DNA of 64,000 nucleotides from Streptomyces sp. NBC_00102 (GTDB taxonomy: Bacteria > Actinomycetota > Actinomycetes > Streptomycetales > Streptomycetaceae): contig NZ_JAPEMC010000006.1 of NCBI RefSeq assembly GCF_026343115.1, positions 89,648-153,647 of the forward strand. Reading direction: 5' to 3'. The translations under genes and the position numbers were made by a program. Shown here piece after piece: positions 1-64,000 of this stretch (the first letter of the stretch is position 1; every line of letters starts with the position of its first letter). Under the pieces are notes generated by a model. It searched no databases. It saw only the letters and a list, made by a program, of their open reading frames with translations, and was not told the DNA's origin.

Positions 1-757
1 TCAGTTCGTCGTAGGCGAGGCGGAACTCCTCGGCGAGTTCCGGGGTGTCGGCGGCCCCGGCGCACAACACCAGCTGGGTTCCCGGCTCCAGGAGGCGTGC
101 CGCGCGCAGCAGGTGCGGGACGCCCTTCTGGCGGGTGATGCGCCCGACGAACAGGACGTACGGCCGGTCCGGGTCGATGCCGAGGCGGTGCAGGACCTCC
201 GTGCCGGGGTCGGGGGCGTAGAGACGGGTGTCGATGCCGTTGTGGATGACCCGCACCCTGGCCGCATCCAGCTCGGGGTAGCAGGCGAGGATGTCGGCGC
301 GCATGCCGTGCGAGACGGCCACGACCGCGTCCGCCGAGGCGAGGGCGGTGCGCTCGGCCCAGCCGGAGAGGGCGTATCCGCCGCCGAGCTGCTCGGCCTT
401 CCAGGGGCGCAGGGGTTCCAGGGAGTGGCAGGTGACCACGTGCGGGACGCCGTGCTGGAGCTTGGCGAGGTGGCCCGCGAGGTTGGTGTACCAGGTGTGC
501 GAGTGGACCAGCTCGCGGTCGCCGAGGGCGGCGGCCATGGACAGGTCCACCGAGAGCGCCCGCAGCGCGTCGTTGGCCCCGGGCGGCAGCGCGGGCCGGT
601 GCCAGTGCACGCCGTCCTCCCGGCCGTCGGGTTCGCCCCAGGCGTGCACCGCGAGATCGACCAGTGGCCGCAGTTCGCGCGCCAGGAACTCCACATGCAC
701 GCCGGCGCCGCCGTACACGCCGGGGGGATACTCGCGAGTGAGCAGTCCGACCCTCAT
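1..757 (-). CDS. glgA: Glycogen synthase / maltose-1-phosphate synthase (GlgA/GlgM type), 3' end cut by window
   Basis: GT-B fold, GT4-type glycosyltransferase. The N-terminus MRVGLLTREYPPGVYGGAG and the later blocks VHSHTWYTNLAGHLA, SLEPLRPWKAEQLGGGY, HNGIDT and VGRITRQKG follow the actinobacterial GlgA/GlgM family closely; the mycobacterial member is known to transfer glucose from ADP-glucose to glucose 1-phosphate, giving maltose 1-phosphate for GlgE-dependent alpha-glucan synthesis. About 252 residues are visible; the C-terminal nucleotide-binding half lies beyond the left edge. The ATG fits the family N-terminus exactly, though upstream there is only a weak purine stretch (AAGG). No glgC is divergent here; the next gene is an unrelated membrane protein. 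Role in storage glycogen versus GlgE precursor is inferred from family. Confidence 0.9.
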   Translation of the reverse strand, partial: MRVGLLTREYPPGVYGGAGVHVEFLARELRPLVDLAVHAWGEPDGREDGVHWHRPALPPGANDALRALSVDLSMAAALGDRELVHSHTWYTNLAGHLAKLQHGVPHVVTCHSLEPLRPWKAEQLGGGYALSGWAERTALASADAVVAVSHGMRADILACYPELDAARVRVIHNGIDTRLYAPDPGTEVLHRLGIDPDRPYVLFVGRITRQKGVPHLLRAARLLEPGTQLVLCAGAADTPELAEEFRLAYDEL

Positions 758-813
758 GCCTTGATGGTCACTCACCCGGGGCTCACGCGAAAGACCCCGT
801 CACGTGTCCGTGG

Positions 814-826
814 GTGACGTCGTCAC
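814..826. promoter_or_regulatory. GTGAC-N3-GTCAC inverted repeat between divergent genes
   Basis: A perfect 5+5 bp inverted repeat lies in the divergent intergenic space between the glycosyltransferase and the DMT-family gene. It could bind a dimeric regulator, but there is no independent support and no clear promoter hexamers beside it. Confidence 0.2.
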
Positions 827-994
827 TTTGCGGGTACGGCGGGTGGCGGTGCGGGACTCCTCCGGCGGTCCTTCCGAAGGAGGGCTACCGTCGAAGGAAG
901 GACGTCGCACACCTGCCCGTACTGCGGAGGCAGTACGCCGGATCGCCCCCTCTGGGACGACGACTCGGCGGCTTTCGGAGGACATCGTGGTCTC

Positions 995-2080
995 ATGAGT
1001 TCCCTCGCGCTTTCGGTGCTGTTGTCACTGGTCTCCGCGGTCGCCTACGCGGCCGGGGCGATCGTCCAGGAGCGGGTGGCCTCCGGCGGGGACGGACGCT
1101 CGTACGCGCCGCTGCGCAACTCCGCCTGGTGGGCGGCGGTGGGGCTCAACGGCGCCGGGGCGCTTCTGCACGTGGTGGCGCTGGCGTACGGCCCGCTGAG
1201 CCTCGTCCAGCCGCTCGGGGCGCTGACGATCGTCTTCGCGCTGCCGATGGCGGCGCTCTTCGTCGGACGGTCGGCGGGGCGCACCGCGTGGCGCGGGGCC
1301 GTCATGGCGGCGGTGGGTCTCGCCGGGCTGCTGGCACTCACCGGGAGCTCCGAGTCGCACGCGCTGGGCGGTGCGGATCAGTTGCTGCTGGCGACCGCGA
1401 CCTTCGGTGCGGTGGCGGCGCTCTTCCTCGCGGGCCAGGGGCTGGGATCCCAGCGGCCGATGATGCGCAGCGTGGTGCTGGCGACCGGGGCGGGTGTGGC
1501 GTTCGGTATGGCCTCGGTGTTCACCAAGACGGTCGCCGTCGAGTGGACCTCGGGCGCGCTCGAGGAGGGGCTCCCGTCGCTGCTGGTCATCGCGGTGTTC
1601 GCCGCCGCTGGTCTGCTGCTCTCCCAGGCGGCGTACCGGGGTGCGGGGCTGACCGCGCCGCTGGCCACGGTGACGGTGGTGAACCCCGTGGTGGCCGCGG
1701 TGGTCGGGCTCACGCTCTTCGGGGAGCACTTCCGCTTCGGGCTGCTGGGGACCCTCCTGGCGTTGGCGGCCGGTGCGCTGGCGGCGGCGGGGCTGGTGCT
1801 GCTGACGACGCAGCGGCTGGCCGCGGAGCGCGGTCGACAGGACGGGCGGACCGCGGAGGGGCGGACCTCGAAGGGGCGGACCGCGGACGGGACGGACTCC
1901 GGCTCGACGCGGCGCCGGCCGCCCGGGCCGCGGCAGGGGGGCCGGGGCCCGGTGGTGCTGCCGGAGGGTGCCGGGGAATCCGAGCCGCCGGCCGCGGGAT
2001 CCGGCAGGGCCGAGCGGACGCGGGCGGGCTCCCCGGGGGTGGGCCGGCCCGCGTCCGCCGCCCCCGGGTTCAGACCTTGA
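995..2080 (+). CDS. DMT-superfamily (EamA/NIPA-like) integral membrane protein
   Basis: 361 residues with about nine to ten hydrophobic helices over residues 1-275, glycine/alanine-rich in the way of the drug/metabolite transporter superfamily; two repeated halves are suggested by PLSLVQPLGALTIVFALP and PLATVTVVNPVVAAVVGLTLFGE. Substrate unknown. The last 85 residues are hydrophilic and low-complexity and include three copies of an in-frame 15-bp repeat (GRTxxG, near 1844-1888), so the tail is probably disordered and cytoplasmic. GGAGGA lies about 11 nt before the ATG. The stop overlaps the stop of the convergent cell-wall hydrolase gene by 11 bp. Confidence 0.8.
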   Translation: MSSLALSVLLSLVSAVAYAAGAIVQERVASGGDGRSYAPLRNSAWWAAVGLNGAGALLHVVALAYGPLSLVQPLGALTIVFALPMAALFVGRSAGRTAWRGAVMAAVGLAGLLALTGSSESHALGGADQLLLATATFGAVAALFLAGQGLGSQRPMMRSVVLATGAGVAFGMASVFTKTVAVEWTSGALEEGLPSLLVIAVFAAAGLLLSQAAYRGAGLTAPLATVTVVNPVVAAVVGLTLFGEHFRFGLLGTLLALAAGALAAAGLVLLTTQRLAAERGRQDGRTAEGRTSKGRTADGTDSGSTRRRPPGPRQGGRGPVVLPEGAGESEPPAAGSGRAERTRAGSPGVGRPASAAPGFRP

Positions 2081-3350
2081 CCCCACCGGCCCTCAGGTAG
2101 GCGAGGGGGTTCACGTCGGATCCGTAGGCGGGTCCGGTCCGGATCTCGAAGTGGAGGTGCGGGCCGGTGGCGTTGCCGGTGGAGCCGGACCGGGCGATGC
2201 GCTGCCCGGCGGAGACGGACTGGCCGGCGCGCACGTTGAGGGCGGACAGGTGGGCGTACTGGCTGTACTTGCCGTCGCCGTGGCGGATGACGATCTCGTA
2301 GCCGTACGCGCCGGCCCAGCCTGCGGAGACGACGGTGCCCTTGGCCACCGCCTTCACCGAGGTGCCGGTGGCGACCGGGAAGTCGACGCCGGTGTGGTAG
2401 CCGCTGGCCCAGGAGCCGGCCTGGTGGTACGGGGTGCCCAGGCCCGCCTGTACGGGGGCGACCATGGCGGGGGCCTTCGCCGACTGCTTGGCGGGGGTGG
2501 CCTCGGCCGCCGGTTTCGCCTTCGCGGGCTTCGGGGCGGCGGGCTTGGTGGCGGCGGGTTTCGTAGCCGTGGGCTTGGTGGCCGCCGGCTTCGTGGCCGG
2601 GTGGGCCGACGCCTTCGGCGTTCCGGTGGATGTGCCGGTTCCCGTCCGTGCGAGGTCGAGCCGCTGGCCTGGGAAGATGAGATCGGGGTTCTCGCCGATG
2701 ACCGAGCGGTTGTCGGTGTAGAGCCGCTGCCAGCCGCCCTGGACCCGCTGGGCGGAGGCGATGGCGGAGAGCGAGTCGCCGCTCGCCACGGTGTACGCCT
2801 CGCGCTTGCCCGGCACGGTGGTGGGGGTGGCGGCGGGGGTCTTCTTCGGCGCCTGCCCGGCGGTGGCGGCCGGGGTCTTCTTCGGGGTCTGTGTGGCTGT
2901 CTGCTTGGTCGTGGCCGGTAAGACGGCGGGGCGCGACCCTTGGGCCTGCGCGACCGTCCCGGACCCTGCGTCGTCACGGGTCAGCCCGGCCCGCCCGGAG
3001 CAGACCGGCCATGCGCCGGGGCCCTGTCCGTCGAGGACCTTCTCGGCGATCGCGATCTGCTGGTCCTTGGTCGCGAGGTCCGCGCGCGCCGCGAAGGCGG
3101 TGCCGCCGTACGCGGCCCAGGTGGACCCGCTGAACTGGAGCCCGCCGTAATAGCCGTTGCCGCTGTTGATGTGCCAGTTGTTCGTCGACTCGCAGGCGGC
3201 GACCTTCTCCCACGTGTCCACGGACGCGGCGTGTGCGGTGCCAGCCGTGATCAGCGGCAGGGCTATCCCCGCTCCTCCCGCCGTCACCGTGAGCGACGCC
3301 CGGTTGATCCGACTCGGCTGGTATCTGCGATGCCGTCCGTTCGCGGCCAT
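2070..3350 (-). CDS. Secreted Rpf-like transglycosylase / LysM / M23 peptidase fusion
   Basis: 426-residue exported cell-wall enzyme. After a signal peptide ending near GTAHAA comes an Rpf-like lysozyme-fold domain (WEKVAACESTNNWHINSGNGYYGGLQF; the Glu of ACES is the likely catalytic acid), a Pro/Thr/Ala linker, a LysM domain (YTVASGDSLSAIASAQ...NPDLIFPGQRL), a long Lys/Pro/Ala linker, and a C-terminal M23 LytM-like metallopeptidase with HTGVDFPVATGT and HLHFEIR (zinc ligands H, D and H). It should cleave both the glycan (Rpf) and peptide (M23) parts of peptidoglycan, as in spore resuscitation. The start at MAANGRHRR is preferred over an ATG-like start ten codons upstream because GGGAGCC precedes it. 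Confidence 0.9.
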   Translation of the reverse strand: MAANGRHRRYQPSRINRASLTVTAGGAGIALPLITAGTAHAASVDTWEKVAACESTNNWHINSGNGYYGGLQFSGSTWAAYGGTAFAARADLATKDQQIAIAEKVLDGQGPGAWPVCSGRAGLTRDDAGSGTVAQAQGSRPAVLPATTKQTATQTPKKTPAATAGQAPKKTPAATPTTVPGKREAYTVASGDSLSAIASAQRVQGGWQRLYTDNRSVIGENPDLIFPGQRLDLARTGTGTSTGTPKASAHPATKPAATKPTATKPAATKPAAPKPAKAKPAAEATPAKQSAKAPAMVAPVQAGLGTPYHQAGSWASGYHTGVDFPVATGTSVKAVAKGTVVSAGWAGAYGYEIVIRHGDGKYSQYAHLSALNVRAGQSVSAGQRIARSGSTGNATGPHLHFEIRTGPAYGSDVNPLAYLRAGGVKV

Positions 3351-3392
3351 GATGAGGCTCCCCCGCTGGCAGGTGGACACAGTTCAGGCGTC

Positions 3393-3422
3393 AACTTAAG
3401 GGCGTACAAAGGCTCGTGACAA
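3393..3422 (-). promoter_or_regulatory. Possible promoter for the Rpf/M23 gene
   Basis: On the minus strand TTGTCA, an 18-bp spacer and TAAGTT lie about 40-70 bp upstream of the start. The match to the vegetative consensus is moderate. The leader is short and GC-rich; I looked for the c-di-AMP (ydaO) riboswitch that precedes many Streptomyces rpf genes and did not find its conserved core. Confidence 0.35.
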
Positions 3423-3557
3423 GTACGCGGCCTCACCGGCATCCCCCCGGTACCGGGCCGGACGGTCCGCGACGCCCCTGCGGAGTCTCTGACCAGGGCC
3501 TGGAGCACGGTGGCCGCATGCGGGTGACGGGAGGTGACCGCCGTCACCCAGTATCGA

Positions 3558-4931
3558 TCACGCGGGGACGACGGCGTCCCACTGGGCCCGGGTCGGTCCG
3601 TCGTGCCGGGGCGTGAACTCCGGGCGGGCGGCCAGCCAGTCGTTCACGTGCCGTTCCACCTCTTCGGTGCCGTACGCCTCGTGGGGGTGGAGCAGGAGGT
3701 GGCGCACCTGGGCCCGGGCCCTCATGACGACGGGATCGTCGAAGGCGCAGGCGGCCCGGGCTGCGACCCGGTGGTCCGAGATCGGTGAACTCGCGGCGAG
3801 GCGCAGCCCGTTCGCACGGTCGGCCGCCACCTGCCCGTCGAACCACGGGCGCAGGGTCCGGGCCGTCCAGTCGTGGTACACGGTGGGGTCGGCGGCGATC
3901 CCGTCGGCGTGGGCGGCGAGGTACTGGGCCGCACGCAGCCCGAGGGCCGTTCCCTGGCCCAGGGTGGGGTTGGTGTGGATGAGGCTGTCCCCGGCGCTGA
4001 CCAGGCCGGTGACGACGGGCCCGTCGTCACCGGCGAGGGCGGTCCAGCGGTTGTCGAGACCGGCCATCGCCAGGACGGCCGACCGCGGTTCGGGAGCCAG
4101 ATCGAGCCAGGCGGCGATGGCGGGGAAGAGCCGGCCGGCCGCCTCGAAGACCGCCGGGTCGGCGAGCGCGCCGCGGGTCGGATCGCCCGTGGAGAGGACG
4201 AGGTTGGCGGCGAAGACTCCGTTGTCGGAGGGGAAGACCCCGGCGAGCGCGAACGGTGCGGCCGAGCCGGTCTTCACCCGCCCGGGGTCCTGCGGCCCGT
4301 CCGGCCGCAGGCGGTACCAGCGGCACAGATAGGCGATCCCGGTGCGATGGCTTTCGGCCACCGGCGGACGGCAGCCCGCCGCGGTGAGCCAGCGGGGCAC
4401 CGGTGAGCGCCGGCCGGACGCGTCGACGACGAGGTCGGCCCGGTGCGTCTCCTCCCCCACCCTCACGCCGGTGACCCGGCCGCGGTGGCCCGGCTGCACG
4501 GCGAGGGCGTCCACCCGGCAGCCCGCCCGGGACGCGACGGTGGGCTCCCGCCGTACGGCGGCGGCCAGGGCCGCCTCCAGCACGATGCGGCGGGTGCGCA
4601 GGGTCACCAGTTCCTCGTCGCCGGCCCGGTGCGGCGGATGCTCGCGGAACCAGTCGAACTCGTGGTACTCCCGCGCGCCTCGCGCCAGCAGGTCGGCGTA
4701 CACGTCGGGCATCTCGGCGCGCAGCACCGTCCGTACGGGAGCGAGGAGCGAGTGGGGCTGGTCCGCCTGTGGGACCCGGGGCCGCCTCCAGTGGAAGAAG
4801 TCCTGGTCCAGGTCGTCTCCGGCGGCCCTCGCATCCTGCTCGAACAGCGTGACCGTGTGGCCCCGCCGGCCGAGCATGAGCGCCGCCCCCATCCCGCTGA
4901 TCCCCGCCCCGATCACCGCGACCCGTGCCAT
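3558..4931 (-). CDS. FAD-dependent monooxygenase/oxidoreductase
   Basis: 457 residues. An N-terminal Rossmann dinucleotide-binding motif (VAVIGAGISGMGAALMLGRRGHTVTLFEQD) and a later FAD-contact region (SAGDSLIHTNPTLGQGTALGLRAAQYLA, a GD...P block) place it in the aromatic-ring-hydroxylase/halogenase-like FAD group. DLVVDASGRRSPVPRWL is the DG-like middle motif. Substrate unknown; the family works on aromatic or polyketide-like compounds. The start is placed at MARVAVIGAG with GAGGGGG eight bases upstream; an open frame extends a further 37 codons but reads as non-coding. It stands alone, same strand as the next oxidoreductase but separated by 217 bp in which I see nothing. Confidence 0.82.
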   Translation of the reverse strand: MARVAVIGAGISGMGAALMLGRRGHTVTLFEQDARAAGDDLDQDFFHWRRPRVPQADQPHSLLAPVRTVLRAEMPDVYADLLARGAREYHEFDWFREHPPHRAGDEELVTLRTRRIVLEAALAAAVRREPTVASRAGCRVDALAVQPGHRGRVTGVRVGEETHRADLVVDASGRRSPVPRWLTAAGCRPPVAESHRTGIAYLCRWYRLRPDGPQDPGRVKTGSAAPFALAGVFPSDNGVFAANLVLSTGDPTRGALADPAVFEAAGRLFPAIAAWLDLAPEPRSAVLAMAGLDNRWTALAGDDGPVVTGLVSAGDSLIHTNPTLGQGTALGLRAAQYLAAHADGIAADPTVYHDWTARTLRPWFDGQVAADRANGLRLAASSPISDHRVAARAACAFDDPVVMRARAQVRHLLLHPHEAYGTEEVERHVNDWLAARPEFTPRHDGPTRAQWDAVVPA

Positions 4932-5148
4932 GGAATACCCCCTCGTGCATCGCGTCCGCACCACACCGGGCCGCCGTGCTGGGCGCCCCCTCCACGTCCC
5001 GGCCCAGGCTTCCACCCGCTCCCCGGACGGCCACCGGGCCATTCTGCTCTCCCTGTCCCGGTGCGCGCGAGGACCGCCGGGGGTGCCGTGAGCCCGCGCC
5101 CGTCCGCGTGGACCTACTCCTCCGGCAATGGGTGGCCGTGCCGGACCG

Positions 5149-6159
5149 CTACGGTTGCGTGAGGCCGCGCACGATGATCTTTCCGGTGTTCCGGCCGCGC
5201 AGCATGCCCAGGAACGCGTCCACGATGTGCTCGAACCCGTCGACCTCCGTCGAGTCCGGAACGAGCCGCCCGCTCTGAAGATGCGGGACCGCGAACTCGT
5301 ACAGTTCTTCCTGGAGTTCGAGGTGATTGCTGACCAGGAAGCCCTCCATACGGATGCTCTTCTCCACGATGTCCGCGTAGTTGAAGTCCGGCGGGGGCGT
5401 CAGGGAGGTGTTGTACTGGCTGAGGGTACCGATGCGGACGATCCGGCCGAACTCGCGCAACGCACCTACTGCTGCGGCCAGTTGCTCGCCCCCGACGTTG
5501 TCGACGAACACGTCGATACCGTCCGGTGCGGCCTTGCGGAGCAGTTCGGCGGCGGGCCCGTCGTGGTAGTCGAAGACGGCGTCGTAGCCGACCTCGCGGA
5601 CGAGGTGCTCGGCCTTCGCCGCCGATCCCGTGCTCCCCACCAGCCGTCCGGCGCCGAGCAGCCGGGCGAAGCGCCCGGTGGCCGTACCGACCCCGCCGCC
5701 GGCGGCCGACACGAACAGGTCGTCCCCCTCCCGGAGCCGGGCGACGCGGGTCAGGCCCACGTAGGCGGTCAGGCCGGTGCCGCCGAGGATGCTCAGGTAC
5801 GCACTCAGGGGCACCCCGTCGAAGCGGGGCAGCCGCCGGGTCTCCTCGGGTGCGACCACCGAGTGCGTCCGCCAGCCCTTCCGGTGGAACACGATCTCCC
5901 CCTCGGTCAGCAGGGGTGTGCGCGAAGCGATGACGCGTCCGACGGCGCGGCCCTCCAACGGGGTCCCGAGCGCGAATCCGCCGGGGACGTCGTCCATCAT
6001 CTCGCGGTGGTAGGGGTCGACGGACCAGTAGAGGTTCTCCACCAGTGCGCCGCCGGCCGGCACTGCGGGTATCGGGGACTCGACGAAGGTGAAGTCCTCG
6101 GCGGTGGGGAAGCCCTGAGGGCGGGCGGTCTGGTGCACGGTGAGCGCGATCTCGTTCAT
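5149..6159 (-). CDS. NADP-dependent medium-chain oxidoreductase (CurA/PTGR-like)
   Basis: 336 residues of the zinc-independent MDR group: ENLYWSVDPYHREMM at the substrate domain, then the nucleotide-binding stretch DDLFVSAAGGGVGTATGRFARLLGAGRLVGSTGS (AxxGxxG type), and IVRIGTLSQYN near the end. Relatives reduce alpha,beta-unsaturated ketones (prostaglandin reductase, curcumin reductase, YncB). It is divergent from the adjacent LysR gene with about 100 bp between starts, the usual arrangement for a LysR-controlled target. The leader has no good ribosome site, so a short-leader or leaderless message is possible. Confidence 0.85.
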   Translation of the reverse strand: MNEIALTVHQTARPQGFPTAEDFTFVESPIPAVPAGGALVENLYWSVDPYHREMMDDVPGGFALGTPLEGRAVGRVIASRTPLLTEGEIVFHRKGWRTHSVVAPEETRRLPRFDGVPLSAYLSILGGTGLTAYVGLTRVARLREGDDLFVSAAGGGVGTATGRFARLLGAGRLVGSTGSAAKAEHLVREVGYDAVFDYHDGPAAELLRKAAPDGIDVFVDNVGGEQLAAAVGALREFGRIVRIGTLSQYNTSLTPPPDFNYADIVEKSIRMEGFLVSNHLELQEELYEFAVPHLQSGRLVPDSTEVDGFEHIVDAFLGMLRGRNTGKIIVRGLTQP

Positions 6160-6226
6160 GCCCCGGACCGTAGGATGCCAAAGCTCCCGGCCGGCAGCCC
6201 GTTGGGCTCATACGGGGCGCCGTTCC

Positions 6227-6241
6227 ATGAATCGTATTCAT
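6227..6241. promoter_or_regulatory. ATGAAT-N3-ATTCAT operator in LysR divergent promoter
   Basis: A perfect 6+6 bp inverted repeat with a 3-bp centre (ATGAATCGTATTCAT) sits between the divergent MDR oxidoreductase and LysR genes. It contains the T-N11-A type spacing seen in LysR boxes and is AT-rich against a GC-rich background, so it is the likely regulator binding site. Confidence 0.55.
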
Positions 6242-6260
6242 ACACCGAGGTGAACCGCCC

Positions 6261-7172
6261 GTGGCCCGCACGCCCCCGTCCGATCTCGCCCCGCACGAAC
6301 TGCGCGTCATGGTGGCGGTCGCGGAGGCCGGCGGCTTCTCGGCCGCGGCCGTGCGGCTCGGTCTGACCCAGTCGGCCGTCTCCCACTCGGTCCGCGGCAG
6401 TGAGCGCAAGGTCGGCGCGGTTCTCTTCGAACGCGGCCGCGCCGGAGCCCGTCCCACGCCTGCCGGTGAGACGGCTGTGGCCTACGCCCGCCGCATTCTC
6501 CGGCTGCTGGACGTCATGGCCGGCGAGGCACGCGGTGCGGCGGGGTCCGGCGCGGTGGAGGGGCCGCTGCGGATCGCCGCTTTCCGCAGCGCGGCTCTCC
6601 ATCTGCTGCCTCCCGTCCTGGAGCGGTTGCGCGAGCGGCATCCGGGGATCGTTCCCCGGGTACGTATCGTCCGCGAGACGGGGCGCGGGGCGGCGGGCGA
6701 AGTGGCGGACGGCAGAGCCGACATGGCCGTCACCACACTGGACGGCTCGACGCCGCTCCCGCCGGGTCTGGTCGCGAACCGGCTCTTCGAGGAGCCGTAC
6801 GCCCTGGTGCACACGGCAGGTCACACCGCTCCACGTTCGCTCCCACTGGTGGACTGGGCCGAGAACTGCGGCTCGTACACCCGCGACTGGTGGGCCGCGC
6901 AGGACTGGATACCGGAGGCGACCGTCGAGGCCGAGGACGACGGAGCGGTTCTCGCCCTGGTGGCCGGGGGCCACGGCATGGCGATCATGCCCGCGCTGTC
7001 CCTGACCGGAGCGCCGGAGTCGGTCGTGGTGTCCGGCCTGGGACCTGACCGGCCGTCCCGCACGATCGGCTTCGTCACCACGCCCGAATTGGCCACGTCC
7101 GCCGTAGTGCGTTCCGCAGTGAGGGAGTTGAGGGCGCATCAGCACGGGTTTCCCGTCACGGACGAAGGATGA
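6261..7172 (+). CDS. LysR-family transcriptional regulator
   Basis: 303 residues. N-terminal winged helix (residues about 10-68: LRVMVAVAEAGGFSAAAVRLGLTQSAVSHSVRGSERKVGAVLFERG) is canonical, followed by a periplasmic-binding-protein-like effector domain from about residue 95 (GPLRIAAFRSAALHLLPPVLERLRERHPGI). GTG start with GAGG ten bases upstream. It lies divergent from the MDR oxidoreductase gene and most likely controls it and itself through the palindrome between them; the inducer is unknown. Confidence 0.9.
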   Translation: MARTPPSDLAPHELRVMVAVAEAGGFSAAAVRLGLTQSAVSHSVRGSERKVGAVLFERGRAGARPTPAGETAVAYARRILRLLDVMAGEARGAAGSGAVEGPLRIAAFRSAALHLLPPVLERLRERHPGIVPRVRIVRETGRGAAGEVADGRADMAVTTLDGSTPLPPGLVANRLFEEPYALVHTAGHTAPRSLPLVDWAENCGSYTRDWWAAQDWIPEATVEAEDDGAVLALVAGGHGMAIMPALSLTGAPESVVVSGLGPDRPSRTIGFVTTPELATSAVVRSAVRELRAHQHGFPVTDEG

Positions 7173-7415
7173 AGGCGGCGACTTCGAGCTTGCCCGTCGC
7201 CCCCCCTTCACCCGCGCTCGCGTTCCTCGCGGTCGGTGAGCAACCCGTCATCGAGCCGCCAGAGATGATGGTGCGGGGCCGGCTGCCTGGTCTCGTCGGC
7301 GGCGATCGCCCGCGTGATCCACACGTGGGCGAGGGCGAGGCGGCTGGTGCTCGCCGCCCCGGACGCCACGGAAAAATGCGGCGACGGATCCCGCGAGCCG
7401 TGTCAGTATGAGGGC

Positions 7416-8000
7416 GTGGCGGCGATCGGGACGGCAGACGCAGGTGGACCAGGGTTCCGTCACGGAGGCGGGATCCCCTACGCGTACCGGGTCCGCGGCC
7501 TGGACCGCAGCGCGGTGGTCCTGTGGATCGGTGGGCAGGGTGACGACCTCGACCGGGTATACGCGTCGGCCGGGAACGGTCACCGGCGAGTGCCGGTGTT
7601 CGTGACTGTTCGGCAGGCACGCGTGTACGCGAGTCGGCAGGGGCGGCCGGTCCCTCCGGATGCCGCCACGCTGGAGCTCGTCCGTGTCCAGCACTGGCTG
7701 GAGGATCCGGCGCGCCGCAAGGTTCCGCCGAGTGCGGTACTCGAAGCGTGGAACTTCTTCGAGGACCTGGCCCGCGGCCTCGACGAGGTCCATCGGCTGC
7801 CCGAGCAGGGGGTTGTGCACGACAGCGCCTACGAGAAGCTGTTCGGAGGCGAGACCGCCGCATGGAGCTCCGACGAACAGCGCGCGGCGGTGGCACTGCT
7901 CACCGCCGGGGTGGAGCTGTGGAACTTCTGCCCGGTGACCGTGAATCCCCGCTCGGAGAAGGTCCCGGGCGGTCGAAGGGGCTCCCTCAGGGACACGTGA
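7416..8000 (+). CDS. Hypothetical protein
   Basis: About 194 residues that I do not recognise. Composition is that of a real soluble protein: mixed alpha/beta with VVLWIGGQGDDLDRVYA, PPDAATLELVRVQHWLEDPARRKVPPSAVLEAWNFFEDLARGLDEV and AVALLTAGVELWNFC. No signal peptide or membrane segment. The GTG beginning VAAIGTADAG is preferred because the 34 codons upstream in the same frame look non-coding and AGGG lies just before it; the start is uncertain. It is not in an operon with its convergent GNAT neighbour. Confidence 0.55.
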   Translation: MAAIGTADAGGPGFRHGGGIPYAYRVRGLDRSAVVLWIGGQGDDLDRVYASAGNGHRRVPVFVTVRQARVYASRQGRPVPPDAATLELVRVQHWLEDPARRKVPPSAVLEAWNFFEDLARGLDEVHRLPEQGVVHDSAYEKLFGGETAAWSSDEQRAAVALLTAGVELWNFCPVTVNPRSEKVPGGRRGSLRDT

Positions 8001-8060
8001 TCCCGGGACACGTGATCCGTGCCTCGGCCGGCTCGTCGCGGTGGCGGGTTCAGGACCGGG

Positions 8061-8546
8061 TCAGTGGAGCGCGAGCTTGAACCCGTCGTGGCTGCGCGCG
8101 AAGCCCAGGGCGGCGTAGAAGCGGTGCGCGTCCCGGCGCTGCTTGTTGCTGGTCAGCTGGACCAGCGCGCAGCCCCGCGCTCGCGCCCGTGCGACCGCCT
8201 GTTCCATGAGGGTCCGGCCGAGGCCGCCCCCGCGCCGGTCCGCGCGGATCCGTACCGCTTCGAGCAAGGCCCGTTCGGCGCCGCCCTTGCCGAGCCCCGG
8301 GATGTACGTGGCCTGGAGGCATCCCACCACCGTGCCGCTGCCGTCGTCCTCCGCCAGGACCAGCATCTCGTTGCGCGGGTCCGCGTCGATGGCAGCGAAG
8401 GCGCGCTCGTACGCCTCCGTCACCACTACCGCCGCCGGGTCCACCACGCGGTCCTCGTCGGCGAGGAGGGCCAGTACCGCGGGCAGGTCGGCGCGGGTCG
8501 CGGGGCGCAGGGCGTGGGAGGGCGCGGGCCGAGGTGAAGGGGACAT
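8061..8546 (-). CDS. GNAT-family N-acetyltransferase
   Basis: 161 residues covering one GNAT fold. The acetyl-CoA pyrophosphate loop is RADRRGGGLGRTLMEQAVARARARG (the R/QxxGxG/A motif A), followed by LVQLTSNKQRRDAHRFYAALGF, the usual motif B. Substrate unknown. The start at MSPSPRPAPSHALRPATRADLP is chosen because the GNAT domain begins right there; the longer frame upstream is Arg/Pro-rich and unlikely. It is transcribed in the same direction as the ROK gene, 134 bp downstream of it, and convergent to the hypothetical gene. Confidence 0.88.
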   Translation of the reverse strand: MSPSPRPAPSHALRPATRADLPAVLALLADEDRVVDPAAVVVTEAYERAFAAIDADPRNEMLVLAEDDGSGTVVGCLQATYIPGLGKGGAERALLEAVRIRADRRGGGLGRTLMEQAVARARARGCALVQLTSNKQRRDAHRFYAALGFARSHDGFKLALH

Positions 8547-8680
8547 GGTTCCGACCTTAGTCGGTCGTCGATCTGCGGTCTCGCCGCCGCCGTCCCGCGG
8601 GCGGGGCTCGGCGCGGACCCTGCCGGGCCGCGCCCGGCAGGCACGTTCCGGCCGGGGCGCCACCCACCTCCCCTCTCGCG

Positions 8681-10036
8681 TCACACGCCTTCGGCGACCA
8701 CCGCCCTGGCGCGTACCGCGGCGGCCGGGTTACGGGCGGGGCCAGGGAGATCGTCGGGGGCGGGCGACGGGGCGGGGCGGCTGCCGCCGCGGGCGAGGAA
8801 GTCGGAGAGCGGCAGGGTGGCCGCGCCGACGGTGACCGCGTCCGGGCCGAGCCGGCCCATCTCGATGGTGACGCGGGCCGCGGCGTGGCGGAGCGCGTAC
8901 TCGTCGGCGTAGCGGCGGATCGCGGGGAGCAGATGGGGGCCGATGAGGAGTCCCGCCCAGCCGCCGAGCAGGATGCGCTGGGGCAGGAAGAGGTTGACGA
9001 GGTCCGCCAAGGCCGCGCCGAGGCATTCGGCGGTCTCGTCGAGCAGGGCCACCGCGACGGGGTCGGGTTCCGGGCCGCCGGGGGGCGGGTAGGCGGCGGC
9101 GAGGAGGGCGGCGAGCGCCGCTTCATCGTCGGTGTCCACGGGGAGCGGACCGCCGGCCTCGTACCAGCGCTCGCGCATCGCCTCACCGCCGGCGTACGCC
9201 TCCAGGCAGCCGATGGAACCGCAACGGCACCGGCGGCCCCTCAACTGGACGGTGGTGTGGCCCCATTCGAGCGCGACGCTGGTGCGGTTCTCGTCCAGCA
9301 CGCCGCCCCGGTTCACGCAGGCGCCGACGCCGGAGCCGATGAGGGCGATGGCGGCGGCGTCCGCGCCGCGTCCGCCACCGAACCACATCTCGGCCTGCCC
9401 GAGCGTCTTGGCACCGTTGTCGATGAAGAACGGAACCTCGGCCGGGATGTCGACGGCCTCGCGCAGCAGCCGTTCGAAGGGGACGGCGCGCCAGCCGATC
9501 GTCTGCCCGTGCACGACCGCCCCGGCTCCGTCCGGACGGTCGCTCCCCGAGGGGTGGTGACGCTCGATGATGCCGGGGACGCCGATGCCGATGCCGAGCA
9601 GCCGGTGCGGGTCGGCTCCCGCATCGGCGAGGACGTCCGCGACGGCTGCCCGGACATGCCCCACGATGCGCTCGACGTCGTACCCGTGCTGCGCCAACGG
9701 GCGCTCGGTGCGCGCGAGTTCGGTCAGGGCAAGGTCGAACAGCTCGACGCGTACCCGGGTTTCGCCGATGTCGATGCCGATCAGCAGGCCGCCGCCCGGC
9801 GCGACCCGCAGGAGGGTGCGTGGCCGGCCGCCGTCCGAGTCGACGATCCCGGCCTCTTCGAGGACGCCCTCGGCGACGAGTTCGGCGACGACGTTGCTGA
9901 TGGAACCTGAACTCAGTCCGGTCGCCGGTGCGAGCTCCTGGCGGCTCAGCGGGCCGTCGAAATACAACCGTTGCAATACCCTTGCCCGGTTGCCCCGTCG
10001 CAGGTCACGCACGGTCCGTCTGTTGCGCTCGGCCAT
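8681..10036 (-). CDS. ROK-family transcriptional regulator (NagC/XylR type)
   Basis: 451 residues: N-terminal winged helix (RGNRARVLQRLYFDGPLSRQELAPATGLSSGSISNVVAELVAEGVL, about residues 13-60) then a ROK sugar-kinase-like domain with LIGIDIGETRVRVELFDL, IGSGVGACVNRGG and the zinc-binding signature CRCGSIGCLEAYAGG. The DNA-binding half marks it as a regulator. The start at MAERNRR follows GGAAGGGAG; a GTG six codons upstream is less likely because that ribosome site would lie inside the coding region. Divergent from the beta-glucoside ABC operon, which it probably represses until a glucoside or its phosphate binds. Confidence 0.9.
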   Translation of the reverse strand: MAERNRRTVRDLRRGNRARVLQRLYFDGPLSRQELAPATGLSSGSISNVVAELVAEGVLEEAGIVDSDGGRPRTLLRVAPGGGLLIGIDIGETRVRVELFDLALTELARTERPLAQHGYDVERIVGHVRAAVADVLADAGADPHRLLGIGIGVPGIIERHHPSGSDRPDGAGAVVHGQTIGWRAVPFERLLREAVDIPAEVPFFIDNGAKTLGQAEMWFGGGRGADAAAIALIGSGVGACVNRGGVLDENRTSVALEWGHTTVQLRGRRCRCGSIGCLEAYAGGEAMRERWYEAGGPLPVDTDDEAALAALLAAAYPPPGGPEPDPVAVALLDETAECLGAALADLVNLFLPQRILLGGWAGLLIGPHLLPAIRRYADEYALRHAAARVTIEMGRLGPDAVTVGAATLPLSDFLARGGSRPAPSPAPDDLPGPARNPAAAVRARAVVAEGV

Positions 10037-10077
10037 GTTGCTCCCTTCCTTCACGCAACATACCCCGGTCCAACCCC

Positions 10078-10106
10078 TTGACGCGACCTTCCTTCAGCTC
10101 TTAGAT
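10078..10106 (+). promoter_or_regulatory. Promoter of the beta-glucoside ABC operon
   Basis: TTGACG, a 17-bp spacer and TTAGAT form a good vegetative-type promoter 73 bp before the binding-protein start. The spacer contains CCTTCCTTCA, repeated directly 43 bp upstream (10044-10053) near the ROK start; the pair could be half sites for the ROK regulator. Confidence 0.6.
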
Positions 10107-10178
10107 CACGGCATAAATTAAGTCATGGAGGCCGTTCGGTTCCCGAACGCAGCCATCCCCGGAAAGGGGCCATCCCGT

Positions 10179-11492
10179 ATGCGCAACATCAGAGCCGCCG
10201 CAGCCGCCACCCTCGCGATCTCCATCGCCGCCGGAGTCACCGGCTGCGGAGGCGGGTCCGACTCGGGTGGCGGAAGCAACGAGTCGCCGAAGACGCTCAC
10301 CTACTGGGCCTCCAACCAGGGGCCGAGCGTCGAGGCGGACAAGAAGATCCTCACCCCCGAGCTGAAGAAGTTCGAGGAGCAGACCGGCATCAAGGTGAAG
10401 CTGGAGGTCGTCCCCTGGTCCGACCTCCTCAACCGCATCCTCGCCGCCACCACCTCCGGTCAGGGCCCGGACGTGCTGAACATCGGCAACACGTGGTCCG
10501 CCTCGCTGCAGGCCTCCGGCGCGCTGCTGCCTTGGGACACGAAGAACTTCGACGCGATCGGCGGCCGGGACCGGTTCGTCGAGTCGGCGGTCGCCTCGGC
10601 CGGTGCGGAGGGTCAGGACCCCGCCGCGGTGCCGCTGTACTCGCTGGCGTACGCGCTCTACTACAACAAGAAGATGTTCGCGGACGCCGGCATCGCGACG
10701 CCGCCGAAGACCTGGGACGAGCTGGTCGCGGACGGCAAGAAGCTGTCCAAGGACGGCAAGTGGGGTCTGGGCGCCGAGGGCGGCAACCTCTCCAACAACA
10801 TCCACCAGGTGTTCGTCCTCGGCAAGCAGCACGGTGCCGACTTCTTCGACTCCTCCGGCAAGCCGACCTTCACCTCGGACGGTGCCGTCGCCGCCGTGAA
10901 GCAGTACGTCGACTTCATGGCCAACGACAAGATCATCGCTCCGGGCAACGCGGAGTACGCGCAGAACCAGTCGCTCACCGACTTCGCCAAGGGCCGTACC
11001 GGGATGGTGCTGTGGCAGGCCGCCGCCACCACCTTCGCCGCCCAGGGCATGACGCCGGACGACTGGGGCGTCGCCCCCGTGCCGGTCCCCTCCGGGGCCC
11101 CCGGCCAGGACAAGCAGACCAACTCCATGGTCGCCGGCATCAACATCGCGGTGTTCAAGAACACCAAGAACATCGACGGCGCCAAGAAGTTCGTGAAGTT
11201 CATGACCAGCGACGAGGAGCAGAAGCTCCTCAACAAGACCTACGGGGCGATCCCGCCGGTCAAGGCCGCCCAGCAGGACGCGGCCTTCGGCGTGAACGAC
11301 CTCGCGGTGCTGCGCGACACCCTGTCCACCAGCGCGGCCCCGCTCCCGCAGGTGCCGAACGAGTCCCAGTTCGAGACGGCCGTGGGCACTGCGGTCAAGG
11401 ACCTGTGGGCCGACGCCGCGGCGGGCAAGCCGGTGACCACCGAGACCGTCAAGGCGGCTCTCGAAAAGGCCCAGCAGACCATGGGGCAGTGA
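10179..11492 (+). CDS. Sugar ABC transporter substrate-binding lipoprotein (beta-glucoside locus)
   Basis: 437 residues. Lipoprotein signal peptide with lipobox VTGC, followed by a Gly/Ser linker and a family-1 solute-binding fold (LTYWASNQGP...LKKFEEQTGIKVKLEVVPWSDLLNRILAATTSGQGPDVLNIGNTW). The ATG at MRNIRAAAAAT has GGAAAGGGG upstream and starts a proper signal peptide; 18 extra codons upstream lack one. First gene of a four-gene operon with two permeases and a GH1 beta-glucosidase, so the ligand is most likely cellobiose or another beta-glucoside. No ATPase gene is present. Confidence 0.9.
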   Translation: MRNIRAAAAATLAISIAAGVTGCGGGSDSGGGSNESPKTLTYWASNQGPSVEADKKILTPELKKFEEQTGIKVKLEVVPWSDLLNRILAATTSGQGPDVLNIGNTWSASLQASGALLPWDTKNFDAIGGRDRFVESAVASAGAEGQDPAAVPLYSLAYALYYNKKMFADAGIATPPKTWDELVADGKKLSKDGKWGLGAEGGNLSNNIHQVFVLGKQHGADFFDSSGKPTFTSDGAVAAVKQYVDFMANDKIIAPGNAEYAQNQSLTDFAKGRTGMVLWQAAATTFAAQGMTPDDWGVAPVPVPSGAPGQDKQTNSMVAGINIAVFKNTKNIDGAKKFVKFMTSDEEQKLLNKTYGAIPPVKAAQQDAAFGVNDLAVLRDTLSTSAAPLPQVPNESQFETAVGTAVKDLWADAAAGKPVTTETVKAALEKAQQTMGQ

Positions 11493-11502
11493 GGTTCGAA
11501 CC

Positions 11503-12513
11503 ATGACTTCCACCGTGACCGCCGACCCCCGGGTCGGTAAGTCGGACAGCGGTGGGGGCCGGGGCACCGGGGGTGCGCGCAGGAGACTGCCGCGCATCCC
11601 CGACCGGATCCGCAACGGCGGACTGCCCTATCTCCTGCTCCTCCCGGCTGTTCTGCTCGAACTGCTCGTCCACCTGATCCCGATGATCGTCGGGATCGTG
11701 ATGAGTTTCCGCCAGCTCACCCAGTTCTTCATCAGCAACTGGGGCAACGCGCCCTGGACCGGCCTCGACAACTACAGCATCGCCGTCGACTTCGACGCCC
11801 CGATCGGCGAGGCCCTGCTCCACTCCTTCTTCGTCACCTGCGTCTTCACCTTCTTCGCCGTCGGCCTGTCCTGGCTGTTCGGCGTGGCGGCCGCGATCAT
11901 GCTCCAGGAGAGCTTCAAGGGCCGGGGCGTACTGCGGGCGATCTTCCTCGTCCCGTACGCGCTTCCGGTCTACGCGGCCGTCATCACCTGGGCGTTCATG
12001 TTCCAGCGGGACAACGGCCTGGTGAACCACGTCCTGCACGACCAGCTCGGCCTCACCGACCAGCCGTCCTTCTGGCTGATCGGCGACAACAGCTTCTACG
12101 CGCTGCTGATCGTCTCGGTCTGGAAGGGCTGGCCGTTCGCCCTCCTCATCCTGATGGCAGGGCTGCAGAACATCCCGCGCGAGCTGTACGAGGCCGCCTC
12201 CATCGACGGCGCCGGCATCTGGCAGCAGATCCGCAAGATCACCCTGCCGTCGCTGCGGCCGGTCAACCAGGTGCTGGTCCTGGTCCTGTTCCTCTGGACC
12301 TTCAACGACTTCAACACCCCGTTCGTGCTCTTCGGCCGCGCGGCCCCCAAGAACGCGGACCTCATCTCGCTGCACATCTACCAGTCGTCGTTCGTCACCT
12401 GGAACTTCGGCACCGGCTCGGCCATGTCCGTGCTCCTCCTGCTCTTCCTGCTGCTGGTGACGGCCGTCTACCTGCTGGTGACCTCACGCAAAAAGAAGGG
12501 TTCCGGTGTCTAG
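11503..12513 (+). CDS. Sugar ABC transporter permease 1 (MalF type)
   Basis: 336 residues with six predicted membrane helices, the first near residues 42-68 (GGLPYLLLLPAVLLELLVHLIPMIVGIVMSF). The EAA coupling-helix motif is LYEAASIDGAGIWQQIRKITLPSLRP. It begins 10 bp after the binding-protein stop and its last codons overlap the second permease by 8 bp, so the three are translationally coupled. The N-terminus is a soluble Gly/Arg-rich leader, common in actinobacterial MalF-like proteins. Confidence 0.92.
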   Translation: MTSTVTADPRVGKSDSGGGRGTGGARRRLPRIPDRIRNGGLPYLLLLPAVLLELLVHLIPMIVGIVMSFRQLTQFFISNWGNAPWTGLDNYSIAVDFDAPIGEALLHSFFVTCVFTFFAVGLSWLFGVAAAIMLQESFKGRGVLRAIFLVPYALPVYAAVITWAFMFQRDNGLVNHVLHDQLGLTDQPSFWLIGDNSFYALLIVSVWKGWPFALLILMAGLQNIPRELYEAASIDGAGIWQQIRKITLPSLRPVNQVLVLVLFLWTFNDFNTPFVLFGRAAPKNADLISLHIYQSSFVTWNFGTGSAMSVLLLLFLLLVTAVYLLVTSRKKKGSGV

Positions 12514-13381
12514 CGCCACGACTCACAAGCGCCGTTCCCCGATGGCGGCGCCGGCGTCCTTCGTCTGGACCCGGCGGATCGTCCTGACCCTGCTGACCGG
12601 TTTCGTGCTGCTGCCCGTCTACGTCATGGTCAGCAGTTCGCTCAAGCCGCTCCAGGACGTGTCCGGCAAGTTCCAGTGGATACCCTCGGGCCTCACGGTC
12701 CGGCCGTACTTCGACATCTGGAAGACCGTCCCGCTCGCGAAGTACTTCGGGAACTCGCTGATCGTGGCCGGTTCGGCCACGGTCGCCTCGGTGATCATCG
12801 CGGTGTTCTCGGCGTACGCGGTGAGCCGCTACTCCTTCCGCGGCAAGCGGGTCTTCACCGTCACGGTGCTCTCCACCCAGATGTTCCCCGGCATCCTCTT
12901 CCTGCTGCCGCTGTTCCTCATCTACGTGAACATCGGCAAGAGCACGGGCATCGAGTTGTACGGCTCGCGCGGCGGGCTCATCCTCACCTATCTGACGTTC
13001 TCGCTCCCCTTCTCCATCTGGATGCTGATCGGCTACTTCGACTCCATCCCGAAGGACCTGGACGAGGCCGCCAAGGTGGACGGCTGCGGTCCCATCGGCG
13101 CCCTGTTCCGGGTCGTCGTACCGGCGGCCGTGCCGGGCATCGTCGCCGTCGCCGTGTACGCGTTCATGACGGCGTGGGGCGAGGTCCTCTTCGCCTCGGT
13201 GATGACGAACGACTCGACCAGGACCCTCGCCGTGGGGCTCCAGGGATACGCCACCCAGAATGACGTGTACTGGAACCAGGTGATGGCGGCTTCACTCGTC
13301 GTCAGCGTCCCGGTCGTCGCCGGGTTCCTCCTGCTGCAGCGCTACCTCGTCGCCGGCCTCACGGCGGGCGCTGTCAAGTGA
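12506..13381 (+). CDS. Sugar ABC transporter permease 2 (MalG type)
   Basis: 291 residues, six helices, with the EAA motif [27 protein letters not shown] and the typical MalG C-terminus [21 protein letters not shown] start within the end of the first permease; AAAAAGAAGGG in that gene supplies the ribosome site. It forms the heteromeric membrane channel with the preceding gene; the ATP-binding subunit must come from elsewhere, in Streptomyces usually MsiK. Confidence 0.92.
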
Positions 13382-13401
13382 CCTTCTCAGAAAGGCAGTT
13401 C

Positions 13402-14760
13402 GTGAACGACCTCAACGCCCTCCCGGCCGATTTCACCTGGGGAGTGGCCACCGCCTCGTACCAGATCGAAGGAGCCGTCGCGGAGGACGGCCGTTCCCCC
13501 TCGATCTGGGACACCTTCTCCCACACCCCCGGAAAGGTGGCGGGGGGCGACACCGGCGACGTGGCCTGCGACCACTACCACCGGGTGCCCGAGGACATCG
13601 GCCTGATCAAGGAGGTCGGCGCGGGGGCGTACCGCTTCTCGCTGGCCTGGCCGCGCATCGTCCCCGGCGGTGACGGCCCGGTCAACAAGAAGGGCCTCGA
13701 CTTCTACGACCGGCTGGTGGACGGACTCCTGGGCAACGGGATCACGCCCTTCGCCACGCTCTACCACTGGGACCTCCCGCAGGCCCTGCAGGACCGCGGC
13801 GGCTGGACGGTCCGCGAGACCGCCGAGCACTTCGCGGCGTACACCACCGCCGTCGTCGAGCGCCTCGGCGACCGCGTGAAGGACTGGGCGACCCTCAACG
13901 AGCCGCTCTGCTCGGCGTGGATCGGCCACCTGGAGGGCAAGATGGCGCCGGGTCTGACCGACCTCACGGCCGCCGTCCGCGCCTCGTACCACCTCCACCT
14001 CGGCCACGGCCTCGCCGTGCAGGCGATCCGGGCCGCCTCTCCGGGTGCCCGCGTCGGTATCGTCAACAACCTCTCCCCGATCGAGCCGGCCAGCGACAGC
14101 CCCGCCGACATCGCGGCGGCCGTCCGCGCCGACGGGCACACCAACCGCTGGTGGCTCGACCCGATCCACGGCCGCGGCTACCCGCAGGACATGCTCGACC
14201 TCTACGGGGTTGAACTGCCGGTGCAGCCGGGTGACTTGGAGACCATCGCCGCCCCACTCGACTGGATCGGCCTGAACTACTACTTCCGCCAGGTCGTCAC
14301 CGCCGACGAGTCGGGCCCCGTCCCGCACGCCAGGCAGGTCCCGGTGCCCGGCGCCCCCGTCACGTACATGGACTGGGAGGTCCACGCGGAGGGCCTGGAG
14401 CAGCTCCTGCTCCGCCTGACCGAGGAGTACGGCGCGAGCAAGATCTACGTCACCGAGAACGGTTCGGCCTACCAGGACACGGTCGCGGCGGACGGGTCGG
14501 TCCACGACCCGGAGCGCACCCGGTACTTGGAGGAGCACCTGGCCGCCTGCGGCCGGGCGGTCGCCAAGGGCGCCCCGCTCGCCGGGTACTTCGCGTGGTC
14601 ACTGCTCGACAACTTCGAGTGGGCCTACGGATACGACAAGCGGTTCGGGCTGGTTCACGTCGACTACGAGACCCAGCGCCGTACGGTGAAGACCAGCGGA
14701 CGCCGGTACGCGGAGATCGTCCGCGAGCTGTCCTCCGGGCGAGTGGCGGACTCCGCCTGA
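13402..14760 (+). CDS. GH1 beta-glucosidase
   Basis: About 452 residues, a complete GH1 TIM barrel without signal peptide, so cytoplasmic. Catalytic acid/base is E167 in TLNEP and nucleophile E352 in YVTENG; the N-terminal [15 protein letters not shown] and the C-terminal [18 protein letters not shown] are GH1 signatures. It should hydrolyse imported cellobiose or other beta-glucosides to glucose. Start: a GTG preceded by AGAAAGG is preferred over a GTG overlapping the permease stop. Last gene of the operon, followed by a strong terminator. Confidence 0.93.
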
Positions 14761-14778
14761 CGCCACTCCTCCGGGAGC

Positions 14779-14822
14779 GGGCCCCGGCCGCGCGACACCT
14801 TTCCGTCGCGCGGCCGGGGCCC
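14779..14822. terminator. Strong bidirectional hairpin terminator
   Basis: A perfect 18-bp stem (arm GGGCCCCGGCCGCGCGAC) with an 8-nt loop lies between the convergent GH1 and protease genes, right after the GH1 stop. There is no U-tract, as usual in Streptomyces. Confidence 0.85.
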
Positions 14823-14831
14823 TGTCATTCT

Positions 14832-14886
14832 CCTTCCGGGGCGCTTCCGGGACACTTGCGGGGTGCTTGCGGGGTGCTTCCGGGGC
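14832..14886. repeat. Five tandem 11-bp repeats
   Basis: Five consecutive 11-mers of form (G/C/A)CTT(C/G)CGGG(G/A)(C/T) follow the GH1 terminator. They vary at fixed positions and do not encode protein. One of several short tandem arrays found 3' of stop codons in this window. Confidence 0.7.
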
Positions 14887-14924
14887 GCCGACAGCCTGCC
14901 GGGAGCGTCAAGCCGTGGTGAACG

Positions 14925-16085
14925 TCAGGCGGTGGTGAGCGTCAGGCCGTAGTGGCTGAGGATCTCGTTGATCGGCTGGTACCAGGTCTCGCCGCCGCTG
15001 GTGCAGTTGCCCCAGCCACCGGAGGTGACGCCCTGGGCCTGGTCGCCGCTGATGAACGAGCCGCCGGAGTCGCCTCCTTCGGCGCAGACGTTGGTCTTCG
15101 TCATCTGATACACCGCGCCCTGGCTGTAGTTGACCGTCTCGTTCTTGGCGAGCACGGTGCCGCAGTGCCAGTGGGTGGTGGAGCCGGAGCGGCAGATGGA
15201 GGCACCGACCGGAGCTTCGTTGGAGCCGCGTACCAGCTGGTCGGAGACAGTGCCCCAGCCGAGGACCACCGGCACCGTCCACCAGCCGTTGGCGACGTTC
15301 ACCCAGGCGTAGTCGTCGCCGGGGAAGGTCGAGCCCTGGAAGTTGCCGATGGCCGATCCGTCCCAGCCCCTGACCGCCGCACCGGCCCCCGAGCAGTGCC
15401 CGGCGGTGACGAACCCGCCGTTCACCGAGAAGCCGATGGAACAGCGGACGTTGCCGGTGTAGTAGGGGTCGCCGCCCACCGTACCGGCGGCCAAGGTCTG
15501 CGGTGCCCTGGACACTTCACGTACCGTCACGAGTCCTGTGGTGCGAGCGTCCGCCAGGAACGAGCGGACTTCGGCGTCCTTCGCCGAGGCGGCGACGACG
15601 TCGACCACCACGGCCCCGGCCTCCGCGTCGACGTGCCAGCTCGCGACACCGTCGGGCGCGGCGAGCTTGTCGATGCTCGACTTGGCCCGGTCCAGGGCAC
15701 GTTGGGTGTGAGCGACGAGCTTGGTGTCGGCTCCGGTCGCTCGTACGGCGGCGGCGGCCTTCGCGTCGGTGACCCCGACGGTCAGCCTGCCGGTCCCGGC
15801 GTCGAACCAGGACCCTCCGTACGAGGCCCCGGCGGCCCGGCGCGCGACCGGCTCCTGGGCGGTGGCGGTCTTCTCCGCCGCGATCCTGGCCTTGGCCTGC
15901 GCGGGGGTCAGGCCGAGGTCCTTGCTCATCGCGGCGAGCAGCCCCGCCGAGGCCGGCTGTTCGACCGCGGCAGGCGTGGGGGAAACGTTGTCGGCCGCCG
16001 ATGCCGGGGCAGGCCCCATGGCCGCCCAGGCGCCGACGACGAGGAGGGCGGACAGGGCCGCGCGCACGGTTGTCAGATGTTTCAA
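14925..16085 (-). CDS. Secreted streptogrisin-like S1 serine protease with pro-domain
   Basis: 386 residues: signal peptide to about residue 30 (ending GPAPASA), an alpha-lytic-protease-type pro-region, then a chymotrypsin-fold mature enzyme with His in TAGHCSG, Asp in DDYAWV and Ser in EGGDSGGSF. Pairs of cysteines match streptogrisin disulfides (C around the His and Ser loops). The pro-domain acts as a foldase and is removed on activation. Translation starts at TTG (not ATG) with AAGGAG seven bases upstream, the strongest ribosome site available. A LacI/CebR-type palindrome lies 77 bp upstream. Confidence 0.92.
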   Translation of the reverse strand: MKHLTTVRAALSALLVVGAWAAMGPAPASAADNVSPTPAAVEQPASAGLLAAMSKDLGLTPAQAKARIAAEKTATAQEPVARRAAGASYGGSWFDAGTGRLTVGVTDAKAAAAVRATGADTKLVAHTQRALDRAKSSIDKLAAPDGVASWHVDAEAGAVVVDVVAASAKDAEVRSFLADARTTGLVTVREVSRAPQTLAAGTVGGDPYYTGNVRCSIGFSVNGGFVTAGHCSGAGAAVRGWDGSAIGNFQGSTFPGDDYAWVNVANGWWTVPVVLGWGTVSDQLVRGSNEAPVGASICRSGSTTHWHCGTVLAKNETVNYSQGAVYQMTKTNVCAEGGDSGGSFISGDQAQGVTSGGWGNCTSGGETWYQPINEILSHYGLTLTTA

Positions 16086-16161
16086 GGAAGTGCTCCTTCA
16101 GGTGTTCCGGTACGTGGGGGTGGAACAGGAGGCGTCCGCGAGCGCCGCCGGGGTACCCGGT

Positions 16162-16175
16162 TGAGAGCGCTCTCA
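16162..16175. promoter_or_regulatory. CebR-like palindrome TGAGAGCGCTCTCA
   Basis: A perfect 14-bp palindrome upstream of the streptogrisin-like protease. The known operator of the cellobiose repressor CebR in Streptomyces is TGGGAGCGCTCCCA; this site differs by one symmetric base pair. It therefore probably binds a LacI-family repressor and would tie protease expression to sugar supply. The divergent SDR gene is about 195 bp away. Confidence 0.6.
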
Positions 16176-16369
16176 GAGCGTGCACGCGACGACCCTAACG
16201 CAGCAGAATGGTCAGGTCCATGCCAAGTACGGGATCCGATGCCCCTCCCAACAGGCCTGGCGGAAAAGGGACTACGCGGCTGGACGTGTGACCCGTGGCC
16301 GTACCGAAACCACTGGGCCGGACGGAAACCACTGGCCGATCGCCCCGTCCCGGAGGGAGGCTGTTCCCC

Positions 16370-17059
16370 ATGACGACAACTCTGATCACCGGCGCCAACA
16401 AGGGCCTCGGACACGAGACCGCCCGCCGCCTCGTCGCCGCCGGCCACACCGTCTATGTGGGAGCGCGCAACGCCGAGCGGGGCAAGGCAGCCGCGGCCGG
16501 GCTCGGGGCCAGGTTCGTGCAACTCGACGTCACCGACGACGCGTCCGTCGCCGCGGCTGCGGCCACCATCGAGGCCGCCGGCGGCCTGGACGTCCTCGTC
16601 AACAACGCCGGAGTCGAGGTGAGGTCACAGGGTGGCGACATCATCGGCGCCGCGGAACTGACCGCCGACGTGATGCGGGAGGTGTTCGAGACCAACGTCT
16701 TCGGCCTGGTCCGGGTGGTCCACGCCTTCCTCCCGCTGCTTGAACGCTCCGTCGCTCCGGTCGTGGTCAACGTGAGCAGCAGCCTGGCCTCGCTGTCCCA
16801 GGCCGGCAAGGGGTACCCGGGGGTCGCCTACCCGGCCTCCAAGACCACGGTCAACATGCTCACCGTGCAGTTCGCCAAGGCGTTCCCGCGGATGCGGATC
16901 AACGCCGTGGAACCCGGCTACACCGCGACCGACCTGAACCGGCACGCGGGCCCGCAGACCGTCGAACAGGGCGCCGAGATCATCGTCCGGATGGCTCAGC
17001 AGGGGACCGACGGGCCGACCGGCGGCTACTTCGACGTGGCGGGCCCGCTGCCCTGGTAG
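16370..17059 (+). CDS. Short-chain dehydrogenase/reductase
   Basis: 229 residues of the classical SDR family: cofactor motif LITGANKGLGHETARRL (TGxxxGxG) at the N-terminus, LVNNAGVE, catalytic Ser in VVNVSSSLAS and Tyr-Lys in YPASK. Substrate not evident. The ATG is preceded by GGAGGGAGG, an excellent site; 25 upstream codons in frame look non-coding. It appears monocistronic, and the following 210 bp hold nothing I can identify. Confidence 0.9.
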   Translation: MTTTLITGANKGLGHETARRLVAAGHTVYVGARNAERGKAAAAGLGARFVQLDVTDDASVAAAAATIEAAGGLDVLVNNAGVEVRSQGGDIIGAAELTADVMREVFETNVFGLVRVVHAFLPLLERSVAPVVVNVSSSLASLSQAGKGYPGVAYPASKTTVNMLTVQFAKAFPRMRINAVEPGYTATDLNRHAGPQTVEQGAEIIVRMAQQGTDGPTGGYFDVAGPLPW

Positions 17060-17273
17060 GCGACGAGGCTCACGACGGCATCCGCGATGCTGCCCGGCCG
17101 GGGCCCTGCAGCGGTAACGGCAGTACGGTTCTTCGAAGGTGACCCGAGAAGCGGGCGCGCACGGACCTTGCCCCACGTCCCGCTTCCCGGAATCGAGGGA
17201 CGACCTCTACGGGCCCGCTCCGTGCTGTGACCGGGATTAAGGAAGCCCTGGTCGGGGGCGGCGAGGAGCGTCG

Positions 17274-18392
17274 ATGCGGGAGATGCGGGAACAGGTTTCA
17301 CCACGTGCCGCGCGCCTGGCCTGTTACGGGGAAGTGAGCACACGGCTCTCCCTGCTCAGCGACCACCGGCTCGCGGAAGCCGTGGCGGCCACCGTCCCGC
17401 TCGGGTCGGGCATCGGTGGCAGGTCGGCCGAGCTGGACGTCGGCGGAACGCGGGTCTTCCTCAAACGGATCCCTTTGACGGACACGGAATTGCGCCCGGA
17501 GAACGCGCGGTCGACGGCGAACATCTTCGGACTGCCGCTGTTCTACCAGTACGGGGTGGGCTCTGCCGGGTTCGGTGCCTGGCGGGAGCTTGCCGTGCAC
17601 ACCATGACCACGAATTGGGTGCTCGGTGACGAGTTCGCGGGATTCCCTCTGATGTACCACTGGCGGGTTCTGCCCGACTCCCCTCCCGAGGGGTTCATGG
17701 ACGGGTTCGGGGGGCTGGAGGGTGCGGTCGCGCACTGGGAGGGATCATCCGCCGTTCGTGACCGGCTGCAGGCCGTCGGCCGGTCCTCGTGGAGCCTGGT
17801 GGTCTTCCTGGAGCACGTGGAGCACACACTCGCCGCATGGCTGGCCGAGCGCCGCGGGGCCGCCGTACGGGAAGGCGGGGACGGCTCGCCCCTGTGCCGG
17901 GTGGAGGAGTCCCTGATGCGTGGGGCCGCCTTCATGCGTTCTCGCGGACTCGTCCACTTCGATGCCCACTTCGCCAATGTCCTGACCGATGGCCACCGGC
18001 TGTACTTCACCGATTTCGGCCTGGCCCTGAGTTCCCGCTTCGCCCTTTCGGCGGACGAGTCGGAATTCCTCTCGCGTCACCTCGCGTACGACCGCTGCTA
18101 CGCCGCGAGCCATCTGCTCCGGTACCACGTGCTCGACGGTGTGCGCGGTGACAAGGAACGCGAAGTCTTCCTGGACGACTGGATCGCGGGACGACGCCCC
18201 GTGGACGTCCCTCCCGAGATCGCCGCCGTCATCGACCGCCACGCACGTCCTACCGTCGTCGTCGACTCCTTCTTCCGCCGTCTGCTCGCCGACAGCAAGC
18301 GAACACCGTTCCCGGCCGAGGAGATCGAGCGGCAGTCGGTCGCCGCCCTCCCGGGGCGATCCACGCCCCCGCCGCGGCTGCCGGGGTCCTGA
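17274..18392 (+). CDS. Kinase-like (protein-kinase/APH fold) protein of unknown role
   Basis: 372 residues. The C-terminal half contains catalytic-loop and metal-binding motifs of the protein kinase/aminoglycoside phosphotransferase fold: LVHFDAHFANVL (HxDxxxxN) and LYFTDFGLAL (DFG). An N-terminal strand pair with FLKRIP could supply the ATP-binding lysine. Length and the sparse N-lobe differ from Hanks kinases and from APH enzymes, so the substrate may be a small molecule or a protein. No membrane segment. ATG with GAGGAG five bases upstream. It stands alone between unrelated genes. Confidence 0.65.
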   Translation: MREMREQVSPRAARLACYGEVSTRLSLLSDHRLAEAVAATVPLGSGIGGRSAELDVGGTRVFLKRIPLTDTELRPENARSTANIFGLPLFYQYGVGSAGFGAWRELAVHTMTTNWVLGDEFAGFPLMYHWRVLPDSPPEGFMDGFGGLEGAVAHWEGSSAVRDRLQAVGRSSWSLVVFLEHVEHTLAAWLAERRGAAVREGGDGSPLCRVEESLMRGAAFMRSRGLVHFDAHFANVLTDGHRLYFTDFGLALSSRFALSADESEFLSRHLAYDRCYAASHLLRYHVLDGVRGDKEREVFLDDWIAGRRPVDVPPEIAAVIDRHARPTVVVDSFFRRLLADSKRTPFPAEEIERQSVAALPGRSTPPPRLPGS

Positions 18393-18447
18393 GCTGCCGC
18401 GCCCCTCCGGCGGGCAAGCCCGCACGGCAGCCGCCCGCGGACCGGGC

Positions 18448-19044
18448 TCAGCCCTCGTCGGGGCGGAACAGCCTCGCGGTCCGCTCCAGCCGGTCCACGT
18501 ACCCCTTCCACCACATGGCGTCGCCCTCCGGGAGGTTGTCTCCCTGGGACCTGTAGCCGACGTCTCCGTCGATGAGCTCCCGGACGATGTCGGCGTGGCC
18601 CGCGTGCCGGTGCGTCTCGGTGGTCACGTGCACGAGGATCTTGTGGAGCGTCACCTCGCGGTTCGCCTCGGACCACCACGGCACGACACCGAGTGCGTCG
18701 AGGGGCAGCGCCGCGATGGTGGCGTCCGAGTGCTGCCACACGCGTCGATAGCGGGCGACCACCTCCTCGCGGCTCTCGTCCTCGGTCGCCCACATGTCGG
18801 CGTTGTCCTCGGCGTCCTCGTCGAGCCACGGGAAGGGCTCGTCGGAGGGCCTTTTGAACGTCTCCCCGAAATAGCCCAGTTCGACGCCCGAGAGGTGCTT
18901 GACCAGGCCCAGCAGGTTGGTTCCGGTCGGTGTCAGGGGGCGGCGGACGTCGTAGTCCGAGAGCCCCTCCAGCTTCAGCAGAAGGGTGTCGCGTGCTTCT
19001 TGGAGGTAGGACCGCAGATCGTCTTTGGGCTGTGACCGACTCAT
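18448..19044 (-). CDS. DinB-family protein (DUF664)
   Basis: 198 residues, a four-helix-bundle DinB/YfiT-like protein. Potential metal ligands are in LVKHLSGVELGYFG and HVTTETHRHAGHADIVREL, the pattern of three histidines usual in this family. Relatives include mycothiol- or bacillithiol-dependent transferases, so a thiol-related detoxification role is possible but not shown. The start at MSRSQPKDDLR is the first ATG giving the family's N-terminus; no strong ribosome site is seen. Convergent to the kinase-like gene. Confidence 0.82.
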   Translation of the reverse strand: MSRSQPKDDLRSYLQEARDTLLLKLEGLSDYDVRRPLTPTGTNLLGLVKHLSGVELGYFGETFKRPSDEPFPWLDEDAEDNADMWATEDESREEVVARYRRVWQHSDATIAALPLDALGVVPWWSEANREVTLHKILVHVTTETHRHAGHADIVRELIDGDVGYRSQGDNLPEGDAMWWKGYVDRLERTARLFRPDEG

Positions 19045-19135
19045 CCGGGCAGTCTCGCACTCCGCACCGACAACCCGTCGAGCAACTCTCCCGGCCTCCC
19101 TCCGCACGGTCCACGCCTGCCCTGCGGCGAGCCGC

Positions 19136-20692
19136 TCAAGGAGTCAGGAGCGGCAGTCCCGCCTCGCGCCAGAGCGCACGCAACCCCCCTGCGTACGAGT
19201 CCCGTTCGGGGGAAGGCCCCTGTCCGCCCGGCTCCTCACGTGTACGCCAGTGATGCGTGTCCGGGGCGCCGCCCGCCCCGAGCCGTCCCCACCCCGGGTC
19301 GCCGCTCGCGGCGAACTCCGCCCACGACCGCATCATGCGCGCGGAGAGTTCGCGGTCGGCCTCGCCCGGCGGTCCTCCGACGAGGAAGTGGACGTTCTCG
19401 TCGTCGAGCGTGCCGAAGGCGAACGGAACGTCCGCGCAGTGCCAGGCCCGGACCGGCCGAGCGGGAAAACCGCCTGACCTGCGGTCGAAGTGCGCCAGGA
19501 AGGCCGTCCCGCCCGCCCGCGCATGGGCCTCGGCGAGCCGGTCGCCGTACTCGGCGAAGCACAGGTCGCCCTGGATCGCCAGGTACGTCTCGCGGACGGA
19601 CGTGTCCGCCGTACGGTCCCGGTAACCCCGGACCAGTGCGGCGGGAAGCCCGAAGTCCCGCGCGAAGACGTCGAGTCGGTCCTCCGTACCGATGTCCGCG
19701 CTGCTGCCGACCGCTTCGAACAGGGTGTACTCCTCCGTCGTGCGGCACACCAGGAGTTCGACACCGCTCCGGGTGGCGCCGGTGGACGCGGCGGTCAGCG
19801 GGTCGGCGGACAGCAGTGCGCCGTCGACGACCGGCCCGAAGATCGCCGGGTCGTGGTGACGGCGGCCGCTCTCGGGGTTTCGGCGGCACGCCTCGACCAC
19901 GGCGTCGGAGGCGGCGACGAGCACCTCGGGAGGTGCGGCGAGCAGCGCCTCCCTCGTGGCGGGGATACCGGCCGCCCCGGCTACCTCCCGAGTGGTGCGG
20001 GCGGCCGATTCGGCCGTGGCGCAGGAGTTGACAGCGGAGTGGAGGGCGGCCCGCCGGAACAGACCGCGGGCGCGCTCCACGGCCATGAGGCAGGCGACCG
20101 AGGTGGCGCCGGCGGACTGGCCGGCCACGGTGACCCGGTCGGCGTCGCCCCCGAAGGCGGCGATGTTGTCGCGCACCCATTCCAGGGCGGCGATCTGGTC
20201 GAGCAGTCCGCGGTTGTCGGGGCAGACCTCCCGGACGTCCCCGCTCCCGCTGCCGTCCGGCACATGGCCGAACCCCTCGAAGCCCAGGCGGTAGTTGCAG
20301 CTCACGACGACCAGGCCGAGCCCCGCCAGGGCGGCGCCGTCGAAGTCGGGCTGGGCCGAGGAGCCGAAGGCGAAGGCGCCTCCGTGGATCCACACCAGGA
20401 CGGGGAGCGCCTCGCCGGGCTCTCCCGGCGTCCATACGTTGACCGTCAGGATGTCCTCGTCCCCGGGCTTCCAGCCCGGGGCGCCGGGGAGTTCGGCCGA
20501 CTGCGGGGCCACCGGGCCGAAGGAGAGACACGGGCGGACGCCGTCCCAGGCCGGGACCGGTCCGGGCTCGCGGAACCGGCGTGGCCCGAACGGCGGGGCC
20601 GCGTACGGGATGCCGAGCACGGCCGTGACGCGCGGATCCCGTTCGGCCGGTCTTCCGTGCACCGCTCCGGACTTCGTCGTGAACACATCCAC
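19136..20692 (-). CDS. Type-B carboxylesterase
   Basis: 518 residues, alpha/beta-hydrolase of the carboxylesterase B family. Oxyanion hole in VWIHGGAFAFGS, nucleophilic Ser in TVAGQSAGATSVA (GxSxG), and DNRGLLDQIAALEWVRDNIAAFGGD is a family hallmark. The acid and histidine are expected near TTEEYTLF and AWHCADVPFAFGT. No signal peptide, so cytoplasmic esterase of unknown ester. GTG start with GGGGGAGAAG about eight bases upstream. Confidence 0.9.
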   Translation of the reverse strand: MDVFTTKSGAVHGRPAERDPRVTAVLGIPYAAPPFGPRRFREPGPVPAWDGVRPCLSFGPVAPQSAELPGAPGWKPGDEDILTVNVWTPGEPGEALPVLVWIHGGAFAFGSSAQPDFDGAALAGLGLVVVSCNYRLGFEGFGHVPDGSGSGDVREVCPDNRGLLDQIAALEWVRDNIAAFGGDADRVTVAGQSAGATSVACLMAVERARGLFRRAALHSAVNSCATAESAARTTREVAGAAGIPATREALLAAPPEVLVAASDAVVEACRRNPESGRRHHDPAIFGPVVDGALLSADPLTAASTGATRSGVELLVCRTTEEYTLFEAVGSSADIGTEDRLDVFARDFGLPAALVRGYRDRTADTSVRETYLAIQGDLCFAEYGDRLAEAHARAGGTAFLAHFDRRSGGFPARPVRAWHCADVPFAFGTLDDENVHFLVGGPPGEADRELSARMMRSWAEFAASGDPGWGRLGAGGAPDTHHWRTREEPGGQGPSPERDSYAGGLRALWREAGLPLLTP

Positions 20693-20928
20693 TTACTTCT
20701 CCCCCTGTTCGCCGCCCGGTCGTCCGAGGGCGGGTGCTCATCCTGCCGACGGGCGCGGTACGGGCGCCAACACCGAACCCGGGGCGATTGACGCGGTTGC
20801 GATGTCAATGAGCGACCGGAGCCTCCCGACGAGGAGTTTCCGCGGGCGCCGCGGCTCCGGTCCCGTTGCTCGGCCGGAACGTCACTATCCGGTTGCCTCT
20901 GCCACGGCTGTCCGTCGAGGATGCTCCG

Positions 20929-21519
20929 ATGACCGCACACGTGACGCCTTCCGCACCGTCCGGCTTCGCCGTCAAGCCGGTGCTCGTCGGGGAGAGGGCG
21001 CTGCTGCGTCCGTTCTCCGTCGAGGACACCCCACGGATGATCGAGATCCTGGAGGACCCGGAGGTGGTCCGGTTCACCTTCGACCCCGGCACGGAATTGA
21101 CCCCGGAGCTTCTGCGCGCGTGGTACGGCTCGCGCAACGCGCAGGACGACCGTCTCGATCTCGCGGTGACCGACCGCGCCACCGGCGAACTCGTCGGCGA
21201 GGTCGTCCTCAACGAGTGGTCGCCCGCCGAGCGTGCCTGCAGCTTCCGCACCCTGATCGCCGCCGCCGGCCGCGGGCGCGGCCTGGGTACGGAGGCGACG
21301 CGCCTGATCGTGGGACACGCCTTCGAGTCGCTCGGCCTGCGACGGGTGTCCCTGGAGGCGTACAGCACCAACCACCGGGCGCTTCGGGTGTACCGGAAGG
21401 TCGGCTTCCAGGTGGTGGGCGTCCGTCCGAGGGCCCAGCTCCGTGAAGGCGTGTGGAACGACGAGACCCTGATGGCGGTGACCGCGGACGAGTGGTCCGT
21501 CCACCGGGGCAGGCCGTAG
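20929..21519 (+). CDS. GNAT-family N-acetyltransferase (RimJ/RimL-like)
   Basis: 196 residues. LLRPFSVEDTPRMIEILEDPEVVRFTF at the N-terminus and LIAAAGRGRGLGTEATRLIVGHAFESLGLRRVSLEAYSTNHRALRVYRKVGFQVVG are typical of RimJ/RimL-type GNATs (acetyl-CoA loop RGRGLG). Might acetylate ribosomal protein N-termini or small molecules; family knowledge does not decide. The ATG at MTAHVTPS is used since the fold begins about 16 residues later; GAGG sits about nine bases upstream. Confidence 0.88.
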   Translation: MTAHVTPSAPSGFAVKPVLVGERALLRPFSVEDTPRMIEILEDPEVVRFTFDPGTELTPELLRAWYGSRNAQDDRLDLAVTDRATGELVGEVVLNEWSPAERACSFRTLIAAAGRGRGLGTEATRLIVGHAFESLGLRRVSLEAYSTNHRALRVYRKVGFQVVGVRPRAQLREGVWNDETLMAVTADEWSVHRGRP

Positions 21520-21831
21520 GCGGCGGAGTTCCGCCCGCGCCCCCGTGGCGACGGGTGGCCGGGCCGCCGATCCTGGAGTGGGCGGGCGGAAGCTTCCCGA
21601 GTGGCGGGATCGGCCCGCAGGGTGCAGGCGGACCGCGCGGTGCCATCGGGCCGCACAGAACCCTGCCGGTGGCTGCGCGGGGTGCTTCGGCCGCCGCGAT
21701 CAGGGCATACGCGTCCCCGGGGCGCCGCCACCCCGGCCCCTGCGGAGATCCTCCCTTTGCGGCGGGCGCACGACCGGAGTGCAATTGCGGCAGGGGACGG
21801 TACGGCTCCGCCATCGGCGAGAGGACACGCA
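21520..21831. other. 312-bp intergenic stretch, no feature recognised
   Basis: Between the GNAT and DUF5709 genes. Open frames cross it but have the composition of unused frames; no clear hairpin, tandem repeat or promoter hexamers were seen. Confidence 0.5.
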
Positions 21832-22395
21832 ATGAGCGACACCGACCGGGGGGACGACGTCTATCAGCCCCAGCCGGAGCAGGCGTCCGACCCCGACGAA
21901 CAGCTGGACATCGAGGACACCCTCGTGGACTCCGACCTCGGCGACGCGCTGGACGAGGGGTATTCGCCGCCCGAGCGGCCGTGGGCCGTGGAGGACGTGG
22001 GGACCACCGCGTCCGAGCAGCAGGACGGGGAGTCGCTCGACAGCAGACTCGCCCGTGAGCGGCCGGAGGTGTCCGCGAGCGACAGCGACGGAGCCGGTGA
22101 CCTGCCCGACGGTGAGGGCGAGCCGTGGGACGACGAGGTGGGTACGGACCGTGCCGGCAGGCTCACGCAGCAGGCGGACGGGACCGTACCGGCCACGCTC
22201 ACCGCGAGTGACGTCGGCGTCGACGGGGCCGCAGCCTCCGCCGAGGAGGCGGCCATGCACGTGGTGCCCGACGAAGAGCCGTGGCTCCCGGAATGGGACC
22301 CCGCCACCCCGCCCGACTCCGATCCCGGGACCGCGGACACCGTCGCCGACTCCGCCGCCGCGCCCGAGGAGGACGCACCGGCCCGCACCCGCTGA
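21832..22395 (+). CDS. Acidic DUF5709-like protein
   Basis: 187 residues, strongly acidic (many Asp/Glu) and probably largely disordered. N-terminal YQPQPEQASDPDEQLDIEDTLVDSDLGDALDEGYSPPERPWAVED and the middle SLDSRLARERPE / EVGTDRAGRLTQ and C-terminal EEAAMHVV segments match the conserved pattern of the actinobacterial DUF5709 family, whose function is unknown. ATG with GAGAGG about ten bases upstream. Located 85 bp before gnd in the same direction; possibly cotranscribed. Confidence 0.8.
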   Translation: MSDTDRGDDVYQPQPEQASDPDEQLDIEDTLVDSDLGDALDEGYSPPERPWAVEDVGTTASEQQDGESLDSRLARERPEVSASDSDGAGDLPDGEGEPWDDEVGTDRAGRLTQQADGTVPATLTASDVGVDGAAASAEEAAMHVVPDEEPWLPEWDPATPPDSDPGTADTVADSAAAPEEDAPARTR

Positions 22396-22480
22396 GGCGC
22401 CCGGCACAGTACGGCAGGACGCGGCACGACGCGGCAGGGCAGACCGAGACAGCCACTTCCCAGAGCTCAGGAGCACCCCC

Positions 22481-23938
22481 ATGACCGGCACCACCTCGAC
22501 CGGAACCGCTCAGATCGGCGTGACGGGACTCGCGGTGATGGGCCGCAATCTCGCCCGGAACTTCGCGCGCAACGGTCTCACCGTCGCCGTGCACAACCGC
22601 ACGACGGCGAAGACGGATGCCTTGGTGGAGGAGTTCGGGGGCGAGGGCGACTTCGTCGCCGCGCGTTCGCCGCAGGAGTTCGTCGACGCCCTGGAGCGGC
22701 CCCGGAGGCTGGTCGTCATGGTGAAGGCGGGAGAGCCCACGGACGCGGTGATCCAGGAGTTCGCGCCCCTGCTGGAGAAGGGCGACGTCGTCATCGACGG
22801 CGGCAACGCCCACTTCGAGGACACCCGGCGCCGCGAGAAGGAGTTGCGGGAACGCGGGCTGCACTTCGTCGGCACGGGCATCTCCGGTGGCGAGGAGGGC
22901 GCGCTGAACGGGCCGAGCATCATGCCGGGCGGTTCGGCGGAGTCGTACGAGTCGCTGGGCCCGCTGCTGGAGAAGATCGCGGCCCGTGCCGAGGACGGCA
23001 CTCCGTGCACCACCCACATCGGTCCGGACGGTGCGGGGCACTTCGTGAAGATGGTCCACAACGGCATCGAGTACGCCGACATGCAGCTCATCGCCGAGGC
23101 GTACCACCTGCTGCGCGGGGTCGCGGGCTACTCCCCCGCCAAGATCGCGGAGGTGTTCCGGAGCTGGAACACCGGCCGGCTGGACTCCTATCTGATCGAG
23201 ATCACGGCGGAGGTGCTGGCCCATACCGACGCGGCCACCGGGAAGCCGTTCGTCGACGTCGTGCAGGACCGGGCGGAGCAGAAGGGCACCGGGCGCTGGA
23301 CCGTGCAGATCGCCCTCGACCTGGGTGTCCCCGTCTCGGGCATCGCGGAGGCGGTGTTCGCCCGGTCGCTCTCGGGCCACGCCGACCTGCGCGAGGCGGC
23401 CCGCGATCTCGCGGGGCCCACCCCGTCCGCGCTGCCCGAGGCGGAGGCCGCGGCGTTCGCCGACCGGGTCGAGCAGGCCCTGTACGCGTCCAAGATCGTC
23501 TCGTACACCCAGGGCTTCCACCAGATCCGTGCGGGCAGCGAGGAGTACGGCTGGGACGTCGAGCTGGGCGCCGTGGCGGGGATCTGGCGGGCGGGCTGCA
23601 TCATCCGGGCGGCGTTCCTGGACCGCATCCGGGCGGCCTTCGACAGCCGCCCCGAGCTGCTGAGCCTCCTCTCCGACAAGGACTTCGCCCGGGAGATCGG
23701 CGCGGCGCAGGACGACTGGCGGGCGGTGGTCGCGGAGGCGGCGCGGCAGGGGGTGCCGACGCCCGGGTTCGCGGCGGCCCTCTCGTACTACGACGGGCTG
23801 CGGGCCGAGCGGCTGCCGGCGGCGCTGACCCAGGGGCAGCGGGACTTCTTCGGTGCCCACACCTACCGGCGCACCGACCGGGAGGGATCGTTCCACACGC
23901 TGTGGGGCGGCGACCGCTCGGAGGTCGACGCGGGCTGA
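22481..23938 (+). CDS. gnd: 6-phosphogluconate dehydrogenase (decarboxylating)
   Basis: 485 residues, full length for the long, dimeric 6PGDH class. NADP-binding N-terminus IGVTGLAVMGRNLARNFARNGLTVAVHNRT, substrate-binding GISGGEEGALNGPSIMPGG, and the signature KMVHNGIEYADMQLIAEAYHLL with the catalytic Lys and the His-Asn-Gly-Ile-Glu block. It converts 6-phosphogluconate to ribulose 5-phosphate with NADPH in the oxidative pentose phosphate pathway. ATG with AGGAG about eight bases upstream. A long overlapping open frame upstream of the ATG is not coding. Confidence 0.95.
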   Translation: MTGTTSTGTAQIGVTGLAVMGRNLARNFARNGLTVAVHNRTTAKTDALVEEFGGEGDFVAARSPQEFVDALERPRRLVVMVKAGEPTDAVIQEFAPLLEKGDVVIDGGNAHFEDTRRREKELRERGLHFVGTGISGGEEGALNGPSIMPGGSAESYESLGPLLEKIAARAEDGTPCTTHIGPDGAGHFVKMVHNGIEYADMQLIAEAYHLLRGVAGYSPAKIAEVFRSWNTGRLDSYLIEITAEVLAHTDAATGKPFVDVVQDRAEQKGTGRWTVQIALDLGVPVSGIAEAVFARSLSGHADLREAARDLAGPTPSALPEAEAAAFADRVEQALYASKIVSYTQGFHQIRAGSEEYGWDVELGAVAGIWRAGCIIRAAFLDRIRAAFDSRPELLSLLSDKDFAREIGAAQDDWRAVVAEAARQGVPTPGFAAALSYYDGLRAERLPAALTQGQRDFFGAHTYRRTDREGSFHTLWGGDRSEVDAG

Positions 23939-23945
23939 CCGGCCG

Positions 23946-23990
23946 GACGGGCCGTGCCCGGACGGGCCGTGCCCGGACGGGCCGTGCCCG
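23946..23990. repeat. Three exact tandem 15-bp repeats
   Basis: GACGGGCCGTGCCCG occurs three times head to tail starting 8 bp after the gnd stop. Each unit can form a small hairpin (CGGGC/GCCCG), so the array may act as a terminator-like structure. Confidence 0.8.
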
Positions 23991-24069
23991 GGTGCGGCCC
24001 GGTCCCGCCTGTGGGTGAGTGGCAGTAGCCCCGAAGCTCCGATCCCACCCCACCGCTGGAGTGCGCGCG

Positions 24070-25161
24070 ATGCCCGATGCCGTTCCGGACCCCGTCGAGG
24101 TGCAGCCCGTGGTCGCCCCGCTCACCGAGGCGGCGCTGATCCTCGTCGCCACGGTCGAGCCCGGTGGTGAGGAGGCCGTACGGTCCGTGCTGCCGGAGGT
24201 CGCGTCGATCGCCCGGTCCCTCGGCTTCCGCTTCCCGGACGCCGGGCTCTCCTGCGTGCTGGGTTTCGGCTCCCAGGCCTGGGACCGGCTCTTCGGCGGC
24301 GAGCGGCCGGCGCTGCTGCATCCGTTCCAGGAGCTGCGCGGACCGCACCACACCGCTCCGGCCACCTCCGGGGACCTGCTCCTGCACATCAGGGCCGAGC
24401 GGGCGGACGTCTGCCACGAGTGGGCCGCGCAGCTGCTCGACCGGCTCGGCGGGTCGGTGCGGATCGTGGACGAGACGCGGGGGTTCCGCTATCTCGACCA
24501 CCGTGACCTGCTGGGATTCGTCGACGGTACGGAGAACCCTGTGGGCGACGAGGCCCGGACGGCCGCGCTGGTGGGCGACGAGGACCCCGCGTTCGCCGGC
24601 GGCAGCTATGTCGTGGTGCAGAAGTACCTGCACGACATGGCCGCCTGGAAGGCGCTGAGCACCGAGGAGCAGGAGCGGGTCATCGGCCGTACCAAGGCGG
24701 ACGACGTCGAACTGCCCGAGGGTGTCCAGCCGGCCGACTCGCACGTCGCCCTCAACACCATCACCGACCCGGACGGCACCGAGCGGGACATCCTGCGCGC
24801 CAACATGCCGTTCGGCAGCTTCGGCCGGGGCGAGTTCGGTACGTACTTCATCGGGTACGCGGCCGACCCCGGGATCACGGAGCGGATGCTCCGCAACATG
24901 TTCCTCGGAGAACCGCCCGCTACCCACGACCGCATCCTGGACTTCTCCACGGCGGTCACCGGCACGCTCTTCTACGCTCCCGCCGCCGGTTTCCTCGACG
25001 CCCCGCCCCCTCCTCCCCCGGAGTCGGGCACCCGGCCGCTGCCGGAGACCACAGCCCCGCCTGTCCTGTCCTCGGCGGCACTTCCCGGCGGCTCCGGCCT
25101 CCCCGCCCTGCCGGGCGACGGTTCGCTGCGCATCGGCAGCCTGCAAGAAAGCGCCCAGTGA
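24070..25161 (+). CDS. DyP-type peroxidase, encapsulin cargo
   Basis: 363 residues. Dye-decolourising peroxidase with the catalytic GFVDGTENP (GxxDG) motif, heme-ligand His in DSHVALNTI, and FGTYFIGYAADP near the end of the core. After residue 310 comes a Pro-rich linker and the terminal DGSLRIGSLQESAQ, which matches the known encapsulin targeting peptide (SLxIGSL(K/Q)). The enzyme is therefore expected to be packaged in the shell encoded by the next gene, where it would use H2O2 to oxidise substrates. The ATG at MPDAVPDPVEVQP has GGAG nearby. Stop and shell start overlap by one base, so expression is coupled. Confidence 0.93.
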   Translation: MPDAVPDPVEVQPVVAPLTEAALILVATVEPGGEEAVRSVLPEVASIARSLGFRFPDAGLSCVLGFGSQAWDRLFGGERPALLHPFQELRGPHHTAPATSGDLLLHIRAERADVCHEWAAQLLDRLGGSVRIVDETRGFRYLDHRDLLGFVDGTENPVGDEARTAALVGDEDPAFAGGSYVVVQKYLHDMAAWKALSTEEQERVIGRTKADDVELPEGVQPADSHVALNTITDPDGTERDILRANMPFGSFGRGEFGTYFIGYAADPGITERMLRNMFLGEPPATHDRILDFSTAVTGTLFYAPAAGFLDAPPPPPPESGTRPLPETTAPPVLSSAALPGGSGLPALPGDGSLRIGSLQESAQ

Positions 25162-25958
25162 TGAACAATCTGCACCGAGAACTCGCCCCCGTCACCGAAG
25201 CCGCCTGGCAGCAGATCGAGGAGGAGGCGCGACGGACGTTCACCCGCCATGTCGCGGGCCGCAGGGTCGTCGACGTCACGGATCCGGAGGGTCCTACGCT
25301 CGCCGCGGTCGGCGACGGCCATCTGCGGCCCATCGACCCGCCCACCCCGGACGTGCTGGCGCAGGCCCGTACCTCGATGCCGGTGATCGAGTGGCGGGTG
25401 CCGTTCAGCGTGACCCGGCAGGCCGTGGACGACGTGGAGCGCGGTTCCGACGACAGCGACTGGCAGCCTGTCAAGGACGCCGCCCGTACCTGTGCGTTCG
25501 CCGAGGACATGGCGATCATCGACGGGTACCCGGCGGCCGGGATCGCCGGCCTGCGGGACGGCTCCTCGCACGATCCGCTCCCGCTGCCCGCCGACGCCCG
25601 CGACTATCCCACGGCCGTCAGCCAGGCGCTGACCCGGCTGCGGCTCGCCGGCGTCGACGGCCCGTACCGGCTGCTGCTCGGCGCCGACGCCTTCACCGAG
25701 GCGACCGAGACCTCCGACCACGGTTACCCGGTGGCCACCCACATCGGCCGCCAGCTGGACGACCCGATCCTGTGGGCGCCCGCGATCAAGGGCGGGGTGC
25801 TGCTGTCCACCCGGGGCGGGGACTTCGAACTGCGGCTGGCCCAGGACCTGTCCATCGGTTACGAGAGCCACGACGCCGCGGTCGTGCACCTGTACTTCCA
25901 GCAGGCCTTCACCTTCCGCCTGCTGACACCGGAGGCAGTGGTTCCGTTCATCGCCTGA
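25161..25958 (+). CDS. Family 1 encapsulin shell protein
   Basis: 265 residues, HK97-fold capsid-like protein. MNNLHRELAPVTEAAWQQIEEEARRTFTRHVAGRRVVDVTDPEGP at the N-terminus (the helix that binds cargo tails), WRVPFSVTRQAVDDVERGSDDSDWQPVKDAAR, and the C-terminal IGYESHDAAVVHLYFQQAFTFRLLTPEAVVPF are family 1 encapsulin hallmarks; length fits the T=1, 60-mer type. Family knowledge predicts a ~20-25 nm compartment around DyP. ATG used; a GTG one codon upstream is also possible. The stop of the peroxidase overlaps the start. Confidence 0.95.
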   Translation: MNNLHRELAPVTEAAWQQIEEEARRTFTRHVAGRRVVDVTDPEGPTLAAVGDGHLRPIDPPTPDVLAQARTSMPVIEWRVPFSVTRQAVDDVERGSDDSDWQPVKDAARTCAFAEDMAIIDGYPAAGIAGLRDGSSHDPLPLPADARDYPTAVSQALTRLRLAGVDGPYRLLLGADAFTEATETSDHGYPVATHIGRQLDDPILWAPAIKGGVLLSTRGGDFELRLAQDLSIGYESHDAAVVHLYFQQAFTFRLLTPEAVVPFIA

Positions 25959-26148
25959 TCCGCCTCACTCGTCCCACCCGTCTCACTCGTCCCACTGCCA
26001 TCTCGCCGTACCGGTGACACAACAGGTCTTCGGCGGGCAATTGCCCCGCGTACCCACCCCTCGCCCACGCCCCGGGACGATCTGGTCGATACTCGTCTCC
26101 CGTGCCGGTCACGGCCGGGATGTCCACCAAGGCGAAATGAGGGGCCAC

Positions 26149-27549
26149 GTGGCGGAGAAGAGCCCGACCGGGCGTCGGACGGAACGCGGACCGGTGGACG
26201 ATCCCGCCACGATCGGCCGGCGCGTCCACAGGCTGCGCGCGGAGCGCGGTCTCACCCAGCGCGAGCTCGCCGAACCCTCGTACACCCCCGCCTACATATC
26301 CACCCTGGAAGCCGGGCGCGTCCGGCCGTCCGAAGCGGCCGTCCGCCACCTCGCCGAACGGCTCGGTGTGAGCTACGAGGAGGTGGCCACCGGCCGCCCC
26401 GCGCACCTCGCCACCGAACTGCGGCTACGGCTGGTCGAAGCCCAGCGCACCCTGGCGACCGGTGCCGCCGAGGACGCGGTGGCCGACTTCACCGAACTGC
26501 GCGCCGAGGCCGACCTGCTCGAGCTCGACCAGGAGAGCGCCTCGGCTGCTCTGGGGCTCGGCGAATGCGCCCTGGAGACCGGCGATCTCCCCACGGCCCG
26601 GCAGCACTTCGAGGCGGCCGAGCGCCTGCTCGCGGACGCCCCGCTCGCCCAGCGGGCGCGGGCCGTCCGGGGCCGCGCCGTCGTTCACCTGCTGGCGGGT
26701 GAACTCCGGTACTCCTGCTACCTGCTGGAGAGCACGATCGACGAGCTGAACGCGTCCGGGCTCCCCGACCCCGGCGCGCTGCTCCTCCTGTACACGGCGT
26801 CGATCGCGCCCTACATGGACATGGGTGCCCACGCCCGGGCGGCGCAGGCCGGCGAGCTGGCGCTCGCGCTCGCGCCCCGCGTCGACGATCCGGAGCTGGT
26901 GGCGGGCATGCACCGCAGCGTGGCCCGGTCCCTCATCTCCGCCGGCCGCACCGACGAGGCCGACGCCTCGCTGACCCGGGCGGCGGAGATCTACCAGCAG
27001 CTCCAGATCCGTACGGAAATGGCGCACTGCCACTGGATGCGCGGTTACGTACGGGCCCAGGACGGCGACCTCTCCGGGGCCGAGAGCGAACTGCGGGCCG
27101 CCCGGGACATGCTGGCCTCGAAGCGGGCCGCCCTCTACACGGCCCAGGTCGAGGTGGAGCTCGCCGACGTCCTGCGCCGCCAGGGCAAGGCGCGGCAGGC
27201 GGAGGACCTGCTGCACCGGCTGCTCGACGAGCTCCAGCCCGACCGGGGCGCGGTGCACGCGGCCGGGGCGCACCGGCTCCTCGGGCTGATCCACGAGGAG
27301 GACGGCGAGAACGACACCGCCGAGGAGCACTACGTCAAGGCGCTGGCCCTGCTGGAGCGCGCGGGGGCGGCCGGGGACCTTGCGGACATCTGCAGACTGC
27401 TGGGCGACCTGCTGCGCCGGGTGGGGCGCACGGAGGCGGCGCTGGACGCGTACCGGACCGGCCTCGGTCACCGGGCGGCTCCCGGCTCGACCACGCTGGG
27501 CCCCGCACCGGTGAGTCCGCGCCCGATCCTGGGGGGTGCGGGACGGTAG
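26149..27549 (+). CDS. XRE-family regulator with TPR domain
   Basis: About 466 residues. Helix-turn-helix at about residues 20-80 (GRRVHRLRAERGLTQRELAEPSYTPAYISTLEAGRVRPSEAAVRHLAERLGVSYEEVATG), then roughly six tetratricopeptide-like repeats (for example ALGLGECALETGDLPTARQHFEAAERLL and GKARQAEDLLHRLLDEL). Such Streptomyces proteins are often signal-responsive regulators using the TPR region to sense peptides or partners. GTG with GAGGGG five bases upstream is preferred; an ATG four codons earlier is an alternative. It lies 190 bp after the encapsulin gene in the same direction. Confidence 0.88.
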   Translation: MAEKSPTGRRTERGPVDDPATIGRRVHRLRAERGLTQRELAEPSYTPAYISTLEAGRVRPSEAAVRHLAERLGVSYEEVATGRPAHLATELRLRLVEAQRTLATGAAEDAVADFTELRAEADLLELDQESASAALGLGECALETGDLPTARQHFEAAERLLADAPLAQRARAVRGRAVVHLLAGELRYSCYLLESTIDELNASGLPDPGALLLLYTASIAPYMDMGAHARAAQAGELALALAPRVDDPELVAGMHRSVARSLISAGRTDEADASLTRAAEIYQQLQIRTEMAHCHWMRGYVRAQDGDLSGAESELRAARDMLASKRAALYTAQVEVELADVLRRQGKARQAEDLLHRLLDELQPDRGAVHAAGAHRLLGLIHEEDGENDTAEEHYVKALALLERAGAAGDLADICRLLGDLLRRVGRTEAALDAYRTGLGHRAAPGSTTLGPAPVSPRPILGGAGR

Positions 27550-27574
27550 CGGGCTCCCAAGCCCTCTCGGCACC

Positions 27575-29338
27575 ATGACCACTCTCCCTGCCCCGTCGCC
27601 CGGACCGTCCCCGTCCGCACCCGCGGCCACGTCCGCATCCACGGCCACGTCCGCGCTCACGGCTGCGCCCACGTCCCCGCCCACGGCCATGTCCGCGCCC
27701 TCGGCCACCGTCACGCTGCGGGACGTCCTGGCGTTCGACGACAGCGGCACCCTGAGACTGCTGCTCGCCCCCGCCGGACAGGACGTCCCCGTCCGGGGCA
27801 GCGCGTTCGCCGAGAACGGCGCGCCCGGGTCGGCCGAGGGGCTGCTGCTGTTCGCCGTGGGGGTCGACACCGCGTCTCCGGAGGCCGCGGCCGCGGTGCG
27901 CCGGGCCGCTCGGCAGGGGGCGTGCGCCGTGGTACTGCGCGATTCCGGGGATGCCGGAACCGCGCCGGAGGTCCTGGACAGCGCGCGTGAGGACGGGATC
28001 GCCGTGCTGGCCCGCGCCGCCTGGGCGGACTGGACGGACACGGCGACGCTGCTGCGCTCCGCCCTCGCCTTCGGGGCTGCGGGCGGCACCGCTCAGGACC
28101 CGTCGGCCGGTGATCCCGCGGGCGGTGGGCTGAGCACACTCGCCGCGGTGATCGCCGCCGCGACCGGCGGAGCGATCACCATCGAGGACACCCGCTTCCG
28201 GGTATTGGCCCACTCCGCCACCCGGCCCGAGGCGGACGGGGTCCGCCGCTCCACCGTCCTCGGCGGCCGGGTGCCCGAGTGGCGGGTGGCCGAGCTGCGC
28301 CGCAGCGGCCTGTTGCGCACGCTCTGGACCTCACGCGAGGTGATTCACCGCCCCGCCGAGGGAGACAGCCCCGAGCGCCTGATCGTCGCGGTGCGCAGCG
28401 GCCCCGAGGTGCTCGGCTCGATCTGGGTGGCGGCGGACGGCAGTCCCCTGCTGCCGGGCGCGGCCCGCGCGCTGCTGTCCGCCGCCGCCACGGCCGCGCC
28501 CCACCTCGTACGCCATCGGCTGCGGGAGAGTGGCGAGGTGCGGCGGCGCGATCACGCGCTGCGCGGACTTCTCCGGGGCGAGGGGGATCTCAGGACCCAC
28601 GCCTGGTCGCTCGGACTGGCGCCCGGCACACCGTGCGCGGTGGTGGCGGTGGCAGCCGGGTCGGCATCGGAGCCGGTGGCTCCCGCGCTGGACCGGACGC
28701 TCGACGTACTGGCCCTGCACGCGGCCTCGTACCGCCCCGAGGTGCGAACTCTCCGGGAGCGGGACAGTTTGCTCGCCCTGCTGCCCGCCGGCTCCGGGAA
28801 GGACCGCGAGGCACTGGGGCTCGCCCGGGAACTGGCCACCCTCGCCTCCTCGTTGCCCGGTGGGGTTCCGGTGCTCGTGGGCGCGGGGGCCGTGGCGGAT
28901 TCCGTCCTCGGCGCCCCAGCCTCCTACGAGGAGGCGTGTCTCGTCGTGCGGGTGCTGCGCGAGAGGCTCGCCGCACGGGATGCCGGGCAGCACGGCGACC
29001 GGGTACCGGTGCGGTGGGCGGGCGCCGCCGAGCTGGGGCCGGTGGTCGACGTACGGCGCATGCTCGACGCGGTCCGGCCGCTGTGGGAGGGGGGCCACGG
29101 CCCGGTGCACGACCTGGTGCGGGCCGACCTCGCGGCCGGCGGCGAGCTGGTCCGGTCCCTCGCCGCCTACCTGGACGCGGCGGGCGACGTTCCGGTCGCC
29201 TCACGCCGCTTGGGCCTGCACGCCAACACCCTCCGCTACCGGTTGCGGCGGGTGAAGGAACGCCACGGGGTGGACATGGACGACCCGGACACCCGGCTGC
29301 TGCTGACGGTCGCCGTCCGCCTCGCCGCCGGCTTCTGA
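27575..29338 (+). CDS. PucR-family transcriptional regulator
   Basis: 587 residues. Ala/Pro/Thr-rich low-complexity N-terminus (about 40 residues), PucR N-terminal domain (VTLRDVLAF...), GGDEF-like middle domain and the C-terminal PucR HTH: LVRSLAAYLDAAGDVPVASRRLGLHANTLRYRLRRVKERHGVDMDDPDTRLLLTVAVRL. PucR proteins regulate purine, amine or amino-acid degradation in other actinomycetes; the target here may be the adjacent LysA-like decarboxylase, inferred only from position. Starts 26 bp after the XRE-TPR stop; no strong ribosome site, start uncertain. Confidence 0.88.
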   Translation: MTTLPAPSPGPSPSAPAATSASTATSALTAAPTSPPTAMSAPSATVTLRDVLAFDDSGTLRLLLAPAGQDVPVRGSAFAENGAPGSAEGLLLFAVGVDTASPEAAAAVRRAARQGACAVVLRDSGDAGTAPEVLDSAREDGIAVLARAAWADWTDTATLLRSALAFGAAGGTAQDPSAGDPAGGGLSTLAAVIAAATGGAITIEDTRFRVLAHSATRPEADGVRRSTVLGGRVPEWRVAELRRSGLLRTLWTSREVIHRPAEGDSPERLIVAVRSGPEVLGSIWVAADGSPLLPGAARALLSAAATAAPHLVRHRLRESGEVRRRDHALRGLLRGEGDLRTHAWSLGLAPGTPCAVVAVAAGSASEPVAPALDRTLDVLALHAASYRPEVRTLRERDSLLALLPAGSGKDREALGLARELATLASSLPGGVPVLVGAGAVADSVLGAPASYEEACLVVRVLRERLAARDAGQHGDRVPVRWAGAAELGPVVDVRRMLDAVRPLWEGGHGPVHDLVRADLAAGGELVRSLAAYLDAAGDVPVASRRLGLHANTLRYRLRRVKERHGVDMDDPDTRLLLTVAVRLAAGF

Positions 29339-29368
29339 GACCGGCTTTCGACGACCGGCTTCTGAGAA

Positions 29369-29473
29369 TGGCTTCTGGCTTCCGGCTTCTGGCTTCCGGC
29401 TTCCGGCTTCTGGCTACTGGCTACTGGCTACTGGCTTCTGGCTTCTGGCTTCTGGCTTCTGGCTTCTGGCTAC
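29369..29473. repeat. Heptanucleotide minisatellite, 15 copies
   Basis: Fifteen consecutive 7-bp units of (T/C)GGCT(T/A)C, starting 31 bp after the PucR stop: six with TTC ending, three TAC, five TTC, one TAC. Degenerate copies flank the array on both sides. It lies in a 305-bp gene-free stretch before the decarboxylase; no hairpin, since all units have one polarity. The varying third and sixth positions suggest expansion by slippage. Confidence 0.9.
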
Positions 29474-29643
29474 TGAGACAGGCTTCTGAAGACTGGCTTC
29501 CGGGACCATCTGTCGAGCCTTGTGCACACTTTTGCACTCCTTTGCACCTGCATGCCCGGGGTTTGTCCGGCAGAACGGGATTCACCTCCAGGACTGGCCC
29601 CGCCGACAATGACCGGGGCCCGCCGGTCGGGGATTCTCACCGT

Positions 29644-31008
29644 ATGACCCAGACGTTTTCCGCCACCGGTACACCGACCACCCCCAAATTCGCCCATGCC
29701 GTGCGGCGCGCGATCGACGACGGCCTGCTCGGAGAGGCTCAGCCCGTCGTCGGATTCATCGACACCGAGGGGGTTCGGGACTCGGTCGAGGCCCTGCGGG
29801 AAGCGTTCTCCGGCGCCCCCCAGGTCCTGCACACCTTCGCGGCGAAGGCGTCCCCTCTCGTCCCGGTACTGCGCCTGCTCGCGTCGTACGGAATGGGGTG
29901 CGAGGTGGCGAGCCCCGGGGAACTGCGGCTGGCCGTGGACGCCGGCTTCGCGCCGTCGACGATCGTGCTCGACTCCCCCGCCAAGACCCGCGAGGAGATC
30001 CGGCTGGCACTGGCACTCGGGATCGCGGTCAACGCCGACAGCCTCGACGAACTGCGCCGCATCGACGCGCTGCGCTGGTCCACCTCCCCCTCGGTCCTCG
30101 GGCTCCGGGTGAACCCGCAGGTCGGAGGCGGTGCGATCGGCGCCATGAGCACGGCCACCGCCACATCGAAGTTCGGCGTCGCGCTGCGGGACCCCGGAGC
30201 CCGCGAGGCGGTGGTGCGCGCCTTCGCCGAACGCCCCTGGCTGACCCGGCTGCACGCGCACGTCGGCTCCCAGGGCTGTCCGCTGGACCTGCTCGCGGCC
30301 GGTGTCGCGGAGACGTACCGGCTGGCCGAGGAGATCAACGCGCACCTCGGCGAGCGCCGGATCACCAGCCTGGACATCGGCGGCGGGCTGCCGGTCAACT
30401 TCGCGGACGACGAAGTGCGGCCCACCCACGGCGACTACGTGACGGCACTGCGCAAGGCGGTACCGGACCTCTTCGACGGGCGGTACGCGCTGGTGACCGA
30501 GTTCGGCCGGTCGTTGCTCGCGAAGAACGGGTTCATCGGGGCGCTGGTGGAGTACACCAAGGAGGCGGGCGGGCGGCGGATCGCCCTGACCCACGCGGGC
30601 GCGCAGACAGCAACCCGTACGGTCCTGATGCCAGAGGCCTGGCCGCTGCGGGTCGGGGCCTTCGGGCCCGACGGCCTGCCCAAGCGCGGGCCCGCGCTCG
30701 CGCAGGACATCGCGGGCCCTTGCTGCTTCGCCGGGGACGTGGTCGCGTACGGCCGGGAGCTCCCGGAGCTGCGCGAGGGCGACTTCGTGGTGCTCTACGA
30801 CACCGGGGCCTACTACTTCTCGGCCCCCTGGGCGTACAACAGCCTGCCGAGGCCGGCGGTGTACGGATTCCGCACGACGGCCGGGGGCGGGGTGCGCTTC
30901 GCACCGGTGCGCGACGCCCAGTCGCTGGAGTCGATCGCGGCCGAGAGTGGACTCGGACACGCCGACGCTCTGGTGGGGCTCGGTGGAGTGAACGGCAGCG
31001 TCGGATGA
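29644..31008 (+). CDS. PLP-dependent decarboxylase, diaminopimelate/ornithine family (LysA-like)
   Basis: 454 residues of the fold-type III (alanine-racemase-like) decarboxylases. The PLP Schiff-base lysine is K68 in TFAAKASPLVPVLRLL; LHAHVGSQGCPLD and LDIGGGLPVNF bind the phosphate; GPCCFAGDVV carries the active-site Cys from the partner subunit; GAYYFS is the usual C-terminal block. True meso-DAP decarboxylase (lysA) in Streptomyces sits elsewhere in the lysine/threonine cluster, so this is probably a paralogue acting on another amino acid or on a secondary-metabolite precursor. Start chosen at the first ATG; GGGGA upstream. Confidence 0.85.
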   Translation: MTQTFSATGTPTTPKFAHAVRRAIDDGLLGEAQPVVGFIDTEGVRDSVEALREAFSGAPQVLHTFAAKASPLVPVLRLLASYGMGCEVASPGELRLAVDAGFAPSTIVLDSPAKTREEIRLALALGIAVNADSLDELRRIDALRWSTSPSVLGLRVNPQVGGGAIGAMSTATATSKFGVALRDPGAREAVVRAFAERPWLTRLHAHVGSQGCPLDLLAAGVAETYRLAEEINAHLGERRITSLDIGGGLPVNFADDEVRPTHGDYVTALRKAVPDLFDGRYALVTEFGRSLLAKNGFIGALVEYTKEAGGRRIALTHAGAQTATRTVLMPEAWPLRVGAFGPDGLPKRGPALAQDIAGPCCFAGDVVAYGRELPELREGDFVVLYDTGAYYFSAPWAYNSLPRPAVYGFRTTAGGGVRFAPVRDAQSLESIAAESGLGHADALVGLGGVNGSVG

Positions 31009-31060
31009 CCTCGGGCCCGCCCGCACGGACGGCGCGCGCCGGACGGGCCCGCACCCGGGA

Positions 31061-31276
31061 TCACCCCGCGGGCTGCGGGGACGGCTCGGGTTCCGGTACG
31101 GGGTCGGGGCCCGGCGCCGGCGGCTGCGGAATCGGGTCCGGGGCAGGGCCGGGCGGTACGGGCCCGGGCCCCGGCGGGACCGGCGGCGGAGTCGGCACCG
31201 GCGTCGGCGGCCCGGGCACCGGGGGCGGGCTCGGCACGGGCGACGGATGGACGGGATCGGGGTACGGCTGGGTCAT
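31061..31276 (-). CDS. Small proline-rich protein
   Basis: 71 residues, about half proline, with repeated Pro-x-Pro units (MTQPYPDPVHPSPVPSPP...). A strong ribosome site (GGGAGGG) six bases before the ATG supports real translation. No signal peptide or recognisable domain; extended polyproline-II structure is expected. Convergent to the decarboxylase, 52 bp beyond its stop. Function unknown. Confidence 0.5.
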   Translation of the reverse strand: MTQPYPDPVHPSPVPSPPPVPGPPTPVPTPPPVPPGPGPVPPGPAPDPIPQPPAPGPDPVPEPEPSPQPAG

Positions 31277-31456
31277 CGCGACCCTCCCATGGTGCGAACG
31301 GTACGAGTGGGGCTCATCCCCACCGTCTCCCGCTGCGGCTGCCCGCGCCTGCCGGGACCACACCTCACACGCCCGGACCGCACCCGTACCGACCGCCCGA
31401 ACACACGTTTACCGAACCACGGAACGCTTGTTCGATCCGGGCCGGCCGCCGCGGAC

Positions 31457-31882
31457 TCAGCGGGCCGACGGCACCGCGTACGGGCTGCGCTCGGTGGGCG
31501 TACCCGGCACAGGGGCGGAGGCGTCACTCCCCAGCCCGACGATCCGGTTGTCCGCGTCCACATGCACCACGCTCGGGACGAGCGTGCGCGCCTCCGCGTC
31601 GTCCACCTGCGCGTAGCTGATGAGAATGACCAGGTCACCGGGGTGCACGAGATGCGCCGCAGCGCCGTTGATCCCGATCACGCCGGAGCCCCGCTCACCC
31701 TCGATGACATAGGTCTCCAGGCGGGCGCCATTGGTGACGTCGACGATGTGCACCAGCTCACCGGGGAGCAGATCCGCGGCTTCCATGAGCTCGGCGTCGA
31801 TCGTGACCGACCCCACGTAGTGAAGATCGGCCTGGGTCACGGTGGCGCGGTGAATCTTGGACTTGAACATGGTGCGGATCAT
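31457..31882 (-). CDS. panD: Aspartate 1-decarboxylase proenzyme
   Basis: 141 residues. Pyruvoyl-dependent enzyme converting L-aspartate to beta-alanine for pantothenate and CoA. The self-processing site is Gly24-Ser25 in [29 protein letters not shown] is the family N-terminus. The numbering matches the Escherichia coli enzyme only when translation starts at MIRTM, and AGGAG lies seven bases before that ATG. The C-terminus is longer than usual by about 15 residues. Other pantothenate genes are not adjacent. Confidence 0.95.
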
Positions 31883-32106
31883 CGATGAACTCCTGAACTT
31901 AGGCTCCCTGCCCGCGTTTTCGCAGGTCAAGTGCTATCCACCTACCCTACAACGATTCGCATGCCGGGCAGCATTCCCCAGGTTTTTGGCCGGGACCACG
32001 AGTTCGTGGTGGACCTCCGGTCGACGGCGCGCGCGTTCCTGCCGGCCACCGGGTGCGCGGTCGACATCGCGCCGAATTCGTCGCCCCGCCTGGACACCGG
32101 TATGTG

Positions 32107-33156
32107 TCAGGGGGACGGCGCCGGGGCGGGTCCGGTGGAGGCGCGGAGGACCAACTCCGTGGCCAGTTCCATGCGGGCGGGTGACCGGACACCGGCGTTC
32201 TCGCCCCGGGAGAGCTCGATCAGACGCTTGACGGCCGCGGCGCCCAGCTCGGTGCTGGGCTGTCTGACGGTCGTCAAGCCTGGAGTGACGTACTGCGCTT
32301 CGGGCAGGTCGTCGAACCCGATGACGCTGATGTCCTCGGGTATCCGCAGGCCCCGGGCCGCCACCGCGTCGTAGACACCGAGTGCCATGGAGTCCGCGCA
32401 GGCGAAGACGCCCGTGATCCTCGGGTCACCGTCGAGCAGGGTGTGGGTGGCGGACGCCGCCTTGGCGCGGTTCCATCCGCCGTGGGCCACCGACACCGTG
32501 GCGTCGCCGACGGCCGTGGTGTCGGCCGCCGCACGGAAACCGTCGACGCGCGCCCTGCTGAAGAGGTGGCGTGCATGGCCTGCGACCACCCCCATCCGCG
32601 TATGGCCGAGAGAGAGGAGGTGGTCGCAGGCCATGCGGCCACCCTCCCAGTTCGCCACTCCGATGCTCGCCACTCCCGAAGGGGGCGTGCTCATCGGGTC
32701 GATGAGCACCACGGGGATGCCCGCGGCGAAGAGTGCGCCGAACTGCCGCGACGCGGGATCGACCAATGTTCCGATCACGCCGATGGTGCGCCTTCTCAGC
32801 AGGCGCGACACCCAGTCTCCGTCCGGTTCCGCGAGGGTCAGGACGACGTCGATGCCGGCCGCCGCCGCTTCGCGTCCGACCCCGGCTATCAGCAGGTTCG
32901 CCCACGATCCCTCGAAGTGGGTGACCACCAGGTCGAGCGCGTGGGCGAGGCCGCTCTCGTCCCGTGCGGTCTCGCCCTTGGCCCCGGCCGGACGGGTGTA
33001 GCCGACGGCCTGCACGGCTTCCATGACCTTCGCGCGGGTCTCCGACGAGACGTCCGTTCCGCCGCGCAGCACCTTGGACACCGTGGGGATGCTCGTACCG
33101 GCGGTCTTGGCCACCAGGGAAAGTGTGGGACGCGATCCGGCTGGTCGAGGCGGCAT
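32107..33156 (-). CDS. LacI-family transcriptional regulator
   Basis: 349 residues. N-terminal lac-type HTH (PTLSLVAKTAGTSIPTVSKVLRGGTDVSSETRAKVMEAVQAVGYTRP) and hinge, then a periplasmic-binding-like effector domain (LDLVVTHFEGSWANLLIAG... IPVVLIDPMSTPPSGVASIGVANWEGGRMACDHLLSLGHTRMGVVAG). Start at MPPRPAGSRP. It faces away from the xylan genes but lies just beyond the GH43 remnant; with the palindrome upstream it may be the local repressor of xylan use, an inference. Confidence 0.92.
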   Translation of the reverse strand: MPPRPAGSRPTLSLVAKTAGTSIPTVSKVLRGGTDVSSETRAKVMEAVQAVGYTRPAGAKGETARDESGLAHALDLVVTHFEGSWANLLIAGVGREAAAAGIDVVLTLAEPDGDWVSRLLRRRTIGVIGTLVDPASRQFGALFAAGIPVVLIDPMSTPPSGVASIGVANWEGGRMACDHLLSLGHTRMGVVAGHARHLFSRARVDGFRAAADTTAVGDATVSVAHGGWNRAKAASATHTLLDGDPRITGVFACADSMALGVYDAVAARGLRIPEDISVIGFDDLPEAQYVTPGLTTVRQPSTELGAAAVKRLIELSRGENAGVRSPARMELATELVLRASTGPAPAPSP

Positions 33157-33202
33157 GGGGCAAAGGTTAGCCCACCTGCCGAAGGGGCCTGCCGGGGACC
33201 GG

Positions 33203-33214
33203 GGAAGCGCTTCC
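33203..33214. promoter_or_regulatory. GGAAGCGCTTCC palindrome upstream of LacI gene
   Basis: Perfect 12-bp palindrome with the central CG typical of LacI-family operators, 47 bp upstream of the LacI start, suggesting autoregulation. Confidence 0.6.
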
Positions 33215-33278
33215 GGCGGGGGCGGGTGGACCGGGTGCGGGCGGGCCCGGGGGTGCGGTTTCCGCCCGCCCCCGGGCG

Positions 33279-33860
33279 TCACACGGACGGTGTCGGGGCC
33301 GGCGCGTACTCGAACCAGTCGAAGGCGACCGAGCCCCGGGTGGCGTACATGCCGATCACCCGGCCGGTGAAGCCGCAGGCGACCTCGGTGGACAGGTAGC
33401 GCCCGTCCAGTTCCGCGATCGGACGGGCGCCGGGGGCGTCGGGATCGCCGAGCCAGAAGCCGATGGTGTCGGGGCCCGTGGTGCCGCCGTCGGTGAGGTG
33501 GGGCGACGCGGGAACGAGGTCGGACGTCCGGATCGTCACGGTGAGGTGCAGCGGCCCGGCCGGGACCGGCCTGCGGGCCAGGGTCTGGCGCAGCGGCCCG
33601 CTGCGGGCGACGACGGTGACCTCCGCGTCCCCGGCCTCCAGTTCGTAGTGGTGGGCCTCGTCCAGGCGCAGGCAGAGTCCGCCGCGTCCCGTGCCCGGGT
33701 CGGTCAGGGTGCCAGCGCGGCAGTCGTGGTGCTGCTGGCGGCGGCCGACGAAGGTGTACCCGGGGGTGTCCAGGGTGGGACCGGTGGGGTGGAGGACCAG
33801 ATGGCCGGATCGCTCGGTGAGCGACCAGGAGGCGAATCCGGACGACGGTTCGGTTCTCGC
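33279..33860 (-). pseudogene. GH43 beta-xylosidase C-terminal (concanavalin-like) remnant
   Basis: An open frame of about 190 codons encodes only the beta-sandwich C-terminal domain found behind GH43 beta-xylosidases and arabinofuranosidases: SWSLTERSGHLVLHP, FVGRRQQHHDCRAGTL and FTGRVIGMYATRGSVAFDWFEY are recognisable. No catalytic five-bladed propeller precedes it; upstream in the same frame the sequence becomes low-complexity and runs into the xylanase terminator. There is no start codon with a ribosome site at the domain edge. It most likely is what remains after deletion of the 5' part of a xylosidase gene beside the xylanase. Confidence 0.6.
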
Positions 33861-33939
33861 TCGTCCGTCCGTCCGTCCCGGGCTCCGCGTGCCGCGCCCC
33901 GGGGCGACTGCGCGGGCGGGGCGGCGGTCCACGCGGTAC

Positions 33940-33963
33940 GGGCCGCCGCCGTGGCGGCGGCCC
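33940..33963. terminator. Hairpin downstream of the xylanase gene
   Basis: 10-bp GC stem (GGGCCGCCGC) with a 4-nt loop, about 55-78 bp past the xylanase stop; a likely intrinsic terminator of the Streptomyces type. Confidence 0.55.
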
Positions 33964-34017
33964 TCCGGGCGGTCGGCCGCCGTCCCTCCCGGAAGAGGAG
34001 GGCGGCGGCGGACCGGG

Positions 34018-35755
<1,738 letters not shown>

Positions 35756-35782
35756 GCGCGCAGATTGTTTGCGCTAACACTT

Positions 35783-35794
35783 CGAAATGTTTCG
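35783..35794. promoter_or_regulatory. CGAAA-N2-TTTCG box
   Basis: CGAAATGTTTCG lies inside a wider repeat GTTTGCG...CGCAAAC (35767-35799). Inverted repeats of the CGAAA/TTTCG type have been described upstream of xylanase genes in actinomycetes; a related TTTCGAAA occurs at 35999-36006 next to GH62, so the pair probably serves a common xylan regulator. Confidence 0.55.
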
Positions 35795-35936
35795 CAAACC
35801 AAGCGAGCCCGCCATCGGGCGCCCGGCGCGGCCACCTATGGCCGGCTCGTGCCGCCAACAGGCTTTCGGTACAAGGCTTGACACCGGTTCGCACCGGCGA
35901 GGGCGGACTCAATCCCAGACAGATCTGCCATACACC

Positions 35937-35965
35937 TTGACTGCGAGCGCTCACATTCCTAGCTT
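35937..35965 (+). promoter_or_regulatory. GH62 promoter with CebR-like operator in its spacer
   Basis: TTGACT, a 17-bp spacer and TAGCTT form a good vegetative promoter. The spacer overlaps TGCGAGCGCTCACA (35942-35955), a 14-bp LacI/CebR-like palindrome with one mismatched pair, ideally placed for repression. Confidence 0.65.
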
Positions 35966-35982
35966 GTGGCGTCATGAGAACG

Positions 35983-36012
35983 AAGCTTTTGCGCAATGTT
36001 TCGAAAAAGCTT
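35983..36012. promoter_or_regulatory. AAGCTTTT...AAAAGCTT hairpin containing TTTCGAAA
   Basis: 8-bp arms flank a 14-bp centre with TTTCGAAA. Being downstream of the GH62 promoter it would be in the leader RNA; it may be a second regulator site or a leader hairpin. Confidence 0.4.
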
Positions 36013-36081
36013 TGGTCTTCCCGCACCCGCACCGCGGCCCGTCGGGTCACCTCACCCCGACCCCTCCCAGGAGGTCCTTTG

Positions 36082-37548
36082 ATGTGGTTCCGCCACGCGT
36101 TTCCGGCCCGTCCGGAACGCCTGCTCGCGCTCCTCGCACCCTTGTTGCTCGTGGCCGGCTTCCTCGGGGCCCAGCCCGCCGAAGCGGCGACGGTCGATTC
36201 CGGCGCCTCGTACGTACTGGTCAACCGCAACAGCGGCAAGGCCCTGGACGTCTACAACCTGGCGACCGGGGACGGCGCCCGCATCGACCAGTGGACCCGG
36301 AACGACCAGAAGCAGCAGCAGTGGCAGTTCACCGACTCCGGTGACGGCTACTACCGCGTCAAGTCCGTCCTCTCGGGCAAGGTGCTCGACGTCTACAACT
36401 GGTCCACCGCGAACGGCGGTTCGATCGTCCAGTGGACCGACCTGAACGCCACCAACCAGCAGTGGAAGCTGGCCGACAGCTCCGACGGCTACGTGAGGCT
36501 CATCTCTCGGCACAGCGGCAAGGCCCTCGAAGTGCAGGGAGCCTCCACCGCCGACAACGCGAACGTCGTCCAGTACGACGACTGGGGCGGTACCAACCAG
36601 CAGTGGAAGCTGGTCAAGGTCGGCGGCGAAACCTCCGGCACGTGCGACCTTCCGTCGGCCTACCGCTGGGCGTCGACGGGCGCTCTGGCGCAGCCCAAGC
36701 AGGGGTGGGCCTCGCTCAAGGACTTCACGGTCGTCCCCTACAACGGCAAGCAGCTTGTCTACGCGACGACGCACGACACCGGGTCGAGCTGGGGTTCGAT
36801 GAACTTCAGCCCGTTCACCAACTGGTCGGACATGGCGTCGGCCGGCCAGAACACCATGTCGTCCGCGACCGTCGCACCCACGCTCTTCTACTTCGCGCCG
36901 AAGAACATCTGGGTGCTCACCTACCAGTGGGGCGGGACCGCCTTCTCCTACCGGACGTCGAGCGACCCCACCAACCCCAACGGCTGGTCATCCCCGCAGG
37001 TGCTCTTCTCCGGGAGCATCAGCGACTCCGGGACCGGACCCATCGACCAGACGATCATCGGTGACGGGACGAACATGTACCTGTTCTTCGCCGGCGACAA
37101 CGGCAAGATCTACCGGGCCTCCATGCCGATCGGGAACTTCCCGGGCAGCTTCGGGTCGTCCTCCACCGTGGTCATGAGCGACTCGACGAACAATCTGTTC
37201 GAAGCGCCGCAGGTCTACAAGCTGCAGGGCCAGAACCGGTACCTCATGATCGTCGAGGCGATCGGTTCGCAGGGCCGCTACTTCCGCTCGTTCACGGCCA
37301 CCGGTCTGAACGGGTCGTGGACACCCCAGGCCGCGACCGAGAGCAATCCGTTCGCCGGCAAGGCCAACAGTGGCGCCACCTGGACCAACGACATCAGCCA
37401 CGGCGAACTGATCCGCACGAGCGCCGATCAGACCATGACCGTCGACCCCTGCAACCTGCAGTTGCTCTACCAGGGCCGCAGCCCCAGCTCCGGCGGCGAC
37501 TACGGCCTCCTGCCCTACCGTCCGGGCCTGCTGACACTGCAGCACTGA
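36082..37548 (+). CDS. Secreted GH62 alpha-L-arabinofuranosidase with CBM13
   Basis: 488 residues: signal peptide ending near QPAEAA, an N-terminal ricin-type CBM13 with repeated QQW motifs (QQQWQF, NQQWKL, NQQWKL; about residues 35-175), then a GH62 five-bladed propeller ([49 protein letters not shown]... [16 protein letters not shown]... [10 protein letters not shown]). GH62 enzymes strip arabinose side chains from arabinoxylan and so assist the xylanase. AGGAGG seven bases before the ATG decides the start; 36 upstream codons in frame are leader. Confidence 0.95.
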
Positions 37549-37554
37549 CCGGAC

Positions 37555-37593
37555 GGCGCGACCGGCCCGGTCACGCACCGGGCCGGTCGCGCC
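37555..37593 (+). terminator. GH62 terminator
   Basis: Perfect 17-bp stem (arm GGCGCGACCGGCCCGGT) with a 5-nt loop, a few bases after the stop and followed by CTTTCC. Confidence 0.85.
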
Positions 37594-37778
37594 CTTTCCG
37601 ATCCGCCCTGCCCCGATTCCCCCGCCTCCCTCACGCCACTGCCACGCGACGAAGCGCCGCCGCAGGACGAAGAGGGCAGGTTGACGGCGAAGGCGGGGCA
37701 GACGTACGGGCACCCGCCCGCCACACTCCTGCATACGGGCTTCCTGCGCCCGTCGCGCGGGACACACTCCGACACTCC

Positions 37779-37826
37779 GACGCCCCGGCGCCCCGACGCC
37801 CCGACGCCCCGACGCCCCGACGCCCC
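37779..37826. repeat. Six tandem 8-bp repeats
   Basis: Six units of GACGCCCC (the second GGCGCCCC) in the 367-bp gene-free interval between the GH62 and TetR genes. The rest of that interval holds only the GH62 terminator and GC-rich sequence in which I see nothing else. Confidence 0.75.
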
Positions 37827-37915
37827 GAGACGTTTACGACCCCGGGCGGCCCGAGACGCATACGGCTCCGGGGGGGGGCCGGCACGGCGTGCGGGCAGCA
37901 CCGCCGCCCGCGGCA

Positions 37916-38713
37916 CTAAGCTTGTGGGTTCTGACGTCGCTTCGGGTCCGGCAGGTAGCTCGCGAGGCCCCTCAGGATGATCTCCAGGCCGATGTCGAAC
38001 CTCTCCTCGGAGGAGTCCGTCACCAGCAGCCCGGACAGGGCGCGCAGATGAGGGAATTCCGCCGCCGGCAGAGAGGCGAAGTAGGTCTGCATCTCCCCTG
38101 CCGTTTGGCCCCGGTCGGACGGGGCCGGAGAGAGGTCGTCACCTTCGCGGCCCGCGCCCCGGTCCCGGTCCCGCCACAGCCCTTCCTCAAGGACGAAGCC
38201 GTCGATGTAGGTGGAGATGATGTCGCCCGCCCGGGCCGCGATGCGGTCGGGCAGACCCGCGACGCGGAAGACGGCCAGCACGGCTTCGACGTGCGGCAGC
38301 AGTTCGGCGGTGAAGGGGGCGTGCGCCATCGAAATCCGGGCCATGTCCCGGTGGGCCAGGAGGCGTTGCCGTGCGGACCGGGCGTAGTCGCGCACCTGCT
38401 CCTGCCATCGGGCGGGATCGGGCGAGGGGATCGAGAAACCGTCGAAGAGGCGGGTGTACATCAGCTCCAGGAGCTCGTCCTTGGAACTGACGTGGGCGTA
38501 GAGGGCCGAGGCCGATACGCCCAGTTCGGCCGCGACCTGACGCATCGACAGACCATCGAGTCCCTCGCGGCCGAGCACGGTGAATGCGGCGTCGACGACC
38601 CGGTCGCGCGACAGCGGCAGGCGCGCGGGAGCTCCTTGGGTGCGCGCGGGACGCCCACGCTCCCAGGGAGAGGGCGGAGGAGGCGCGGGGGTACCGGTGG
38701 CCGGGTCGGTCAT
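37916..38713 (-). CDS. TetR-family repressor
   Basis: 265 residues. N-terminal HTH (LSRDRVVDAAFTVLGREGLDGLSMRQVAAELGVSASALYAHVSSKDELLELMYTRLF) after a Pro-rich 35-residue extension, then a TetR_C-type ligand domain (MARISMAHAPFTAELLPHVEAVLAVFRVAGL). ATG used; a GTG two codons upstream is possible. Divergent from an MFS multidrug-type exporter 483 bp away, the standard efflux-repressor arrangement. Confidence 0.9.
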   Translation of the reverse strand: MTDPATGTPAPPPPSPWERGRPARTQGAPARLPLSRDRVVDAAFTVLGREGLDGLSMRQVAAELGVSASALYAHVSSKDELLELMYTRLFDGFSIPSPDPARWQEQVRDYARSARQRLLAHRDMARISMAHAPFTAELLPHVEAVLAVFRVAGLPDRIAARAGDIISTYIDGFVLEEGLWRDRDRGAGREGDDLSPAPSDRGQTAGEMQTYFASLPAAEFPHLRALSGLLVTDSSEERFDIGLEIILRGLASYLPDPKRRQNPQA

Positions 38714-39026
38714 GGACACAGCCTAGGCACCGGGAGCGACAGAACGGGGTGACCCGTCGGCGGAACCCGCCCGGCCGCGTGATGCGCGATCGCCGGGCCG
38801 GACGCAACGGCGCCCCCGCCGAGGCCAAGGCGGGTCCGCGTGCCGGAGAGGCGCGAACGCCCGCGTGGCGACGGACCACCAGGGATCGCCTGTGCCGTGA
38901 ACGGGTGCCGTCGGGCCCTGTGGTGCAGCCATGACCGGGTCACGTCGGGCCTTGTCGGGCGCAGCACCTCACCCCTTCCCCACACCCACTCCCCACACCC
39001 GCCCCCTGCCCTGCCCCGCCCAGGAC

Positions 39027-39066
39027 GCGATATATCTTGTCCCGGGCGACCATTGCGCTATATCTT
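39027..39066. promoter_or_regulatory. Direct repeat GCG(A/C)TATATCTT and promoter of the MFS gene
   Basis: Two 12-bp copies 28 bp apart. TTGTCC in the first copy and TATCTT in the second, with an 18-bp spacer, make a plausible promoter for the MFS gene. The remaining gene-free DNA back to the TetR start shows nothing else. Confidence 0.5.
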
Positions 39067-39069
39067 AAT

Positions 39070-39098
39070 GAACGCCGTTCTCTGACTGAACACTGTTC
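39070..39098. promoter_or_regulatory. Tandem TetR-type operators GAACGCCGTTC and GAACACTGTTC
   Basis: Two perfect 11-bp palindromes with centres 18 bp apart lie just downstream of the proposed -10 of the MFS promoter, a position that would block initiation. They share the GAAC-N3-GTTC form and are the best candidates for the neighbouring TetR repressor. Confidence 0.6.
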
Positions 39099-39196
39099 TC
39101 CCGTAAGACGTGTTCTCCGCTGCGGTATGCCATCAGCACGACCATCAGGCACCCCGTCCGACCGTGGCCGGCGCTGCCCTTCCACGAGGAGATCCG

Positions 39197-40909
39197 ATGT
39201 CCACCACCGGTGTTGCGTCATCCCTGGCGCCCACCGACTCCCCGGCGCCCTACCGGTGGCGCTGGGTCGCGCTCTTCGTGATCCTCGCCGCCGAGGTGAT
39301 GGATCTCCTGGACGCCGTAGTCACCAACATCGCCGGTCCCTCCATGCGGGCCGACCTGGGCGGCGGTGCGTCCACGCTGCAATGGCTCGCCGCCGCGTAC
39401 ACCCTCTCGATGGCCGTCGGACTGGTCACCGGCGGTCGGCTCGGAGACATACACGGCCGCCGCCGGATGTTCCTGGTGGGTGCCGCCGGCTTCACCGCGG
39501 GTTCGCTGCTGTGTGCGATAGCCGGGTCGCCCGGCACGCTGATCACGGCTCGCGTCGTCCAGGGACTGTTCGGCGCCGTGATGCTGCCTCAGGGCCTCGG
39601 CATGATCAAGGAGATGTTCCCGCCGAAGGAGTCGCAGAAGGCTTTCGGCCTGTTCGGCCCGGTCATGGGGCTGTCCGCCGTGTGCGGGCCGATCCTCGCG
39701 GGCTGGCTCGTGGACGCCGACTACTTCGGCACCGGATGGCGGATGATCTTCCTGATCAACCTGCCGCTCGGCGCCGCGGCCTTCCTCGGCGCCCTGCGCT
39801 ACCTGCCCCGGACCCAGGCCGGCGACAAGCCCCGCCTGGACATCCCCGGCATGCTCCTGGTCTCGCTCGCCGCGCTGCTCGTCATCTTCCCGCTGGTGCA
39901 GGGCCGCGAGTACGACTGGCCCGCCTGGACGTTCGCGATGCTGGCCGCCTCGGTCGCCGTCTTCGCCGTCTTCGCCGTGTACGAGTCGCGCCGCAGCAGG
40001 GCTGGGCTGGACCCCCTGGTCGTACCGAGCCTCTTCCGCAAGCGCGGATTCAGCGGAGGCATGACCCTCGGGCTGGTCTTCTTCTCGGCCATGCAGGGCT
40101 TCATGCTCGTCTTCAACCTCTACACCCAGATCGGGCTGGGCTACTCACCGCTCAAGGCGGGCCTGGTGATGGTGCCATGGTCCGGCGGCATGATCGTCGG
40201 CTTCGGCCTGGCCCAGGCCGTGGCACGGTTCGGCCGGGCCGTGCTTCAGGCGGGCGCGCTGGTCATGGGAGTCGGCGTGTTCGGTGTCTGGCTGACGCTC
40301 GACACGGCGGGCAGCGGCGTCGGCCCGTGGCAGCTCCTGCCCGCCCTGCTCGTGACCGGCACCGGCATGGGTCTGCTGATGGCCCCGTTCTTCGACATCG
40401 TGCTCTCCAGCGTCGAGCAGCACGAGACGGGCTCGGCATCCGGCACGATGACCGCCGTCCAGCAGCTCGGCGGCGCCTTCGGAGTGGCCATCCTCGGCAC
40501 CGCGTTCTTCGGCCTGCTGGGCGGCTCGATCGCGAGCTCCGTCGACCACCAGGCGGACGGTCTGCGTGACCGGCTCGGCGCCGTCCACGTCCCGCCCGCG
40601 GCCCAGGACCGTGTCCTCGCGGATCTGCGCCGCTGCGCCGCTGACCGCGCCGTCGCCAAGGACCCCGCCGCGACCCCCTCCTCCTGCACCCTCCTGGAGA
40701 AGGACGCCCGCTCCGCCGCCACTTCACCCGAAGCCGCCGCCAAGGTGCCCGCCGCACTCCAGGACACCGCGTCCTCCGCCTTCCGCGGCGGCTTCGGCTC
40801 GGCGATGAAGACCGTGCTGTGGATCGTGGACGGCATGCTCGTCCTCACCTTCCTCCTCGCCTTCCTGCTCCCCCGCCACGCTCGTCCCGAGGAAACCCCC
40901 GCCCACTGA
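39197..40909 (+). CDS. MFS exporter, DHA2 (EmrB/QacA) family
   Basis: 570 residues, 14 predicted helices. Motif A GRLGDIHGRRRMFLVG after helix 2 and motif C-like GPVMGLSAVCGPILAGWLV are DHA2 hallmarks; DAVVTNIAGPSM in helix 1 is the usual D1 motif. The penultimate extracellular stretch (RDRLGAVHVPPAAQDRVLADLRRCAADRAVAKDP) with two cysteines is a loop. It exports a drug-like compound by proton antiport; the substrate is unknown. ATG with GAGGAG. Followed by a hairpin terminator. Confidence 0.92.
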   Translation: MSTTGVASSLAPTDSPAPYRWRWVALFVILAAEVMDLLDAVVTNIAGPSMRADLGGGASTLQWLAAAYTLSMAVGLVTGGRLGDIHGRRRMFLVGAAGFTAGSLLCAIAGSPGTLITARVVQGLFGAVMLPQGLGMIKEMFPPKESQKAFGLFGPVMGLSAVCGPILAGWLVDADYFGTGWRMIFLINLPLGAAAFLGALRYLPRTQAGDKPRLDIPGMLLVSLAALLVIFPLVQGREYDWPAWTFAMLAASVAVFAVFAVYESRRSRAGLDPLVVPSLFRKRGFSGGMTLGLVFFSAMQGFMLVFNLYTQIGLGYSPLKAGLVMVPWSGGMIVGFGLAQAVARFGRAVLQAGALVMGVGVFGVWLTLDTAGSGVGPWQLLPALLVTGTGMGLLMAPFFDIVLSSVEQHETGSASGTMTAVQQLGGAFGVAILGTAFFGLLGGSIASSVDHQADGLRDRLGAVHVPPAAQDRVLADLRRCAADRAVAKDPAATPSSCTLLEKDARSAATSPEAAAKVPAALQDTASSAFRGGFGSAMKTVLWIVDGMLVLTFLLAFLLPRHARPEETPAH

Positions 40910-40920
40910 GACGGCGCCCG

Positions 40921-40952
40921 GCCGATCCGCCGCTCCACCGCGGCGGATCGGC
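40921..40952 (+). terminator. MFS gene terminator
   Basis: 13-bp perfect stem (arm GCCGATCCGCCGC), 6-nt loop, extended outward by GGCGCC/GGCGCC pairing; starts 11 bp after the stop. Confidence 0.75.
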
Positions 40953-41057
40953 GAGGCGCCGCGCTCGGGACTGCGTCACGTATGTCCGACGGTGAGGAAG
41001 GCGCCCCTGGCAGGTCGTCCTGGCTTGCCGACCCGAAAGATCCGTCAGAATAGCCGG

Positions 41058-41087
41058 TTGTCGGGTGATCACCTCGACGTCTAACGT
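41058..41087 (+). promoter_or_regulatory. Possible promoter of the tRNA-like RNA
   Basis: TTGTCG, 18-bp spacer, TAACGT. It would start transcription a few bases before the cloverleaf, as is common for tRNA genes. Moderate match only. Confidence 0.4.
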
Positions 41088-41096
41088 CTCCGTCAT

Positions 41097-41168
41097 CGGC
41101 GTGTAGCTCAGCAGGAGAGCACCGGGCTCCGGACCCGGGGGGCGCAGGGGCGGAACCTGCCACGTCGG
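41097..41168 (+). ncRNA. tRNA-Arg(CCG)-like cloverleaf with abnormal T-loop
   Basis: A complete cloverleaf folds: 7-bp acceptor (CGGCGTG/CACGTCG, one G-U), TA at 8-9, D-stem GCTC/GAGC with loop AGCAGGA, 5-bp anticodon stem CCGGG/CCCGG with loop CTCCGGA (anticodon CCG, arginine), 5-nt variable region, 5-bp T-stem GCAGG/CCTGC. The T-loop is GGCGGAA instead of TTCRANY, so the usual D-loop/T-loop contact and the conserved T54-Psi55 are lost, and no CCA is encoded. It resembles Streptomyces tRNA-Arg(CCG) in the anticodon arm but is unlikely to be a normal elongator. It ends four bases before an ATG at the head of the next gene. Could be a degenerate tRNA, a tRNA mimic or a processing signal. Confidence 0.7.
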
Positions 41169-41254
41169 CTTATGGATGACAACGCTGAGCAGCAGCCCCC
41201 GATACGGCCCTCTCCTATCCGGAGGGCCAACTGGTCAAGGCCTTCATCACCGCG

Positions 41255-43486
41255 TTGACCCACGAGGATGCCGACACCCGGCGCCGCGCCGAAGTGCGCG
41301 GGCAGCGCTGGCGGGAGGTTCTGGCGGCCCTGGCCGCAGGTCGGCTGACGGTCGGTTCGCGTACGCCCGTGGCCGGGTTTCCGCCCTGGGTGACCCTTGA
41401 GGTGATGCGCGGAGGCTTCGCCACCGGGACCGCGAGCGCGAGCGGGCCGCTCCAGAGCCACGAGACCGAAGCCGCGCGGAGGTTCGGCGTACCCGCTGAA
41501 CGGCGCGCGCTCTTCGCCTACTGCCTCACCGAGCCCGGACTCGCCTGGTTGTGGTCCCGGTTGGACAGCGGCGGCTACGAGATCGGTGTGCCCGAGGAGG
41601 CCGCGCTGCTCACCCTGGCCTGGCTGGTGCGCCGAGGTGAGACCGGCGCTGCGCTCGACCTCGTGGCGGAGCTGAAGCCGTTCGCGGACCGGTTGCGGTT
41701 CCTGCCGCGCCCCGGGGACGAGGCCGTGCCCGACGCAACCGGGGCCGACGCCACCGCGGCCGTCCACCGGCACACCGTCTCCGAGGCCATCGACACTCTG
41801 ATACGGCGGCGGCCCAACGCAGCCGTCGAGGCCCAGCGCGAGGCGCTCGCCGTGTGGCAGCCGTTCGGCGACGAGCTGCTCGTCCACTGGTTGCGGACGG
41901 CGCGGGACGGCTGCGTCCTCGAACTCGCCCCGGACGCCGACTGGCTGGCCGAGGGCGAGGTTCTGCTCGGCCGCTACCGGCGGCTGGCGGCGGAACACAC
42001 CTTGTGCACCAAGCACCGCAGCCCCAAGGAGAATCTGGGCATTCTCCGTGCGGCGCTGGAGGAGGCCGTCGCCGGGCGGCCGCTGGAACCGCGCCGGCTC
42101 GGCCTGCTGCGGCACGCGGTGCGGTCGATGGTGCGGCGGCGTGGTCTGCCCGGCTCGGCCACGCACTCGGCGTTGCGCCGCCGCCAGGCCGAGCAGGCGG
42201 CGCTGCCTTCCCATCACGCCTCGGCCCAGCTGATGCTGGGCCGGCTCGCGGTGTATCCGCTGGAGGCGGGAATCACCGACGTGGCCCCGCTCCTGGGTCC
42301 GGTTACCGAGGAGGAGAGCCGGGAGACCGGTCTGCCCGCCGGAGCCGTCGTCCCGGACACGGTCGCCCGGGTGGTCGGGTCCGCGCTGAGCGCTCCGCTC
42401 GGCACGCTCGTGGAGCGGGGCGTCGTCCCGTCCGCCGAGGTCATGGCCCAACTGGTGCCGCAGTTGGTCGCCGCCACCACCGCACACGCGTACGTCGACG
42501 AGACGCTGCGAGCCGTGATGGCCGCGAACTACCGGGCGTTCCGCGACCGCCGCTCCGTGCTCCTGCTCGATCTGGAGCGCCAGGTGCGCGTCGAGGAACT
42601 GCCCTGGGTGCGGGCGGTGGCGGGGCAGCGATCGGCGGCACCGGGCGCGGCGGACGGTGAAGGTGCGCTCTCCGTGCTGCGGCATCTGGGCGAGCTGGCC
42701 GTGCAGGCCTTCCCGGGGACGCTCCTGCCCAACCCGCTGGTCCGCGAGTTCGGAGTCCTCGACCGCGGTTGCGACCTCGGGGCCCCGTTCGTGGAGGAGC
42801 TGGCCGCCGACATCTTCATGGGCACGTTCAGCCGGAAGTTCCTCAAGGCCGCGCGGGACGCGGGCGAGCTGCTCGGCGGCACCCTGTACGAGCGTTACTA
42901 CGGCATCGACTACGCCGCGATCCGCAATCTGGCGATCGTGGAGACGAGCGAGGCCCTGACCCGTCCGGACGGCGCACGCACCTCCCCCGGCTTCGCGCGG
43001 TTGTGCGCCGAGCGGGCCAAGGTGACCTCGCACTCCAGGTCGGTCGCGGCGAACGGGACGGTGATCGAACAGGCGCAGATCCTCACCACGCACAACCTGG
43101 CCACCCTGGTGAACCGGGTGGGCATCGCCCCCCGGCCCGGGTGGGCCGATCTGGCGCGCCGCTGCTTCGTGACCGTGTGCCGGCTGACCGCCCGTGTGCA
43201 CCGCGACCCGCGGCCGTTGGGCACGATCAAGGACGCCGCGTACGCGTGGCGCCAGATGGTGTTCCACCTGTCCCTCTGCCCGCCCACGGAGCAGCGGCGG
43301 GTCGTCGCGGGCCTGTCGCAGGAGGTGGCCCGTCACCCGGCCCATGTCGCGACCCGGCTGGCCCCCGCCCTGGCGGGGCTGGTCCTCGTCGCCGGGGGCG
43401 GCGCCTTCGACGAGGACGGGACGGCGGACACCGGACGTGCCCGGCGCTTCACGGGGTGGAGCACCGGCGAGCACTGGATGCGGTGA
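41255..43486 (+). CDS. Large protein of unknown family behind a tRNA-like RNA
   Basis: At least 743 residues that I do not recognise. Mostly alpha-helical, soluble, no signal peptide. Notable blocks: EPGLAWLWSRLDSGGYEIGVPEEAALLTLAWLVRRGE, HRSPKENLGILRAALEEAV, FSRKFLKAARDAGELLGGTLYERYYGIDYAAIRNLA, HSRSVAANGTVIEQAQILTTHNLATLVNRVGI, RCFVTVCRLTARVHRDPRPLGTIKDAAYAWRQMVFHLSLC. Start is unclear: the frame is open back to a stop at 41186 and reads sensibly (SYPEGQLVKAFITALTHEDAD) but has no ATG or GTG there; a TTG at the given start is the only standard start in frame. An ATG at 41172 (MDDNAEQQPP) is in another frame, needing a -1 shift. The tight link to the tRNA-like RNA suggests an RNA-related role, inference only. 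Confidence 0.8.
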   Translation: MTHEDADTRRRAEVRGQRWREVLAALAAGRLTVGSRTPVAGFPPWVTLEVMRGGFATGTASASGPLQSHETEAARRFGVPAERRALFAYCLTEPGLAWLWSRLDSGGYEIGVPEEAALLTLAWLVRRGETGAALDLVAELKPFADRLRFLPRPGDEAVPDATGADATAAVHRHTVSEAIDTLIRRRPNAAVEAQREALAVWQPFGDELLVHWLRTARDGCVLELAPDADWLAEGEVLLGRYRRLAAEHTLCTKHRSPKENLGILRAALEEAVAGRPLEPRRLGLLRHAVRSMVRRRGLPGSATHSALRRRQAEQAALPSHHASAQLMLGRLAVYPLEAGITDVAPLLGPVTEEESRETGLPAGAVVPDTVARVVGSALSAPLGTLVERGVVPSAEVMAQLVPQLVAATTAHAYVDETLRAVMAANYRAFRDRRSVLLLDLERQVRVEELPWVRAVAGQRSAAPGAADGEGALSVLRHLGELAVQAFPGTLLPNPLVREFGVLDRGCDLGAPFVEELAADIFMGTFSRKFLKAARDAGELLGGTLYERYYGIDYAAIRNLAIVETSEALTRPDGARTSPGFARLCAERAKVTSHSRSVAANGTVIEQAQILTTHNLATLVNRVGIAPRPGWADLARRCFVTVCRLTARVHRDPRPLGTIKDAAYAWRQMVFHLSLCPPTEQRRVVAGLSQEVARHPAHVATRLAPALAGLVLVAGGGAFDEDGTADTGRARRFTGWSTGEHWMR

Positions 43487-43600
43487 CGGGTCGGACGCGA
43501 GCAGCCGGCGAGGGCGCCGAGGGTCTCCGGTGGGGCGGCCCGGACACCGCCGGCTCCCGCGGCGTCCGACGACGCCCGGAACCGGCCGTGCCCGCCCGTC

Positions 43601-44989
43601 TCACGAACGGACCAGGGCCAGCACCTCATCGCGCAGGCTCCGCATGGTGTGCGGGTCGCGGGCTTCGGCGTTGAGGCGGAGGAGGGGTTCGGTGTTGGAG
43701 GGGCGGAGGTTGAACCACCAGTCCGGGCCGCTCACGGTGAGGCCGTCGAGTTCGTCGAGGGTGACCCCGTCGCGGTCGCGCCAGGCGGCGCGGACGGCGG
43801 CGAGGCGCTCGGACTGGTCGGAGACGGTGGAGTTGATCTCGCCGGAGGCGGCGTACCGCTCGAAGCTGCCGGTGAGGGCGGACAACGTGCCGTCCTGTCC
43901 GCCGAGGGCGGCGAGCACGTGGAGGGCGGCGAGCATGCCGGTGTCGGCGTTCCAGAAGTCGGCGAAGTAGTAGTGCGCGGAGTGTTCGCCGCCGAAGACG
44001 GCGCCGGTGCGGGCCATTTCGGCCTTGATGAAGGAGTGGCCGACGCGGGTGCGGACGGGGGTGCCGCCGTTCTCGCGGATGACCTCGGGGACGGACCACG
44101 AGGTGATCAGGTTGTGCAGCACGGTCGCGCCTGGCCTGCGGGCGAGTTCGCGGGTGGCGACGAGCGCGGTGATGGCGGAGGGCGAGACCGGCTCTCCTCG
44201 TTCGTCGACGACGAAGCAGCGGTCGGCGTCGCCGTCGAAGGCGAGACCGAGGTCGGCGCCCTCGGCGAGGACGCGGGCCTGGAGATCCACGATGTTGGCG
44301 GGGTCGAGGGGGTTGGCCTCGTGGTTCGGGAAGGTGCCGTCGAGCTCGAAGTACATCGGTACGACGTCGAGCGGCAGCCCCGCGAGGACGGTCGGCACGG
44401 TGTGGCCGCCCATGCCGTTCCCGGCGTCCACCACGACCTTGAGCGGCCGGATCGCCGTGAGGTCGACGAGGCCGAGCAGATGGGCGGCGTACTCCCGCAG
44501 GGTGTCGTGGTGCGTGAGGGTGCCGGGGCCGGCGGGCGACGGCACGGGCGCGCCGGTGTCGGACCACCGCTCCACGAGCGCGCGGATCTCGGCGAGGCCG
44601 CTGTCCTGGCCGATCGGCGCCGCACCGGCCCGGCACATCTTGATGCCGTTGTACCGCGCCGGGTTGTGCGAGGCGGTGAACATCGCACCGGGCAGACCGA
44701 GCGCCCCGGAGGCGTAGTAGAGCTGGTCGGTCGAGCAGAGGCCGGTCTCGGTGACGTCGGCGCCCTGAGCCGTGGCGCCGCGGGCGAAGGCCCGCGCGAG
44801 GCCCGGTGAGGTGGCGCGCATGTCGTGGCCGGTGACGAGGGCGCGCGCGCCGGTGACCTGGACGAACGCGGCGCCGAAGAGCTCGGCGGTGGTCTCGTCC
44901 CACTGGTCGGGTACGACGCCGCGTACGTCGTACGCCTTGACGACCCCGGAGAGATCGGTGCGGGGGGCGGGTTCAGTGGGCGCGGCCAT
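43601..44989 (-). CDS. manB: Phosphomannomutase/phosphoglucomutase
   Basis: 462 residues of the alpha-D-phosphohexomutase family. Catalytic phosphoserine S107 in TASHNP, metal-binding DGDADR, sugar-specificity loop GGEHSAHYYF and phosphate-binding RPSNTEP. Interconverts mannose (or glucose) 1- and 6-phosphates. As the last gene of the mannoside operon it would take mannose 1-phosphate released by the GH130 enzyme into mannose 6-phosphate. AAGGAGA precedes the ATG, and the start overlaps the GH13 stop by 17 bp. Confidence 0.93.
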   Translation of the reverse strand: MAAPTEPAPRTDLSGVVKAYDVRGVVPDQWDETTAELFGAAFVQVTGARALVTGHDMRATSPGLARAFARGATAQGADVTETGLCSTDQLYYASGALGLPGAMFTASHNPARYNGIKMCRAGAAPIGQDSGLAEIRALVERWSDTGAPVPSPAGPGTLTHHDTLREYAAHLLGLVDLTAIRPLKVVVDAGNGMGGHTVPTVLAGLPLDVVPMYFELDGTFPNHEANPLDPANIVDLQARVLAEGADLGLAFDGDADRCFVVDERGEPVSPSAITALVATRELARRPGATVLHNLITSWSVPEVIRENGGTPVRTRVGHSFIKAEMARTGAVFGGEHSAHYYFADFWNADTGMLAALHVLAALGGQDGTLSALTGSFERYAASGEINSTVSDQSERLAAVRAAWRDRDGVTLDELDGLTVSGPDWWFNLRPSNTEPLLRLNAEARDPHTMRSLRDEVLALVRS

Positions 44990-46595
44990 GGCCGTCTCCT
45001 TCGGGGGACTGCGGTTCGGGGGTGTCGAGGAGCCACACGGCGGTGTCGGGCGGGATCGCGTCGCCGTCGAGCGGTCCGCTGGCCAGGACCGGGCGGCCGG
45101 TCACGCCGAGGGTGGTCCAGGACAGGGGCCGGTCCGCGAGGTTGACGACGCAGGTCAGGCCGGAGCGGCGGAAGGCGAGGTACGGGTCGCGGGGCGCCGA
45201 GTACCACCTGGGCGGGGCCGTCGGGTCGGACGCGGGGTGGGCGCGGCGCAGGCGCAGGGCCTCGCGGTAGAGGGTGAGCGTGGAGTCGGGGTCGTGTTCC
45301 TGGGCGGCGACGGTGTGGGGTGCCCAGTCGTCCGGCTGCGGCAGCCAGGTGCGGTCGGCGCTCGCGGTGGTGAAGCCGTACGGGGCGCGGTCGCCGGACC
45401 ACGGCAGCGGGACGCGGGAGCCGTCGCGGCCCCGCTCAGTGTGGCCGGAGCGCTCCCAGAGCGGGTCGAGGATGCGGGCGTCGGGGATGCGGGCCTGCGG
45501 CAGGCCGAGTTCTTCGCCCTGGTAGAGGTAGGCGGAGCCGGGCAGGGCGAGCATGAGCAGGGCGGCGGCCCTCGCACGCGCGGCGGAACCGAGGCGGGTG
45601 ACAGGGCGGACCGCGTCGTGGCTGGAGAGCAGCCAGGTGACGGCCCCGCCGCCGGGGGCGGAGAGCGAGGCGTCGATGACGCGGCGCAGTTCGCCCGGTT
45701 CCCAGGCGGCCTCCAGGAAGGCGAAGTTGAAGGCCTGGTGCATCTCGTCGGGCCGGGTGTAGCGGGCGAGCCTGGCCGGGTCGAAGACGGCGGACTCGGC
45801 GACCATGACCCGCTCGTGCGGGGGTACCGCGCCGGGCGGTGCCGGATGGGTGTCGAGGAGGGTGCGCCATTCGCGGTAGAGCGGGTGCAGTTCATCCTGG
45901 TCGTAGTAGGGCATGAGGTGGTTGCGCAGCGGGTCCTGGTGTTGTCCGGGCCCGGCGTCGGGGAAGCCATCGGCCTTGAACAAGGCGTGGGCGACGTCGA
46001 CGCGGAAGCCGTCCACGCCCCGGTCCAGCCAGTGCGTCAGGATGCCGGTAAAGGCGTGCCGCACCTCGGGGGAACGCCAGTTGAGGTCGGGCTGCTCGGG
46101 TGCGTGGAGGTGGCAGTACCACTGGCCGTCCGGTACGCGGGTCCACGCGGGGCCGCCGAAGGCCGACTGCCAGTCGTTGGGCGGGAGTTCGCCGTGCGGC
46201 CCGCGGCCGGGGCGGAAGAGGTAGCGGTCGCGCGCGGCGGAGCCGGGTCCTGCCGCCAGCGCCTCCTGGAACCAGGGGTGCTGGTCGGAGGTGTGGTTGG
46301 GCACGAGGTCGACGATGAGCTTCAGGCCCAGGTGGTGGGCGCGGGCGGTGAGTTCGTCGAAGTCCTCGGGGCTGCCGAGGTCGGTGGCGACGCCGGTGTG
46401 GTCGGCGATGTCGTATCCGCCGTCGGCGAGCGGCGAGGGGTAGAACGGCGTGATCCAGACGGCGTCGGCGCCGAGCCCGGCGATGTGGTCGAGCCGGGCG
46501 GTGGCTCCGGCGAGGTCGCCGGTGCCGTCGCCGTCGGAGTCGGCGAAGGCGCGCGGGTACAACTCGTAGCAGACGGCGTCCTGCCACCAGCTCAT
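44973..46595 (-). CDS. GH13 alpha-glucosidase family enzyme
   Basis: 540 residues, cytoplasmic GH13 TIM barrel of the oligo-1,6-glucosidase/alpha-glucosidase type: WWQDAVCYELYPRAFADSDGDGTGDLAG, LIVDLVPNHTSDQHPWF, nucleophile Asp in GVDGFRVDVAHAL, acid/base Glu in VMVAESAVF, and SSHD in place of the usual NHD at the third conserved region (the Ser is a variation). It would release glucose from imported alpha-glucosides, for example from mannosyl-glucose type substrates. Start ATG overlaps the preceding Gfo/Idh/MocA stop by four bases (ATGA). Confidence 0.9.
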   Translation of the reverse strand: MSWWQDAVCYELYPRAFADSDGDGTGDLAGATARLDHIAGLGADAVWITPFYPSPLADGGYDIADHTGVATDLGSPEDFDELTARAHHLGLKLIVDLVPNHTSDQHPWFQEALAAGPGSAARDRYLFRPGRGPHGELPPNDWQSAFGGPAWTRVPDGQWYCHLHAPEQPDLNWRSPEVRHAFTGILTHWLDRGVDGFRVDVAHALFKADGFPDAGPGQHQDPLRNHLMPYYDQDELHPLYREWRTLLDTHPAPPGAVPPHERVMVAESAVFDPARLARYTRPDEMHQAFNFAFLEAAWEPGELRRVIDASLSAPGGGAVTWLLSSHDAVRPVTRLGSAARARAAALLMLALPGSAYLYQGEELGLPQARIPDARILDPLWERSGHTERGRDGSRVPLPWSGDRAPYGFTTASADRTWLPQPDDWAPHTVAAQEHDPDSTLTLYREALRLRRAHPASDPTAPPRWYSAPRDPYLAFRRSGLTCVVNLADRPLSWTTLGVTGRPVLASGPLDGDAIPPDTAVWLLDTPEPQSPEGDGHGRAH

Positions 46596-47836
46596 GAGGA
46601 CTCCTGGAGGTGCGGTGGTGCGGTGGGTCGTGGGGCGGTGCCGGGGGCGGATACGGGCTGTTCGGTGCCGGTGTCGGCGGCGAGGGTGGCGGCCTCGGCG
46701 ACGGCGACGGCGGTGAGCCCGGCGAGCGCGTCGGCGACCGGGGTGCCGCCGTCGCGTGCGACGCGGACCAGGTCGGCGACGGCGGCGCGGACGCTCTCGC
46801 GGTAGGCGTGCGGTTTGCGGGCCTCGCCGCCGAGGTCGAGGACGGCGCGGACGTGGTGCGGCACGGTGCGTACTTCGCCGCGTCCGCTCGCAGGGGCAGG
46901 GCTCGCGGCATCGCGTTCGACGGTGACCGTGAGGCGTTCCCCGCCGTGGGGGCGGAAGCCGTCCACGTGCAGCAGGTCGGCGGCCCGGTCCGGCAGTTCT
47001 TCCCAGGCCCGGGCGCCCGCCTCGTCGGTCCAGGCCGAGATCTCGGCGCGGACCGGGATCCAGCCCTCGACCCGGGTCTCGGCGAATCCGTGGTCCAGGC
47101 GCATCGACTGGCGTTCGCAGCGGTGCGCGTGGGTGAAGGAGTGGAGGTGGGAGGCGAGGACGCCGCCGGGGTGGAGGACGTCGGCGCTGACCATGTCGAC
47201 GGGTCCGCCGGGCCGCCGTACGGCGGTCGCGCGCACGCTGACCGGGTCGGTGCCCAGCAGGGCGCGCGCCGCATCGAAGAAGTGGACGCCGTGCTCGACG
47301 AAGATGCCGCCGCTGTGCTCCCGGTCCCAGAACCAGTGGCCGGGGCCGAGGTCCTGGTCGGAGGCGTCGTTCTCGAACATGAACCGGCGCGGGGCGGCGA
47401 GCAGCCCCTCGGCCATGAGCCGTTCCAGGGCGCGCAGCAGCGGGTTGTAGCGCAGGACGTGGTCGACGACCAGGGCCCGCCCGGCGCGATCGGCCTCGCG
47501 GGCCACGGCGCGGGCGTCCCGCGCCGTGGTGGCGAGCGGCTTCTCGCAGAACACGTGCCGGCCGGCGCGCAGCGCGGCGGTGGCCATCGCGGCGTGCGCG
47601 GCCGGCGGGGTGGCGATGGCGACGGCCTCCACGTCCGTGCGTTCCAGCAGCTCTTCGAGGGAGCCGAACGCGGGGACGCCGTGCCGTTCGCCGAGCACCC
47701 TCGCCCGTACGGGGTCGGGGTCGGCGACGGCGGTCGGGCGCAGCCCGGGGAGGCCGGCCACGGCGTCCAGGACGTACGTCCCGAAGCCGCCGCAGCCGAC
47801 CAGTCCGAGGCCGAGGGGGGCCGGCGCGGAGGTCAT
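46592..47836 (-). CDS. Gfo/Idh/MocA-family oxidoreductase
   Basis: 414 residues. Rossmann N-terminus LGLGLVGCGGFGTYVLDAVAGLPGLRPTAVADPD, cofactor-proximal catalytic EKPLATT (EKP motif), and a C-terminal alpha/beta dimerisation domain with HFFDAARALLGTDP. Uses NAD(P) on a sugar or inositol; substrate unknown, but its place between GH130 and GH13 genes with ATGA overlaps on both sides suggests oxidation or epimerisation of the imported glycoside. A long in-frame extension upstream lies inside the GH130 gene and is ignored. Confidence 0.9.
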   Translation of the reverse strand: MTSAPAPLGLGLVGCGGFGTYVLDAVAGLPGLRPTAVADPDPVRARVLGERHGVPAFGSLEELLERTDVEAVAIATPPAAHAAMATAALRAGRHVFCEKPLATTARDARAVAREADRAGRALVVDHVLRYNPLLRALERLMAEGLLAAPRRFMFENDASDQDLGPGHWFWDREHSGGIFVEHGVHFFDAARALLGTDPVSVRATAVRRPGGPVDMVSADVLHPGGVLASHLHSFTHAHRCERQSMRLDHGFAETRVEGWIPVRAEISAWTDEAGARAWEELPDRAADLLHVDGFRPHGGERLTVTVERDAASPAPASGRGEVRTVPHHVRAVLDLGGEARKPHAYRESVRAAVADLVRVARDGGTPVADALAGLTAVAVAEAATLAADTGTEQPVSAPGTAPRPTAPPHLQESS

Positions 47837-48909
47837 GCGGTGCGCTCCAGGAGGGCGACGCCGATGTGGGCGTCGGCCATGCCGTAGAAGACGTACAGCT
47901 CGCCGTCGATCTCCTCGATCGCGGTCGGGAAGACGACGTTCGGGACGGTGCCGGAGCGCTCCTCCTCGGTCTCGGGCGCCATCAGCGGCTCGTCGGAGCG
48001 GGCGAGGACCTTGGCGGGGTCGGCCGGGTCGAGGATCATCGCGCCGGCCGCGTAGGAGACCTTCTGGTTCTGGGCGAAGGGGTCCTCGATGTGGCCGGAG
48101 ACGCCGTGGTGGATGAGGAGCCAGCCCTCGGGCACGCGGATCGGGGCGGGTCCGCCGCCGATCTTCAGGTCCTCCCAGGGGTACGCGGACAGGGCGACGA
48201 GCCGGTGGTCGCGCGGGCGGGTCAGGGCGCGGATGTCGGCCTCGACCTCGGCGACAGGTACGTACGAAATCCAGATGCCGGGCCGTTCGTCGGTGATCCC
48301 GGCGGGCAGGTGGACGCCCTCGCCGGGGCGGAACCAGCCGAGGTCCCACATAGGGCGGTGCAGCATGGCGTACGCGGGCTCGCCGTCGGGGCCGGGTACG
48401 GGCTCCGGGAAGTGGACGACGTCCTTGTTCGGGAAGAGGTTGAGGTCGGTGTCGAGGTCCGGCTGGTAGGCGAACTGGATCGGACCGAGGCGGGTCCACT
48501 CGGTCAGGTTCTCGGACACGGCGAGGGCCGGCTTGGGGCCGAGGGGGCCGTAGGCGACGTACGACATGACGTGCTTGCCGAGCGAGGGGACCCAGGTGAC
48601 GCGCGGGTCCTCGACGCCGGCGTTGTTGGTGCCGCGCTCCCAGCCCTCGTCGGGCGCGAGGACGACGCCGCGCCGCTCGACGCCGCTGGGGACGCCGTCG
48701 GTGAAGGTGACCTCGGCGAGGCCGACGCGGGAGACGTTGCCCTCGGCGACCAGGCGCGGCAGCAGGTGCAGGCGGCCGTCGGGGGTGCGTCCCGACGCCG
48801 GGTTGAGGACTCCCTCCGCTTCGTCGGCCTCGCCGGGCAGCGGGGACATGACCAGGCCCTTGCGGACGAGGCGGTAGGGGATGGTCGAGGTGGTGCTGGT
48901 GGTGCTCAT
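47833..48909 (-). CDS. GH130 beta-mannoside phosphorylase family protein
   Basis: 358 residues, five-bladed propeller of GH130. Conserved blocks: LNPASGRTPDGRLHLLPRLV, NNAGVEDPRVTWV (catalytic Asp region), HRPMWDLGW, WEDLKIGGGPAPIRVPEGWLLIHHGVSG and the C-terminal FYGMADAHIGVALL. GH130 enzymes cleave beta-mannosides (mannosyl-glucose, mannobiose, mannosyl-GlcNAc) with phosphate, giving alpha-mannose 1-phosphate. The phosphomannomutase in the same operon supports that product. Exact acceptor sugar not predictable by eye; some GH130 members are hydrolases. Confidence 0.9.
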   Translation of the reverse strand: MSTTSTTSTIPYRLVRKGLVMSPLPGEADEAEGVLNPASGRTPDGRLHLLPRLVAEGNVSRVGLAEVTFTDGVPSGVERRGVVLAPDEGWERGTNNAGVEDPRVTWVPSLGKHVMSYVAYGPLGPKPALAVSENLTEWTRLGPIQFAYQPDLDTDLNLFPNKDVVHFPEPVPGPDGEPAYAMLHRPMWDLGWFRPGEGVHLPAGITDERPGIWISYVPVAEVEADIRALTRPRDHRLVALSAYPWEDLKIGGGPAPIRVPEGWLLIHHGVSGHIEDPFAQNQKVSYAAGAMILDPADPAKVLARSDEPLMAPETEEERSGTVPNVVFPTAIEEIDGELYVFYGMADAHIGVALLERTA

Positions 48910-48916
48910 GCGGGGA

Positions 48917-49837
48917 TCAGCCCTTTACTCCGGAGTCGATGTCGGTCGAGGTGAAGTGGCGCTGGAACAGGACGAACAGGGCCACTGCGGGGGCGGCCAG
49001 CACACAGGCGCCGGCCAGCAGGGCGCCGGTCGGGTTGGCGACCGTGCCCTGAAGGTTGGACAGGAAGCTGGCGAGGGAGACCGCCAGCGGTTGCATGTCG
49101 GCGTTCTTGGTGACCAGGAACGGCCACAGGAACTCGTTCCACGGCCCGATGAAGGTCAGCAGCATCGCCGACAGCACGGCGGGCCGCGCCATCGGCAGGG
49201 CGATCCTCCACAGGATGCGCAGTTCGCCCGCGCCGTCGAGGCGGGCGGCCTCGAAGAGGGACTGCGGCAGCTGGAGGAAGAACTGGCGGAAGAGGAAGAC
49301 GGCCGTCGAGTTGATCGCGAACGGGAGGATCATCCCGAGGTAGTTGTCGCCCAGTCCGTAGTCGCGGACCACGAGGACGTAGAGCGGCAGCGTCAGGAGC
49401 TGGAAGGGCACCATCTGGACGAGCAGCAGCGAGGCGAAGACCGTGCCCCGGCCGCGGAAGTGCAGCTGGGCCAGTGCGTAGCCGGCGAGCACCCCGAAGA
49501 CGAGAGTGCAGAGCAGGACTCCGATCGTCATGATTCCGGAGTTGAGCAGCGAACGGCCCAGCGAGATCGCCCCGTCGACCGCCGTGTAGCTGCCGCCGGT
49601 GAGCCCGGACGGAACGGCGGAGGACAGGTCGCCGGTGGTCGTCTTCCGCAGGGAGCCGACGACCATGTAGTAGAAGGGGAAGAGGAAGGCGACCGCGCCG
49701 AGTGAGAGAACGGTGTACTTGGCGGCGGTCCCCCAGGGGCGGCGCCTGCCGGCCTGCCCGGTGGGGTCCGGCAGGTCCGAGGAGGGCCGGCCCGTCACCG
49801 GGGTGACCGGGGCGGAGGCGGGGTGGGAGGCGCTCAT
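48917..49837 (-). CDS. Sugar ABC transporter permease 2 (mannoside locus)
   Basis: 306 residues, MalG type, six helices. EAA motif LFEAARLDGAGELRILWRIALPMARPA; C-terminus ALFVLFQRHFTSTDIDSGVKG is typical. It follows the first permease by one base and precedes the GH130 gene by seven, consistent with one transcript. Confidence 0.92.
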   Translation of the reverse strand: MSASHPASAPVTPVTGRPSSDLPDPTGQAGRRRPWGTAAKYTVLSLGAVAFLFPFYYMVVGSLRKTTTGDLSSAVPSGLTGGSYTAVDGAISLGRSLLNSGIMTIGVLLCTLVFGVLAGYALAQLHFRGRGTVFASLLLVQMVPFQLLTLPLYVLVVRDYGLGDNYLGMILPFAINSTAVFLFRQFFLQLPQSLFEAARLDGAGELRILWRIALPMARPAVLSAMLLTFIGPWNEFLWPFLVTKNADMQPLAVSLASFLSNLQGTVANPTGALLAGACVLAAPAVALFVLFQRHFTSTDIDSGVKG

Positions 49838-49838
49838 G

Positions 49839-50867
49839 TCAGTTGCCCCTCTCGGAGAGTTTGCGTGCGACCAGCGAGATGACGAGGACGAAGGCGACGA
49901 GGACCACGCCCAGCGCGGCGGCGAAGTCGGGGTGCCCCTGTTCGATGCCCTTCTGGTACATGAGGAGGACGGGCGAGGTGGAGGCGTGGTCGGGGCCGCC
50001 GCCGCCGGTCAGCAGGTAGGGCTCGCTGAACAGGTTGGCGCCGGTGATGATCGCGTAGATCAGCACGAGGGTCGTGGCGGGCCGCACTCCGGGCACGGTC
50101 ACCGCGAAGAACTGCCGCACCCGGCCCGCGCCGTCGACGGAGGCCGCCTCGTACAGCTCCTTGCCGACGTTCTGGAGGGCGGCGAGGTAGAGCATCACGA
50201 AGAAGCCGAGCTGCTTCCAGGTGACGAAGAAGGCGATCATCGGCATCGCGAGATGCGAGTTGACCAGCCACGAGGGGTCCGGCGCGTGCGAGCCGAGGAG
50301 GTTGTTGACGAAACCGTCCGAGCCGAACAGGAACTGCCACACGGCGACCAGCGCCACGCTCGCCGTGATGTACGGCAGGTAGTAGGCGGCGCGGAAGAAG
50401 GCGCGGAAGCGGATCTTCGCGTTGAGCGCGGAGGCCAGGACGAGCGACAGGATCACCGTGAGCGGCACGTTGATCAAGAGGAAGACGGCGATGTTGAGGA
50501 AGGCGCGGCCCACGACCGGGTCGGTGAAGACGTCCCGGTAGTTGGAGAGCCCGACCCACGGTGAGTCGACGTGTGTTCCGGGGGCGGTGAAGTAGAAGCG
50601 GTGGACGGAGATCCACAGGGTGTAGACCATCGGGACCGCGAAGACCAGCGCCAGGAAGAGGACGTACGGCGTCACGAAGAGCGCGCCGGTCCTGGAGCGT
50701 GCCCGCCGGTGGCGGATTCCGGCCGCTTCACCCGGGGCCCGGCCGGAGGCCCGGCCCGCGGCGCCGGCGGAAGCGGCGGCGGTCGCGGTGGTGGCAGCGG
50801 TAGCGGTGGTACCGGCGGTGACGGTCGCGGTCGCGGTCGCGGTCGCGGTGGGACGGAGCTTCGTCAT
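49839..50867 (-). CDS. Sugar ABC transporter permease 1 (mannoside locus)
   Basis: 342 residues, MalF type. Membrane part starts near residue 60 (RTGALFVTPYVLFLALVFAVPMVYTLWISV); EAA motif LYEAASVDGAGRVRQFFAVTVPGVRP. The first 45 residues are a Thr/Ala-alternating low-complexity run encoded by GGTCGC-like hexamer repeats (about 50780-50860), unusual for a permease and probably disordered. Start overlaps the binding-protein stop by four bases. Confidence 0.9.
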   Translation of the reverse strand: MTKLRPTATATATATVTAGTTATAATTATAAASAGAAGRASGRAPGEAAGIRHRRARSRTGALFVTPYVLFLALVFAVPMVYTLWISVHRFYFTAPGTHVDSPWVGLSNYRDVFTDPVVGRAFLNIAVFLLINVPLTVILSLVLASALNAKIRFRAFFRAAYYLPYITASVALVAVWQFLFGSDGFVNNLLGSHAPDPSWLVNSHLAMPMIAFFVTWKQLGFFVMLYLAALQNVGKELYEAASVDGAGRVRQFFAVTVPGVRPATTLVLIYAIITGANLFSEPYLLTGGGGPDHASTSPVLLMYQKGIEQGHPDFAAALGVVLVAFVLVISLVARKLSERGN

Positions 50868-52162
50868 GACGGGTCTCCGTACTCGTCGAGCAGCTTGGAT
50901 ATCTTGTCCGAGGCCTTGCGCAGTCCGGTTCCGGTGGGTTCCTCACCGAAGACGACGGACTTCGTCCACTCGTCGCGGAACGCCTGCCAGATGTCGACGG
51001 AGCCCGGCACGTTGGGCACCTCGACGACGTGCTGGGCCTGCCGTGCGAACGCCGTGTACACGGGCTTCTTCGCGAAGAAGTCCGGGTAGCGGGAGGTCAG
51101 GTCCTCGCGCATCGGCATCTGCCCGGTCGCGTCGAGGAACTTCCCGTCCTGCTGGGCGGAGGTGGCGAACTTCAGCAGGTCCCAGGCGGTGGCCCGGTTG
51201 CGGCAGGCGCTGAACATGGCGGCGGACTTCTCGTCGCTGAAGGAGTACGTGTCGTCCGGCGACGTCCCGGCGGCGGTCGGTACGGGTACGACGCCGAGGT
51301 CGACGTTGTCCTTGTACGCGGCGACCGCCCAGGGCCCGACGGTGGCCATGGCGGCCCTCCCGTCGTTCACGGCGTCACCGGGGTACGCCTCCTGGGGCGC
51401 CAGCTTCTCGGCGTACATCGTGCGCCAGAAGGCCGCGGCCTGACGGCCGGCCGGTGAGTCGAACTGCGGCTCGCCGTCCTCGATCAGCTGCTTGCCGCCG
51501 CTCTGCGCGGCGAAGGCGGGGTAGAAGTCGTTCCAGGACTGGAAGAACTCGCTGCTGGGTGCGGGCCAGATCGCGGCTTTGGCCGCGCCGCTGTGCACGA
51601 GGGTGCGGGAGGTCTTCAGGAACTGGCTGTAGGTGGCCAGTTGCGGGTGTTCCGGGTCGAGACCGGCCTTCGCGAAGATCTTCTTGTTGTAGAGGATCAT
51701 GATCGGGTTGCTCTTCCACGGCAGTTGGTAGAACTTGCCGTCCTGAGACTTGTACTGGTCGGTGAGTCCGCCGCCGCGCTGCTGGATGTAGGCGTCGCCG
51801 TCGGGGAAGTCGCTGAGCGGCACGAGGCCGTTCTGTTTCTCGAAGGTCGGCACCGAGGCCGGCGCGGTGTTGAAGACCAGGCAGGCGCTGGTGCCCGCGA
51901 TGATCGAGGCGCTGATCGCCTCCTCGGACGTCTTGCCCGCCGGGATCTGCTGGGCGGTGACGTGCTGGTCCGGGTGGCTCTTGTTCCAGGCGGCGACCAT
52001 GCTCTCGCCCCAGGCCACCTCCTGGGCGTTGTTGGACAGCCAGACCGTGATGGGGCCGCGCGCGTTCGCCGCGGTCTGCTGGTCCGGGGCCGACCGGCCG
52101 CAGGCGGTCACTGCACTCGCGAGGGCGAGCACGAGCAGCGAGTACGCCGTTCTCCTCAGCAT
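50864..52162 (-). CDS. Sugar ABC transporter substrate-binding lipoprotein (mannoside locus)
   Basis: 432 residues. Lipoprotein signal with lipobox VTAC (SAVTACGRSA), then a family-1 sugar-binding fold (ITVWLSNNAQEVAWGESMVAAWNKSHPDQHVTAQQIPAGKTSEEAISASIIAGTSACLVFNTAPASVPTF). Likely captures beta-mannosides or mannosyl-glucosides, inferred from the GH130 gene. Second gene of the operon, 84 bp after the LacI gene. Confidence 0.9.
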   Translation of the reverse strand: MLRRTAYSLLVLALASAVTACGRSAPDQQTAANARGPITVWLSNNAQEVAWGESMVAAWNKSHPDQHVTAQQIPAGKTSEEAISASIIAGTSACLVFNTAPASVPTFEKQNGLVPLSDFPDGDAYIQQRGGGLTDQYKSQDGKFYQLPWKSNPIMILYNKKIFAKAGLDPEHPQLATYSQFLKTSRTLVHSGAAKAAIWPAPSSEFFQSWNDFYPAFAAQSGGKQLIEDGEPQFDSPAGRQAAAFWRTMYAEKLAPQEAYPGDAVNDGRAAMATVGPWAVAAYKDNVDLGVVPVPTAAGTSPDDTYSFSDEKSAAMFSACRNRATAWDLLKFATSAQQDGKFLDATGQMPMREDLTSRYPDFFAKKPVYTAFARQAQHVVEVPNVPGSVDIWQAFRDEWTKSVVFGEEPTGTGLRKASDKISKLLDEYGDPS

Positions 52163-52246
52163 GCAAACTCTCCGAACTGTTCACGCCCGGCCTCGTCGCC
52201 GGACGGACATTCCTTGCCGCGCCCCACCGGGCCGCCGGCCCGGCCG

Positions 52247-53266
52247 TCAGGCGCGGGGCGCCGGGCCCATCGAGGCGCGGGGGACGAACTCGGCGGGCGG
52301 CAGCACGACATGCGCCACCTCCTCGCCGGCCAGCACCCGGTCCAGGGCGCGGGCCGCCGCCTCACCCCAGCCGCGCGCGTCGGCGCGGGCGGAGGAGAGC
52401 GGCGGGTGGGTGTAGCGGGTGAGGCTGGTGTCGTCGTAGCCGACGACGGAGAGACGTTCCGGTACCGGAACGCCCAGCTCCTGGGCCACGGACAGCCCGG
52501 CCATGGCGGCCTGGTCGTTCCCGTAGACGATCGCGGTGGGCGGTTCGGGGAGCGACAGCAGCTCGCGGGTGGCCCGCGCTCCGCCTTCCGCCGTGAAGCC
52601 GCCGGGCCGCACGGGCCCTTCGGGCAGGCCGAGGGAGTGCAGCGTCTCCTGCCAGGCCGCCCGGCGCCGGTGCGCGTGGCGGAACTCCTGGGGCCCTTCG
52701 ACGTGGGCGATGCGCCGGTGTCCCAGCTCCGCCAGGCGCCGTACGGCTTCCACGTAGGCGGGCCGGTCGTCGAGGCTCACCGAGCTGAGGCCGTCGCCCC
52801 ACTCGCTCTGCCCGACCACGACGGCGGGCAGTCCGAGCCGGTGCACGAGGCCGGGGCGGGGGTCGTCGTGGCGCAGGTCGGTGAGGAGCACACCGTCCAC
52901 CCGGCGGTCGGCGGCCAGCCGTTCGTACACGGACCGCTCCCGCTCGGGGGTGGTGAGGTGCACCATGAGCCCGTCGCCGCGCTCCCCGAGGACCACCTCG
53001 ACGCCCGCGATGAACGCGGGGAAGAACAGGTCGGCGCCGATGAGGTCGGGTTCCCGGGCGAGGACGAGCCCGAAGGCGCCTGCCTTGCCGAGCGAGAGGG
53101 CCCGCGCGGGGCGGCTCGGCGTCCAGCCGAGTTCGGCCGCGGCGGCGAGGATGCGCGCCTTGGTCTCCTCGGCGATCCCGGGCCGGTCGTTCAGGGCGAA
53201 CGAGACGGAACTGCGCGAGACACCCGCACGCCGTGCGACGTCGTCGATGGTGGGCCTGCGGGCCAT
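52247..53266 (-). CDS. LacI-family repressor of the mannoside operon
   Basis: 339 residues. HTH RPTIDDVARRAGVSRSSVSFALNDRPGIAEETKARILAAAAELGWTPSRPARALSLGKAG, then a sugar-binding domain ending in SVVGYDDTSLTRYTHPPLSSARADARGWGEAAARALDRVLAGE. First gene of the operon, so it regulates its own transcript; two AAACCGGTTT operators lie just upstream. ATG with GGAAGG about seven bases upstream. Confidence 0.93.
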   Translation of the reverse strand: MARRPTIDDVARRAGVSRSSVSFALNDRPGIAEETKARILAAAAELGWTPSRPARALSLGKAGAFGLVLAREPDLIGADLFFPAFIAGVEVVLGERGDGLMVHLTTPERERSVYERLAADRRVDGVLLTDLRHDDPRPGLVHRLGLPAVVVGQSEWGDGLSSVSLDDRPAYVEAVRRLAELGHRRIAHVEGPQEFRHAHRRRAAWQETLHSLGLPEGPVRPGGFTAEGGARATRELLSLPEPPTAIVYGNDQAAMAGLSVAQELGVPVPERLSVVGYDDTSLTRYTHPPLSSARADARGWGEAAARALDRVLAGEEVAHVVLPPAEFVPRASMGPAPRA

Positions 53267-53343
53267 GGCGCGCCTTCCGCTCTCCGCCTTGCCGACAACC
53301 GGGCAAAGGGGTTTGAAATGGTTTTGATCGACCTATTCGGCCT

Positions 53344-53403
53344 CTAAACCGGTTTAGACGATCAACTGGCCCTCACTAAACCGGTTTGAGTCAGGGGCGT
53401 CAA
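53344..53403 (-). promoter_or_regulatory. Mannoside operon promoter with two AAACCGGTTT operators
   Basis: Minus strand: TTGACG (53398-53403), 17-bp spacer, TTTAGT (53375-53380). One operator (CTAAACCGGTTTGA, 53376-53389) overlaps the -10 and spacer; a second perfect palindrome CTAAACCGGTTTAG (53344-53357) is 32 bp away, three helical turns, downstream of the start point. A looser GAAATGGTTTTG lies near 53315. Confidence 0.75.
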
Positions 53404-53887
53404 TGGTCCCGGGATGGTGATCTGCGCCCTACCGGAACGACACGTCTTTCGGGTATGCGCGCGAGACGGTGGCGAGGGACGCACCCGCACCGGCGCGTCC
53501 ACGGCAGGCGTGTCCACGGCGCGTACGTGCACGGCGGGCGCGTCCCGGCGGGCACCTGTGTGACGTCGCGTCGATGAGCGCCGGCGAAGAAGTCCGGCCG
53601 GAGCGCCGAGCCACGACCTGTTGCAGGGCGCGGGTGAACCACCGTATGGTCGCGCGGGCGATGATGATCGCGACGGGGATCGTGCCGGCGGGGATCGTGA
53701 GGTCTTCCCCCGAAGCCCCCCCAGCACCGGATCGCCGTCGTCCTCGTCGGAACCACTGCCGTGACCACCCAGCCGGCAGGCCAGGCCCGTACCCGGGACC
53801 CAGCGTCCGCCGGACACGGCACGTCGTGTCGAGAGCCGTTCCGGAACGGCGTGCGGGACCACCGCGCACACCGAACCAGGAGAGATC
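53404..53887. other. 484-bp gene-free stretch
   Basis: Lies between the divergent mannoside promoter and the esterase gene. Open frames exist on both strands but read as Arg/Pro-rich non-coding frames. It contains short direct repeats of GGGGATCGTG near 53676-53700 and the esterase ribosome site; no promoter for the esterase was recognised. Confidence 0.5.
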
Positions 53888-54913
53888 GTGCTCACCCATC
53901 CACTCACCTCGGACGGCAGTGAACTCAGCCCGCTGCCGCATGACTTCCCGTTCGACCCCACTCACGGGTACGACCTGCCGCGCCTCCTCGCCGTGGAGGC
54001 TCCTCAAGGCCCGGACGACTTCGCCGACTTCTGGCAGGAGCGCTGGGCGCGTGCGACGAGCGTCGACCCGGAGCCGCGGATCGAGGGGCCTTGGACCACC
54101 GTGGACGGCGTGCGGGTCGCCGACATCTCGTACACGTCGACCGACGGTGTCCGGATCGGGGGCTGGTTGACCGTCCCGGCCGACGGACGCGTCACGCAGG
54201 GCTGTGTGGCGACCCACGGTTACGGAGGCCGGGAAGCGCCGGACCCCTGGCAGGCCCCGGCAAGGACCGCGACCATCTGGCCGTGTCTGCGCGGGCTCGG
54301 AACGCGGAGCCTGCTGCCGGGCGTGCCCCCGAATTCGGCCGGGCACGTGTTGCAGGGCATCGGCGCACGGGAGTCGTACCTCATCGGCGGCTGCGTGGCG
54401 GACGTCTGGTGCGCGGCCACCGCACTCCAGCGGCTGGTGCCCGAGGCCGCCGATCGGCTGACCTACCTGGGCACGAGCTTCGGCGGCGGCATCGGGGCGT
54501 TGGCGCTTCCCTGGGACGACCGTTTCCATGCCGCCGGCCTGACGGTGCCGACCTTCGGGAACCATCCGCTGCGGGTGACACTGCCGTGCACGGGCAGCGG
54601 GGAGTCGGTGCGTACGCGACTCGCCGAGGACCCCTCGGTGCTGGACGTCCTGGCGTACTTCGACGCCGCGACCGCTGCCCGCCACCTTCGCATCCCGGTC
54701 CATGTGGCCGCCGCCCTCTTCGACCCGTCGGTACCCCCACCGGGGCAGTTCGCGATACACAACGCGCTGGCCGGGCCGCGCGAACTCCTCGTCCTGCGGG
54801 CAGGCCACTTCGACCACCCGGACGAGCCGGCCGAGACGGCGGCCGTGGAGGAGGCTCAGCGACGCTTCCTGTCGGCGGCGGACGGGGCGGAGGCGTCCTG
54901 CCCCACCGCCTGA
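53888..54913 (+). CDS. CE7-like acetyl esterase (acetyl xylan esterase/cephalosporin C deacetylase family)
   Basis: 341 residues, alpha/beta-hydrolase. DFADFWQERWA, the long insertion before the nucleophile elbow (RGLGTRSLLPG...HVLQGIGARESYLIGGCVADVWCAATAL), Ser in YLGTSFGGGIG, Asp in ALFDPSVPPPGQF and His in RAGHFDHPDE match carbohydrate esterase family 7. Deacetylates sugars, here perhaps acetylated mannan or xylan oligomers, since no signal peptide is present and the enzyme is probably intracellular. GTG start with AGGAGAG upstream. Confidence 0.88.
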   Translation: MLTHPLTSDGSELSPLPHDFPFDPTHGYDLPRLLAVEAPQGPDDFADFWQERWARATSVDPEPRIEGPWTTVDGVRVADISYTSTDGVRIGGWLTVPADGRVTQGCVATHGYGGREAPDPWQAPARTATIWPCLRGLGTRSLLPGVPPNSAGHVLQGIGARESYLIGGCVADVWCAATALQRLVPEAADRLTYLGTSFGGGIGALALPWDDRFHAAGLTVPTFGNHPLRVTLPCTGSGESVRTRLAEDPSVLDVLAYFDAATAARHLRIPVHVAAALFDPSVPPPGQFAIHNALAGPRELLVLRAGHFDHPDEPAETAAVEEAQRRFLSAADGAEASCPTA

Positions 54914-54932
54914 CCACCGGTCACGCGTCCGG

Positions 54933-54968
54933 GCCCACCGAGCTCACCGGGCTCACCGGGCTCACCGG
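54933..54968. repeat. Four tandem 9-bp repeats
   Basis: One degenerate and three exact copies of GCTCACCGG beginning 20 bp after the esterase stop. The rest of the 219-bp interval up to the IclR start contains the IclR operator and nothing else recognised. Confidence 0.7.
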
Positions 54969-55103
54969 GTCCGGACGTCTTCGCCCCGTGACCTGTCAGT
55001 TCCGCGAAGCTACCGCGCCCTCCCCCGCATGCCGTCGCGGAACCGCCTCGGCCGCTGTTCCCCGTACGGGCATCGATCATGCGCGATATGCTGATGCAGA
55101 TAG

Positions 55104-55118
55104 TGCAAGCCGTTTGCA
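55104..55118. promoter_or_regulatory. IclR-type operator TGCAA-N5-TTGCA
   Basis: 5+5 bp inverted repeat 15 bp before the IclR start, overlapping the leader. Related sites occur in the divergent promoter region of the same locus. Confidence 0.6.
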
Positions 55119-55132
55119 AAACAAGGAGGGTC

Positions 55133-55936
55133 ATGGCTACGCGGGGGACTGATGCCGGGACGAACCAGAGTGTTGAACGAGCGGTCTCGGTGCTGCGCGC
55201 ACTCGACTCCGGTCGGCCCGAACTCCGTGTCTCCGACGTCGCCGAGCTGACCGGACTGGGCTCGTCGACCACCTCTAGACTGCTGTCCACCCTGGAACGC
55301 CTCGACATGGTCGAACGCGACCCGGTCAGCAACCTGTACCGGCTCAGCCTCGGCCTCCTCCCCCTCGCCGCCACCGCCACCAACCGCCACGCCGTGCACC
55401 GGGCCGCCCGCATGGTGCTCCAGGGCCTCGCCACCCGAACCGGGCTCGGTGCCAACGTGGCCGTGCGCCGCGGTGGCGAGCTGATGTTCCTGGGCAACTT
55501 CGAGGGCCCGCGCGCGCCCAAGTCCTATACGCAGGCCGGGCACACCGCCCCACTGCACGCCACGAGCATCGGCAAGTGCCTGCTCACCGGACTCTCCCCG
55601 AGGGAGCGTCGCAAGCTGCTGGGCGATCCCCTCGACGCGCACACCGAGTACACGACCACCAGTCACGACCTCCTCGACACCGAGATCGAGACCGTCCGGC
55701 GCACCGGGTACGCCGTCGAGGCCGAGGAGCGCGCCCTGGGCCGTGCATCCCTGGCCGCGCCCGTCCGTGACGCTTCGGGGGACGTGGTCGCCGCCATCTC
55801 CCTGTGGGGTCCGGCCTCGCTGCTCGGGGAGCGCTCCGACACCGAGGGGCAGCGGACCGAGGGGCAGCGTCTCGCCCTCGTCCGCGAGGTCATCGAGGCC
55901 GCCGACGCCATCAGTCAGGCACTCGGCGCGCTCTGA
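55133..55936 (+). CDS. IclR-family transcriptional regulator
   Basis: 267 residues. Winged helix at about residues 10-75 (QSVERAVSVLRALDSGRPELRVSDVAELTGLGSSTTSRLLSTLERLDMVERDPVSNLYRLS) and IclR effector domain (HAARMVLQGLA...GHTAPLHATSIGKCLLTGL; GYAVEAEERALGRASLAAPVRDASGDVVAAISLWGP). AAGGAGGG before the ATG decides the start. It probably controls the FAD oxidoreductase and the ABC/BNR operon next door through shared TGCAA-type sites. Confidence 0.93.
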   Translation: MATRGTDAGTNQSVERAVSVLRALDSGRPELRVSDVAELTGLGSSTTSRLLSTLERLDMVERDPVSNLYRLSLGLLPLAATATNRHAVHRAARMVLQGLATRTGLGANVAVRRGGELMFLGNFEGPRAPKSYTQAGHTAPLHATSIGKCLLTGLSPRERRKLLGDPLDAHTEYTTTSHDLLDTEIETVRRTGYAVEAEERALGRASLAAPVRDASGDVVAAISLWGPASLLGERSDTEGQRTEGQRLALVREVIEAADAISQALGAL

Positions 55937-55940
55937 CGCG

Positions 55941-55996
55941 CACGCGAAAGGGGGCCGGTGGAGGCCGATCGGCCTCCACCGGCCCCCTTTCGCGTG
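55941..55996. terminator. 56-nt perfect palindrome, bidirectional terminator
   Basis: 26-bp perfect stem around GATC, itself palindromic, filling the 63-bp gap between the convergent IclR and FAD oxidoreductase genes. CCCCCTTT and AAAGGGGG tracts in the arms give a short U-tract in either direction. Confidence 0.88.
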
Positions 55997-55999
55997 CCG

Positions 56000-58288
56000 T
56001 TACGCGCCGTACGCCTTGAAGGCGATCACGTGTGCGTGCCGTGCCCCGTGCGTCGCGTCGACCACGAGCCGCAGCGCCCGGGTGCGTACGGGGCCGCCGT
56101 CCGCGTCCTTCAGCGCGTGCACGCGGTGGCGGCGCCGGTTGTCCGTCACCGTCAGGAGTGTGTGCCACCGCCCCTCGGCGTCCTGGCTCTGGACGCGGTA
56201 GTCGCGCACGAGTTCCGGCATGACCTCGTACGGGGTGCGGTGGCGGTGCAGGTTGTTGAGGTACTCGTCGACGTCGTCGTCGAACACCAGGCGTGTCTCG
56301 CTGAGTTCCTGCTCGTCCTGCCAGTCGAGACGGAGCCACTCCTCGGTGCCCGCCGGGGCGGAGGACCACAGGTTCGGTCCGCCGTAGGGTCGTTGGTATC
56401 CGCCCACGGCCCGTTCGGGGTGGAACGCCGTGGTGGCGGGGGCCGCCCGGAAGGCGAAGGTCTGGCGGCGCAGGCCGCGGGCCTGCCATTCCAGGACCAG
56501 CTGGCCGTCCTCCTCCGGGATGTCGTGGTCGACGGCCGCGTCCCCTTCGGCCTTCCTGCGCAGGGCGAGGACGCCGTCGGTGCGTTCGGGAAGCAGGACC
56601 AGGGCCGTGTCCGGGCAGGCCCGGACGATGAGGATCGCGTTCCGGGGGGTGTCGGGGCGGTGGTCGAGGCGGGCCGTGACCCAGTGCGGGCCGCCGGACG
56701 GGACGGTGACCGTGGTCGTGAGGAGACGGTCGGCGGGAACCGCGTTCTCGGGGTTGCCCGTGCCCCAGAGTTCCACGGTGAGTTCGCGGTCGCGGCCGTC
56801 GGGGGCGCCGTGGACGAGGAGGTCGACCGTGTCGAGTGCGGGGTCCACCGGCAGGAGGAGGGCGAGGTCGCGGGTGAGCGGGTACGGAGCGCCGGGCGCA
56901 CCCTCGGTGGGCTCGGCAGCCAGGCGGGCCAGGTGGGAGGAGGCGCTGACGCGGGCCGTGCGCGCCAGGTTGCCGGGGTCGTCGTCGGCGACGCCGATCA
57001 CGGAGGCGTCCTGACGCAGCAGGGTGCGGCGCACCAGTTCCGGCTGTTTCGTGGCGAGTTCGCGCGGGGTGAGGCCCTCGGTGACGCACAGGGCCGCGGC
57101 GGTGCCCGCGGCCTCGCCGAGGGTCGCGCAGGTGGCCATGACGCGGGTGGCCCCGAAGGCGATGTGGGTGGCGGAGATGTTGCGCCCGGCGAAGTGCAGG
57201 TTGGTGACGTTCGCCGAGTACAGGGAGCGCAGCGGGATGTGGAAGATGCCGTCCGCGTACCGCTGGCGCGCCCCGGGCTCGTCGGCGTACATGCCCTGGA
57301 CGGGGTGGAGGTCCACGGACCAGCCGCCGAAGGCGATCCGGTCGGGGAACTGGCGCTGCTGGAGGATGTCCTGCTGGGTGAGGACGTGGTCGCCGAGGAA
57401 GCGGCGGTATTCGCGCTTGCCGGGGAGGCTGCCGACCCATTCCAGGGTGAGGTTCGCCGCGTCCGGGAACTCGCCGGAGTTCTTGATGTGGTCCCAGATG
57501 CCCATGATCACGGACTGGAGCTCGTCGCGAATGCGCTCGTTGTCGTGGACGGTGTCGAGTTCGCCGCCCCACTCGACCCACCAGTAGTCACAGCCGTTGT
57601 CCCCGGTGCGCAGGATGCGGTTGCGCAGGATGGGTGTGGTCGACAGGTCCTTGGCGTAGGCGGGCGGTACGAACTTCGCCGGCGCTCCCGTGTCCCTGCT
57701 GTGGAAGAGGATCGTCGAACCGAGCAGCGCCCGGTCCGCCTCGGCCGGCGCCCAGGGCTCGTCGAACTCGGCCTGCGCCTCGCGGCCTATGCGGTAGTGG
57801 GCGCCGGCGAGGTGGCCGAGCAGGCCGTCTCCGGTGCAGTCGAGGAAGTGGTGCGCGTGGAAGGTGATACGGCGCTCGGAGCCCATCATCCAGCCGGTGC
57901 AGGAGTGCACCTGGCGGCTGTCGTCGGGGCCGCTCGCGTCGACCTCGCGCACGTCGGTGTTGAGGTAGAGGTCGATGTTGGGTTCCGCGCGGACGGCGTC
58001 GAGGACGACCTGGTCCCAGTAGTAGGGGTTGCCCTCGGGGTTGCGGTACTGGTTCTCGGTGTACAGCTCGCCCATGATGCCGGTCTCGCGGGCCCAGCGG
58101 TGCACGCCGTGTGCGGTGGCGCCGCAGACCCAGACGCGGATCTCGCTGCTGGCGTTGCCGCCCAGCACGGGCCGGTTGTTGACCAGGGCGACGCGTCGGC
58201 CGAGCCGGGCCGCGGCGATGGCCGCGCAGGTCCCCGCCAATCCGCCGCCGATCACGGCGATGTCGTAATGGACCTCTTCTTCCCGCAC
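56000..58288 (-). CDS. FAD-dependent oxidoreductase with C-terminal accessory domain
   Basis: 762 residues. FAD_oxidored-type Rossmann start YDIAVIGGGLAGTCAAIAAARLGRRVALVNNRPVLGGNASSEIRV; second FAD block HFAGRNISATHIAFGATRVMATCATLGEAAGTAAALC near residue 400. The last 300 residues form beta-rich domains (FAFRAAPATTAFHPERAVGGYQRPYGGPNLWSS; WLRLDWQDEQELSETRLVFDDDVDEYLNNLH) like those attached to sugar-acting enzymes. No signal peptide. Substrate probably a sugar or glycoside, inferred from context. GTG with GAGGAGG seven bases upstream is chosen over a longer frame. Confidence 0.82.
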   Translation of the reverse strand: MREEEVHYDIAVIGGGLAGTCAAIAAARLGRRVALVNNRPVLGGNASSEIRVWVCGATAHGVHRWARETGIMGELYTENQYRNPEGNPYYWDQVVLDAVRAEPNIDLYLNTDVREVDASGPDDSRQVHSCTGWMMGSERRITFHAHHFLDCTGDGLLGHLAGAHYRIGREAQAEFDEPWAPAEADRALLGSTILFHSRDTGAPAKFVPPAYAKDLSTTPILRNRILRTGDNGCDYWWVEWGGELDTVHDNERIRDELQSVIMGIWDHIKNSGEFPDAANLTLEWVGSLPGKREYRRFLGDHVLTQQDILQQRQFPDRIAFGGWSVDLHPVQGMYADEPGARQRYADGIFHIPLRSLYSANVTNLHFAGRNISATHIAFGATRVMATCATLGEAAGTAAALCVTEGLTPRELATKQPELVRRTLLRQDASVIGVADDDPGNLARTARVSASSHLARLAAEPTEGAPGAPYPLTRDLALLLPVDPALDTVDLLVHGAPDGRDRELTVELWGTGNPENAVPADRLLTTTVTVPSGGPHWVTARLDHRPDTPRNAILIVRACPDTALVLLPERTDGVLALRRKAEGDAAVDHDIPEEDGQLVLEWQARGLRRQTFAFRAAPATTAFHPERAVGGYQRPYGGPNLWSSAPAGTEEWLRLDWQDEQELSETRLVFDDDVDEYLNNLHRHRTPYEVMPELVRDYRVQSQDAEGRWHTLLTVTDNRRRHRVHALKDADGGPVRTRALRLVVDATHGARHAHVIAFKAYGA

Positions 58289-58630
58289 GTGCGGCCTCCT
58301 CGGTGTGATGCTCGGACACTCTCCGCCGCAGCGGAGCGGTCTTGAACGTACATCACATCCACATTGTGCAACCACTGTTCAGTCAGTGGGATTCGTTGTA
58401 AGTTCCGTTGCGGCCACCGGTCCGGTGGCCGCGCGCAGAAGCGCGTGTTCGGAGCAGGTGGCGCGAGTTCGCCGGCCCCGCACAGAAACGGCGATTCACC
58501 AACCAAAAGGGTTGACTCCATCGCACGATATGGAGAACGATCCCGCATGCTGCAACTTGTATTCACTGGAGCAGGGTTGGTGTTCGCCCAGGGCCCCGGC
58601 GCTCCCGCCACCGTTTGAGAGGACAGACCC
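58289..58630. promoter_or_regulatory. Divergent promoter region with IclR-like sites
   Basis: 342 bp between the FAD oxidoreductase and the ABC operon. It holds TGCAACCACTGTTCA (58367-58381) and TGCAACTTGTATTCA (58550-58564), both of form TGCAA-N5-NTTCA and similar to the TGCAA-N5-TTGCA before the IclR gene. No convincing -35/-10 pair was found for either direction. Confidence 0.55.
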
Positions 58631-59557
58631 ATGAGTACGGCCGCACCTCCCCAGAAGGCGCCCCCGCCCCGTCAACGGACCGGCGGACGGCTCTCCAACG
58701 GTGCGTTCGCCCTGCTGCTGACCGCTCCGGGACTCGCCCTCTTCGCGGCGATCATCTTCTACCCGCTGCTGTCGGCGCTGTTCACCGGCTTCTTCAAGCA
58801 GGATCTGCGGCTGCCGGGCCGGGAGTTCGTCGGCCTGGACAACTTCACGTACTGGCTGGACGGCGACTTCCTCACCATCCTCAAGCAGACGCTGGTCTTC
58901 ACCGTCGGCGCCACGCTCGTCCCCTTCGTGCTCGGCCTGGCGCTCGCGCTCGCGCTGAACACCGGGCTCAAGGGCAGTGGTTTCCTGCGCGGCCTGTTCC
59001 TGTTCCCCTGGGTGATCCCGGGCGTGGTGGTCTCCTTCCTCTGGATGTGGATCTTCAACGCGAACTACGGGGTGCTCAACGGCGTCCTCATGAAGGCCGG
59101 GATCATCGAGGAGTCGGTGGCCTGGCTCGGTCAGCCCGGCACCGCGATGCTCGCCGTCATCGTCACCAAGACCTGGGCCAGCTTCCCCTGGATGATGGTG
59201 ATGCTGCTGGCCGGTCTGCAGACCGTGCCCAAGGAGCTGCACGAGGCGGCTTCGATGGACGGCGCGGGCTCGGTCCGGCGCTTCTTCAACGTCACCTGGC
59301 CGCAGATCCGCGGTGTCGCCTCGATCGTGCTCCTGCTGGAGTTCATCTGGAACTTCCAGCACTTCGACACCATCTACGTGCTCACCGGCGGCGGACCGGC
59401 CGGCACCACCGAGACCTTCGCGACCGCCGTCTACCAGACCGCGTTCAAGGGCTTCGACATCGGCCGGGCCACCGCACTGGGCGGACTGTGGATGCTGCTC
59501 CTGCTGCTGCTCGTCGTCGTCTACCTCAGGATCACCGAGCGGAAGGGCGACGCCTGA
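58631..59557 (+). CDS. Sugar ABC transporter permease 1 (IclR locus)
   Basis: 308 residues, MalF type with six helices (first: GAFALLLTAPGLALFAAIIFYPLLSALFTGFF). EAA motif LHEAASMDGAGSVRRFFNVTWPQIRG. ATG with GAGAGGA about seven bases upstream. First gene of a four-gene operon; its stop overlaps the start of permease 2 by one base. Confidence 0.92.
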   Translation: MSTAAPPQKAPPPRQRTGGRLSNGAFALLLTAPGLALFAAIIFYPLLSALFTGFFKQDLRLPGREFVGLDNFTYWLDGDFLTILKQTLVFTVGATLVPFVLGLALALALNTGLKGSGFLRGLFLFPWVIPGVVVSFLWMWIFNANYGVLNGVLMKAGIIEESVAWLGQPGTAMLAVIVTKTWASFPWMMVMLLAGLQTVPKELHEAASMDGAGSVRRFFNVTWPQIRGVASIVLLLEFIWNFQHFDTIYVLTGGGPAGTTETFATAVYQTAFKGFDIGRATALGGLWMLLLLLLVVVYLRITERKGDA

Positions 59558-60477
59558 TGACCTCCACCACCTCCACCCCGCTGTCCGCCGTGGACCGGCC
59601 CCGATCGTCCGCCACCCGGGCCGGGGGCAGCACCCGGCGCCGCATGCGCAAGGACCTGCTGCGCTCGCGGATCGCCGCCTGGAGTGCGGTCGTCGTCATC
59701 GGCGCCTTCGGTCTGCTGCCGGTCTACTGGCTGCTCGCCACCGCGCTGAGCACCCCCGAGTCGACCTTCCAGTTCCCGCCGAAGCTGATACCCACCGACC
59801 TCACGCTCGACAACTTCACGGCCCTGGCCGACAACGACCAGTTGATCAAGTACATGGTCAACTCGCTCATCGTGGCCTCGATCACCGCCGTGCTGAGCGT
59901 GGTGGTCGCCACGTACATGGGCTACTCGTTCTCCAAGTTCCGCTACCGGGGGCGGCGGTCGCTGATGCACCTGGTGCTGGCCTCCCAGATGTTCCCCCAG
60001 GCGCTGCTGCTGGTGACCCTGTACACGGTCTTCTCCAGCTTCGGCATGCTCAACACGTACACCGCGCTGGTGCTCTCCTTCACCACGTTCACCATGCCGC
60101 TGTGCGTCTGGATGCTGAAGGGCATCTTCGACACCATCCCGGACGCCCTGCTGGAAGCGGCGTCCATCGACGGCGCCTCCCGGTGGCGGACGCTGCACTC
60201 CATCGTGGCGCCGCTGGCCGCGCCCGGGATGGTCGCCGCCGGGCTCTTCGCCTTCGTCCGCGGCTGGAACGACTTCATCTTCGCGCTGACCCTGGCGGAC
60301 AAGGAGAAGCAGACCCTGCCTCCCGGCCTCGTCTCCACCTACATCGGCGAGTTCCAGACCTCCTGGCCCCAGTTGATGGCGGCGTCGCTCGTGGTCTCCA
60401 TCCCGGTGGTCGTCGCCTTCATGTTCCTGCAGCGCTATCTCGTCGGCGGCATGACCGCCGGTTCGGTCAAGAGCTGA
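59557..60477 (+). CDS. Sugar ABC transporter permease 2 (IclR locus)
   Basis: 306 residues, MalG type. EAA motif LLEAASIDGASRWRTLHSIVAPLAAPGM and C-terminus FMFLQRYLVGGMTAGSVKS. Soluble Ser/Thr/Arg-rich N-terminus of about 35 residues. Pairs with the preceding permease; no ATPase gene in the locus. Confidence 0.92.
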   Translation: MTSTTSTPLSAVDRPRSSATRAGGSTRRRMRKDLLRSRIAAWSAVVVIGAFGLLPVYWLLATALSTPESTFQFPPKLIPTDLTLDNFTALADNDQLIKYMVNSLIVASITAVLSVVVATYMGYSFSKFRYRGRRSLMHLVLASQMFPQALLLVTLYTVFSSFGMLNTYTALVLSFTTFTMPLCVWMLKGIFDTIPDALLEAASIDGASRWRTLHSIVAPLAAPGMVAAGLFAFVRGWNDFIFALTLADKEKQTLPPGLVSTYIGEFQTSWPQLMAASLVVSIPVVVAFMFLQRYLVGGMTAGSVKS

Positions 60478-60541
60478 CCCCGCGGGGCCGTCCCGCGCCC
60501 GCACGTACCTCCCCTCCCGCACACTCCCCCATGGAGAGATC

Positions 60542-61843
60542 ATGACCACCTCTGGCATCAGCCGTCGCGGCGCGCTGCGCATGTTCGGCATCGGCGCGCT
60601 CGGTCTGGCGGGCGCCGGTGTGCTCAGCGCCTGCGCTCCGTCCGGCGCGGGCTCCACCACCAACGGCGGCGACCCGAAGTCCAAGGACTTCGACTTCAGC
60701 TCCTGGTCGCTCAACGAGGAAGCCGCCAAGCCGTCGATCGAGAAGATCATCGCGGCATGGGAGAAGTCCCAGAACTCCAAGATCCGCGCGGTGTCGTACC
60801 CGTACAACGAGTACCTCAGCCAGCTCACCCTCAAGCTGGGCGGCGGGGAGACGACCGGCGCCGTGCACCTCGACATCGCCTGGCTCGCCGCGATGGCGCA
60901 GATGGGCAAGCTGGCCGACCTCGGCCCGGTGGCCGGCAAGGGCGGCTACACGGACGTGGCGCTGAACAGCGGTACGTACGACGGTACGCAGTACGGGCTG
61001 CCGTGGAACACCGGATCGATCGGTGTGATCGCCAACTCCAAGCTCCTGGCGAAGGCCGGGATCAAGGAGCACCCCACCACCGTCGAGGAGTTCGAGGCCG
61101 CGCTGCGGGAGCTGAAGGGGCTCGGCGGCGGTGTCGTGCCGTACGCCGCCGCCACCAAGGTCGCGCAGCTCAAGGACATCTTCCCGTGGATGCAGACCTT
61201 CGGCTGCAAGCTGCTCGACAACGGGAAGGTCACCATAGGCGACGACGCCTCGATCGACGCGGTCACCTGGTACAAGAAGCTGCACGACGAGAAGCTGATC
61301 GCCGCCGACGTCGACCGCTTCGACGCGCGCGCCCTGTTCGGGCAGGGCAAGGCCGCCTTCTACGACGACGCGATCATCGGCAAGGGTGTGACCTCCGCCC
61401 AGTCGAAGGACAAGACGCTGGCCGACGCCATGCAGCCGATGGAACGCCCCGTGCTCAAGGCCGGGGACACGCCGCAGGCGCTGCTGTGGGGCGGCGTGAT
61501 CGCGATCGTGAAGGGCAAGGGCCAGGACGCGGCGACGGAGTTCGCGCTGCACACCACCACCGACCTGGCCACCACCTCCCGGTACTTCACCGAGCGCGCG
61601 CTGCCGCCGTCCACCACCGCGGGTCTCGCCGCCCCCGAGGTCGCCAAGGACACCTTCTCCATGGAGTGGACGAGCAAGATCACCAAGACGGCGACCGGCA
61701 GCCCGTTCTGGCAGTTCGCGCAGAACTCCCAGATCGAGGAGGCCGTCGCCAAGCAGGTGCAGGCCGTCCTCGTCGGCACGGCGAAGCCGAAGGACGCGAT
61801 GAAGCAGGCCGGCGAGGAGGTCGCCGCGTTCATCAAGCGCTGA
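60542..61843 (+). CDS. Sugar ABC transporter substrate-binding lipoprotein (IclR locus)
   Basis: 433 residues. Signal peptide with twin-arginine-like SRRGALRMFG and lipobox LSAC, then a solute-binding fold (SSWSLNEEAAKPSIEKIIAAWEKSQNSKIRAVSYPYNEYLSQLTLKLGGGETTGAVHLDIAWLAAMAQMG). Export by Tat as a lipoprotein is plausible and common in Streptomyces. GGAGAG before the ATG. Ligand probably an oligosaccharide released by the BNR protein encoded next. Confidence 0.9.
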   Translation: MTTSGISRRGALRMFGIGALGLAGAGVLSACAPSGAGSTTNGGDPKSKDFDFSSWSLNEEAAKPSIEKIIAAWEKSQNSKIRAVSYPYNEYLSQLTLKLGGGETTGAVHLDIAWLAAMAQMGKLADLGPVAGKGGYTDVALNSGTYDGTQYGLPWNTGSIGVIANSKLLAKAGIKEHPTTVEEFEAALRELKGLGGGVVPYAAATKVAQLKDIFPWMQTFGCKLLDNGKVTIGDDASIDAVTWYKKLHDEKLIAADVDRFDARALFGQGKAAFYDDAIIGKGVTSAQSKDKTLADAMQPMERPVLKAGDTPQALLWGGVIAIVKGKGQDAATEFALHTTTDLATTSRYFTERALPPSTTAGLAAPEVAKDTFSMEWTSKITKTATGSPFWQFAQNSQIEEAVAKQVQAVLVGTAKPKDAMKQAGEEVAAFIKR

Positions 61844-62066
61844 GGCCCCGCGCGCACCCTGTCCGCAGGCACTGAGGCCCCGCGCGCCCACCCGGTCCGC
61901 GCGAGAGGCCATGGCGCCGGATTCCGGGCCCGGCGAACACCGCACGCTTGCGCCGGGTCCCGCCCCGTACCCCACCCCGTACGACGGCCGCATCCGGTCG
62001 GCCTTCGGGCCGCCTCCGTCCGCGTCATCTGCACGCCCGCATCCGCGAAGAGCAAAGGAGCTCATC

Positions 62067-63371
62067 ATGCGACGTCCCACGGCACGCACGTACACCGCCT
62101 CGGCCACGGCCCTGGCCGCCCTCCTCCTGCCCGTGCCGGCCGCCGGGGCCGACACCGCGCAGGGCACGGCAGCCGCGGCGACGGTGATCGAGAAGGTCCC
62201 GTACACGATGGACTCGTCGAACCAGGCCGCCTGGTGGACGCCGGTGGCCACGTACAAGGGCCGCGGCCAGTACACGTACTTCGCCTTCGACGAGCCGGGA
62301 TCGACGGCCGCGACGCACCGGCCCGCCATCGCACGGCGCGACCCGGACGGGGTCTGGAGCAGGCTGCCGCTGCTGAACAGCGACGGGCAGCAGGCCGAGT
62401 TCGCCGACGACAACGGGCACAACCAGCCGTCGATCGCACGGGACGGCAGCGGACGGCTGCACGTCTTCACCTCCATGCACGCCAACGCCTGGCGCTACTT
62501 CCGCACCGAGGCCCCCGGCGGCGACGTCACCGACCACGCGTCCGAACTGCCCGACCAGGGCGTGGGCATCACCTATCCGGTCGTCACCACCGCGCCCAAC
62601 GGAGACCTGTACCTGGCCGCCCGCGTGGGTGCGGGCTCCGACCAGCGACCCGGCAAGCTGTACCGCTGGGACAACGCCAACTCCAGCTGGAGCACGGTCG
62701 CGACCTTCGCCGGCGCGCTGAACCGCTCGGTGTACCCCGACGACATCACGGTGGACGCCTCCGGACGCGTCCACATCCTCTTCGAGTGGGCGAAGGCGCC
62801 GGCGACCGCGTTCCGCCACCAGCTCTCGTACCTGACCTACGACCCGTCGACCGGCGCCTTCGCGGACAGTACGAGCGCGACCGTCACCACCCCGGTCACG
62901 CCCGCCACCTCCGACGTGATCCAGGACCTCACCGCGGGCGAGGAGTGGAGCATCGACAACGCCTACACCGGTCCGGCGGTGCAGAGCGCCAAGCTCACCC
63001 TCGACGGCTCCACCCCGAAGGTCGCCTACCGCTACCGCTCGGCCGACAGCGGCGGCAACTTCCGCGTGTACTACGCCTATCCGAGCGGCAGCGACTGGGT
63101 CGAGAAGATCGTGTACGCCGGCGGGCAGACCGCGGCCGCCCTCGGCATCACCTGGGACGAGACGGACACCAAGCGGGTCTACTACGTGACCACCTCGGGC
63201 ACCGACCGGGTCTACTCCGCGACGCAGTCGGCGGACGGGGCCTGGACCGCGCAGTCCGCCGCGCCGGGCGTGAGCGCGGACCGGCTCGCGGTGCGACGCG
63301 ACTCGGACGGTCACGACGTGCTCTACCTTCCGGACACCGCGCACAACTCCCTCTACTACGGCCTCCGTTGA
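62067..63371 (+). CDS. Secreted BNR-4 repeat protein (PL42-like lyase candidate)
   Basis: 434 residues. Signal peptide to about residue 28 (LPVPAAGA), then a seven-bladed propeller with BNR_4 type repeats: GQYTYFAFDEPGS, DNGHNQPSIARDGSGRLHVFTSMH, DDITVDASGRVHILFEWA, AGEEWSIDNAYTGPAV, PKVAYRYRSADSGGNFRVYYAY. BNR_4 proteins include polysaccharide lyases such as family 42 rhamnosyl-glucuronate lyases active on gum arabic; that activity is an inference. AAAGGAG before the ATG. Ends 12 bp before a strong terminator. Confidence 0.8.
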   Translation: MRRPTARTYTASATALAALLLPVPAAGADTAQGTAAAATVIEKVPYTMDSSNQAAWWTPVATYKGRGQYTYFAFDEPGSTAATHRPAIARRDPDGVWSRLPLLNSDGQQAEFADDNGHNQPSIARDGSGRLHVFTSMHANAWRYFRTEAPGGDVTDHASELPDQGVGITYPVVTTAPNGDLYLAARVGAGSDQRPGKLYRWDNANSSWSTVATFAGALNRSVYPDDITVDASGRVHILFEWAKAPATAFRHQLSYLTYDPSTGAFADSTSATVTTPVTPATSDVIQDLTAGEEWSIDNAYTGPAVQSAKLTLDGSTPKVAYRYRSADSGGNFRVYYAYPSGSDWVEKIVYAGGQTAAALGITWDETDTKRVYYVTTSGTDRVYSATQSADGAWTAQSAAPGVSADRLAVRRDSDGHDVLYLPDTAHNSLYYGLR

Positions 63372-63383
63372 GGTAGGACCGTG

Positions 63384-63440
63384 CCGACCGCGCCGTCCGT
63401 ACGGGGCCTCTTCGTCCCCCCGTACGGACGGCGCGGTCGG
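63384..63440. terminator. Bidirectional terminator between convergent genes
   Basis: Perfect 23-bp stem with an 11-nt loop between the BNR-4 and RraA-family genes; its right arm abuts the RraA stop codon. Confidence 0.88.
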
Positions 63441-64000
63441 TCAGGTCGCCGCCCTGCTCGCCAGGTACTCGTCCAGCCCCTCACCGGTGAGCGGGTAGTA
63501 GTCGGAGAGGAGGCCGCCCTCGTCGAGGCGGCGGCGTGCGAACGCCTCGCGGTCCTGGTGCAGCAGCGAGTCCTCGGCCAGCGGGACCGCCCGGTCCTGC
63601 GGTACGACCACGGCGCCGTCCTCGTCGGCCACGATCAGGTCCCCGGGGGTGACCAGGGTGCCGCCGACGCCCACCGGCACGTTGAACGCGGAGGGGAAGA
63701 GCTCGGTCTGCGAGGCGTAGTGCGGAGTGACTCCGGTGCACCAGACCGGCACGCCGAGGGCCCTGATCCGGGCCGCGTCCCGCACCCGTCCGTCCACGAC
63801 GATCCCGGCGCCGCCGCGCAGTTTGAAGTAGCGCACCAGCATGTCGCCGAGGCAGCCGGTGAAGTGGCTCCCCTGCGCCGCGATCACCAGCACGTCGCCG
63901 GGGCGGATCGACTCCAGCACGCCCCACAGCGGGGTCTTGCGCTCGATGTCCTCCTGTTCGGCACCGTTGAAGACGTCCTCGCGCTGCGGAAGGAACTGGA
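63441..64000 (-). CDS. RraA-family protein (HMG/oxaloacetate-type aldolase fold), 5' end cut by window
   Basis: About 186 C-terminal residues are visible, from QFLPQREDVFNG to the stop. RKTPLWGVLESIRPGDVLVIAAQGSHFTGCLGDMLVRYFKLRGGAGIVVDGRVRDAARIRALGVPVW carries the family's conserved GDxL...KxxGxxGxVxDGxxRD metal/substrate site, and GDLIVADEDGAVVVPQ is the other signature. Members are 4-hydroxy-4-methyl-2-oxoglutarate-type aldolases or oxaloacetate decarboxylases; near sugar-catabolic genes it may cleave a keto-deoxy acid. The start lies beyond the right edge; an internal ATG-like codon is not the true start. Confidence 0.88.
   Translation of the reverse strand, partial: QFLPQREDVFNGAEQEDIERKTPLWGVLESIRPGDVLVIAAQGSHFTGCLGDMLVRYFKLRGGAGIVVDGRVRDAARIRALGVPVWCTGVTPHYASQTELFPSAFNVPVGVGGTLVTPGDLIVADEDGAVVVPQDRAVPLAEDSLLHQDREAFARRRLDEGGLLSDYYPLTGEGLDEYLASRAAT

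Follow-up and report, generated by a model that had tools for sequence, protein, structure and literature searches.

Does the tRNA-like cloverleaf that stands directly before a large, unrecognised reading frame in a Streptomyces genome lie there as a stray tRNA, or does it belong with the protein encoded behind it? We examined the locus within a 64,000-nucleotide stretch of DNA (the window), whose positions are used in Table 1. Judged by comparison of loci across genomes, the cloverleaf is a member of a conserved RNA family found immediately 5' of the genes for a single uncharacterised protein family.

The locus in the window

A four-arm cloverleaf with all four stems intact occupies positions 41097-41168 of the forward strand. 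The Rfam tRNA model RF00005, whose cut-off is 29 bits, scores it at 48.2 bits, and our family model R1 at 93.4 bits, the RNA itself being part of the R1 training set. It was not called by ARAGORN in a scan of the window, it encodes no CCA, and it is the second weakest of the 67 tRNA-model matches in its genome (G000, 8.6 Mb). The first-pass annotation had described a full cloverleaf with anticodon CCG before a large open reading frame, and both the coordinates and the Rfam score agree with that description.

It had also placed an ATG close behind the cloverleaf, where one is indeed found two bases 3' of the RNA end, and had let a protein of 740 residues start from it. The frames do not allow the latter: the long frame opens with a TTG farther downstream, and the ATG belongs to a different frame that stops after 28 codons. 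Eighteen aligned homologues open with the residues M[N/D]D[N/D]A[E/D]QQ, encoded from the ATG that adjoins the cloverleaf, and close homologues have about 766 residues against the 743 of the window frame. Compared with its relative P0001 (98%), the window gene lacks one base past about codon 9. The loss of frame (41172-41258) may reflect a recent pseudogene, that is a real frameshift, or an assembly error, and this copy may accordingly be broken or misassembled.

Table 1. Positions of the features of the locus in the window.
Feature	Position	Strand	Evidence
Promoter-like pair TTGTCG (41058-41063) and TAACGT (41082-41087), with a 9-nt spacing to the RNA	41058..41087	+	Comparison of 80 loci
tRNA-like RNA, 73 nt	41097..41169	+	Rfam RF00005, 48.2 bits; family model R1; covariation
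Acceptor stem of tRNA-like RNA	41097-41103/41161-41167	+	
D-arm of tRNA-like RNA	41106-41120	+	
D-loop AGCAGGA, with AG at the place of tRNA G18-G19	41110..41116	+	AG in 96/96 copies (Streptomyces set)
Anticodon arm	41122-41138	+	
Anticodon loop CTCCGGA, triplet CCG at 41129-41131	41127..41133	+	
Variable loop	41139-41143	+	
T-arm	41144-41160	+	
T-loop GGCGGAA (G54 G55 C56 G57 G58)	41149..41155	+	GGC[GA]G in 95/96 copies (Streptomyces set)
G73 C74 of tRNA-like RNA	41168-41169	+	
Start codon (ATG, 41172) and first codons of homologues; window copy out of frame beyond about codon 9	41172..41200	+	
Open frame of 743 aa with TTG start (41255), uncharacterised helical protein	41255..43486	+	

Co-occurrence of the RNA and the protein gene

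Loci were gathered by the protein alone: GTDB genomes gave 198 relatives, and the best 80 were used. The tRNA-like RNA adjoins the gene in every one of these 80, a recurrence that excludes a chance origin of the cloverleaf. There are 96 copies, scoring 85-101 bits: 67 loci have one, eleven have two, one has three and one has four, so that two to four copies stand in tandem in 13 of the 80. A home-made cloverleaf scan found the structure in 142 of 153 loci; three of its 11 misses (L005, L136, L144) are positive by the model, and the other eight are second pieces, fragments and contig-end stretches.

The converse search, with R1 over 295 Streptomyces genomes, gave 47 matches of at least 77 bits in 42 genomes, and the next matches reach 67 bits at most. 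Two that lie just under this gap (66-67 bits) are tRNA-Trp(CCA). RNA and protein are both present in 40 genomes, the RNA only in two, the protein only in four, and neither in 249. Among the 40, two genomes (G190 and G128) have the gene in pieces beside a well-kept RNA. One of the RNA-only genomes, G229, holds a well-kept RNA of 90.3 bits about 330 nt from a contig end, with the gene missing, and the other, G289, has a diverged copy of 77 bits with no adjoining gene; the notion that orphan RNAs decay was dropped because of the former. The four protein-only genomes have fragments of 42 to 187 residues each. The RNA has no other constant companion: no family among the neighbouring frames, taken within up to 3 kb, is seen in more than 12 of the 80 loci, which rules out a conserved operon partner.

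The first-pass annotation had suggested that a pair recurring across genomes would be an RNA-protein system rather than a dead tRNA, and the counts above bear out the recurrence. The comparison it had sketched, running from homologues of the protein to the upstream cloverleaf, the covariation of its stems and its odd T-loop, was carried out with a positive outcome.

Some individual loci deserve mention. In L126 (2595-2906), which has the four tandem RNAs, the first codons of the gene are repeated between the copies, which suggests recent unequal exchange. In G278 the locus is present twice on a single contig, once toward each end (C1:587309 and C1:10951224) and with the two copies inverted relative to each other, probably within terminal inverted repeats. 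In L249 (3811-3883) and L254 (3924-3998) a locus-tag number is skipped at the RNA; tags are skipped elsewhere too, and the table at hand is one without RNA genes. The RNAs of these two loci likely carry a tRNA label in the original record.

Conserved stems and an altered elbow

Over 65 diverse RNAs, 99.9% of the cells in stem columns are paired, with changes on both sides in 8 of 21 pairs. None of 500 shuffles came as high on four of five measures, and the fifth, the occurrence of further pair types, was reached by 67. A set of 46 RNAs taken across families has 99.4% of 943 cells paired, with two-sided changes in 11 of 21 pairs (111 cells); its covariation score is 0.364, against 0.126 for shuffles and at most 0.071 for slid controls. 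Here the pair-type count was reached by 3 of 500 shuffles and the other measures by none. The shuffle test is inflated by relatedness, which the slid controls preserve. The covariation of the stems that the earlier reading had proposed to look for is present. In predicted minimum free energy folds of the RNA together with 45 nt of mRNA, the acceptor stem survives in only 8 of 40 cases.

Core positions of tRNA are retained as well. U8, A14, A21, C32 and U33 are kept in at least 94 of the 96 copies, and G15 and C48 mostly so. The elbow is where the Streptomyces RNAs depart from tRNA: the T-loop noted by the first-pass annotation is present as described, and the D-loop likewise is without G18-G19 (Table 1). 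Across the 46 rows, C56 and G19 are constant, and 36 rows have A18, G55, G54 and G58. Nine have G18, U55, U54 and A58, the ordinary elbow (the type of f93, f115 and G783), and a single intermediate, L144, has A18, G55, U54 and A58. In all 46 rows, bases 18 and 55 are either G-U or A-G, and bases 54 and 58 either U-A or G-G. The nine ordinary-elbow rows stem from three lineages, and the switch may amount to one or few events.

Two tertiary contacts that change together, and that can be separated in L144, make the pattern expected of a maintained elbow. To go by these sequence patterns, the elbow is probably kept, A18-G55 and G54-G58 pairs standing in for the contacts of ordinary tRNA; we infer that the bases would actually pair in this manner. 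The earlier statement that the RNA should form no normal elbow needs correction in this respect. Similarly, the supposed conservation of the odd T-loop holds for the Streptomyces set and is not universal, the f93, f115 and G783 type being ordinary.

The anticodon loop

Among 123 distinct RNA sequences (one of them a false hit) we counted 22 triplets at the anticodon position, led by CGG (33), CTG (17) and GCA (9). The label tRNA-Arg(CCG), given on first inspection, is correct as to the triplet of the window RNA; the special Arg identity falls, since other members show 21 other triplets. Six-base anticodon loops occur in L281, L282, L284 and one L126 copy.

In the tree built from 79 genes, C32 and U33 never change, and positions 34-37 do so 14-20 times. 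Thirty fourfold sites on the same tree change 15.4 times on average (sd 5.4), and the idea of a fast diversifying anticodon was rejected on this comparison. The composition of the loop is not free, as A34 is found in 1 of 96 copies, like in real tRNA sets. Complements of the loop are no more frequent than with loops swapped among loci, either within 100 nt upstream or 40-150 nt downstream, and reading of the anticodon in cis was rejected on these grounds. Fixed body positions together with drifting positions 34-37 argue that the body of the RNA is recognised and the triplet is not; from this pattern of substitution, the anticodon seems not to be read.

Promoter, transcript and start of translation

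A promoter-like pair precedes the RNA (Table 1). Counted from the 5' end of the first RNA copy in the 80 loci, TTG stands at -40 to -38 with 71 occurrences and TANNNT at -16 to -14 with 73. A strict scan for the E. coli-type consensus gave no promoter in the window; the pair is assigned by comparison of loci. From the position of the pair, transcription would start about 2 nt 5' of the RNA, which argues that RNA and mRNA probably share one transcript, as the first-pass annotation had thought. A TGATCA palindrome lies between the -35 and -10 elements (41066-41071), and also in several Streptomyces loci (L068, L076, L078); it is a possible operator.

The ATG follows C74 by 1 or 2 nt in 79 of the 80 loci (the remaining one, L093, has a broken frame), and this gap of the Streptomyces type has no room for a Shine-Dalgarno sequence. 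Leaders shorter than 9 nt, counted as leaderless, make up 21% of primary starts in Streptomyces coelicolor according to the figures given in PMC4895711. The Curtobacterium, f93, f115 and G783 loci have leaders of 10-28 nt, several with a Shine-Dalgarno-like stretch by eye, and leaderless reading is therefore not general.

In 69 of 79 loci the homologues have GCT, a rare Ala codon, at codon 5; of the 8325 Ala codons counted in genes, 167 are GCT. This excess places the first codons under nucleotide-level constraint. In the window this codon (41184-41186) lies inside a GCTGA stretch complementary to the D-arm. Both D-arm and GCTGA are nearly invariant, and pairing between them is a candidate. 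A start-codon hairpin competing with the acceptor stem was discarded: it shows no covariation, and the CGAC of the first codons does not track the acceptor strand.

The protein and its distribution

The protein was held to be unrecognised on first inspection, and it has remained so. Sequence searches found nothing above the Pfam cut-off, nothing in NCBIfam, PADLOC (three members) or PHROGs, and no significant relative in the PDB (best E 0.098); no RNA-binding domain was recognisable by Pfam in the proteins scanned. Members have about 770 residues (about 83 kDa), with a pI of 9.0-9.8 in the three examined. A structure model predicts an all-helical protein with pLDDT 91, a single-sequence model reaching only pLDDT 42. 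Fold comparison, viral library included, gave no match, which does not by itself prove a new fold. Homologues number 955 by single-sequence phmmer and 1741 by profile, the best 120 of each being listed; among the phmmer matches listed the closest are from Streptomyces, and all are unnamed or 'hypothetical' except one with an unsupported name. In public records P0078 is called a 'serine/threonine-protein kinase' and P0231 a 'transcriptional regulator', names for which no support was found.

The protein is present in 64 of 392 sampled Streptomyces genomes. In a 394-genome sample of the class, 28 genomes have it, seven of them Streptomyces. Six plasmid records (Embleya, Streptomyces, Curtobacterium) carry it, with adjoining RNAs of 87-99 bits, and in Curtobacterium the RNA is kept at 37-38% protein identity. 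Relatives of the protein were not found in the viral_contigs or phages sets, and the idea of carriage by phages was dropped. Four viral contigs in which the RNA pattern matched proved to hold ordinary phage tRNAs of 57-59 bits. In the viral contigs L257-L259 a phage tRNA (anticodon CAT) stands directly 5' of a small phage gene; it has an ordinary tRNA score and is not a family member.

In the further families f91, f93 and f115, R1 finds an upstream tRNA-like RNA in 20 of 21 loci, the sole exception (L287) being a 60-residue match, and the Rfam tRNA cut-off is reached in 17 of the 20. One genome of another class, G783, the only one with the protein among 66 sampled there, has two tandem RNAs before the gene. 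The RNAs with ordinary elbow, seven of the 20 further loci plus G783, score 54-67 bits with R1 (44 for the second G783 copy). This is how ordinary tRNA scores, and the evidence that these RNAs belong to the family is accordingly their position, not their score. L167-L169, L174, L175 and L177 encode a shorter protein (about 490-620 aa) and have a changed anticodon stem. Of the seven members observed in this short-protein subfamily, six have anticodon GCA and L005 differs.

Possible roles of the RNA

A body that is held, a distance to the gene and a mode of start that vary, tandem copies, and no other gene that travels along together suggest an RNA that acts in trans as a partner. We regard it as an evenly balanced proposition, argued from sequence, that this is a cis-encoded, trans-acting tRNA-like RNA, made on the same transcript as the protein that would bind it. 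One promoter would give a transcript with one to four tRNA-like RNAs at its 5' end and, as its body, the message for an all-helical protein, basic and some 770 residues long. The RNA would fold as an L and be cut out of the transcript by tRNA-processing enzymes, and the encoded protein would bind it, either as its partner or as its ligand. Cutting after G73 would, in loci of the Streptomyces type, yield an mRNA whose leader is 1-3 nt long and which would be read as leaderless. As a guess, binding of the RNA might keep the protein inactive or set its level, with tandem copies supplying an excess of RNA. A known arrangement of this general kind is the Y RNA YrlA, which has a tRNA-like module and is encoded beside its helical binding protein Ro60. 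Unlike YrlA, the present RNA is a bare cloverleaf at the start of an mRNA; no TROVE domain was found by Pfam in the proteins scanned, and PF05731 is absent from the window's genome.

The main rival is a cis-acting leader like that of yjdF, and a type III-like antidote is a special case. The former would be a tRNA-like leader that acts only in cis and controls translation or stability of its own mRNA, perhaps as a ligand or protein switch; we consider it somewhat unlikely. By comparison, the RNA is the 5' end of the mRNA and in the Streptomyces set abuts the start codon; a leader would explain the RNA-protein pairing as well as the partner model does, and the constraint on codon 5 is in its favour. 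The account of yjdF in PMC9142559 offers a precedent, a tRNA-like aptamer in an mRNA leader, and further reports that tRNAs in mRNA leaders boost translation 2 to 6.3 fold in vitro. As described there, the two RNAs are alike in being tRNA homologues at an mRNA 5' end just before the gene served, with an elbow made by D- and T-type loops. Unlike yjdF, the window family has a full cloverleaf with anticodon loop, tandem copies and another protein, and at Rfam cut-offs the RNAs of the window and 20 further loci pass RF00005 only, without matching the yjdF model. In the yjdF off state the T-loop pairs with the Shine-Dalgarno sequence, for which the Streptomyces-type gap leaves no space, and the alternative pairings examined near the start codon show no covariation. 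Against a leader stand the independence of the first-codon CGAC from the acceptor strand, the tandem copies, and the variation by lineage of start-codon distance and Shine-Dalgarno-like stretch around an RNA body that is kept.

Next comes a type III-like toxin-antitoxin system, with a toxic protein and tRNA-like units cut from the transcript as its antidote, which we think quite improbable. It would account for the patchy spread and the plasmid records, for RNA units, sometimes in tandem, upstream of the protein in an apparent single transcript, and for the two genomes with gene pieces beside a well-kept RNA. ToxIN and CptIN, in the description of PMC5086642, share RNA units, sometimes repeated, upstream in one transcript; in our family the repeats are confined to the minority of loci counted above, and the shared promoter is a matter of comparison. 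Unlike the type III systems described there, the RNA is a cloverleaf and not a pseudoknot, and the large helical protein has no recognised endoribonuclease fold and no toxin domain that was found. Nor is there a terminator: a scan of 40900-41300 of the window detected no Rho-independent one between RNA and gene, and the Streptomyces type has no room for it. PADLOC, silent on the three members, was also run on 80 of the 155 nearest-neighbour frames (without a control set) and gave 4 hits spread over 3 families; the suggestion of a defence island was rejected.

That the RNA is a special tRNA, aminoacylated for use by the protein or by the ribosome, appears very improbable. Like an ordinary tRNA, the window RNA passes the RF00005 cut-off and has the stem lengths, U33 and core positions U8, A14 and, in most copies, G15 and C48; the rarity of A34, and the ordinary elbow in the f93, f115 and G783 type, fit too. 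Elongator tRNAs have T54-U55-C56 with G18-G19, a combination absent from the Streptomyces set and present in that type, and keep their anticodon identity and a seven-base loop. Here the triplet drifts with no fixed identity, some loops have six bases, the Streptomyces elbow is rebuilt without T54-U55, and the RNA is coupled to one protein. A dead tRNA or integration-site relic that precedes the gene by chance, for which the ARAGORN miss and the frameshift of the window gene might speak, is refuted by the covariation, the recurrent pairing and the conserved promoter-like pair, and can be set aside almost entirely.

Significance

Literature searches, covering top-ranked titles with subscription papers and preprints outside their scope, returned no description of this cloverleaf-protein pair. 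The gene is carried by many actinobacteria, and nearly all intact copies examined are preceded by one or more such cloverleaves, often with a rebuilt elbow and a seemingly unread anticodon, which points to a partnership undescribed so far. Returning to the trans-acting partner, we tentatively advance the broader proposal, in which our confidence is somewhat lower, that the pair constitutes a new class of cis-encoded RNP in Actinomycetota. In it a former tRNA with rebuilt elbow, freed from decoding, would have become devoted, as partner, to one protein with a new fold, and tRNA-processing enzymes would release from the transcript both the RNA and a leaderless mRNA. Such processing, if true, would tie the supply of the RNA to that of the protein. 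The apparent natural, covarying swap of the tRNA elbow contacts should be of use to work on RNA structure. If the proposal is right, an RNA family has been overlooked as searches file its members as tRNA, and the family would illustrate how a tRNA gene can turn into a fixed protein partner.
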